Virus record (IMG/VR): IMGVR_UViG_3300046167_000259
Coordinates: 1 to 30,078 of that record
DNA from: a virus
Reading direction: 5' to 3' (one strand)
Length of the DNA: 30,078 nucleotides
The stretch's first letter is position 1; each line of letters begins with the position of its first letter. This document shows, piece after piece, positions 1 to 30,078 of the stretch. A program made the position numbers and the translations under genes. The notes beneath the pieces were generated by a model. It saw only the letters and a list, made by a program, of their open reading frames with translations. It was not told the origin of the DNA and made no database searches.

Positions 1-121
1 TCTTGATAATGATCTCAATCTCTTTTCCATCAAATGATTTTATGGCTTGTAGGATCTTTGCTTTGTTCCTTTGCAAATTGCCATTCACAACTTTTGAAAA
101 TATGGAGATCTTATTGATCAT
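1..121 (-). CDS. NinB-like recombination protein, N-terminal part (continues at 30078)
   Basis: ATG at 121-119 overlaps the TGA of the 24-aa peptide upstream (ATGA). Forty codons plus one base reach position 1; the reading frame is completed exactly by bases 30078 and 30077 and continues to a stop at 29765. The joined protein is 144 aa. The N-terminal half has a pattern of a short strand, a helix and a second strand ending in E-I-E-I-I-I-K-R, followed across the junction by a basic R-S-N-P-Q-N-A-Y-Y segment. That is the pattern I associate with NinB-like proteins of Bacteroidetes phages, thought to aid recombination on single-stranded DNA. The wrap-around is seen directly; the NinB name is recognition by eye and is less certain. 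Confidence 0.72.
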   Translation of the reverse strand, partial: MINKISIFSKVVNGNLQRNKAKILQAIKSFDGKEIEIIIK

Positions 122-192
122 TTAGATGTTAGTTTTCCAATAACATATCCTAAACCAAATGAGATAAGTAATAATGCCAGATACATTTCCAT
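118..192 (-). CDS. 24-aa single-pass membrane peptide
   Basis: Start ATG 192-190, stop TGA 120-118. The peptide M-E-M-Y-L-A-L-L-L-I-S-F-G-L-G-Y-V-I-G-K plus four more residues is one hydrophobic helix with a basic C-terminus. It lies 2 bases after the stop of the 49-aa gene and overlaps the NinB-like start in ATGA, so it sits exactly in the operon chain. That spacing is the main argument that it is translated. Function unknown. Confidence 0.5.
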   Translation of the reverse strand: MEMYLALLLISFGLGYVIGKLTSK

Positions 193-194
193 AA

Positions 195-344
195 TTATTC
201 TGCTTTTGATTTTGGATTCATTTCCTCCTCCATAACTTCTAACTCTTGAATCTCTGAAATGCCTCCTCCATTAATAATCCAGTTTGCCACAATCTTTTCT
301 AATCTGGCAACTCTCTGTTGTAAAGTGATTTTTGCTTTTCTCAT
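195..344 (-). CDS. Small hypothetical protein, 49 aa
   Basis: ATG at 344-342 overlaps the TGA of the gene before it (ATGA); stop TAA 197-195. The product starts basic (M-R-K-A-K), has a short heptad-like helix (L-Q-Q-R-V-A-R-L-E-K-I-V-A), a G-G-G turn and an acidic C-terminal half. It could be a small coiled-coil adaptor. I do not recognise a family. Coupled overlap and uninterrupted codon use like its neighbours support it. Confidence 0.55.
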   Translation of the reverse strand: MRKAKITLQQRVARLEKIVANWIINGGGISEIQELEVMEEEMNPKSKAE

Positions 345-478
345 AATATCTTATTATCAATTACTTCAATGAGATTTCTCAATTCTGATCTCTCCCAGAT
401 CCCTGCATTAGATCCTGCAATTTTTAGTTGGAAATAATCTTTGCTTACATCCTCAATCTCAATTTGTTTTGTTGTCAT
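341..478 (-). CDS. Small hypothetical protein, 45 aa
   Basis: ATG 478-476, stop TGA 343-341, 28 bases after the stop of the 130-aa gene. The product is acidic at the start (Q-I-E-I-E-D-V), contains G-I-W-E-R-S-E-L, and looks like a compact strand-strand-helix fold. It opens the row of three tiny coupled genes before the NinB-like gene. No family recognised. Confidence 0.55.
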   Translation of the reverse strand: MTTKQIEIEDVSKDYFQLKIAGSNAGIWERSELRNLIEVIDNKIL

Positions 479-506
479 TTTTAGCACTTGTTTTTTATTA
501 ATTAAT

Positions 507-899
507 TTATCCTTGAATTTCTGATCTTTTGTATTCCAGATGCAGATCCTTTAACTCTCTGATGAATTTCCTTGCACATGGAGAGCAGGATGTTATCTGC
601 TGATTCTTATTGAAAACTCTGTTGTAAATCTTGAGCATCTGTTTTTGTTGGATGTTGGTTAAGAGATCTGTGTTTTTTTTGTAATAATTATCAAGAATCT
701 CAAACTCTGATTCTGTTAAGCATTGAGTTTTGTAAGGGAATAATTGATTCAATCTCTCCTGCCTCTCCAAACATCCGCAATCCTCTCCTGCAATCCATTT
801 AACAACCTTATCAATCCCAGTTGCTTTTGTGATATCTGCAATGGTATCTCCTAATCCCTTTGCTTTGGCTCTTTTCTTTTTATGCTGATTTATACTCAT
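507..899 (-). CDS. Conserved hypothetical phage protein, 130 aa
   Basis: The N-terminus is strongly basic (H-K-K-K-R-A-K-A-K). It is followed by G-L-G-D-T-I and A-T-G-I-D-K-V-V-K-W-I-A-G-E-D-C-G-C, then a helical region and C-S-P-C near residue 107. The four cysteines in C-x-C and C-x2-C could bind a metal. I recognise the GLGDTI / ATGIDK / GEDCGC pattern as one recurring in flavobacterial phages next to late regulators and terminase, but know no function for it. Its start overlaps the sigma-like gene by 20 bases, so they are probably co-translated. Confidence 0.8.
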   Translation of the reverse strand: MSINQHKKKRAKAKGLGDTIADITKATGIDKVVKWIAGEDCGCLERQERLNQLFPYKTQCLTESEFEILDNYYKKNTDLLTNIQQKQMLKIYNRVFNKNQQITSCSPCARKFIRELKDLHLEYKRSEIQG

Positions 900-1419
900 T
901 ATCCAGTTTGGTTTTAATTATTGTTTTAGATCTCTTTATTGTTTTGAATATCGTATCAACTGATATTTGAGTTTCTTTTGATATTTGCCTCATGTTTGGT
1001 ATCTGATAGATATACAGATTCATCATTTTCTTATCAAACCAATGTTGCTCATGCATGGCATTCTCAACCTTTTTAAACCATGTATAAGGATCTTTAGGCT
1101 TTGATTGTATAATATCCTCCTGCTTATATTGTTCAATATCCTTTTTGCCCTCATTATCAATATCAATTGTTTTCTTTTTGTAATCATTGATCATCAAGTT
1201 TTTTAGGGATGAATACACATATTGCTTATTAACTGATCCATCATCATAATAAAACAGATCAGATTCAAATGTTGCACTCTCAATAAGTCTGATATAAAAC
1301 TCTTGTACAAAATCCTCTGGATAGGCTTTTTGAGTATCATTTAATGAATGTTTAAGTACAAAGAGTATAAGATCATCATGCATCTTATAAACATCCTCTA
1401 TTGCCTTATTTTTATCCAT
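880..1419 (-). CDS. Sigma-70-like RNA polymerase sigma factor, ECF-sized
   Basis: The 179-aa product has the size and layout of a small two-domain sigma factor. Residues about 30-85 contain a region-2-like helix set with P-E-D-F-V-Q-E-F-Y-I-R-L, the usual polymerase-binding pattern, and N-L-M-I-N-D-Y. Residues about 130-175 hold a region-4-like helix-turn-helix: I-P-N-M-R-Q-I-S-K-E-T, then S-V-D-T-I-F-K-T-I-K-R-S-K. Its position is at the end of the early genes and just before the terminase, a usual place for a late activator. It overlaps NinG upstream by 8 bases. I infer that it directs host RNA polymerase to late promoters, perhaps the 32-bp elements at 28248, 21030 and 18050. A regulator that only resembles a sigma factor is the alternative. 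Confidence 0.72.
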   Translation of the reverse strand: MDKNKAIEDVYKMHDDLILFVLKHSLNDTQKAYPEDFVQEFYIRLIESATFESDLFYYDDGSVNKQYVYSSLKNLMINDYKKKTIDIDNEGKKDIEQYKQEDIIQSKPKDPYTWFKKVENAMHEQHWFDKKMMNLYIYQIPNMRQISKETQISVDTIFKTIKRSKTIIKTKLDNEYKSA

Positions 1420-1834
1420 TTAGTTTATTAACCAGTTTTTTATAATGTTCAATCATTTCCAATAACTCTGCATCAGTAAACTTTCTTATCTGCCTTGATT
1501 GATGCATTAGTTCCTCTGATGTGGATTCCCCATAGTCTGCATTAAGTTTTAATCCAAAGATGTATTGATTCCCCTGCATCCCTACATTGCAACCATAACA
1601 TTGCACTTGGCAATTAGTTTCATCCCATCTGGTTGAATAATGCCTCCTGCTCATGAAATGCCCATTCTGGAGTTTTTTCCAATGATCCTTTTTTCCACAA
1701 GTGTAACAAGTTGCAATGCCTCCCTTTGCGTTTCTCAATCTGATATACTTTGAAAAGAATGCATCCAGTTTTGTAACAATTGATTTTCTGGATGGTTTTT
1801 TTCTCTTATTTGGAATTTTTTTCTCCTTTGCCAT
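1412..1834 (-). CDS. ninG: NinG/Rap-like recombination nuclease
   Basis: The frame is open upstream to 1906, but ATG at 1834 is the better start. It gives a 140-aa protein opening with a basic M-A-K-E-K-K, typical of NinG, and leaves the repeat-rich regulatory stretch 1848-1878 outside the gene. The zinc-binding, HNH-like core shows C43-x2-C46, the Q-N-G-H-F-M-S-R-R-H motif (H59), and C75, C79, C82 in C-Q-V-Q-C-Y-G-C. Family members (Rap/NinG of lambdoid phages) act on recombination intermediates at branched DNA. Its neighbours are the sigma-like gene and, further down, the NinB-like gene, so this looks like a nin-type region. Confidence 0.87.
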   Translation of the reverse strand: MAKEKKIPNKRKKPSRKSIVTKLDAFFSKYIRLRNAKGGIATCYTCGKKDHWKKLQNGHFMSRRHYSTRWDETNCQVQCYGCNVGMQGNQYIFGLKLNADYGESTSEELMHQSRQIRKFTDAELLEMIEHYKKLVNKLNG

Positions 1835-1847
1835 TGGTTTTAAAGTT

Positions 1848-1878
1848 AATACAAATGCAATACAATAGCAATGCAAAT
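1848..1878. promoter_or_regulatory. Putative operator cluster upstream of ninG
   Basis: The 139-base gap between the 147-aa gene and the chosen NinG start holds clustered TGCAATAC / GCAATGCAAAT words. On the - strand the word TTGTATTGCA is also present at 9688-9716, and close variants lie in the switch region 6173-6240. Repressor binding is inferred from the sharing of these words among intergenic regions only. Confidence 0.4.
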
Positions 1879-1973
1879 AGAAACTTGTTAATAAAAAATC
1901 CCCCAATCATCATTCAGTCTTTTCTGTTTAGATGATCAGAGGATTTCAACCCTAACTAACAAAAACAAACTAA

Positions 1974-2417
1974 CTATTTTTTCAACTTGATTGCTATTAC
2001 TTCCCCAGATGGTTTTGGAGATGCTTGTGGAACAACTTCTCCATCTCCAGAGATCATCATATCTCCTTTTTGTGCCATGTGATAACTCTGTTTGTATCTG
2101 CTTTCCAGATCCTTGAGTTGTTGTTTCTTTTCATTGTATTCTGGAATGTGATCAAAACTCCATCTTGTTGCTCCATTCCTAACTTGTATCTCTGCTCCAT
2201 AAATTGTCATTTGCTTTGCTTCTGATCCATAGAGAGATGCTTCATCCAATGCCAGTTCCTTGAGTTTTTTATTTGCCATTTTAATTGTTTCCTCCATGTG
2301 CTTTAAAGAGATCAATGCATTCAATGGAGAAACATCCCCCTGCTCAACCAGATCCAATAAAGTTTTGGATGCCTCTGTAATGGATTTACGATCCATTAAT
2401 TCTAATTCATTTTTCAT
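1974..2417 (-). CDS. Hypothetical early protein, 147 aa
   Basis: Mostly helical, charged protein: long helix about residues 12-70, then Y-G-A-E-I-Q-V-R-N-G-A-T-R-W-S-F, a second helix to about residue 115, and a loose proline-containing tail ending in a basic K-L-K-K. The layout of helix, small beta unit with R-W-S-F, and helix recurs in replication regions of Bacteroidetes phages, but I cannot name it. It overlaps the preceding 264-aa gene by 4 bases. A role in replication or recombination is inferred from position only. Confidence 0.75.
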   Translation of the reverse strand: MKNELELMDRKSITEASKTLLDLVEQGDVSPLNALISLKHMEETIKMANKKLKELALDEASLYGSEAKQMTIYGAEIQVRNGATRWSFDHIPEYNEKKQQLKDLESRYKQSYHMAQKGDMMISGDGEVVPQASPKPSGEVIAIKLKK

Positions 2418-3208
2418 TTTGTATTGTTTAGAATTGTTTCTAATTGTGATTTGCTTTTTACTGATTTGAAAAAATCATTTAAAATCATTCGCTTTGATTC
2501 GCTTATGAATTTGCCATTGGCATTTTGTGATCCAATTGCAATTCTTATACTTAGCTTATCAGCTTTTGCATCCCTTATTACTTTTGCTTTAGCTTTTTGG
2601 AATACTTCTTTTTTCTCTTGATCTGATATCTCTATTATGCCATGCTCATACAGATGATCATAAATCCATGATGCACCAAATCCAACAAATCCATTCTCAA
2701 TAAAATCATCAAACTCTCTAATGATACCAGAGATAATGATCTGATCCTTTTCCAGATCTGTTAATGTTTCAACCCTTTGAGATGTTGATAATGGGATATT
2801 GTTCTGGAATCTGGTTTTCTGCAACCATTCCTTGTATTTGTTTAAGATGGATGCTACATAAGATGCATTGAACAAATGATAATGATCTGTTGATTCTGGA
2901 TATGATTTGTATCTCTCTAACTGGAATGCATAATTGATTTCCTCCAGAGAAAGATTTCTAAAATTTGTGATCAGCAATGAAATAATATCATTTTTATCCA
3001 GATCAGATATGGGATTCTTAATGCCCATCAGTAATGTAATTTTTGTAAACATTACTCCAATCATTGCATTCCTATCATCAAAATTAAGATCTCTTAACTT
3101 GTTGTAATTAGGGATCTGCCTTGCAAACTCAATTGGATTGAGTTCCCCAACCTTTGAGATTTGATTCAATTGTTGCTCTGGATTGCCGATTAATTTTATT
3201 GCTTTCAT
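2414..3208 (-). CDS. Putative replication-associated protein, 264 aa
   Basis: A largely helical soluble protein without a P-loop or visible nuclease motif. It contains N-F-R-N-L-S-L-E-E-I-N-Y-A-F-Q-L near residues 83-98, a pattern met in phage replication proteins of this host group, and a basic C-terminal half. The start at 3208 overlaps the previous gene by 80 bases; the next in-frame ATG is at residue 49, which would remove a conserved-looking part, so I keep the long form. It sits between the putative helicase-loader gene and other early genes. A partner of the host helicase or primase is a guess from position. Confidence 0.75.
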   Translation of the reverse strand: MKAIKLIGNPEQQLNQISKVGELNPIEFARQIPNYNKLRDLNFDDRNAMIGVMFTKITLLMGIKNPISDLDKNDIISLLITNFRNLSLEEINYAFQLERYKSYPESTDHYHLFNASYVASILNKYKEWLQKTRFQNNIPLSTSQRVETLTDLEKDQIIISGIIREFDDFIENGFVGFGASWIYDHLYEHGIIEISDQEKKEVFQKAKAKVIRDAKADKLSIRIAIGSQNANGKFISESKRMILNDFFKSVKSKSQLETILNNTK

Positions 3209-3809
3209 CTGTTTTTAGTTTGTAAAATCCTTTCCATGATTGAGCCATTGCCTCATTAATGATCTTGATTGCCTCATGAGAGTTTGATGCCATGTTTGAT
3301 AATTTTATCAGAGATGCTTGTTCTGATTGGATTGATTTGTAAGAAAATTTGAATTCCTTTTTTTTGTAAACTTTCCATTGATCCCATGCATTTAAAAAAT
3401 CTGGATCTTGATAAGGAAAAACCAAATCTCCCTTATTATCTTTTTTTACATTATCATTAACATTAACATTATCATTTACATTAACATTTACATTAACACC
3501 TTTTTTTGCTTTAGTTTGCTTATCCAAAAAACCATTTGCTTTTTTTGTTTTCATTTGCTTTTTTGGTCTGCCTCCTAACTTTCCTGCCTCTGATCTTTTT
3601 GATCTTATTTGTTCCCATTTATCCAGATCCCTTTGCAAGTTCTGTTTGATTGGCTCAAATGCTATTTTTAAGAGAGTATCATCAGTTTCATATTCAATGC
3701 CATTTACATAATTCAAAATCATCTTAAATAGCATTCCTGCATTTTGATCTGAAAGATGTTTGATTGTATGAATGAGTTCTGAATACAATATGAATGATTT
3801 CTTATCCAT
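3129..3809 (-). CDS. Replication initiation / helicase-loader-like protein (DUF6291-like N-terminus)
   Basis: Residues about 1-80 look like the DUF6291 type seen in phage and plasmid replication genes (K-S-F-I-L-Y-S-E-L, M-L-F-K-M-I-L-N-Y-V-N-G). Then come a basic S-E-A-G-K-L-G-G-R-P-K-K linker, a low-complexity run of V-N-V-N-D-N repeats (residues about 105-123), and a C-terminal domain with F-L-N-A-W-D-Q-W and W-K-G-F-Y-K-L, similar to the C-terminal part of DnaD-like loaders. The layout of N-domain, flexible linker and C-domain fits a protein that brings host helicase to phage DNA. It overlaps both neighbours. Confidence 0.78.
   Translation of the reverse strand: MDKKSFILYSELIHTIKHLSDQNAGMLFKMILNYVNGIEYETDDTLLKIAFEPIKQNLQRDLDKWEQIRSKRSEAGKLGGRPKKQMKTKKANGFLDKQTKAKKGVNVNVNVNDNVNVNDNVKKDNKGDLVFPYQDPDFLNAWDQWKVYKKKEFKFSYKSIQSEQASLIKLSNMASNSHEAIKIINEAMAQSWKGFYKLKTDESNKINRQSRATIESNLKGWGTQSN
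3445..3498. repeat. Nine-copy hexamer repeat inside the replication gene
   Basis: Nine consecutive hexamers of the forms TTTACA, TTATCA and TTAACA run without interruption. On the coding strand they specify the V-N / D-N linker of the protein at 3129-3809. Because the unit is six bases, gain or loss of units keeps the frame and only changes linker length. Confidence 0.9.
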
Positions 3810-4236
3810 GAGATTGCACTTGTTTAATTGAGATCATATCCTCAACCATGAGAGAAATCTTTTTTTGCTCCTCAAATGAGAGATTATGCCAATGCATATC
3901 AATTGCATCTTTAGGCAAAAAATCATGTGTTGATAAAATGCCTTTGCATTTCTCTAATGCGAAAACAAACTTATCTCTTAACTCCTTATCATATTTCATG
4001 ATATTATCAAACTCTCTTGTATAATGCAGGATTGTTGCATGATTTTTGCCAATGGCATCTCCAATCTCTGAATAAGTAACAATTGAATGATTGTTTTGAT
4101 CTGTAATTAGTTTACGAGCCAAATAACCATAACACATCCGAGCATCAACAATTTTTCTTGTTCTGTTATCCTCCATAAGATCACAATCGAAAATATCCTC
4201 AACAATTGCAATTATGTTTTTTAAACTTGATCTCAT
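3802..4236 (-). CDS. DnaA C-terminal-domain-like DNA-binding protein
   Basis: A 144-aa protein that carries only the part resembling DnaA domain IV. The key stretch is I-G-D-A-I-G-K-N-H-A-T-I-L-H-Y at residues 58-72, which matches the DnaA-box-binding signature (G-x-x-H-x-T-x-x-x-H), followed by a long helix. There is no AAA+ ATPase part and no P-loop. Proteins of this sort are common in Bacteroidetes phages next to replication genes and probably bind the phage origin. It overlaps the replication gene downstream by 8 bases. No obvious cluster of DnaA boxes was seen close by. Confidence 0.85.
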   Translation of the reverse strand: MRSSLKNIIAIVEDIFDCDLMEDNRTRKIVDARMCYGYLARKLITDQNNHSIVTYSEIGDAIGKNHATILHYTREFDNIMKYDKELRDKFVFALEKCKGILSTHDFLPKDAIDMHWHNLSFEEQKKISLMVEDMISIKQVQSHG

Positions 4237-4239
4237 GGC

Positions 4240-4683
4240 TTAATTATTTAGATGTTGTGGGTGATTTACTTCAATATTTTTTATTGCATCAGTTGGTTTT
4301 GAATTCAACCAATTGTAAAAGATATCAGCAGTTGCAACAACTTGATTTGCATCAACTGATGAATGCTGATGGAATATTGTTGCAGATCTCAAGCATGATT
4401 GCTTTTCAATGCTCTGTTGTTGGTTTGGATCTGCCTTAAATGATTTCTTAAAACCATTTTGAATTGGTTTGTAAACTGGCTTTATCTTTGGATATTGCCC
4501 ATCATGAAACTCATATTCGATCTGATCTCCAACAATAAATTTGTTTTGATCTTGCTTTAGAGATGAATATTCTCCTTTATCTCCATTTTCCATCCAGATA
4601 TCAAATTTATACATTAAACCATTTCTGGATTGCCATGTTCCATTCCCTTGAATATTGTTTACTTTGCTTGTTTTTACTATCAT
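4240..4683 (-). CDS. Putative OB-fold single-stranded DNA-binding protein
   Basis: The first 70 residues look like a small beta-barrel (N-G-L-M-Y-K-F-D-I-W-M-E-N-G-D-K, V-G-D-Q-I-E-Y-E-F), as in OB-fold DNA-binding proteins. A linker with Q-Q-Q follows, then a C-terminal helical part with Q-S-C-L-R-S-A-T and T-A-D-I-F-Y-N-W-L. The pairing of an OB-like N-terminus with a helical C-terminus containing a conserved CLKAA-type motif occurs in phage proteins that bind ssDNA beside replication genes. It lies 3 bases before the DnaA-C-like gene start. Function is inferred from shape and position. Confidence 0.65.
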   Translation of the reverse strand: MIVKTSKVNNIQGNGTWQSRNGLMYKFDIWMENGDKGEYSSLKQDQNKFIVGDQIEYEFHDGQYPKIKPVYKPIQNGFKKSFKADPNQQQSIEKQSCLRSATIFHQHSSVDANQVVATADIFYNWLNSKPTDAIKNIEVNHPQHLNN

Positions 4684-4685
4684 GA

Positions 4686-4934
4686 TTAAAAATATTTTTG
4701 ATCATCTGTGATAGTTTTAATATCACTTTCAATCTCGTTTAACATTTCTTTTGCAGATTCATTCAACTCATTAATGCTTTCCTCTGTTTTTACTGCATTG
4801 ATTTTTTGATCAAGAGCATCCATAAGAATTGCATTCAGTTTGAGTTTGGATTGTGCATAATCCATTTGCCTTTTGTAGTAATTGATATCACTCTGGATAT
4901 CCTCTTTTGATTTTAATAAAATTTCTAACTCCAT
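4686..4934 (-). CDS. Small coiled-coil protein, 82 aa
   Basis: Almost wholly helical and charged, with heptad-like spacing of L, I and M from residue 3 to 75; no glycine or proline. Stop is 2 bases before the OB-like gene start, so the two are probably co-expressed. I do not recognise a family; host-takeover or replication accessory roles are both possible. Confidence 0.65.
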   Translation of the reverse strand: MELEILLKSKEDIQSDINYYKRQMDYAQSKLKLNAILMDALDQKINAVKTEESINELNESAKEMLNEIESDIKTITDDQKYF

Positions 4935-4971
4935 AATTTTAGATTTATAATTGTTTTAATTGTTTAGTTGT

Positions 4972-5124
4972 TTACATCTGATCAGCCTCCAAACATGATC
5001 TGGAGCAGATACCAGATTGATTATCCATTGCTTTGCCACAAACAAGGCATTCAAACTCTGGATGATCTGGATCTTGACACCATGTATAAACTGGAATCTT
5101 AGATAAATAAAAATTCGCTTTCAT
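4972..5124 (-). CDS. 50-aa zinc-ribbon-like small protein
   Basis: ATG 5124-5122, stop TAA 4974-4972. Cysteines lie at 16, 26, 29, 40 and 44: C-L-V-C followed by C-S-R-S-C, with H21 nearby, a spacing that could hold one zinc ion. It overlaps the preceding 57-aa gene by 26 bases in another frame. It resembles small treble-clef or zinc-ribbon proteins of phage early regions, with W15 and acidic residues before the first CxxC. Function unknown. Confidence 0.6.
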   Translation of the reverse strand: MKANFYLSKIPVYTWCQDPDHPEFECLVCGKAMDNQSGICSRSCLEADQM

Positions 5125-5272
5125 ATCTTTTCTGTATTTGTAATTGCTTTATAAATTCAATCTCCATTTTGTGATAATGGTTTGGATCAAAGTATTTTGA
5201 AACAACATTCAATGCTCCATTAACATCTTGAATTAATACTCCAGTTCTTAATTTTTTAATAGGATTTTTCAT
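5099..5272 (-). CDS. 57-aa hypothetical early protein
   Basis: ATG 5272-5270 overlaps the TGA of the helix-turn-helix gene (ATGA); stop TAA 5101-5099. Basic N-terminus (N-P-I-K-K-L-R-T-G), then V-S-K-Y-F-D-P-N-H-Y and a long amphipathic helix. The coupled overlap on the upstream side is the best evidence for translation. No family recognised. Confidence 0.6.
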   Translation of the reverse strand: MKNPIKKLRTGVLIQDVNGALNVVSKYFDPNHYHKMEIEFIKQLQIQKRYESEFLFI

Positions 5273-5493
5273 TGTATTAGATTTTGTAATTCTGATCTTT
5301 TAATTCTATACTGATTGCCAATCTTAACTGCATTCAGCTTTCCAGAATTTATGTATCTGTAGATTGTATCTTTAGATAACTTTAGTTCAATACAAGCCTC
5401 CAATGTTGTAAGCAATTGAGAGTTGTAAATGTGATCATGTAACTGATCAATAATTTGATCATGTAGCTGATCAATAAGGATGTTATTTTTCAT
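5269..5493 (-). CDS. MerR/excisionase-type helix-turn-helix protein (HTH_17)
   Basis: The frame opens at 5544, but ATG at 5493 is preferred because the longer form overlaps the upstream gene by 62 bases and adds no domain. The 74-aa product has an N-terminal repeat (I-D-Q-L-H-D-Q/H-I twice) and a C-terminal HTH_17 domain: L-T-T-L-E-A-C-I-E-L-K-L-S-K-D-T-I-Y-R-Y, then a short wing with G-K-L-N-A-V-K-I-G-N-Q-Y-R-I-K. This domain is typical of excisionases and small phage regulators. As it lies in the early operon opposite the repressor, it may be an Xis or a Cro-like regulator. Confidence 0.75.
   Translation of the reverse strand: MKNNILIDQLHDQIIDQLHDHIYNSQLLTTLEACIELKLSKDTIYRYINSGKLNAVKIGNQYRIKRSELQNLIQ
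5433..5480. repeat. 24-bp tandem duplication in the HTH_17 gene
   Basis: Two adjacent 24-base units (5433-5456 and 5457-5480) both begin GATCATGTA and share CTGATCAATAA; they differ at the tenth base and the last few. Each encodes eight residues, giving the doubled I-D-Q-L-H-D unit just before the DNA-binding domain. The unit keeps the frame. Confidence 0.85.
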
Positions 5494-5698
5494 GAGTTCG
5501 ATTCCCAACTTGTTGATTAATAATTGCGTTTTGTAGCAACTCAATCACTCTGGATTGATATTGATCTGGAATTGCATAATATCCTGCAAACCAGTTATTG
5601 CGAATTGATAATGGCTTTAATCCAAACTCATGAGATATAAGTTTGATGAATTCCTTTTTATCATTCAATTGATCAAATAGTATTTTATGATTTCCCAT
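5483..5698 (-). CDS. Putative Cro-like DNA-binding protein, 71 aa
   Basis: Residues about 14-60 show helix, turn, helix spacing: K-E-F-I-K-L-I-S-H-E-F-G-L-K-P-L-S-I-R, then N-W-F, and a second helix Y-Q-S-R-V-I-E-L-L-Q. This recalls the short regulator that follows the early promoter in Bacteroidetes phages and would suit a Cro-type role. It is the second gene of the early operon, after a hairpin at 5713-5730. DNA binding is inferred. Confidence 0.6.
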   Translation of the reverse strand: MGNHKILFDQLNDKKEFIKLISHEFGLKPLSIRNNWFAGYYAIPDQYQSRVIELLQNAIINQQVGNRTHEK

Positions 5699-5712
5699 TG
5701 TTAATAGTTAAA

Positions 5713-5730
5713 GGGAGCATTTCTGCTCCC
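5713..5730 (-). terminator. Short hairpin between first two early genes
   Basis: A perfect 7-bp stem (GGGAGCA / TGCTCCC) with a 4-base loop lies in the 39-base gap. On the - strand it is followed only by TTTAAC, so it is at best a weak or conditional terminator, or an RNA-processing site that lowers expression downstream of the first early gene. Confidence 0.4.
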
Positions 5731-5737
5731 AGATTGA

Positions 5738-6064
5738 TTATTGTATAAATTCTCCTGCATCAACATGATGTCCAGTCCATAAGGATGCTGATCCATTATC
5801 TTTTAACTCTTGGATGAATGCTAATGCAGTTTTCTTAGTGTAATTGCAGATTTGTAAATCTGGTCTTTTGCCAGTAAAATAATTGTAAACTCTAATCCCA
5901 TAAGTAAATTGAGTTTTAGTCCATTGTGCCTTTATGATATCAATGTTAAAATATTGAAACTCATATCCTTCAACTCTCAATTGGATATCATCTCCAACTC
6001 CTAATGATTCAATTCTTTTTAAGTTTCTGTTTTGTGGTAAAAATCTGATCTCTTGTAAGTCCAT
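5738..6064 (-). CDS. First gene of the early operon, 108 aa, unknown
   Basis: A soluble alpha/beta protein: G-V-G-D-D-I-Q-L-R-V near residues 22-31, T-Y-G-I-R-V-Y-N-Y-F and a helix A-L-A-F-I-Q-E-L-K-D, then W-T-G-H-H. I recognise no domain. Being the first gene leftward from the repressor it should be expressed at once on induction. It could be an antirepressor or host-takeover factor, but nothing in the sequence shows which. Confidence 0.7.
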   Translation of the reverse strand: MDLQEIRFLPQNRNLKRIESLGVGDDIQLRVEGYEFQYFNIDIIKAQWTKTQFTYGIRVYNYFTGKRPDLQICNYTKKTALAFIQELKDNGSASLWTGHHVDAGEFIQ

Positions 6065-6267
6065 TTTGTTTAATGTTTTTGTTAATTAAATTGTTTGTTT
6101 CTTTTATTGTTGTTAATGCTTTGCAGTAGATTTTTTCTCTTATATTGCGTGAAACAATCATCAAAAATTGAATGCAATTGCAATGCTTTAACAATACAAT
6201 TATAATACAATTATTATTATAATCCAATACAATTGCAATATTTTTTTGATATTCAACTAATTACACT
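6065..6267. promoter_or_regulatory. Divergent lysis-lysogeny control region with repeated operator-like words
   Basis: This 203-base gap separates the leftward early operon from the rightward repressor gene. It has TGCAATTGCAATGC at 6173-6186, and at 6192-6240 a run of ACAATTATAATAC, ACAATTATTATTATAATCC and ATACAATTGCAATA. The half-word ATTGCAAT is nearly self-complementary in GCAATTGC. Such clustering between divergent regulators is what phage operators look like. Related words recur at 1848-1878 and 9688-9716. I could not fix the promoters: no clear TANNTTTG box was found on either strand. Confidence 0.6.
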
Positions 6268-6909
6268 ATGGATACTGAAAGAGATTATTCCAGTAAAATC
6301 AGCCAGATTCTTGAGTATTTGGGAATGAGTTCTACTGAATTTGCAAGGGAGTTGGGAATGGTTAATAACACAACCATAAGATTAATCCTAACTGAAAACA
6401 GAAAACCATCAAATAAGACGATACAAAAAATTGTTTCTGCTTATCCAGAGTTTAATCCAAATTGGATCTTGTATGATCAAGGATCAATGATTCTGGAGAA
6501 TGTTGTTCCAGATACAAGAGTTGCAACTGATGATTTAACAACTACATCAAAACAAATAATGAATCATGTTAGCAATGTTGTTATGCCTCAAGTCAAAACA
6601 TTACTTAATCATCAAAATGATTTATGGGAGGAAATGAGAGATGATGATTATAAGTTTTATACAAAAAAGTTTGATGAATATGGAAAACAACAAACTCAAA
6701 CATCTGAAACTCTTATAAAACTTATGGAACAATTTTCAACTGGATTAAATAATGTTAAGGAGTTCACTCAAATTATTGATTCATTAACAAATAAAATTGC
6801 AAAATTAGAGGAGGATATGGATTCTGCTCAAACATATCTTGCAACCTATTTTGAATTAGAGAGATTAAAAAAGAAAAGTAAAAAAAATAAGAATATTGAT
6901 AATAATTAA
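6268..6909 (+). CDS. CI-like phage repressor with XRE-type helix-turn-helix
   Basis: Residues about 8-65 form an XRE-like DNA-binding domain: I-L-E-Y-L-G-M-S-S-T-E-F-A-R-E-L-G-M, then N-T-T-I-R-L-I-L-T-E-N-R-K-P-S-N-K-T-I-Q, and P-E-F-N-P-N-W-I-L-Y, the usual end of this domain in Bacteroidetes repressors. The rest (about 85-213) is a long charged coiled coil ending in a lysine-rich tail. There is no S24 protease domain (no serine-lysine pair in the usual motifs), so induction by self-cleavage is not expected; an antirepressor or loss of oligomerisation is more likely. Divergent from the early operon, with shared operators between. Confidence 0.85.
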   Translation: MDTERDYSSKISQILEYLGMSSTEFARELGMVNNTTIRLILTENRKPSNKTIQKIVSAYPEFNPNWILYDQGSMILENVVPDTRVATDDLTTTSKQIMNHVSNVVMPQVKTLLNHQNDLWEEMRDDDYKFYTKKFDEYGKQQTQTSETLIKLMEQFSTGLNNVKEFTQIIDSLTNKIAKLEEDMDSAQTYLATYFELERLKKKSKKNKNIDNN

Positions 6910-7013
6910 ATAAACAAAAGTTAATTAATTGAAACTCAGTTGCATTTAGTTTAGAATTTATCTAAATTAACCAAAAACAAACTAAAATTTAACAAACTAA
7001 ATCCCCCTTTGTT

Positions 7014-7205
7014 ATGAGCATTGCCAAAAAAACTGCAATAATTAAGTCTCTTTTTAAGGATTCCTCTAATTATACACATGATGAAATTAAGTTTCTAATT
7101 CAACAATTTAGAAAAGAATATGAGGAGCATATTATGGAGAGAATAAAGATTCCAGATCCGCATTCTCTTAATGAATTGGATATAAAATCTGATTTAATCG
7201 AATAA
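7014..7205 (+). CDS. Small hypothetical protein next to the repressor, 63 aa
   Basis: ATG at 7014 after a 104-base AT-rich gap rich in AACAAACTAAA words. The product has a basic start (S-I-A-K-K-T-A-I-I-K), then two helices (H-D-E-I-K-F-L-I-Q-Q-F-R-K-E-Y) and an acidic end. Its last 12 bases overlap the end of the convergent integrase gene. It would be expressed with the repressor in the lysogen, so superinfection exclusion or repressor modulation is possible, but this is position only. Confidence 0.55.
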   Translation: MSIAKKTAIIKSLFKDSSNYTHDEIKFLIQQFRKEYEEHIMERIKIPDPHSLNELDIKSDLIE

Positions 7206-8387
7206 TCCTTTTGTAAGATCCCTCAATGCCTCTTTATTAAATCTGGCATAACCATGCATTGATCTCAATGATCTATGCCCAGTAACTTTCATAATCAAGT
7301 GATCTGGCAGATTCTTTTCCTTAGATAATGTGATGAATGTTCTTCTGGCAGTATGAGATGTAATTATCTGCCATCTCTGGAAAACTTCAACATCCTTTTG
7401 TGTTCCCTTTTTGGATGTTCTTTTGAAACTCTCTGTAAATTCTAACTTTTTACAAACCATCTGAATCCTTTTATTGAATTTTTGAGATGATATCTTTGGG
7501 AGTTCCCAGTCATATTTGATCAAGATCCTCTCCAGAGATTCAGTCAATGGAATGTATGATATGGTATCTGTTTTTTTGGATCTGATGATGATAAAACCAT
7601 CCTGCAAATCATCCTTGCTAATTTTAGAGAAATCAGAAAACCTTTGCCCAGAATAAATTCCTACCAGAAACAAATCTCTGGCTCTCTCCTCTGCTCCAGA
7701 TAATTCAGCATCCTCCAGTTTTTTAACATCCTCAAATGTTAATGCCAGTTGATCTGATTCATATCTGCCAATTACAAAATCTTTGTATGAATCATTGATC
7801 TGATATCCTTGTTTTGATGCCCATCTTAGAAATGTTTTAAATGCATTGATATATCCATCCAGAGTATTATCATGGATATTCAATTCCTGCCTTAGAAACT
7901 TGATGAAATCATTCCAAAATTCGCTTTTAAGATCTGTTAATTTATGCCTCTGGTTAATATGATCCTCATATTGATCAAACTTGGCTTTCAATGATCTGTA
8001 TTTTGTTAAAGTTCCCTTAGTAACATTTGACAAAGTTTTTTTCTCCTCCAGATAAACATCATAAATATCATCAGCAAAGACTTTTTGATCATTTGTATCT
8101 CTGCCTAATTCTTTTTTAAGATTGCTGATTGTTAGATCATCTCCATAATCTCTGACAATATCATTTACTCTGGAATAAATCTCCATTAATTGATTTGTGA
8201 TCCATCTCAAGCTGATTCCATTTGCTCCTCTCCTTTTCTTTGGCATCCTCATATCAAAATCCCAATCATCTGGATGAATTTTCAGTTTGGTTGAGATCCT
8301 GCATTGCCTTTTATTAGCTTTTACATAATACTGGATCAAGATCAATGTTTCTTTTTGTAATTTTGGCTCTTTAAGATTGAATATCAT
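7194..8387 (-). CDS. int: Tyrosine-type site-specific integrase
   Basis: A 397-aa recombinase of the Bacteroidetes phage/transposon type. The N-terminal part has an arm-binding-like beta domain (residues 1-75), a SAM-like core-binding domain (about 105-200), and the catalytic domain (about 215-397). The active-site set is complete: R249 in S-G-Q-R-F-S-D, K271 in R-S-K-K-T-D, H345 and R348 in S-H-T-A-R-R, H371 in T-G-H-R-S, and nucleophile Y380 in M-H-G-Y-A-R-F. It is transcribed from the attP-like region that lies directly upstream. It should integrate and, with an excisionase (perhaps 5269-5493), excise the prophage. Confidence 0.95.
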   Translation of the reverse strand: MIFNLKEPKLQKETLILIQYYVKANKRQCRISTKLKIHPDDWDFDMRMPKKRRGANGISLRWITNQLMEIYSRVNDIVRDYGDDLTISNLKKELGRDTNDQKVFADDIYDVYLEEKKTLSNVTKGTLTKYRSLKAKFDQYEDHINQRHKLTDLKSEFWNDFIKFLRQELNIHDNTLDGYINAFKTFLRWASKQGYQINDSYKDFVIGRYESDQLALTFEDVKKLEDAELSGAEERARDLFLVGIYSGQRFSDFSKISKDDLQDGFIIIRSKKTDTISYIPLTESLERILIKYDWELPKISSQKFNKRIQMVCKKLEFTESFKRTSKKGTQKDVEVFQRWQIITSHTARRTFITLSKEKNLPDHLIMKVTGHRSLRSMHGYARFNKEALRDLTKGLFD

Positions 8388-8412
8388 AACACCAAAATAA
8401 TAATAATTATTG

Positions 8413-8437
8413 TTAGTGTTTAGTTTAGTGTTTAGTT
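8413..8437 (+). repeat. 25-bp direct repeat, copy 1 (arm-type site)
   Basis: Identical over 25 bases to 8614-8638. Each copy is itself a near-tandem of TTAGTGTTTAG and TTTAGTGTTTAG. Proposed as integrase or excisionase arm-binding sites because the two copies bracket the core-like sequence. Confidence 0.85.
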
Positions 8438-8546
8438 TTTTGCTATTTAATGCCTATTTGTAATATGCATTGGTATGCAAATTTGTTAATAAAATTGTTG
8501 ATGGATATTAGTGTTTTCAGTATTTGCAATGCTTTGGAGTATGAAA

Positions 8547-8570
8547 GAGTTCAAGAGCCTCTTTCTCCGC
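8547..8570 (+). other. tRNA 3'-end-like segment, candidate att core
   Basis: Reading on the + strand: G, then TTCAAGA at 8550-8556 (T-loop-like), GCCTC (3' T-stem-like), TTTCTCC (7-base acceptor-like) and a discriminator G at 8569. This is the shape of the last part of a tRNA gene, most like a serine tRNA (acceptor GGAGAAA, discriminator G). The matching 5' tRNA part is absent, so it is not a functional tRNA here. Phages often use this part of a tRNA gene as the crossover core. Confidence 0.55.
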
Positions 8571-8573
8571 TTC

Positions 8574-8615
8574 AATCCCTTGTAAACTCAATGTTTATAA
8601 GGGATTTGTTTTTTT
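8574..8615 (+). terminator. Rho-independent terminator on + strand, next to att core
   Basis: AATCCCTT at 8574-8581 pairs with AAGGGATT at 8599-8606, extended by a G-U pair and five more pairs (14-pair stem) around a 5-base loop, and followed by TTGTTTTTTT. No + strand phage gene ends here. It lies 4 bases after the tRNA-like segment, so it most likely copies the natural terminator of the host tRNA and would restore it after integration. Confidence 0.8.
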
Positions 8616-8638
8616 AGTGTTTAGTTTAGTGTTTAGTT
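8614..8638 (+). repeat. 25-bp direct repeat, copy 2 (arm-type site)
   Basis: Second exact copy, 201 bases from the first in the same orientation, just after the T-tract of the hairpin. A weaker relative, TTAGTGTTTTCAG, lies between them at 8508-8520. Confidence 0.85.
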
Positions 8639-8651
8639 ATGTGAATTTTAA

Positions 8652-9668
8652 CTAAAATAAATGAGTTAATCTGGCAACCTGCCCATGATCTTTTGAATGC
8701 AAAAATCCCTCAATTGCTTTTGGAGAATGTTGATATCCATTTCGATGATGCCATGAATCTGTTCCAGATGGAGATCTCAATGCCTCAACACATACAGATC
8801 CATAATCCTTTGCAACCTTATGATGTACATGATGCGTATAAATATAACGATGTTTTGTATTACTCCAAAATTTAGGGAATTCAGTTGCTAAAAGCAATGG
8901 GAGATCTTGGATCTTTGCTCCATCTCCATGAGTTGATCCAATCAAGTTTGATCCATATTGATATCCTTTTCGATGGTTGATTGATACATCAAATGTTATA
9001 TTCTTTGATTTCCTAAACCAACTCTGGATGCTATCTGATAACATGAATCCAGAGATATAATCATGATTAGATGGATTGAATGTAAAATGCACATCTGCAA
9101 ATTGCATCAGTTGTTCTAAAACATCAATGTATAATCTTTTGGCTTTTGTGAAACTTTCAAACCACATTTCACTTGTATTTTGAAAAGTTCCAGATGTTGT
9201 TGTTCCTTTTGGAGTATCAACATGGAGAATATCATTTCCTCCAATAAACAAGATCTGATCAATATTGAATCCAGATGATTTTTCCAGAATGCCATCAATC
9301 CCCTCTTTAACTCTCTTAACTGCAATCTCTGAATTATACTGATCTCCAGATTCAAATGATGATGCCAGTTTTCCAATGTGAACATCAGCAGGAGAAATAA
9401 CAAGCAAATGATTGCTTTTAGATTTTTTGCGTTTAATGGTTTTGTAATCTGGAGAATATTGATTCATATCTGCAATCAATTTATCTCTGATCTGCTGATA
9501 TGATAAGGGATTGTTTTTAAGATGAATTGAGAATTGTTTTCCCTTATACCAATAATGATTTACAGAATCCATTGGCAATCCCTTTTCTTTACATTCTTTT
9601 GCCAATGCTCTATGCCTCATTACAATTTCATATTCATCATCTTTTAATCTAATTCTTGGAATTGCCAT
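8652..9668 (-). CDS. Calcineurin-like metallophosphoesterase
   Basis: The 338-aa product has the order of metal-binding motifs of this superfamily: D95-V-H97 in S-P-A-D-V-H-I-G, G-G-N145-D146 in place of G-D-x-x-D, N201-H202-D203 in P-S-N-H-D-Y, H247-G-D249, and H280-V-H282 near the C-terminus. Some members are DNA-end nucleases (SbcD, Mre11), others act on small phosphoesters; the substrate cannot be read from sequence. Residues 1-90 are a helical extension. It is the last gene before attP, starts after its own regulatory region, and may be a cargo gene useful to the lysogen or a DNA-processing enzyme for infection. Confidence 0.75.
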   Translation of the reverse strand: MAIPRIRLKDDEYEIVMRHRALAKECKEKGLPMDSVNHYWYKGKQFSIHLKNNPLSYQQIRDKLIADMNQYSPDYKTIKRKKSKSNHLLVISPADVHIGKLASSFESGDQYNSEIAVKRVKEGIDGILEKSSGFNIDQILFIGGNDILHVDTPKGTTTSGTFQNTSEMWFESFTKAKRLYIDVLEQLMQFADVHFTFNPSNHDYISGFMLSDSIQSWFRKSKNITFDVSINHRKGYQYGSNLIGSTHGDGAKIQDLPLLLATEFPKFWSNTKHRYIYTHHVHHKVAKDYGSVCVEALRSPSGTDSWHHRNGYQHSPKAIEGFLHSKDHGQVARLTHLF

Positions 9669-9687
9669 GATTTGTTTTGATTAATTT

Positions 9688-9716
9688 AATACAATTACAA
9701 TGCAATTGCAATACAA
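9688..9716. promoter_or_regulatory. Putative promoter/operator of the metallophosphoesterase gene
   Basis: The 74-base gap before the gene holds ACAATTACAATGC, GCAATTGCAATAC in tandem. On the - strand this gives TTGTATTGCA, also found at 1848-1878, and the ATTGCAAT half-words of the switch region. Suggests control by the same repressor, separate from the lysis genes upstream. Confidence 0.45.
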
Positions 9717-9742
9717 GTTATAAACAACCTTTTGTAAATCAA

Positions 9743-10210
9743 TTATTTGTAGATGGTTTTGAAAACTTTCTCTATCCCTCTTGATCCAAAATAAAAAATT
9801 GTCATTGTTCCAAATAGTGAATTAATTACTGGAATGTAAGCCTTATCAATCTGGAAATCTCCAACATTGCCATCCAGAAAAATACAACTCATGAAAAGGA
9901 TAAACATTAATCCATAGCTGATTGGTCTTACAAGCCTTGTAACAAGATGCTCATTATCAGATTTCAATCTCTCTGTAACTTGTTGCATCTCAATAAGATC
10001 CATTTCCAGTAACTTTAATGCCAGATCTTTATCTGTTTGGCTTAGATCCTTATCCTCTTTGATTAATGCCCTTACAACTCCAAAAACTCCTCCTCCAGAT
10101 GCAACCTCTCCAATCCCATCAATGATCTTTGATCCTGCTTTAGTAAGGAATGCTCCAACTTTAGTTTCTTTAAATTTTTTCTTTGGTTTTTTCCTTTTTA
10201 ATTCTCCCAT
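9743..10210 (-). CDS. Putative holin (3TM GTA-holin-like)
   Basis: The 155-aa protein has a very basic N-terminus (K-R-K-K-P-K-K-K-F-K), a glycine-rich part G-E-V-A-S-G-G-G-V-F-G, a charged helix, and two clear membrane spans at about residues 95-115 (S-Y-G-L-M-F-I-L-F-M-S-C-I-F-L) and 127-145 (V-I-N-S-L-F-G-T-M-T-I-F-Y-F-G). R-P-I-S-Y before the first span and the F-G-x-R-G end recall the 3TM holins of gene transfer agents and phages. It lies after the amidase, so it probably makes membrane pores timed with lysis. Confidence 0.75.
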   Translation of the reverse strand: MGELKRKKPKKKFKETKVGAFLTKAGSKIIDGIGEVASGGGVFGVVRALIKEDKDLSQTDKDLALKLLEMDLIEMQQVTERLKSDNEHLVTRLVRPISYGLMFILFMSCIFLDGNVGDFQIDKAYIPVINSLFGTMTIFYFGSRGIEKVFKTIYK

Positions 10211-10344
10211 CTAATCTGAAATAAAATGAATAAAATAAACAGATTCAATTCATGATGATCAAAATCATCATCTGGTTTGTAATAACTGAATCCAATTTTT
10301 AATCCATGCCTCAAATATTCTGCAACTTTGTAATAAATAATCAT
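10198..10344 (-). CDS. 48-aa hypothetical protein in the lysis block
   Basis: ATG 10344-10342 overlaps the TGA of the amidase gene (ATGA); stop TAA 10200-10198 lies 13 bases inside the holin-like gene. The sequence M-I-I-Y-Y-K-V-A-E-Y, G-F-S-Y-Y-K-P-D-D-D-F and L-N-L-F-I-L-F-I-L-F-Q-I-R-W suggests an amphipathic protein with a hydrophobic C-terminal strand or membrane helix. I recall similar GFSYY / PDE small proteins from Bacteroidetes phages, without a known role. Position points to lysis. Confidence 0.6.
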   Translation of the reverse strand: MIIYYKVAEYLRHGLKIGFSYYKPDDDFDHHELNLFILFILFQIRWEN

Positions 10345-10772
10345 GATAAATAGTTTTGTGAAATGTGAAAATATTCATGGAATGCATCAAATGATGGACA
10401 ATCTTTAGATGAAAAATCTCTATGCCCATAAATCAATGCCTCTTGAAAACGATCTTTTAATTCATGCAGTAAACAATCCATTGCCTCCTTTTGCTCTGGA
10501 GTTCTGGTATCTTTAGAAACTCTCATTGCCTTATCCATGCCTCCTGCATAAGCAATTCCAATTGAGAATTTATTCTCTCCTCTTGTATGAGATCCGATCC
10601 TTAACAATGGTCTGCAAGGATAAACAACCCCTTTGAGATCAATAAAATAATGATATCCAATATCACTCCATCCCCTCTCCTCAATATGCCATTTCTGGAG
10701 ATCTCTAATTGTAACTTCTCTCCCCTCTGGAGTTGCAGTACAATGGATAATTATCTTATTTATTTTTCTCAT
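10341..10772 (-). CDS. Endolysin: N-acetylmuramoyl-L-alanine amidase (amidase_2)
   Basis: The 143-aa enzyme matches the single-domain zinc amidases such as T7 lysozyme. Zinc ligands are H10 (I-I-I-H-C-T-A), H117 (Y-G-H-R-D) and C125 (K-D-C-P-S-F-D). G-Y-H-Y at 39-42 and S-H-T-R-G at 61-65 belong to the usual substrate groove. No cell-wall-binding domain and no signal peptide are present, so it needs a holin to reach the peptidoglycan. It lies between a small single-span protein and the holin-like gene in a coupled cluster. Confidence 0.95.
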   Translation of the reverse strand: MRKINKIIIHCTATPEGREVTIRDLQKWHIEERGWSDIGYHYFIDLKGVVYPCRPLLRIGSHTRGENKFSIGIAYAGGMDKAMRVSKDTRTPEQKEAMDCLLHELKDRFQEALIYGHRDFSSKDCPSFDAFHEYFHISQNYLS

Positions 10773-10923
10773 TAGGTTTTCTCAATTCCTTGTAAAGTCT
10801 TACACCAGTATAAACCAGAGAAACAACCAGTAAACATAATTTTAATGCAGTTTCAATGTTGCTCATTGATAGGCTTAAACTAAATGTATTGAGTAGATAT
10901 ATTTTTAAATCTTGAGTATTCAT
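10756..10923 (-). CDS. 55-aa single-span membrane protein, possible second holin or spanin
   Basis: ATG 10923-10921 overlaps the TAA of the gene before (TAATG). An in-frame ATG 19 codons later is possible, but the longer form keeps the coupling. The product starts M-N-T-Q-D-L-K-I-Y-L-L-N-T-F-S-L, has one membrane span about residues 28-41 (A-L-K-L-C-L-L-V-V-S-L-V-Y-T) and a basic tail. The IKxYLLxxFSL start is familiar from small membrane proteins in lysis cassettes of Bacteroidetes phages. It overlaps the amidase start by 17 bases. Confidence 0.65.
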   Translation of the reverse strand: MNTQDLKIYLLNTFSLSLSMSNIETALKLCLLVVSLVYTGVRLYKELRKPNEKNK

Positions 10924-11198
10924 TATTCTCCAGATTCAGCAGATTCAAATTCAATTGCTTGTTCCTCAACCCATGCAGAATATTTGTTTTTATGAGTTGC
11001 AGTCCAGATTGAGTTTGCAATCTTTTTTACATCACCAGATAATTCCCCCTCATGATCTGGAGAGATAAACCATCTATTGAATGATTCTGAAATTACTTGA
11101 TCCCCATCTTTGATCTGGATCTTTTCTCTTATTTGGATATGTTTCCATTCTCCAACTACTTCAATTTTATCAATAACTGATGTTTTTTCTAATGCCAT
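10923..11198 (-). CDS. Conserved phage protein after the tail fibre, 91 aa
   Basis: Begins M-A-L-E-K-T-S-V-I-D-K-I-E-V-V-G-E-W-K-H, a start I know from many marine phage genomes, where such proteins lie next to tail fibre or lysis genes (V-D-K-I-E-V-V-G and R-E-K-I-x-I are shared). Soluble, mostly beta at the front and a helix at the back (V-K-K-I-A-N-S-I-W-T-A). No function is known to me. It is 12 bases after the tail fibre gene. Confidence 0.75.
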   Translation of the reverse strand: MALEKTSVIDKIEVVGEWKHIQIREKIQIKDGDQVISESFNRWFISPDHEGELSGDVKKIANSIWTATHKNKYSAWVEEQAIEFESAESGE

Positions 11199-11210
11199 GA
11201 TTTTATTTTT

Positions 11211-12878
11211 TTATGTTGTTGTATAGCTAAAATGCCCTTTAATTAATTGTCCATATCCAGTTCCAGTTGCATTGAAATGATTTGCATAATGGTTTGATGA
11301 TCCCCATGATCCGTTTGATACTGCTTTATAAAAACCAACAACATTTTGTGCTGATCCTCCATAAGCAAATCCCTGCAATCTGTATGTTGCATATTGTGAT
11401 GCTCCAGTATTCACTCCATTTGTATAATATCCTCCAGTTGCAGTATAAATGCTTGATGGAGTAAATGGCAGATTGTCTAATGCCATTGTATAAAATGATG
11501 ATGTGTACCAACTTGATGTTCTAAATTGTAGATCAACGCTAACATGAACAACATCTCCAATCTTAACATAAGTTGAATTATTATTCCATGTTAATACATT
11601 TGAATGAGATGCATTTAATGTAACTGAAACTCCTCCCATTGCCAAAATCAATAAATCTGGATTATAAGTTCCAGTTTCATATTCCTCAAGCAAGTTTGCT
11701 GATGTAGATCCTCCAATATGAAATCCAGATCCTCCAAATCCATAAGCATTGCCAGTTCCATAAGTTATCCGATCTGATGCAATTGTGAATTGAGGAGTTT
11801 GAGAATTATAAGCTGAATTATTTATGTATTTGTATGCTCCAGAATTTGTTATCTCAAATGTATTTTGACCAAATGATCCTTGAGCCAATTTTAATCCAGT
11901 TGATGATCCAGTTGCATTAATTGTAATCCTATCTCCAGTTGCAGTTGGATTGCTTATTGGCAGTTTACTGGAAATGTTGCTTGTATTGGTTGATATGTTA
12001 GATGTATTAGTTGAGATATTTCCTGCATTAGTTGAGATATTAGATGTATTTGTGGAAATGTTTCCTGCATTTGTAGAAATGTTTCCAGAATTAGTTGATA
12101 TCCCAGATTCCATTGTATCAAGATTAACTGCTTGAGATACTGATATAAAATCAGTTTTAGCCTCAATATTAGTTGCTCTATTTTGCAATGCAGAAATATC
12201 AGTATCATTGGATGATATGTTGCTCTGATTTGTGCTAATGCTTGATGCATTATTAGAAATGTTTGTTGCATTTGTACTAATATCAGATTCCATTGAATCC
12301 AGATTCACATTTTGAGAAACTGAAATGAAATCTGTTTTTGTTTCAATTGCAGTTGCTCTGGATTGTAATGCTGATATATCTGAATCATTTGAGGAGATAT
12401 TATTTGCATTTGTTGTAATGTTATTCTCCAGAGTTGATCCATCAATTGTAATGGTTTGATTTGCTCCAGATGTTGAGATCCCATTTGATCCAATAACCTC
12501 AAGATCTTGAGAATCTAAATCAACTGATCCAGATCCAGAGTTTGTTGAAAAATCTAAATCCTCCGCAGTAACCTTTGTGTCAACATAATCCTTAACTGAT
12601 GCAGATGTTGGGATTGTTGTATCATTATCATTATTAGCAATGCCATCAGCTTGATCAACAAATTTTGTGATTGTGATGCTCTCTCCTGCATCTTTTAATG
12701 ATCCAAATGATACCTCTCCATTTGCTCTTAAATTTCCTGCATTATCAAGATAAACTCCAGATGTATTTCCATTGCCATCTGTAAGCTCCTTTTGAGTTGC
12801 TGATAATTCATCATTATCAATGGTTTTAATCAACCCCTCATAAGTATCTTTAATTTTTTGATTCTCTAATGATGCCAT
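11211..12878 (-). CDS. Tail fibre protein with heptad-repeat shaft
   Basis: A 555-aa protein in three parts. Residues 1-130 form a soluble front with T-I-P-T-S-A-S-V-K-D-Y-V-D, common in phage fibres. Residues about 150-305 are a shaft of coiled-coil type, including seven-residue repeats N-I-S-T-N-x-x and a 60-residue duplication. Residues about 305-555 form the tip, with L-L-E-E-Y-E-T-G-T-Y-N-P followed by a beta-rich glycine, tyrosine and serine domain typical of receptor-binding ends. No chaperone-protease domain was seen. It would recognise the host surface; the tip is the host-range part. Confidence 0.88.
   Translation of the reverse strand: MASLENQKIKDTYEGLIKTIDNDELSATQKELTDGNGNTSGVYLDNAGNLRANGEVSFGSLKDAGESITITKFVDQADGIANNDNDTTIPTSASVKDYVDTKVTAEDLDFSTNSGSGSVDLDSQDLEVIGSNGISTSGANQTITIDGSTLENNITTNANNISSNDSDISALQSRATAIETKTDFISVSQNVNLDSMESDISTNATNISNNASSISTNQSNISSNDTDISALQNRATNIEAKTDFISVSQAVNLDTMESGISTNSGNISTNAGNISTNTSNISTNAGNISTNTSNISTNTSNISSKLPISNPTATGDRITINATGSSTGLKLAQGSFGQNTFEITNSGAYKYINNSAYNSQTPQFTIASDRITYGTGNAYGFGGSGFHIGGSTSANLLEEYETGTYNPDLLILAMGGVSVTLNASHSNVLTWNNNSTYVKIGDVVHVSVDLQFRTSSWYTSSFYTMALDNLPFTPSSIYTATGGYYTNGVNTGASQYATYRLQGFAYGGSAQNVVGFYKAVSNGSWGSSNHYANHFNATGTGYGQLIKGHFSYTTT
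11960..12110. repeat. 21-bp repeats coding the fibre shaft
   Basis: Seven consecutive copies of a 21-base unit encode N-I-S-T-N followed by S-G, A-G or T-S. The copies alternate between GTATTAG and CTGCAT variants. In-frame gain or loss would change shaft length. Confidence 0.8.
12110..12402. repeat. Diverged 180-base duplication in the tail fibre
   Basis: The segments at about 12110-12222 and 12290-12402 code for nearly the same peptide (S-S-N-D-S/T-D-I-S-A-L-Q, then E-T/A-K-T-D-F-I-S-V-S-Q and V-N-L-D) 60 residues apart. The bases differ more than the amino acids, so the duplication is old and kept by selection. Confidence 0.75.
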
Positions 12879-12963
12879 CTTTTATCTTTTTACTTTGTTT
12901 TTTTAAATATGCTTTTAATAGCTTTTCAGCTTGTTCTCTGGTTTGCCTTTTTATATCTGCCAT
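12850..12963 (-). CDS. Possible 37-aa basic peptide
   Basis: ATG 12963-12961, stop TAA 12852-12850; it starts 13 bases inside the connector gene and ends 29 bases inside the tail fibre gene, bridging a 72-base gap. Nearly a third of residues are lysine or arginine (for example K-A-Y-L-K-K-Q-S-K-K-I-K). It could be real, in line with the many coupled small genes here, or chance. No family recognised. Confidence 0.35.
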   Translation of the reverse strand: MADIKRQTREQAEKLLKAYLKKQSKKIKDGIIRESKN

Positions 12964-13460
12964 CCTCCAAAATCTGCTTTATCTGATGGAGAAATATCTC
13001 CATTTGAATTTGTGTAATATTCTGGATATTTGCTTGATGCATTATCCTGCAAATAATCAATCAATCTGTTTGTAAAATTTTGAGCAGTTGTTCTCTCCTT
13101 TTCAACCAGATAATCAATATCATCTTTTGTTGCAGTTGTTGAGTTCTCTGCATTTGGTCTATAAACCCCATTATTTGAGATTCTAATTGCCAGAAATGGC
13201 AGAGCCTCAACCATTGCCCAATGCACCAAACAAGGCTTAACATAATCCTTTAAGAGATCATAATAATCTCCAGAATTGCCAATTGATCCATTTTGGATCT
13301 TGTTCTCCAGAGCCTCATAAAGATCTGATCCCAAATAATTTTGGATATGAATCTCTTGAGCAATGAAAATGTATTGAATGAAACGATCAGTATCAACATT
13401 CCCATTTGTTGCAGTAAACCTTACAAGATCATCTCTGTTTATGAATAATACTTGAGCCAT
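12951..13460 (-). CDS. Head-tail connector-like protein (DUF6712-like)
   Basis: The 169-aa protein begins M-A-Q-V-L-F-I-N-R-D-D-L and contains I-Q-Y-I-F-I-A-Q-E-I-H-I-Q-N-Y-L-G, a helix K-P-C-L-V-H-W-A-M-V-E-A-L-P-F, N-N-G-V-Y-R-P and Y-L-V-E-K-E-R. This order is typical of the DUF6712 family in Bacteroidetes phages, which by helical layout and position beside the portal resembles gp6-type head-tail connectors. It begins directly at the end of the portal remnant. Confidence 0.8.
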   Translation of the reverse strand: MAQVLFINRDDLVRFTATNGNVDTDRFIQYIFIAQEIHIQNYLGSDLYEALENKIQNGSIGNSGDYYDLLKDYVKPCLVHWAMVEALPFLAIRISNNGVYRPNAENSTTATKDDIDYLVEKERTTAQNFTNRLIDYLQDNASSKYPEYYTNSNGDISPSDKADFGGWQI

Positions 13461-13742
13461 TATCTTTTCTTTTTATAATTAGGGTTTGCATTTTTTCTGA
13501 TCCAATCTGGATGATGCCCTCCATAATCCATATCAATTGGTGGTTTTACAGAATCTTTTCTCCCAGATGGAGTTGGTTTGTAACTTTTAGGAATTGATTT
13601 CACTTGCTCTGATGATGATAATGCCTTATCCTCATAATAAGATCCATCAGTTTTTTTCTTTAATCTGTATAACTGCTCCTGCCAGTACATGAGAGCAGTT
13701 TACAGCTCCCTTAAATCTGAATAATATCGTATGCTCTTTGCC
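13460..13742 (-). pseudogene. Displaced C-terminal part of the portal protein
   Basis: An ORF from ATG 13690 codes 76 aa beginning M-Y-W-Q-E-Q-L-Y-R-L-K-K. In related phages the portal domain that starts with the K-V-R-Y-K-Y and R-x-F-C-K-x-M motifs continues through x-R-A-Y-D-I, R-F-K-G-G-V-N-C-x-H and Y-W-x-x-x-L-Y-R-L-K-K. Here all those pieces exist but in changing frames: R-Q-R-A-Y-D-I-I (13743-13720), R-F-K-G-A-V-N-C-S-H (13719-13690) and Y-W-Q-E-Q-L (from 13687). One missing and two extra bases would explain it. Whether the 76-aa piece is made as a separate protein is unknown. Confidence 0.65.
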
Positions 13743-15299
13743 TTATGTCCCAAACTTTTTATTGATGCCATCTTTGGATGCCTTTTTAATATCCTCAATA
13801 CGATAAACAACCCCATTTGCAGTTCTTTTCATCATAGCTTTGCAAAATGCTCTGCCAGTTGGTTTGTCTGGATATTTTGTTTCGTATTTGTATCTAACTT
13901 TGTAAACTGATTTATCCAGATAACTTTTTTCAGATGGGTATGATTTTACAATTCTGGAGAGCAAATTTCTTTTCTCTTTTACATGATCTTTTGCCCAATC
14001 CTCAATGCTTGAGTTGTTATCATCCTGCTCTCTGGCATCTGCCAAAACCCATTCATCTGCATCAATGATCTCTCCCTGCAAACTGGATAACAATTCCTCT
14101 GCATTTTCATCTGTTAATTCTGGTCTTTGATCAGCAAATTCCTCTTTAACTCCAGTTTCCTCCTCCTTACTTTCATCATCCATCTGATCAACATCAACAT
14201 CCATGAATTCTAATGGATTAAGAGTTTGGAAATATAGATTCAATGCAATGCCATTTTTAGCCAATACATCATCAATGGCATCAATCATTAGATCTTGATA
14301 TGGTTTTATTACCAGATTGGTAAAAAGCAGTTGAGCATTTTTGATTTCATCTGCATTAGATCCTAATCCTCCTCCCTCTGATCTGATTCCTAAAAGCAAT
14401 GGAGATGTTACCCTATGCCCTACCATGATTTTTGTTGCACATTCAGTTGATAAGTAAGAATAATGCTCTGGAGCATTGTTTAATGCAATGTTTTCAATTG
14501 TAGTTGCAGAATCCTTATCTGGATTAAATGAAACAATTACCTTATCTCCTCCAGATCCAGTTAATTTGTTTAATACATTGGATTTGATATTCTCTCTTTT
14601 TTCTTCATCTGGGATTCCATTGGCAAAATTTACAATTGATGTTCCAGAGAATCCATTAATTGTATCATTGATCAGATAATTAGCAATCTCTCCCTCAAGC
14701 ATTGCATAAGGCAATGATGCACAATAATCGGGTAATGAGTAATAATGAAATCCAGTAACGTATTTGCGAACAATTAAGATCTCATTTTCGCCACTTTTAC
14801 CATTGTTGAATGTTGGGATTCTCTTGAGTTTATCATTTGACTTATGTTCACTCCAATTAGGATGATATAAATAAGCCTCAATTTCGCCCTTATCATTGCA
14901 TTTCTCTGCTCTTAATGTTTGTCTTGGAAAATGATATGCCTTGCTTATTTTATCTCCCTTATAAACTATCTGAAATGCACCCTCTCCCAGTAGCTTGAGA
15001 TCTTGAATTACTCTCCTTAGATCAGCAGATCCAAAGATGGATCTCATTTGAGCATATTGATTTGGCTTTTTGCTTGAATTTGATGCATCCAATCCTTTGC
15101 CATAAATCTGATTAACAATGCCATTTATAACTGAATGATTTGTTGTTGATCCAACAAACCTCTCAATGATCTCTTGATAAAAATTGTTGTCCTCCCCAAA
15201 GGAAACAAAATCCTTATTTGCCTCCTCCTTTATAACTGGAGATTCATAAGCTGAAAGTTCTAAAACATGAATCTCTGATGGTTTTCTCCTCCTACTCAT
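13743..15299 (-). CDS. Portal protein (C-terminus cut short)
   Basis: The 518-aa protein has the layout of siphophage portals: N-terminal basic start, D-F-V-S-F-G-E-D-N-N-F, I-x-N-G-I-V-N-Q-I-Y-G-K-G-L near residue 60, L-L-G-E-G-A-F-Q-I-V-Y-K near 105, and H-R-V-T-S-P-L-L-L-G-I-R with Q-L-L-F-T-N-L-V-I-K-P-Y-Q-D near 300-340. After residue 440 comes an extra domain with K-S-Y-P-S-E-K-S-Y-L-D and R-A-F-C-K-A-M-M-K-R, which stops early at TAA 13745-13743. The missing rest is encoded just downstream in other frames. Portal dodecamers form the DNA channel at the capsid vertex. Confidence 0.85.
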   Translation of the reverse strand: MSRRRKPSEIHVLELSAYESPVIKEEANKDFVSFGEDNNFYQEIIERFVGSTTNHSVINGIVNQIYGKGLDASNSSKKPNQYAQMRSIFGSADLRRVIQDLKLLGEGAFQIVYKGDKISKAYHFPRQTLRAEKCNDKGEIEAYLYHPNWSEHKSNDKLKRIPTFNNGKSGENEILIVRKYVTGFHYYSLPDYCASLPYAMLEGEIANYLINDTINGFSGTSIVNFANGIPDEEKRENIKSNVLNKLTGSGGDKVIVSFNPDKDSATTIENIALNNAPEHYSYLSTECATKIMVGHRVTSPLLLGIRSEGGGLGSNADEIKNAQLLFTNLVIKPYQDLMIDAIDDVLAKNGIALNLYFQTLNPLEFMDVDVDQMDDESKEEETGVKEEFADQRPELTDENAEELLSSLQGEIIDADEWVLADAREQDDNNSSIEDWAKDHVKEKRNLLSRIVKSYPSEKSYLDKSVYKVRYKYETKYPDKPTGRAFCKAMMKRTANGVVYRIEDIKKASKDGINKKFGT

Positions 15300-15714
15300 A
15301 ATAAATAAATTCGTTATTGGTTTGAATTGATGTGTATTTGCCTTTGTTTACTGAATATTCTGCATCCTCTGGAGTTGAGTTCCAATTCCAATCAGCAGTT
15401 CCAAATTTTCTCTCAACTTGATTCCAGATCTCATAATTTGGGAATTGATCTGTACAAAAAATCATATCCTTGAATACAACCTCTGTTGGAGATGTGATTG
15501 TTAATGTGTAGAAATTATCCTCTGCAAGTCCAGTAAAAACATCATCATAAGTTTGATAATAAGATTGTGATCCAAAGGATGTTGTTGTTGCAGAGAATAT
15601 CTCTCTGTTTTCTGATTTTGATCTGATTTTAATTGTATAAGTTCTGCCAGATGTATATTCTCTGGGAATAAAACTTATCGTTTGCGTATTTGATGTATTA
15701 CTTAATTTTATCAT
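15292..15714 (-). CDS. Hypothetical virion protein, 140 aa
   Basis: An in-frame ATG at 15774 exists, but the next at 15714 is preferred: the upstream stretch codes across a terminator hairpin, and M-I-K-L-S-N-T-S-N-T-Q-T-I-S-F-I-P-R is the start I know from related proteins. All-beta product with I-R-S-K-S-E-N-R-E-I-F, then Y-Y-Q-T-Y-D-D-V-F and an M-I-F-C-T-D-Q segment near residue 100. Similar proteins lie beside portal or tail genes in flavobacterial phages; function is not known. It overlaps the portal start by 8 bases. Confidence 0.75.
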   Translation of the reverse strand: MIKLSNTSNTQTISFIPREYTSGRTYTIKIRSKSENREIFSATTTSFGSQSYYQTYDDVFTGLAEDNFYTLTITSPTEVVFKDMIFCTDQFPNYEIWNQVERKFGTADWNWNSTPEDAEYSVNKGKYTSIQTNNEFIYYE

Positions 15715-15723
15715 TCTCTTTTT

Positions 15724-15756
15724 AAAAAAAAATGGGAGATCTATTAAACCTCCCAT
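15724..15756 (-). terminator. Rho-independent terminator after tail-tube gene
   Basis: Perfect 7-bp stem ATGGGAG (15732-15738) / CTCCCAT (15750-15756) with an 11-base loop; on the - strand it is followed by nine T residues (15732-15724). It ends the transcript of the tail-tube-like gene before the portal block. Confidence 0.8.
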
Positions 15757-15819
15757 CCCCAAACAATCAATCAAACTATGAAAAGAAAAATCCCTTTTTC
15801 CTAACCTTTATTTTTTATC

Positions 15820-16365
15820 CTATGCAGGAGTTATTTGTGTTGATGATAATGCACCAGTAAATGATGTATTAGCAGTTCCATTCTCAACATGGAGAGATCC
15901 TAATGGCTCAATTGCTTGGAATGTTAAATTATATCCATTGAAATCTCCTAAACCATCTCCAGATGATATTGTTCCAGATGTTAAGGATGCTCCATTTACT
16001 CTGCCAATCATAAACAGATTGCCATTGCGATCCTCAACAAATATTTTTGGTCTATTAAAAGCCAACATTTTGATCTCTTTTAGAGTTGCAGAATCTTGTT
16101 TCTGGAGAGTAATTGTCAAATTATTTTCCATGAATGTTGTTCCTGCTGAATCATCAGATGTAATTGTTGTTTCTAATGTGTTTGATCCTTTAAGATCATA
16201 TTGAAAGATAGAATCAGCAGTTGCAGTAAATGATTCAATTTCATCAGTTGTGCTATCAAGCACAATTGCAGAAACATCTTCACTTGAAATGAAATAAGCA
16301 GTTTTCAAACCACCAATTGCATTTTTGCACCCTAATTTTCTTCCAGTTGTTAATTCACAAGCCAT
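15820..16365 (-). CDS. Putative major tail (tube) protein
   Basis: A 181-aa protein beginning M-A-C-E-L-T-T-G-R-K-L-G-C-K and G-G-L-K-T-A-Y-F-I, a start known from tail-tube-like proteins of Bacteroidetes phages. The remaining sequence is beta-rich with F-Q-Y-D-L-K-G-S-N-T-L-E-T-T-I, K-I-F-V-E-D-R-N-G-N and F-N-G-Y-N-L-T-F, fitting a tube fold. Terminators on both sides isolate it, which suits a highly expressed structural subunit. A head-decoration role cannot be excluded. Confidence 0.7.
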   Translation of the reverse strand: MACELTTGRKLGCKNAIGGLKTAYFISSEDVSAIVLDSTTDEIESFTATADSIFQYDLKGSNTLETTITSDDSAGTTFMENNLTITLQKQDSATLKEIKMLAFNRPKIFVEDRNGNLFMIGRVNGASLTSGTISSGDGLGDFNGYNLTFQAIEPLGSLHVENGTANTSFTGALSSTQITPA

Positions 16366-16381
16366 AAGTGATGAATTCTTT

Positions 16382-16414
16382 AAAAAAAAGGGAGAGTTAT
16401 TAGTTCTCCCTTTT
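16382..16414 (-). terminator. Rho-independent terminator after the major capsid gene
   Basis: Perfect 10-bp stem AAAAGGGAGA (16386-16395) / TCTCCCTTTT (16405-16414), 9-base loop; on the - strand it is followed by a run of T down to 16382. Lies 22 bases after the capsid stop, so it bounds the scaffold-capsid transcript. Confidence 0.88.
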
Positions 16415-16435
16415 ATGTGTTAATGTTTTATTCTA

Positions 16436-17386
16436 TTATGAGTAATAAGAGATCTCCTCTAATAACCCAACTTGCACTCCCATTTTGAAACGAGCCACAA
16501 ATCGTACATTTTGATCTCCTAATGTATCAGCAGTATCAATCAATCTTAGATCTGATAAATCTCCCTGCACTCCCATTCCAAAGAAAAGGTTTGATGATGT
16601 TGCACCAACCATATCATTTGAAGGTAAACCAGGAGCATTGAATACTGGAATCCCATCAAAAGTTAAAGATGCAGATCCATCATACCATGTTGATCCTTTT
16701 GCATCAACACCAGAGCCACCAACTCCATTTGCTTGGAATCCTCCTAATGCTCTAAGATATTTTTGGAATATGTTGTTAGAAACATAAATCTTTAAATCTG
16801 GATCATCTAATAATGCAGGAGTATTAGCAGAGATATTATCAACCACTTTTGCCATCTCATCAATAACATTTGATGCAGTAATTGTTGTTCCAGTAATAAC
16901 TGATCCTCCTGCTAAATCTGATGCATTTGCTCCAAAGATTGTTGTAAATCCATCAACCTCTCCAGATGTTCCATTTGTACCCTGCCAGATAACTCTCTCA
17001 ACATGAGCAGAGATCTTTGCGATGTAATGCTGAACAATGTAATCTGCAAAAGATTTTGGCAATATCTCATTTGGAACAGAATATCCCATTTCAGCAGATT
17101 GCCATGCTTGAGCAAAAGTCTTTTTACATTCAGTTTTGTTGATTTGGAATTCCTCAACTTGCAATACTCTCTCTGTTAAAGTCAATGTTCCTGCATCAGT
17201 ATAATCACAAGTTGCATCAACGATAAAATCAGAGCCAGTTGCAACCTTTTGAATAACCTCTTTGTAAGCTACATTTCCATAAATTGTAACCCCTCCATTA
17301 TCCAAAGTTTTTCCACTTATTAAACCAGCAGAGATGTATTTGTCTTTAAACTCTCCTGCATAAGTTGTTGTTAATGATGTTGCCAT
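16436..17386 (-). CDS. Major capsid protein
   Basis: A 316-aa protein directly after the scaffold-like gene. It starts M-A-T-S-L-T-T-T-Y-A-G-E, has a long middle helix area (F-A-D-Y-I-V-Q-H-Y-I-A-K-I-S-A-H-V-E-R), a beta-rich centre with D-L-K-I-Y-V-S-N-N-I-F-Q-K-Y-L-R near 200-215, and ends in R-F-V-A-R-F-K-M-G-V-Q-V-G. These are usual features of HK97-fold capsid proteins of Bacteroidetes phages (late strand with R-x-x-x-R-F-K and a Gly-Val end). The N-terminus has no long delta domain; a separate scaffold fits that. A strong terminator follows. Confidence 0.85.
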   Translation of the reverse strand: MATSLTTTYAGEFKDKYISAGLISGKTLDNGGVTIYGNVAYKEVIQKVATGSDFIVDATCDYTDAGTLTLTERVLQVEEFQINKTECKKTFAQAWQSAEMGYSVPNEILPKSFADYIVQHYIAKISAHVERVIWQGTNGTSGEVDGFTTIFGANASDLAGGSVITGTTITASNVIDEMAKVVDNISANTPALLDDPDLKIYVSNNIFQKYLRALGGFQANGVGGSGVDAKGSTWYDGSASLTFDGIPVFNAPGLPSNDMVGATSSNLFFGMGVQGDLSDLRLIDTADTLGDQNVRFVARFKMGVQVGLLEEISYYS

Positions 17387-17406
17387 ACCTTTTTATCTAA
17401 TTTTAA

Positions 17407-18030
17407 TTATGCGTTTAATTTTTGAAATATTCTATTTTGTAATGTTGGAGCAAATGCCTTGTTATAAACTGGAGCATTTTTATCAACCATTTCTGGATTG
17501 TGATGAAATGGCTCTGCTTCTAATTCAACCTTAGATAACTCCTCTTTTTTAACTTCATTTTCAGCTTTTAATTCAGCTAATATTTCAGCTTTCAATTCAG
17601 CTTTTAATTCTGATAACTTAGTTTCAATGATCTCTGATTGCTCTGCTGAAAAATGAGTTTCTTTTGTAACTGATTCAACAACTTTTTTTGGAGCAGAAAT
17701 TTCCTCTTTTGCCTCAACTTCAACTTCATCCTCTTTTGCCTCTGTTTCCTCTGGAGTTTCCTCTGGAGTTTCCTCTGCCTTTTCTTTTATCTCTGCAATA
17801 ACACCCTCCTCTGCAACAACTAAAACTTTTCCATCTGCCATTTGATATTCTCCAACTGGCAATGCAATTCTCTCCTCCTCATTAACAATGAAAACTTCTT
17901 TTCCTGCCTCTAAAGATTCAGCCTCAATGATTGTTCCATTTTCCAAAGTTTCTTGAGCCAGTTTAATTTCTGCTGATAATTCAACTCCTAAAACTTCTCT
18001 TATTTTATTTACTACATCAGTTGCTTTCAT
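17407..18030 (-). CDS. Scaffold-like protein ending in the IFxKLN motif
   Basis: The 207-aa protein lies 20 bases before the capsid gene. Residues 1-80 form a small beta domain (I-I-E-A-E-S-L-E-A-G-K-E-V-F, D-G-K-V-L-V-V-A-E-E-G-V). Residues about 85-125 are low-complexity, glutamate-rich (E-E-T-P-E-E-T-P-E-E-T-E). A long charged coiled coil follows, and the last residues are N-R-I-F-Q-K-L-N-A. High charge, coiled coil and gene position all fit an internal scaffold. Its end is the same motif found at the start of four proteins encoded at 18729-20078. I infer that this end binds the capsid protein. Confidence 0.75.
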   Translation of the reverse strand: MKATDVVNKIREVLGVELSAEIKLAQETLENGTIIEAESLEAGKEVFIVNEEERIALPVGEYQMADGKVLVVAEEGVIAEIKEKAEETPEETPEETEAKEDEVEVEAKEEISAPKKVVESVTKETHFSAEQSEIIETKLSELKAELKAEILAELKAENEVKKEELSKVELEAEPFHHNPEMVDKNAPVYNKAFAPTLQNRIFQKLNA

Positions 18031-18049
18031 GAAATGATATTTTTTCCTC

Positions 18050-18081
18050 TATTTACTAATACAACAAAAATTGATCTTGTT
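18050..18081 (-). promoter_or_regulatory. 32-bp late-promoter-like element, copy 3 (scaffold-capsid)
   Basis: On the - strand the element reads AACAAGATCAATTTTT followed by GTTGTATTAGTAAATA. The second half matches 16 of 16 bases in the copy at 28248-28279 and 15 of 16 in that at 21030-21061. It lies 20 bases before the scaffold ATG, with GAGG in between as a possible ribosome site. Confidence 0.65.
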
Positions 18082-18104
18082 TGCACTTTTTATTAACAAT
18101 GTTA

Positions 18105-18248
18105 TTATGCTTGGTTTTTTCCTATGCCTTGAGCATGGAGAGTTCCATCACAACATTTGGTTGAATATTTTCCATCTTTGCATAAACATCCCCTTTTGGA
18201 ATTCTTTGGAGATGTTCTGGATGGATTTGTAAACTTTCCTTTTTTCAT
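18105..18248 (-). CDS. 47-aa cysteine-rich peptide of head region
   Basis: ATG 18248-18246 overlaps the TAA of the gene before (TAATG); stop TAA 18107-18105. The product is very basic at the start (M-K-K-G-K-F-T-N-P-S-R-T-S-P-K), then R-G-C-L-C-K-D-G-K-Y-S, K-C-C-D-G and A-Q-G-I-G. I recall the C-L-C ... C-C-D-G ... A-Q-G-I-G pattern from other Bacteroidetes phage genomes, as a short gene or as a tail on structural proteins. The four cysteines could bind zinc or form disulfides in the virion. Function unknown. Confidence 0.65.
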   Translation of the reverse strand: MKKGKFTNPSRTSPKNSKRGCLCKDGKYSTKCCDGTLHAQGIGKNQA

Positions 18249-18724
18249 TATGATGGGCATGATATTGTTGCAGTCCAACTATTATTTGGCAATGGAGAAT
18301 AAACCCTTAATTGAGCAGTTGATGTTGCAGATGATTTTGTGAATGATGCAGATCCAGATCCAACCCCTTGAATTGTTTCAGATGGTAAACCTAAATTTGC
18401 CAATGCTTGATCCAGATCAGATTGAGCAGTTGATCCTCCTCTGTAACCAGTATCAATAACTTTTGCTCCATCAAACCATAATTCAAACTTATCTGGAACA
18501 TTTTGAGCATTAAAAGTTAATGTTACAGATCCAGTATTTGATCCGAGTTCTATGTTGTGATATGATGGGAATGCAACTCCTCCAGAATATGATGCCTCAA
18601 CACCACAATCAACTTGTTCCACTAAACAATCTGGAGCAGATTCATTCTGGATTGAATGCTTATTATCTACATCCCCCCAATTGCTTGAGCAATAAACTTT
18701 TCCCCAATCAGATGTATTTGCCAT
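18248..18724 (-). CDS. Putative virion or decoration protein, 158 aa
   Basis: A beta-rich protein: W-G-K-V-Y-C-S-S-N-W-G-D-V near the start, C-L-V-E-Q-V-D-C, G-S-V-T-L-T-F-N-A-Q-N-V-P-D-K-F-E-L-W-F-D-G-A-K-V near residues 72-96, and a C-terminal domain S-A-S-F-T-K-S-S-A with R-V-Y-S-P-L-P. The central VTLTF / PDKFE-x-W-F-x-G part resembles a jelly-roll-like binding domain. It lacks the IFxKLN start of the four genes before it, so it is probably on the outside of the head or a fibre. Assignment by position only. Confidence 0.6.
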   Translation of the reverse strand: MANTSDWGKVYCSSNWGDVDNKHSIQNESAPDCLVEQVDCGVEASYSGGVAFPSYHNIELGSNTGSVTLTFNAQNVPDKFELWFDGAKVIDTGYRGGSTAQSDLDQALANLGLPSETIQGVGSGSASFTKSSATSTAQLRVYSPLPNNSWTATISCPS

Positions 18725-18728
18725 TAGA

Positions 18729-19046
18729 TTATATTGAGTTTAAACCTTTAACTAATTTTTCAATTTCTGTTATATTTTTTAATATTTGATTTTCCTGCTT
18801 TTGTATAATTTTTAATACATCAGATGCTCCTAATTCTATTGCTAAGTTTTTTGTTCTCTCAATTTTTTTTAATAAAGTTTTATTTAATTTTAGCGATTTT
18901 TCAGCTTGAGGAATTGCCTTGTATATCATATCAATCACAGAAATAGCACCTTGATTTGCTTGTTTCATTTCGCTTTTGATATCTTCAACCAAACCAAATT
19001 CAACTCTCTCTGGATGTGCGTTTAATTTTTCAAATATTTTTCTCAT
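18729..19046 (-). CDS. IFxKLN-motif small protein D (coiled coil), 105 aa
   Basis: Starts M-R-K-I-F-E-K-L-N-A-H-P-E-R-V-E-F, the shared motif of the head block, and is otherwise wholly helical: A-I-P-Q-A-E-K-S-L-K-L-N-K-T-L-L-K-K-I-E-R and a second long helix to the end. The body resembles that of 19366-19725 in style, with lysine-rich coiled coil. Probably loaded in the prohead together with the scaffold. No enzyme motif. Confidence 0.72.
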   Translation of the reverse strand: MRKIFEKLNAHPERVEFGLVEDIKSEMKQANQGAISVIDMIYKAIPQAEKSLKLNKTLLKKIERTKNLAIELGASDVLKIIQKQENQILKNITEIEKLVKGLNSI

Positions 19047-19050
19047 TGTA

Positions 19051-19362
19051 TTATCTTTTTATTGGTATGCAGTTTGGAACAAGTTTTCCATTTTTCATTT
19101 TCATGCCATATTGCTCATATCCTTTTGAGCATGGCTTTTTTAAATTATGTTGTTCACATGGCATAAACCATGTTTTACCCTCAAACTCATGCTCATGATA
19201 TTTATCACATCCCAGATCCTCTGCAACTGCAATTGCCATCTCTTTTGTTGCATAAGCCAATCTCCCATCAATAACTGCCATGTTATCATCAATCACTTTG
19301 TTTTCTAAAACAACCTCATTTGAATCTGCATTTAGCTTTGCGAATATTTTCTTATTGCCCAT
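19051..19362 (-). CDS. IFxKLN-motif small protein C, 103 aa
   Basis: Starts M-G-N-K-K-I-F-A-K-L-N-A-D-S-N-E-V-V-L. After it come D-G-R-L-A-Y-A-T-K-E-M-A-I-A-V-A-E-D-L-G, E-G-K-T-W-F-M-P-C, and a C-terminal C-S-K-G-Y-E-Q-Y-G-M-K-M-K-N-G and V-P-N-C-I-P-I-K. The GMKMKxGKxVPNCIP end is a pattern I know from head genes of many phages, where it occurs as a small separate domain. Three cysteines at conserved-looking places may bind a metal. It lies 4 bases before the gene for protein D. Confidence 0.75.
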   Translation of the reverse strand: MGNKKIFAKLNADSNEVVLENKVIDDNMAVIDGRLAYATKEMAIAVAEDLGCDKYHEHEFEGKTWFMPCEQHNLKKPCSKGYEQYGMKMKNGKLVPNCIPIKR

Positions 19363-19365
19363 CTT

Positions 19366-19725
19366 TTATAAAATTTTTGAGATTTCTTTTTGTTTCTCTT
19401 TTACATTAGATATTGCACTCAATAAGATCTTTTTTATCTCTTGAAATTGTTGATATTGTTTTGATGATCTGAAATCAACTCCAATCTCCTCTGCTTTTGA
19501 TCCAAATTCATCCATGAGTTTTTCTGCATCTTGCAGGATATTATACAATGAAACTGAATAAGCATCAGCAGATGATTTTGCTTTATTTATTCCAATTCTG
19601 TATTCTGATCTATATTCTGAAAATGCTTTATCAAACTGATTTTTAAATCCTACAAAATCATATTTTGACAACTCAACTCTCTCTGGATCTTTATTAAGTT
19701 TGGTAAAAATGTTTTTTAATGCCAT
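19366..19725 (-). CDS. IFxKLN-motif small protein B (coiled coil), 119 aa
   Basis: Starts M-A-L-K-N-I-F-T-K-L-N-K-D-P-E-R-V-E-L-S, the fullest form of the motif. The remainder is helical: F-K-N-Q-F-D-K-A-F-S-E-Y-R-S-E-Y and I-L-Q-D-A-E-K-L-M-D-E-F-G-S-K-A-E-E-I. Protein D aligns with it both in the motif and in the pattern N-I-L-Q-D-A-E-K / A-I-P-Q-A-E-K-S, so they are probably paralogues. Overlaps the start of gene A by one base. Confidence 0.75.
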   Translation of the reverse strand: MALKNIFTKLNKDPERVELSKYDFVGFKNQFDKAFSEYRSEYRIGINKAKSSADAYSVSLYNILQDAEKLMDEFGSKAEEIGVDFRSSKQYQQFQEIKKILLSAISNVKEKQKEISKIL

Positions 19726-20078
19726 TATTCTATTATTTTAAGTTCTTTTAGTTTTGATTCACTCCATCTCTTTCCTGCTTTGCCTCCCCATAATAAGAAT
19801 GAGATTGTTCCACAAGCATTGGAATCTGATTCATCATAATATTCTTCTGCTCTGGAGAGATATGAATACATTCTTTTGATTGTTTTTACTGATATTGCCT
19901 CTTTTTGTGCTAATTGCTTTGCTCTAACTTTGCCAGTTTGAGTTGCACATTTATTCCCATTTTTCTCATTCAGATCAATCCCTCTTTTTGCATTGTTAGA
20001 AACTGCATCTGGATAATCCTTGTATGATTCCAACTCAACAACATTCAGTTTTTGATATATTTTTTTGAGATTAATCAT
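19725..20078 (-). CDS. IFxKLN-motif small protein A, 117 aa
   Basis: Starts M-I-N-L-K-K-I-Y-Q-K-L-N-V-V-E-L-E-S-Y, with Y for F. The body is a domain seen repeatedly in phage head genes: Y-P-D-A-V-S-N-N-A-K-R-G-I-D, C-A-T-Q-T-G-K-V-R-A-K-Q-L-A, I-S-V-K-T-I-K-R-M-Y-S-Y-L, then C-G-T-I-S-F-L-L-W-G-G-K-A-G and W-S-E-S-K-L-K. In other phages this domain is often fused to proteases or head proteins. I know no function. It starts 1 base after the prohead protease stop. Confidence 0.78.
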   Translation of the reverse strand: MINLKKIYQKLNVVELESYKDYPDAVSNNAKRGIDLNEKNGNKCATQTGKVRAKQLAQKEAISVKTIKRMYSYLSRAEEYYDESDSNACGTISFLLWGGKAGKRWSESKLKELKIIE

Positions 20079-20079
20079 C

Positions 20080-21030
20080 TTACTTGAGCATATTCAAACA
20101 TTGTTTCAATTCAGCAATATGCCTATCAATAACTTTTATGCTCATTCTGGCTTGGTTTTTTAAACCATCATTTTTTTTATCAAGATCTTGAGCCAATCCA
20201 TTATCCAGATTCTTAACCTTATCTAAACGATCATCATACAATGCAATTGAAACTATGTATTGGTTTTTTAAGTTCTCCAGATCTTGAATAATTCCTGCCA
20301 GATGCTTTCTGCCTAATTGATTGATCTTATTCTCTTGAGATGCAGTTTGATCAAGTTTATTTTGTACTGGTCTGAAATAATTCAGATCCATTTTATGCTT
20401 TGCAAGTTTGGTTTGTAATTCATCCATCTCCAGAATATTCATGATATCCTTGAGTTGATCCTCTGCAATCTGATCTTTGCTCATATTGTCTTTTATACTT
20501 TCTTTTGGTCTTTCAGCCTTATCAATGAAATATCCCTCTATTGAGAACCCTCGTACTAACCCCTCTTTCACGTAGTTATTCCAGATCTTATCATTGTTCA
20601 CTTTCATTGATCCCATCCATGTGCCTTTGTTGATACCCTCTAAACCATATTTTTTTGATTTATCCATCTCTGGATCATCAACAATCCATGATTCAACCAG
20701 AGTTATATCAGAGATCTTTTCCTTATGCTCCAAAGTTGCTTGATCTTGATACCCATTCATGAGATATAATTCAGATGCTTTTTTGATCGTATTTGCAGAG
20801 AAATAAACATAATACTCTTTATCTCCAGATTTTCTGTAAATAGGCTTATTAGGGATTAAAACTGCTCCCATTAAGATCCTTTGCTCCTTATCTACTTCTG
20901 CAAATTTTATTTCATGTGATTTTAATGCAATGAAATCTGATTCAATTGCACCTTGAGAAACAACTGAAATTGCTTCAACTCCAGATTGCTCAACATTTTC
21001 CTCATCAATTAATAATTCTATTATCTCCAT
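20080..21030 (-). CDS. Prohead protease of XkdF type
   Basis: A 316-aa protein whose first 180 residues match the XkdF-like serine protease pattern: I-S-V-V-S-Q-G-A-I near 23, R-I-L-M-G-A-V-L-I-P-N-K-P-I-Y-R near 52, Y-Y-V-Y-F-S-A-N-T-I, then Q-A-T-L-E-H-K, the likely catalytic histidine at about 102, V-E-S-W-I-V-D-D-P, and R-G-F-S-I-E-G-Y-F with the probable catalytic serine at about 166. The second half is helical and may serve in assembly. It should cut scaffold and other internal proteins during head maturation. It opens the head block under its own late element. Confidence 0.85.
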   Translation of the reverse strand: MEIIELLIDEENVEQSGVEAISVVSQGAIESDFIALKSHEIKFAEVDKEQRILMGAVLIPNKPIYRKSGDKEYYVYFSANTIKKASELYLMNGYQDQATLEHKEKISDITLVESWIVDDPEMDKSKKYGLEGINKGTWMGSMKVNNDKIWNNYVKEGLVRGFSIEGYFIDKAERPKESIKDNMSKDQIAEDQLKDIMNILEMDELQTKLAKHKMDLNYFRPVQNKLDQTASQENKINQLGRKHLAGIIQDLENLKNQYIVSIALYDDRLDKVKNLDNGLAQDLDKKNDGLKNQARMSIKVIDRHIAELKQCLNMLK

Positions 21031-21061
21031 ATTAACTAATACAACTTTTTTTGAGTTTGTT
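21030..21061 (-). promoter_or_regulatory. 32-bp late-promoter-like element, copy 2 (protease block)
   Basis: Reads on the - strand AACAAACTCAAAAAAA followed by GTTGTATTAGTTAATA, ending at the first base of the protease ATG. If TATTAG is the -10 part, the transcript would have almost no leader. Confidence 0.68.
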
Positions 21062-21078
21062 TGGAGATTTTATCAACA

Positions 21079-22920
21079 TTATCCTATTGATGCACCTTGA
21101 ACAATATTATTCTCTAATGATTGAGCAGTTGTAACATCATTTGCAACAACAAATGCCTGTACTGGCTTTTGCGTTTGCCCTGCAATAACATCTGCAAGTT
21201 GATTTTCTCCAGATGATCCAACAACATTGAAATTTGGAGCATTTGATATTGGAGCAGATGCAGTTGGAGATCCTACTGATCCTCCTGCTCCAAAACTCCC
21301 TGCAACTGATCCTGCTTTTTGAGTTGCTGATTTGATTGCACTCATGATCCCTGCAACTTGTACTGCATATCCAATAAGCATTGGAATGTTTTGAGGAAAA
21401 CCAATCTTTGCAGTTTGACCAACTCCCTCAGTAGTTGCAACAGATGTTTTGGCAACTGATAATTTTGCGAATGTTAATGTTTTTTTTGCCTCCATTATCA
21501 TCTCTTTTAATGCCAATCCTTGCTTTGCAATTAATAATGCTCTCCCAACTTTGCTCTCTGCTCCTGCAAGTTCAATCAACTGATCAAATGTTGTTGCTCT
21601 CTGATCTCTTTTAGCAATCTCCAGATCCTTGATCCCTTGCATCTCCTCCTGCCTTGATGCCTCATTAAATTCATCCAGTTGGATTTGTGCATCAATTCTG
21701 GCTTGAGTTCCTGCATTAGTTGTTTCAATTAATGCCTCCAATCTTTGTTGCTCCAGTTCTCTCTCCTTAGTTGCAATCTCCTGCAACTTCTCTAACTTCA
21801 AAACCTCATTATCAATCAATTCAGCATTAAATCTTTCCCCCTCAATTGCTAATGCATTTCTGGATTCTGATTGTGAGTTTGTAAGTTCAATTTGTTCTTT
21901 TTGGAGAGCCATTTCATTAGATAATTGCTCTGATCTCAATCCAGTTATTTGAGACAATATGCCCTCCTTATTTGCTTGAGCCTCTAACAGAGCAATTTGA
22001 TTTTCAATTGTTTCGTTTTTATCAAATTCAACTTGAGCAGATTCGATCTGGATATCTGCAAGTTTTTTCATCTCATCCTCTTGCTTTGTCAATACATCAT
22101 TCAACTTATTATTTGCCTCAATTCTCTGTGCAATGGTTTTTCTTTCATCATCTCTGGTCTGCCTTAGTGATTCAGCTTGGCGATCATATTTTTCAATTAG
22201 AATTTGAGTTTGTGATGATGCCAATTCAGATGATTTTGCCAATTCAACATTTTGCTTTGCAGAATTGAATGTTTCAGTTGCATAATCCTTTACTGCTTTT
22301 GCAGATTTTTCAACCAACTCTTTGCCCTTATCAAATGTATCATTCACTCCAGTTAATACATCCAATGATTCTTTTCCTGCTGATTTTACATCCTCCAATG
22401 CTCCCTTAAAATCTCCAGAGAATACCTTTTTTATTGCTGATGCTAAAAAACCCAGAGTATCAAGATAAGAATCAAACCTCTCTTGAATGTTTCTCTTGAA
22501 TGCATCTGCAAAATCCTGCATTGCTTGTTTTGGATCTGAAAATATTGCCTTGAAAAAATCAACTATTCCAGATGTATTGCTGATTAGAAAATTTACAAAA
22601 TCATTCATGGCAATTGATACAACTTCAGTAGCAGTATTGAATGCATCCATCACTAATTGATTTTGCTGAAAAACTTCTTTTAGCTTTCCAAATGCAGAGA
22701 TGATCAATCCAATTCCAATTGCTTTTAATGATGTTCCAATTGCTGATATCCCTTTTAAAACATCTTTGGAGGAGGATTCAACTGCATCCAATCCTTTTTT
22801 GGTTTGCTCATTGCCCTTTGCAACTTCATCTTGCAAATCCTCAACTTGTTTTTGCAGGTTTTCAATCTGATCAACTGCATCTGATGTATCTGCTTTTATT
22901 TTAAATGTTTCCTCTACCAT
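21079..22920 (-). CDS. Tail tape measure protein
   Basis: The longest helical protein of the genome (613 aa). Residues 1-60 are a coiled coil (Q-I-E-N-L-Q-K-Q-V-E-D-L), followed by hydrophobic segments at about 64-78 (A-I-G-T-S-L-K-A-I-G-I-G-L-I-I) and 480-545 (glycine-alanine-rich). The middle 230-430 is charged coiled coil with many Q, E and K. This is the usual build of tape measure proteins, which set tail length: at about 0.15 nm per residue this gives a tail near 90 nm, fitting a siphovirus with a medium tail. The C-terminus is G-S-V-G-S-type linker then a small domain. Confidence 0.9.
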   Translation of the reverse strand: MVEETFKIKADTSDAVDQIENLQKQVEDLQDEVAKGNEQTKKGLDAVESSSKDVLKGISAIGTSLKAIGIGLIISAFGKLKEVFQQNQLVMDAFNTATEVVSIAMNDFVNFLISNTSGIVDFFKAIFSDPKQAMQDFADAFKRNIQERFDSYLDTLGFLASAIKKVFSGDFKGALEDVKSAGKESLDVLTGVNDTFDKGKELVEKSAKAVKDYATETFNSAKQNVELAKSSELASSQTQILIEKYDRQAESLRQTRDDERKTIAQRIEANNKLNDVLTKQEDEMKKLADIQIESAQVEFDKNETIENQIALLEAQANKEGILSQITGLRSEQLSNEMALQKEQIELTNSQSESRNALAIEGERFNAELIDNEVLKLEKLQEIATKERELEQQRLEALIETTNAGTQARIDAQIQLDEFNEASRQEEMQGIKDLEIAKRDQRATTFDQLIELAGAESKVGRALLIAKQGLALKEMIMEAKKTLTFAKLSVAKTSVATTEGVGQTAKIGFPQNIPMLIGYAVQVAGIMSAIKSATQKAGSVAGSFGAGGSVGSPTASAPISNAPNFNVVGSSGENQLADVIAGQTQKPVQAFVVANDVTTAQSLENNIVQGASIG

Positions 22921-23048
22921 AACTCCATTTTAAGTTGTTTCAAACCATCTTTTATTGTTAATGGGAGTTTGTTGCTCCCTTTTGCAATCTTTGTATATTT
23001 TCCTCCCTTTTCTGTTTGTTGGAGCATCTCCATTAATATCCTTATCAT
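22914..23048 (-). CDS. 44-aa small protein before the tape measure
   Basis: ATG 23048-23046 overlaps the TGA of the 710-aa tail gene (ATGA); stop TAG 22916-22914 lies 7 bases inside the tape measure gene. The product M-I-R-I-L-M-E-M-L-Q-Q-T-E-K-G-G-K-Y is followed by I-A-K-G-S-N-K-L-P-L-T-I-K-D-G-L-K. It is coupled at both ends, so almost certainly translated. Short basic proteins here are usual in this phage group; function unknown. Confidence 0.65.
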   Translation of the reverse strand: MIRILMEMLQQTEKGGKYTKIAKGSNKLPLTIKDGLKQLKMELW

Positions 23049-25177
23049 ATCGTTATTAATTCAAGTTCTGATTTATTGGTTAATAGATTTGTTTTGATTG
23101 AGTTGATTCTGAATCTTTTCCCTGCAATGATCAGAGTATCATTGAGTTCATATTTTACAACAAACCATGTTGGGAGATAAGCATCAAATTTTATGATTCT
23201 GGTATTAGGATCGAATACATTATTTATGTAATTCAGATAAAAACTTAAAAACAATGAATTTGCATTTGATATTCCAGTAAATTCATCAATCTCTGTTTGA
23301 AAATTTATTGTTTGAGATCCAGAGGATAATGTTTTTACATTCGATGGTCTTATGTAAGTTGAAATATTAGAGAATGATGTTGTTGAGTTTTCAAATAACA
23401 TGGTTTGAGATTCCTTTTCTGCATAAAATACCAATGGAGCATTCAATGTTGGATTCTTATCCTTATCAACAAACCATCCCCAGAATGCATTGGTTTGATT
23501 GTTATTAACTTGATTGCTCATTCTCTCATAAACAACTTTCTCAAACTTGCTCTCAATTGTATAATCTCCTCCATCAAAATTTTCATCAGTTGATCTGAAT
23601 TTTGCATTACCAAATTCATTATTTGAAATCTCATTGGATTTGTCAATGGCAAATGTTTTTGGCTCTGAAAACTTGAAATTGATCAGTTTGTAAATCTTAC
23701 TTCTCTCAACATCTTGCTGATTGATATCAATGTATTTTGTGATATCATAAGTTGTTCCATCTGCATAATATTCATCCAAAGTTTTAACCACAATATTTGT
23801 TCCCTCCAGATATGCAGTTAAATTGAACATCTTAAAAATGTTTGTTAGAAAATCAATTGTTTTGATCTTTGGCATCTGTGATCTTAATGTTACAACCCCA
23901 CCTCCAGAGAATGATTGATTATTAATTGGATTAAAATTGTAGTCTGCAACTATGATATCAAAATCTCCTTCAAAATTTTCCTCCAGTTCAAGGATTCTAA
24001 TATCAATGCTCCATGTACTTAAATTCCCTTGTGATGATATTGTGATGTTTGGAGTTTTAACTCCATTGGAATAATGCCTAAAAAAAAAGCTATCATTACC
24101 AGTTCCAGAAACTTCACGATCCCATGAATCTGCTGAATTTACATTGATCGTATAAGTTGAATTTGCAGGAGCATTAGTGATAATAACATACATTTCATAT
24201 TTTACATCTGATGTAACTCTGAATGAATCTCCATCAGTCCATGTTGGAGTTCCAGATGTTGTAAAATCAGAGATATTGTATGATGTTGATTGAGTATCAA
24301 TTTGAGATGTGATCCTGCCCTTTTCTCTATGCAACCACAAATACAAATCATAAAACTCTTCATTAGTTGTATTGAAAAAATCAGTTGAGAATGTTAATCC
24401 ATATTTCTGCTCAATGGCTTTAATGATGTGATAACATCTGATTGCAGGTTTTAAATTATCTGCTCCAACTCCTACAAGATTTGTAGTTGAGTTCCATGTT
24501 CCATCATCTCCAACATTTTGAGATGTAGGCAATGATCCATTGTAATAAACATTCCTAAACTTTACATCATCTGGAGTTGCAAATGAGAAATCATTATCAT
24601 TGGAATCATAGTAATGATAATCAGTAGCAGAGATGAATGGGAATATCAGATCTCCTGCATCAGTTGATGAATTATTTTGTACAAGTGATGATCCAGATAA
24701 GTTATATCCATTTGTGAATCCAACTCTGGCAAATGCTCCAGTATATCCAAAATCAAATGGATCTAAATATGATCCATCCAGATCATGCAATTCATCATCC
24801 CCTAAAAGATCAGATAATGTAACAACTCCTCCAAAAAAAACAACCTTGTAAGAGTATGCCCTATTCATTTTCATTGATACTGAATTCAATCTTAGTTTTC
24901 CAGTTTTGTAATCAATGCCATTTAGTTTGATTGTTGCATCAATTTTAAATCTCGCATCAAATCCATTCTGAATCTGATTGTTGTAATAATGTTTGAATAA
25001 TTTATTATTGCTTTTAGATGCAGGGAGATTAAATTGTTGAGAGAATGGAGCAAAGATCTTTGATATATCTCTAACATTCTGAATTGTATCTGTAATGGAT
25101 ATGCTTTCATCCTCAAATAGATCTGCTCTCTGGTAAACTCCATCAACATCTTTTATGTATAATTCAATTGTCTGCAT
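23045..25177 (-). CDS. Large tail / baseplate-associated protein, 710 aa
   Basis: The largest gene. N-terminal part: Q-T-I-E-L-Y-I-K-D near residue 2, E-S-I-S-I-T-D-T-I-Q-N-V-R-D-I, F-S-Q-Q-F-N-L-P-A-S-K-S-N-N-K-L-F-K-H-Y-Y, and Y-K-T-G-K-L-R-L-N-S-V. The motif F-x-x-P-A-S-x-x-N-N-x-x-F is a hallmark of large tail-tip proteins in Bacteroidetes phages. Middle and C-terminal parts are beta-rich. It stands between the 343-aa tail gene and the tape measure; tail-tip or baseplate hub is the likely role. It ends in a region with R-F-R-I-N-S-I-K-T-N. Confidence 0.75.
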   Translation of the reverse strand: MQTIELYIKDVDGVYQRADLFEDESISITDTIQNVRDISKIFAPFSQQFNLPASKSNNKLFKHYYNNQIQNGFDARFKIDATIKLNGIDYKTGKLRLNSVSMKMNRAYSYKVVFFGGVVTLSDLLGDDELHDLDGSYLDPFDFGYTGAFARVGFTNGYNLSGSSLVQNNSSTDAGDLIFPFISATDYHYYDSNDNDFSFATPDDVKFRNVYYNGSLPTSQNVGDDGTWNSTTNLVGVGADNLKPAIRCYHIIKAIEQKYGLTFSTDFFNTTNEEFYDLYLWLHREKGRITSQIDTQSTSYNISDFTTSGTPTWTDGDSFRVTSDVKYEMYVIITNAPANSTYTINVNSADSWDREVSGTGNDSFFFRHYSNGVKTPNITISSQGNLSTWSIDIRILELEENFEGDFDIIVADYNFNPINNQSFSGGGVVTLRSQMPKIKTIDFLTNIFKMFNLTAYLEGTNIVVKTLDEYYADGTTYDITKYIDINQQDVERSKIYKLINFKFSEPKTFAIDKSNEISNNEFGNAKFRSTDENFDGGDYTIESKFEKVVYERMSNQVNNNQTNAFWGWFVDKDKNPTLNAPLVFYAEKESQTMLFENSTTSFSNISTYIRPSNVKTLSSGSQTINFQTEIDEFTGISNANSLFLSFYLNYINNVFDPNTRIIKFDAYLPTWFVVKYELNDTLIIAGKRFRINSIKTNLLTNKSELELITI

Positions 25178-26208
25178 TATCTGATGTTGTTTATTTTATC
25201 AAATGCAAATTCAACCTCAATATCATAATTAATCATCCGATCATTTACAGATGTTTTGTAAGTCATTGATGATGATGTGATCTGAATTGGCAAAGTTTGA
25301 TTTTCAAATTCAATCCATGCAAATTCAGATAAGATCAATTCCTCAAATAATGTATTGTTGCTCTCTGGATAAAAGCCAGAATTTAATGAGAGTTTTGTTT
25401 TACCATTTTTTACCAGAGTTGTATCAACATGATCAGCAATGGAATATGATCCAGATGATATGATGTTTCTCTTAAATTTCTCCTTTTCTGTTTCCAGAGA
25501 TTCCATGCTCTTTTTGAAAAAATAAACATTCTGAAATGCTCCTAATTTGTTTATGAATGTGATCTTTAATGGAGTATAAACGCATTCTGAAATATTCTCA
25601 ATTGTTATTGTTGTTGTTGATGATCCATGAAAAACAATAGCAGAATCAATATCTGCTGAACCAGAGTTATTTGAAACATATTGAATCTGGTTTTGTGAAT
25701 TTGTTGATGATGTTATTGTTTCAGTATCAACCAGAGTTGCATTCTCATAAAAATTAACTTGAGTTGCAATGGATGTATCAACTGGAATTGATATGGAATC
25801 ATTACTTAATTTCAAAACATATTGATTGCTCTGGAGTAATGCTTGATTGTTTAATGGATTTGCACCATCAGAGAAATATCCATATCCATAAAATGCTTTC
25901 AATCTGGCAATGGCATCAGATGATGTTGATCCAGAGATTGTTTTTGTGATGATATAATCAATCCAGATGATCTCTGAAACTGGAGATGATGCATTGTAAG
26001 TTATATCAAAATAATCTTTTACCAGTTCTGATATCTCAAATGTAACTTGATTATTTATTGCAGTTGATTGCAATGTATAAGTTGGATTTGCAATTGTTGA
26101 TCCAGTTGTTTGAGTTCCAAAATAAATGTATATCTGGAGAGAAACTGATTCCAATCCAGTTGCTGAAACATTTATGAAATATGGAGATAATACATTAATC
26201 TTACTCAT
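25177..26208 (-). CDS. Tail structural protein, 343 aa
   Basis: Beta-rich, threonine and serine-rich protein: N-V-L-S-P-Y-F-I-N-V-S-A-T-G near the start, F-E-I-S-E-L-V-K-D-Y near residue 56, I-S-E-C-V-Y-T-P-L-K-I-T-F-I-N near 205-219, N-V-Y-F-F-K-K-S-M, and L-S-E-F-A-W-I-E in the last third. The pattern with ISP-Y-F at the start and an x-x-x-P-x-x-I-x-F-I-N-K-x-G-x-x-Q centre is one I associate with tail proteins of flavobacterial phages. It overlaps the 710-aa gene by one base, and they are probably partners at the tail tip. Confidence 0.7.
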   Translation of the reverse strand: MSKINVLSPYFINVSATGLESVSLQIYIYFGTQTTGSTIANPTYTLQSTAINNQVTFEISELVKDYFDITYNASSPVSEIIWIDYIITKTISGSTSSDAIARLKAFYGYGYFSDGANPLNNQALLQSNQYVLKLSNDSISIPVDTSIATQVNFYENATLVDTETITSSTNSQNQIQYVSNNSGSADIDSAIVFHGSSTTTITIENISECVYTPLKITFINKLGAFQNVYFFKKSMESLETEKEKFKRNIISSGSYSIADHVDTTLVKNGKTKLSLNSGFYPESNNTLFEELILSEFAWIEFENQTLPIQITSSSMTYKTSVNDRMINYDIEVEFAFDKINNIR

Positions 26209-26764
26209 TTTCTGTTATCTTTTAATGTTGTTGTTAAAAACTCTTTTACATCCAATGAAAATCCCTCTGTTATCTCTTTTGGGAGATCCTTGAATGCTCT
26301 CTCAAATGGCTTAGTAAAAAACAATGATGCCTTGATCCCTTTTTGATATATTGATCTGGCAATGGCAAATTTGAGAGATGATCTGGATATGAATTGCCCT
26401 TTGTCATTTCTGATTCCATCCAAATCTTTTTTTTACCATCCATTTATCAAATGCCCTTGTTGGAGGAACAACCCTTGCATCTTTTTTGTAAGGATTTGGA
26501 TGTTGCTTATAAGAGAATATTGAATTTCTGTTTTCAATGTAATTGCTCTTTGTTCCTTTTACTCCCTTATCTTGATAAACTCCATAATCCTCCATTGAGA
26601 ATGTAACTTGGATTGAGTTCTTAGATGCATTAGTTTCATATCCTAAAGATTCGTACAATCTCCCAGATGTGTTTTTTTTCGTCTCTGGTTAAATTGGCTC
26701 TGGATTGTGCAATTACTCTTTTTGCAAATCTCTCCAATTCCTCTTTTGTTTTCTGGAGTTCCAT
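26205..26764 (-). pseudogene. HK97 gp10-like tail completion protein, interrupted by two frameshifts
   Basis: Three overlapping reading frames join into one familiar protein of about 185 aa. Frame 1 starts at ATG 26764-26762 (TAATG overlap with the gene before): M-E-L-Q-K-T-K-E-E-L to R-A-N-L-T-R-D-E-K. Frame 2 gives K-N-T-S-G-R-L-Y-E-S-L-G-Y, E-D-Y-G-V-Y-Q-D-K-G-V and P-P-T-R-A-F-D-K-W-M-V-K-K. Frame 3 gives G-I-R-N-D-K-G-Q-F-I-S-R-S-S-L-K-F-A-I-A. The two changes fall in A8 runs (26672-26679 and 26427-26434); each is one base too long. Such proteins close the neck or tail end. Confidence 0.7.
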
Positions 26765-27219
26765 TAGCAGATTGTCATATCATTTGCAACTAAAACATTG
26801 AATGAGATAGTCCATCCTCCAACTGCATTTGTGAACCGATCTGTAAATGCTTCACAACTTGCATCTCCAACAATTTCAATTCCATCTTGAAATAATGTTC
26901 CTCTTTTGAGTTGAGCAACCAGTTTTGATCCAACTGCTAATTGAGTATTCAAAACATCATGCTCATTGTTGTTTAATCTGTAATCATCATCCTGCTCCTC
27001 TTTTGAATCATTGATCAGATCCATGAGAATAACAGATACATTAAATGATGTTGTTTGCTCTGTTAATACTGCATTATCAACCATCACATGAGCCAATGGA
27101 TATAAATTCTGCTTATTAAGATCAACATCAAATATGCTTCCAAATGTTATTGTTTTTACAAATGGCTCAATTGCCAATGCATCCTTGATCTTTGATGTAA
27201 CATGATAATATTGTTTCAT
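26764..27219 (-). CDS. Putative tail terminator / completion protein, 151 aa
   Basis: Alpha/beta protein: M-K-Q-Y-Y-H-V-T-S-K-I-K-D-A-L, F-V-K-T-I-T-F-G, Y-P-L-A-H-V-M-V-D-N-A-V, F-N-V-S-V-I-L-M-D-L and, at the end, G-G-W-T-I-S-F-N-V-L-V-A-N-D. The order of helix, strand, Y-P-L-x-H, strand with V-x-L-x-D-x-x, and a last G-W-x-x-x-F-x-V fits the tail terminator-like proteins found in Bacteroidetes phages between the connector and tail genes. Overlaps by 4 bases with the gene before and by one base with the gp10-like gene after. Confidence 0.7.
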   Translation of the reverse strand: MKQYYHVTSKIKDALAIEPFVKTITFGSIFDVDLNKQNLYPLAHVMVDNAVLTEQTTSFNVSVILMDLINDSKEEQDDDYRLNNNEHDVLNTQLAVGSKLVAQLKRGTLFQDGIEIVGDASCEAFTDRFTNAVGGWTISFNVLVANDMTIC

Positions 27220-27509
27220 ACCTTTTTCATAAATATTGGAGCAATGATTCTTAATTCATCATCCTCTGTTGTTTCAGAGATATAATCCTCAAGCCAATCC
27301 ATTGCATCATTAAAATCCATTTTGTTTTTAGATGCTTTGATTATGATGTTTATGCATTTCCAGAAATCATAAATCACTTGCTTTGGATTGGATGCAGTAA
27401 TTCCAATTATTGCATTCTCAAATCCATCTGCCAGAATAACTTGTTCATCATCCTTGAGCAGATTTCTCTCATACAAATCTTCAACAATATCAAATCCTTG
27501 ATCATTCAT
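27216..27509 (-). CDS. Conserved hypothetical protein, 97 aa
   Basis: Acidic protein with F-E-N-A-I-I-G-I-T-A-S-N-P-K-Q-V-I-Y-D-F at residues about 30-49, then K-M-D-F-N-D-A-M-D-W-L-E-D-Y-I and I-I-A-P-I-F. The F-x-x-A-I-I-G pattern with V-x-Y-D followed by the D-A-x-x-x-L segment is common in small phage and host-like proteins without known role. Starts one base into the stop of the chaperone T-like frame (TAATG) and so belongs to the tail chaperone operon. Confidence 0.72.
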   Translation of the reverse strand: MNDQGFDIVEDLYERNLLKDDEQVILADGFENAIIGITASNPKQVIYDFWKCINIIIKASKNKMDFNDAMDWLEDYISETTEDDELRIIAPIFMKKV

Positions 27510-27766
27510 TATCTCATTTTTTGTTTCATTAATTTTCTCTCTAATTCTATTTTCTCCTTTTCAAAAGTTAGATATGTTAGGCATTGATGAATGTTTTCTC
27601 TTGTGACTTTATTAAAGGCAGTAACATCTCCTTTTGCAAGTCCATAAATGCTTGAATACCAACCCCATTTTCTGCCAAAATTTGCCTTTGCTGAATACTC
27701 ATTTCCATCATCTGATCCTGCAAAGAGTTCTGTATATTTTGTATTAATTCCTTTCCTAAACTCCAA
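27509..27766 (-). CDS. Tail assembly chaperone T-like frame, made by -1 frameshift
   Basis: This frame has no ATG; it opens in the T-run at 27773-27765 and starts reading L-E-F-R-K-G. The 85-residue stretch contains F-G-R-K-W-G-W-Y-S-S-I-Y-G-L-A-K-G-D-V, N-I-H-Q-C-L-T-Y-L and a charged K-I-E-L-E-R-K-L end, a well-known pattern for the second part of tail chaperones in this phage group. It lies in the -1 frame with respect to the 223-aa gene, overlapping its end by 190 bases. The product is probably made only as a fusion of about 246 aa. Confidence 0.78.
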   Translation of the reverse strand: MEFRKGINTKYTELFAGSDDGNEYSAKANFGRKWGWYSSIYGLAKGDVTAFNKVTRENIHQCLTYLTFEKEKIELERKLMKQKMR

Positions 27767-28248
27767 AAAAAAACCATTGCTCCTAATACAACTGAAACTG
27801 GCATTTGTTTCATGTTTGAGTTGGAATATCCCTCATAATCCTCAATCACATATTTATGCCCTAACTTCTGTTTTACTGGTCTGAATAATACTGCCATTGC
27901 ATTATGCATTGTATCAATATCAGTAATGGTATTCTCCAGATCCAGATATTCCCCAAAACTCATTTCATCCATTGCAGGAATCATCCCATATTCTTTTCCT
28001 TTGAATTTGAATCTCTGGATGAATTTTGTTTCCTGCTCAAATAATCTGGAGATCTTTTCAACTCCTCTCTCCAATGATCCAAATGATAATTTGTTTACGA
28101 TCTCTGGAGATAAATTGCTCATTATCTCAATCAGCTTTGCATTGATCTGATTCTTATCATCAGTTGTTTTTTCAAATGCAACAAATCTCTGGTATTGATC
28201 CAGAGTTATTTCATTTAAGGATTCTGGGATTTTAATTTTGATTTCCAT
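27577..28248 (-). CDS. Tail assembly chaperone G-like protein
   Basis: A 223-aa protein starting M-E-I-K-I-K-I-P-E-S-L-N-E-I-T-L-D-Q-Y-Q and containing F-K-G-K-E-Y-G-M-I-P-A-M-D-E-M-S-F-G-E-Y at 82-101. After V-F-F-W at 159-162 the reading frame 0 continues for 61 residues to its own stop, with N-G-V-G-I-Q-A-F-M. The run of nine T in codons V-F-F-W is a slippery site; a -1 slip leads into the T-like frame. As in lambda G/GT, the short and fused products should help the tape measure and tube to assemble. It is the first gene after the terminase, with a late element at its start. Confidence 0.8.
   Translation of the reverse strand: MEIKIKIPESLNEITLDQYQRFVAFEKTTDDKNQINAKLIEIMSNLSPEIVNKLSFGSLERGVEKISRLFEQETKFIQRFKFKGKEYGMIPAMDEMSFGEYLDLENTITDIDTMHNAMAVLFRPVKQKLGHKYVIEDYEGYSNSNMKQMPVSVVLGAMVFFWSLGKELIQNIQNSLQDQMMEMSIQQRQILAENGVGIQAFMDLQKEMLLPLIKSQEKTFINA
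27765..27773 (-). other. Programmed -1 frameshift site (T9) in the chaperone gene
   Basis: Frame 0 reads ATG GTT TTT TTT TGG; a slip of one base back turns TGG into TTG and opens GAG TTT AGG, the T-like frame, with no stop between. The heptamer T-TTT-TTT fits the X-XXY-YYZ rule. No downstream pseudoknot was identified by eye. Confidence 0.75.
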
Positions 28249-28279
28249 ATTTACTAATACAACTTATTTTGATTCTGTT
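28248..28279 (-). promoter_or_regulatory. 32-bp late-promoter-like element, copy 1 (tail block)
   Basis: Reads on the - strand AACAGAATCAAAATAA followed by GTTGTATTAGTAAATA and ends at the first base of the chaperone ATG. It lies in the 35-base gap after the terminase gene; the first half overlaps the sequence right after the terminase stop. Confidence 0.68.
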
Positions 28280-28283
28280 ATGG

Positions 28284-29483
28284 CTAATAGATAAAATATT
28301 CTCCTTTGTGCTTATTTGCCAGTTGATATGATACTGAATAACGCAATGCATCCAGTAAATGATTATGAGCATCAATTGGAGTATTGGATTTTTTCTCAAG
28401 CCATCTGTAATTGTTTAACTCCTTAATCAGATTGATTGATGATTCACTTACAATCAAATGATAATCTTGGATCAAGCTGATCCCATAAGTGATTGATCCT
28501 TGACCTTTTATTGCAGGAGTTATATTACAATGCATTGAGAGTTCCTTGATCAATCTTGGCTCTGCTGAATCTCCAATGATCAGATTGTTTCCTGCAAACT
28601 TCATATTGAGATTTGCAATCTGGGATGTTGTAAGATGCTTTTCAAAAAAACATTCCTCTGCATAGATCTTTTTATTTGCCTTATCAATAGAAACTTTAAT
28701 CAGAGTTGATTCATCTGCTGAAAATCCATAATCTTGACCTAATACGATTTTTCCAACTTCTTTAAACTCTCCAATGCTCCAATCAGTATAAATAACCCCC
28801 TCTGCCTTTTCAAGCCATGATCCCATGATGATCTGTTTATGCTTCTCTGGTCTGTCTCTTTTGAGTTGTTCAATCCTCTTGATGTAACTTTGATTGAGAT
28901 TTTCTGCATTATCCAGATAAGTTGTATGTACATAAGTTGTATCATCTTTGATCATGTTGCTCCCTGCATTAACTCCCTTTGCCTCAAAAAACCTTTTGTA
29001 GATCCAATGCTCCTTTGATGCAGGATTGAGGATTAAAATGATCCTATTATCCATGCTCCTCTGCCTAACAGAGAAATCAATCTTATCAAATATGCTTTCA
29101 TCAGTTAATTCCTCTGCCTCCTCCAGTACAAAAGTTGTAATGCCCTGCAATGATTTGAGATTTGCAGTTTGATCTCCAGAGGATGTTTTGATCCCTCTGA
29201 AAATAATCTTAGATCCAGTTTGGATGTTTATGATTTCATCCTTTGTGATATGGAAAAGATCCTCCATCTCCAGAATATTGATCTTATCAATAAACTCTGG
29301 GATGATTGAGATGGATGCTGATCTTAATGTGTATCTGGTAAACAGAATAATATGCCCTGCCTCAAATGTAAGGTATAGGAGCATCATATTGATTGCAAAT
29401 GATTTTCCAGATGCTCTGCCTCCAGTAAAGATGAAATATCTTGTTAGATTGTCTAATACGAGATATTTTGAATTGAGATTCAT
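28284..29483 (-). CDS. terL: Terminase large subunit (PBSX type)
   Basis: A 399-aa packaging motor. The ATPase part has Walker A G-G-R-A-S-G-K-S at 21-28, an adenine or coupling segment near 45-60, and Walker B T-T-F-V-L-E-E-A-E-E at 116-125 with E122 as likely catalytic. The nuclease part has G-Q-D251-Y-G-F, G-D305-S-A-E-P and D371-A-H-N-H-L-L-D378-A-L-R-Y, the acidic residues that bind metal. Length is typical for the family. It overlaps the small subunit by 4 bases. Confidence 0.95.
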   Translation of the reverse strand: MNLNSKYLVLDNLTRYFIFTGGRASGKSFAINMMLLYLTFEAGHIILFTRYTLRSASISIIPEFIDKINILEMEDLFHITKDEIINIQTGSKIIFRGIKTSSGDQTANLKSLQGITTFVLEEAEELTDESIFDKIDFSVRQRSMDNRIILILNPASKEHWIYKRFFEAKGVNAGSNMIKDDTTYVHTTYLDNAENLNQSYIKRIEQLKRDRPEKHKQIIMGSWLEKAEGVIYTDWSIGEFKEVGKIVLGQDYGFSADESTLIKVSIDKANKKIYAEECFFEKHLTTSQIANLNMKFAGNNLIIGDSAEPRLIKELSMHCNITPAIKGQGSITYGISLIQDYHLIVSESSINLIKELNNYRWLEKKSNTPIDAHNHLLDALRYSVSYQLANKHKGEYFIY

Positions 29484-29749
29484 TCTTTTTTCAATCTGCT
29501 CATAAGAGTTTTGAAATCAACTGATACATTCTCCGTTGAGTTGATATCAATTGAATCTTTTGGTTTGCCTCTGCGATAATTCAGATATAATTGGATTGCT
29601 CTTAGATCTCCTTTATCAATGAGTTCTTTTAGCTTAACCAGTACATCTGTTTCATTGATTATTGAATCCAGATTCTCAATGATCTCCAGTTCTGTTGCCT
29701 TTGGTTTTCTCCCTGCTCCAATTCGCTTTCCTCCATGTGATGTTTTCAT
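29480..29749 (-). CDS. Putative terminase small subunit
   Basis: The 89-aa protein begins with a G-G-K-R-I-G-A-G-R-K-P-K hook (residues 6-17) that could bind DNA, then two helices (E-L-E-I-I-E-N-L-D-S-I, V-K-L-K-E-L-I-D-K-G-D) and R-A-I-Q-L-Y-L-N-Y-R-R-G-K-P. The GGKRxGAGRKP start and Y-x-x-x-R-x-G-K-P are usual in the gene before terL in Bacteroidetes phages. It should choose the DNA for packaging. The sequence shows neither cos nor pac clearly. Confidence 0.75.
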   Translation of the reverse strand: MKTSHGGKRIGAGRKPKATELEIIENLDSIINETDVLVKLKELIDKGDLRAIQLYLNYRRGKPKDSIDINSTENVSVDFKTLMSRLKKE

Positions 29750-29764
29750 CTTGAAAAAACTTGA

Positions 29765-30078
29765 TTAATCAAAATTTATGTGTTCATTTGGCAATGGTAT
29801 ATCTACATTAAACCATTCCAATAAAAAGTTCCTTATTTGTGTATGATACATTTCCTGCTCCAGAGTTGAATTCTCTGTTGTTGATTTAGGGATCTTTATG
29901 ATCTCTGATGTATCATGATTTGTTCTCTCCTCAAACAGAAACATATTCTTTAAGAATTCATGAGTTTTCTGGATGCTCCAGATCTCTCCCCATTCATCAT
30001 TAATTGCTCTCTGGGTTATTGGTATGATAACTCCAAAGTAATATGCATTTTGTGGATTGCTTCTGCTTTTCCTTTTCC
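29765..30078 (-). CDS. NinB-like recombination protein, C-terminal part (begins at 121)
   Basis: This open frame enters from the right edge with no start of its own and ends at TAA 29767-29765, 15 bases before the terminase small subunit start. Read on from the 1-121 segment it gives one 144-aa protein. Visible features are the basic R-S-N-P-Q-N-A-Y-Y-F-G-V segment right after the junction, then a long helical part, and a C-terminus with P-K-S-T-T-E and L-P-N-E-H-I. In related phage proteins the same order of a polar RSNxQNxYY segment, an STT segment and a terminal IPxPNE is usual, so the fusion across the window ends makes family sense as well as frame sense. Confidence 0.72.
   Translation of the reverse strand, partial: KRKSRSNPQNAYYFGVIIPITQRAINDEWGEIWSIQKTHEFLKNMFLFEERTNHDTSEIIKIPKSTTENSTLEQEMYHTQIRNFLLEWFNVDIPLPNEHINFD

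Follow-up and report, generated by a model that had tools for sequence, protein, structure and literature searches.

A scaffold-tail-like leader on small phage head-block proteins as a probable prohead-targeting tag

Described routes into the phage head

Capsid targeting signals have been described for few phages. A T4-type leader is defined as one that a protein needs to enter the head and that is removed inside it. The internal proteins of T4 carry an N-terminal capsid targeting sequence (CTS), in a system whose prohead protease is gp21 (PMC9026906, PMC3012670). The propeptides of SPN3US (PMC5694885) are also among the systems functionally closest to the one described here. In P1, the N-terminal 30 residues of DarB suffice to send a reporter into the head (PMC9024508). 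The 80alpha scaffold and a second small protein, CpmB of SaPI1, have a common C-terminal helix, marked by RIIK, that binds capsid protein and redirects capsid size (PMC5644958). In engineered P22 nanocages the scaffold end is used as a loading handle, with the cargo fused to truncated scaffold (PMC9962691). Polyvalent injected proteins, finally, combine several domains in one polypeptide and are packaged and injected (PMC5512222).

The DNA that we analysed ('the window') is 30,078 nucleotides long and comes from an uncultured, marine-type phage. Four small genes in its head block begin with a common leader, I[FY]xKLN followed by a V-E-L-type segment, that resembles the C-terminal tail of a nearby scaffold-like protein. 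Like the T4 CTS, this is a short N-terminal leader common to divergent small proteins, with a prohead protease nearby, and may be removable (cf. PMC9026906, PMC3012670, PMC5694885). The two differ in that the protease here belongs to another family (S78_2, XkdF), the T4-type cut site [LI]xE occurs in none of 104 leaders from relatives, the leader resembles the scaffold C-terminal tail, the cargo also occurs as protease fusions, and no sequence homology is shown. The 80alpha/CpmB arrangement is alike in placing a scaffold-tail helix on a second small protein, but the tag here is N-terminal, reads I[FY]xKLN without RIIK, and precedes several different domains. Because it lacks [LI]xE, a defining feature of the T4 kind, and the C-terminal RIIK of the 80alpha kind, the tag is a member of neither group; by analogy, we suggest that it works like the T4 capsid targeting sequences without being one of them. 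P1 differs in having no separate scaffold protein, and its signal is not described as scaffold mimicry. The P22 nanocages are man-made and have a C-terminal handle, and the available portion of that source describes no cleavage step; the leader, if correctly interpreted, would be their natural counterpart. The initial annotation of this DNA knew of no account of the motif, and we likewise found none in the open-access literature, nor any of a targeting signal that mimics the scaffold tail of the same phage. The tag belongs to a large set that is apparently undescribed.

The tagged row and its neighbours

The relevant features, all on the minus strand, are as follows.

16436-17386, minus: probable major capsid protein (genome position; phrog_11320, E=1.9e-29; link to major head proteins weak)
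17407-18030, minus: scaffold-like protein, directly before the capsid gene (second half of phrog_24921, E=1.8e-7)
17410-17433, minus: scaffold C-terminal helix RIFQKLNA, the ORF end reading NRIFQKLNA (direct reading and AF2)
17977-18030, minus: N-terminal leader of the scaffold, MKATDVVNKIREVLGVEL, another helix that resembles the tag, with V-E-L (sequence, AF2)
18996-19046, minus: leader MRKIFEKLNAHPERVEF of coiled-coil gene 18729-19046; motif IFEKLN at 19020-19037 (direct reading)
19306-19362, minus: leader MGNKKIFAKLNADSNEVVL of gene 19051-19362; motif IFAKLN at 19330-19347 (direct reading)
19669-19725, minus: leader MALKNIFTKLNKDPERVEL of coiled-coil gene 19366-19725; motif IFTKLN at 19693-19710 (direct reading)
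19725-20030, minus: body of domain A, ESYKDYPDAV...KLKELKIIE (phrog_2859, E=2e-10; fused to the XkdF-type protease in relatives)
20031-20078, minus: leader MINLKKIYQKLNVVEL of gene 19725-20078; motif IYQKLN at 20043-20060 (direct reading, AF2)
20080-21030, minus: XkdF-type prohead protease (Peptidase_S78_2, E=2.7e-14)
20083-20382, minus: coiled-coil module at the protease C-terminus, fused behind the junction AKHKMDL (compare ATHKVELNF in relative L018 and ...THKVELS in tagged genes)

The Peptidase_S78_2 profile scores 53.7 bits on the protease, above the curated cutoff of 24, and a close relative of this protein matches the head maturation protease family phrog_3017. Scaffold and capsid are probable assignments, made from genome position and from profile matches that are weak, and for the scaffold also from its coiled coil and the phrog_24921 fusion. 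In a comparison with HK97-type heads that have a separate scaffold, major head profiles matched the capsid protein weakly (E=0.0045), as they did its relatives, and a PDB search gave no credible relative. Protease and scaffold each match one half of a single PHROG family, phrog_24921, with homologues of both in the Nonlabens phages P12024S/L. The P12024S homologue differs in being one polypeptide of 349 aa, and no tagged genes were found in the annotated region examined of these two phages. Searches of the tagged bodies against Pfam, NCBIfam, PHROGs and the PDB yielded no convincing function.

The initial annotation placed the tagged row between the prohead protease and the scaffold-capsid pair, and the Peptidase_S78_2 and phrog_24921 matches agree with this. 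The five motif-bearing ORFs that it listed lie on the minus strand where it put them: the pattern [IVL][FY]x[KR]LN occurs at the four starts and the scaffold end, and in no other of the 35 ORFs (8,224 aa) examined. The fifth ORF of the row, 18248-18724, is untagged. The V-E-L-type segment that was said to follow the motif is conserved as strongly as KLN and is part of the feature. Leaders in the window are 16-19 aa long, against a family median of about 20. The bodies were described as otherwise different, which applies to 19725 (domain A) and 19051 (domain C, with a KNGKLVPNCIP end), but those of 19366 and 18729 align with one divergent family of coiled coils found in relatives.

Short motifs do arise by chance. 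A literal search of IMG/VR for the DNA pattern of M[KR]KI[FY]xKLN returned 22 matches, mostly very short or out-of-frame ORFs, and no head-block tag. Five read MKKIFLKLNxKVEL, but at the end of another scaffold-like gene and in the wrong reading frame. The chance that the window's own motifs are coincidental is nevertheless negligible, and statistically refuted: when each protein was shuffled 20,000 times, I[FY]xKLN fell within the first 14 aa of one gene in 20 shuffles and of two in none, against four genes plus the scaffold in the window, and the signal is family-wide. Recent copying at the DNA level is ruled out by the synonymous codons of the motif copies, which differ for Leu (CTG, CTT, CTA, TTA), Asn (AAT, AAC) and Ile (ATA, ATT). 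The motif is thus a feature of the protein.

Leader and scaffold tail in related phages

A capsid query retrieved 43 loci, a search with the scaffold alignment at least 574 stretches (80 kept), and one with the coiled-coil alignment 124 relatives (80 kept). Requiring [KR][VI][ED]L[AGSE] in the N-terminal 45 or so residues, and leaving the upstream part unconstrained, selected 104 genes in 81 contigs, at least two of them false positives (L234:187-642 and L226:2429-2884, both phrog_30964). The window has a phrog_30964 member too, the unrelated gene 26764-27219. This leaves some 100 small genes, from related and mostly uncultured phages, whose leaders have the form (I/V)xx-K-L-(N/F)...KTELxxHKVELA. 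A second element, for which we did not select, lies seven residues earlier in most of them (KTEL in 68, KTDL in 9). Loci fetched without a tag query contain 39 tagged genes in 33 contigs, and 13 of the 42 contigs with enough context have a tagged gene.

Leaders resemble the scaffold tail of their own phage. For the 89 genes with a scaffold tail in the same contig, the leader scores 15.4 against that tail, compared with 9.0 for shuffled leaders, and 92% exceed their own shuffles (Wilcoxon p=1e-15, a value that overstates the number of independent cases since many contigs are related). Tagged genes of one contig have 62% identity across the leader and 26% across the body, which agrees with the T4 type in that leaders of 10-20 aa there precede otherwise different small proteins. 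Synonymous codon identity of these pairs is near chance (0.62 versus 0.54 expected), which points to selection on the protein rather than the DNA. The commonest placement, in 46 of the 104 selected genes, is directly before the scaffold gene. The other position is after the portal gene, where coiled-coil genes in seven loci (L007, L008, L009, L011, L012, L019 and L020) start MKTIETVYxKLNxxKTxLxTHKVELS.

These observations bear on two rival explanations. The shared start might be a relic of a duplicated ancestral 5' gene end, or a feature of translation, with no role in targeting. Gene duplication is common in phages, and the genes are adjacent and start alike; but the leader has been conserved across genes whose bodies and codons are different, it occurs at two genome positions, and it is retained when a module is fused inside the protease (see below), so that we regard this explanation as very improbable. 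Alternatively, the small proteins could be auxiliary scaffold or core proteins rather than cargo, bound to capsid through the tag to tune size or curvature and then degraded or expelled, as are T4 core proteins or SaPI1 CpmB. The many tagged bodies that are short, divergent coiled coils, the placement of most tagged genes beside the scaffold gene, and the capsid-binding helix common to 80alpha scaffold and CpmB (PMC5644958) argue for such a role. It is unlikely, in our view, because domains A and C are compact, conserved and fused to portal or protease elsewhere, and because tagged genes vary in presence and number among close relatives (none in L003-L005, two in L007), which would be odd for an essential part. 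The candidate cut element occurs 29 times in the bodies versus 21 expected, not a clear enrichment, and this is a mild argument against wholesale degradation.

The tail to which the leaders are compared, R-[IV]-x-x-[KR]-[LIM], recurs in the family of at least 574 stretches, as variants of one theme (e.g. RIYEKLNN, RVMAKLFN, SVLNKISNFK, RVLERIVNF and RVLSKMYNN). The AF2 model of the scaffold, made from seven aligned sequences, starts with a helix, continues through a beta domain and a flexible part into a long helix, and closes with a C-terminal helix. This last, residues 197-206, contains RIFQKLN, and the final blocks have pLDDT values of 76 and 87 in a model whose overall confidence is only 65. 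Tail and leader are both terminal helices in the AF2 models. A leader resembles the tails of its own lineage more than those of other lineages (p=0.0005-0.005; 17-26 lineages), with p=0.05 when one KLN lineage is kept and p=0.06-0.16 without KLN-tail lineages. This covariation is modest, depends partly on the KLN lineages, and is suggestive only; we do not claim it as proof of co-evolution.

Similar helices occur in other places too. The scaffold N-terminal leader, LNKIKxIIGVEL, is one, and proteases without fused cargo end in others (LLSKIKSILNK, LVKNIIEILNA). The suggestion that the tag was copied from the scaffold end is therefore not established, and the docking partner need not be the capsid protein. 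The leader might instead dock to the scaffold core or the protease, with one type of helix used throughout the prohead core. The T4 targeting propeptides, described as interacting with core proteins (PMC9026906), would be a precedent. Set against this are the match of leaders to the scaffold C-terminal tail in particular, KLN with KLN included, and the binding of capsid protein by the C-terminal helices of 80alpha scaffold (PMC5644958). We judge docking to core or protease less likely than not; it is a variant of the explanation that we prefer, and our confidences in the two overlap.

Exchange between leader and protease fusion

The strongest evidence for targeting comes from domains that change places. 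Proteases of the L007 type end in domain A and then domain C, the two domains that are tagged in the window, after the junctions IEL|ETYNDYPD and VNL. The L018 protease carries, behind ATHKVEL, a coiled coil that is tagged in other phages, and in the protease of the window a coiled coil follows AKHKMDL. L194 has a fused form of the coiled coil (ETDIATQKVELALVDD) adjoining a tagged gene (VNKRLFKKTELATHKVELGL), and in L156 the tag itself, SVYKALFSEQEPKKVEL (SVYKALF..KKVEL), is kept inside a protease fusion. In many viruses prohead proteases and portals carry domain A as a fusion. In relatives domain C is joined to protease or portal-like proteins, and domains A, C and the coiled coil are strung behind the protease; such strings, if packaged and injected, would be like the polyvalent injected proteins. 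Where domain A is free, its leader follows the local scaffold tail (ILYALAD and FLYNLNK in L084; VLVKLEA and ILHTLNN in L077). Among relatives the domain nearly always follows the junction x-x-L|E-[ST]-Y, with x-x-L before it in the tagged and in most of the fused forms.

In every form seen, by comparison, domain A, domain C or the coiled coil sits with a head protein. Since the window's tagged domains are protease-fused elsewhere, and the reverse, tag and protease fusion appear to be routes that can replace each other, with the prohead as the simplest destination. Homologues without the motif do occur, and the initial annotation would have counted them against a cargo tag; being fused to the protease, they support targeting instead. 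That part of its proposal, targeting to the prohead, is well supported by comparison, through the exchange of tag and fusion and the likeness of leader and tail; copying from the scaffold end is not established.

We consider it likely that the leader is a prohead-targeting tag that docks as the scaffold tail does, is probably cut by the protease at the junction, and leaves the body in the head. The leader would form a short amphipathic helix like that at the scaffold C-terminus and would dock the small protein where scaffold is recruited, whether capsid shell or scaffold core. The docked protein would be enclosed during prohead assembly. From within the prohead, the XkdF-type protease would then probably cut at the conserved (V/I)-x-L junction, and the freed body would stay in the head. 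Over evolution, cargo domains would pass back and forth between a place behind a leader and one at the protease end, the two serving equally as a way in. The comparisons show that the motif is shared, conserved and widespread and that domains change places; docking partner, cleavage, retention and injection are what we infer from them. Conservation of the junction fits a cleavage site, and the V-E-L element could instead belong to the fold. In the AF2 model of tagged domain A the body is predicted with confidence, and the leader helix (residues 4-16), which ends at the junction, with less, as expected of a disposable leader.

If this is true, a simple sequence rule would predict head-packaged proteins in uncultured phages, and XkdF-type proteases would gain a candidate cleavage rule. 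Domain A, a fold confined to phages and attached to many of their head proteins, would likewise be implicated as head cargo; a Foldseek search with this domain returned viral matches only, and none in the PDB.

A broader proposal is that the leader belongs to a widespread system of Bacteroidota phages, in which a helix that mimics the scaffold tail of the same phage, together with a junction that the protease cuts, makes any protein prohead cargo, and domains shuttle between tagged genes and tandem protease fusions. We judge this about evenly balanced between right and wrong. With the tagged coiled coil and the scaffold as queries, tblastn against cultured phages gave no match, and we found tagged genes in no cultured phage. 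A genome scan gave one Bacteroidetes MAG contig; among 395 genomes of that phylum, two others matched weakly, at loci with no tags. The evidence on hosts consists of this MAG contig and the flavobacterial host of the Nonlabens phages.

Domains A and C of the tagged genes
Domain A, the body of one tagged gene in the row between protease and scaffold, is a phage-only fold, with no PDB match in a Foldseek structure search. The viral proteins that resemble it in structure carry the names XkdF, prohead protease, portal, gp29-like, ParB, Dps, HAD and Tudor; by sequence, it has relatives in Vibrio phages and haloarchaeal viruses, among others. Domain C, from the body of another tagged gene, also occurs in several relatives (L-numbers, contigs or loci), within proteins that look portal-like.

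Window 19725-20030, domain A body
L148:10282-12207, portal-like, with domain C
L160:12695-14626, the same
L077:15129-17144, the same

Tag-like sequences elsewhere
Where a protease carries no fused cargo, its end is a short tag-like helix (e.g. IKSIITNAEINK, NQIKQILK and KNIIEILNA). By a striking coincidence, MKKIFLKLNxKVEL is also spelled out of frame in the terminal part of another scaffold-like gene.

L200:6557-7147, helix-ended protease
L195:1656-2240, the same
L089:8959-9540, the same
L046:7824-7865, out-of-frame motif
L056:7834-7875, the same

Untagged neighbors
Many relatives encode a small Cys-rich protein (TSPK..RGCLC..TY...CC.G.L..QGIG) between protease and scaffold; none was seen in the window.

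L007:9126-9272, Cys-rich protein
L021:3069-3269, the same
L164:9383-9586, the same

Within the row, the untagged ORF 18248-18724 may be a moved gene, because its start resembles that of relatives' genes (MSxFGKIYESSxWGVG) located after the portal gene.
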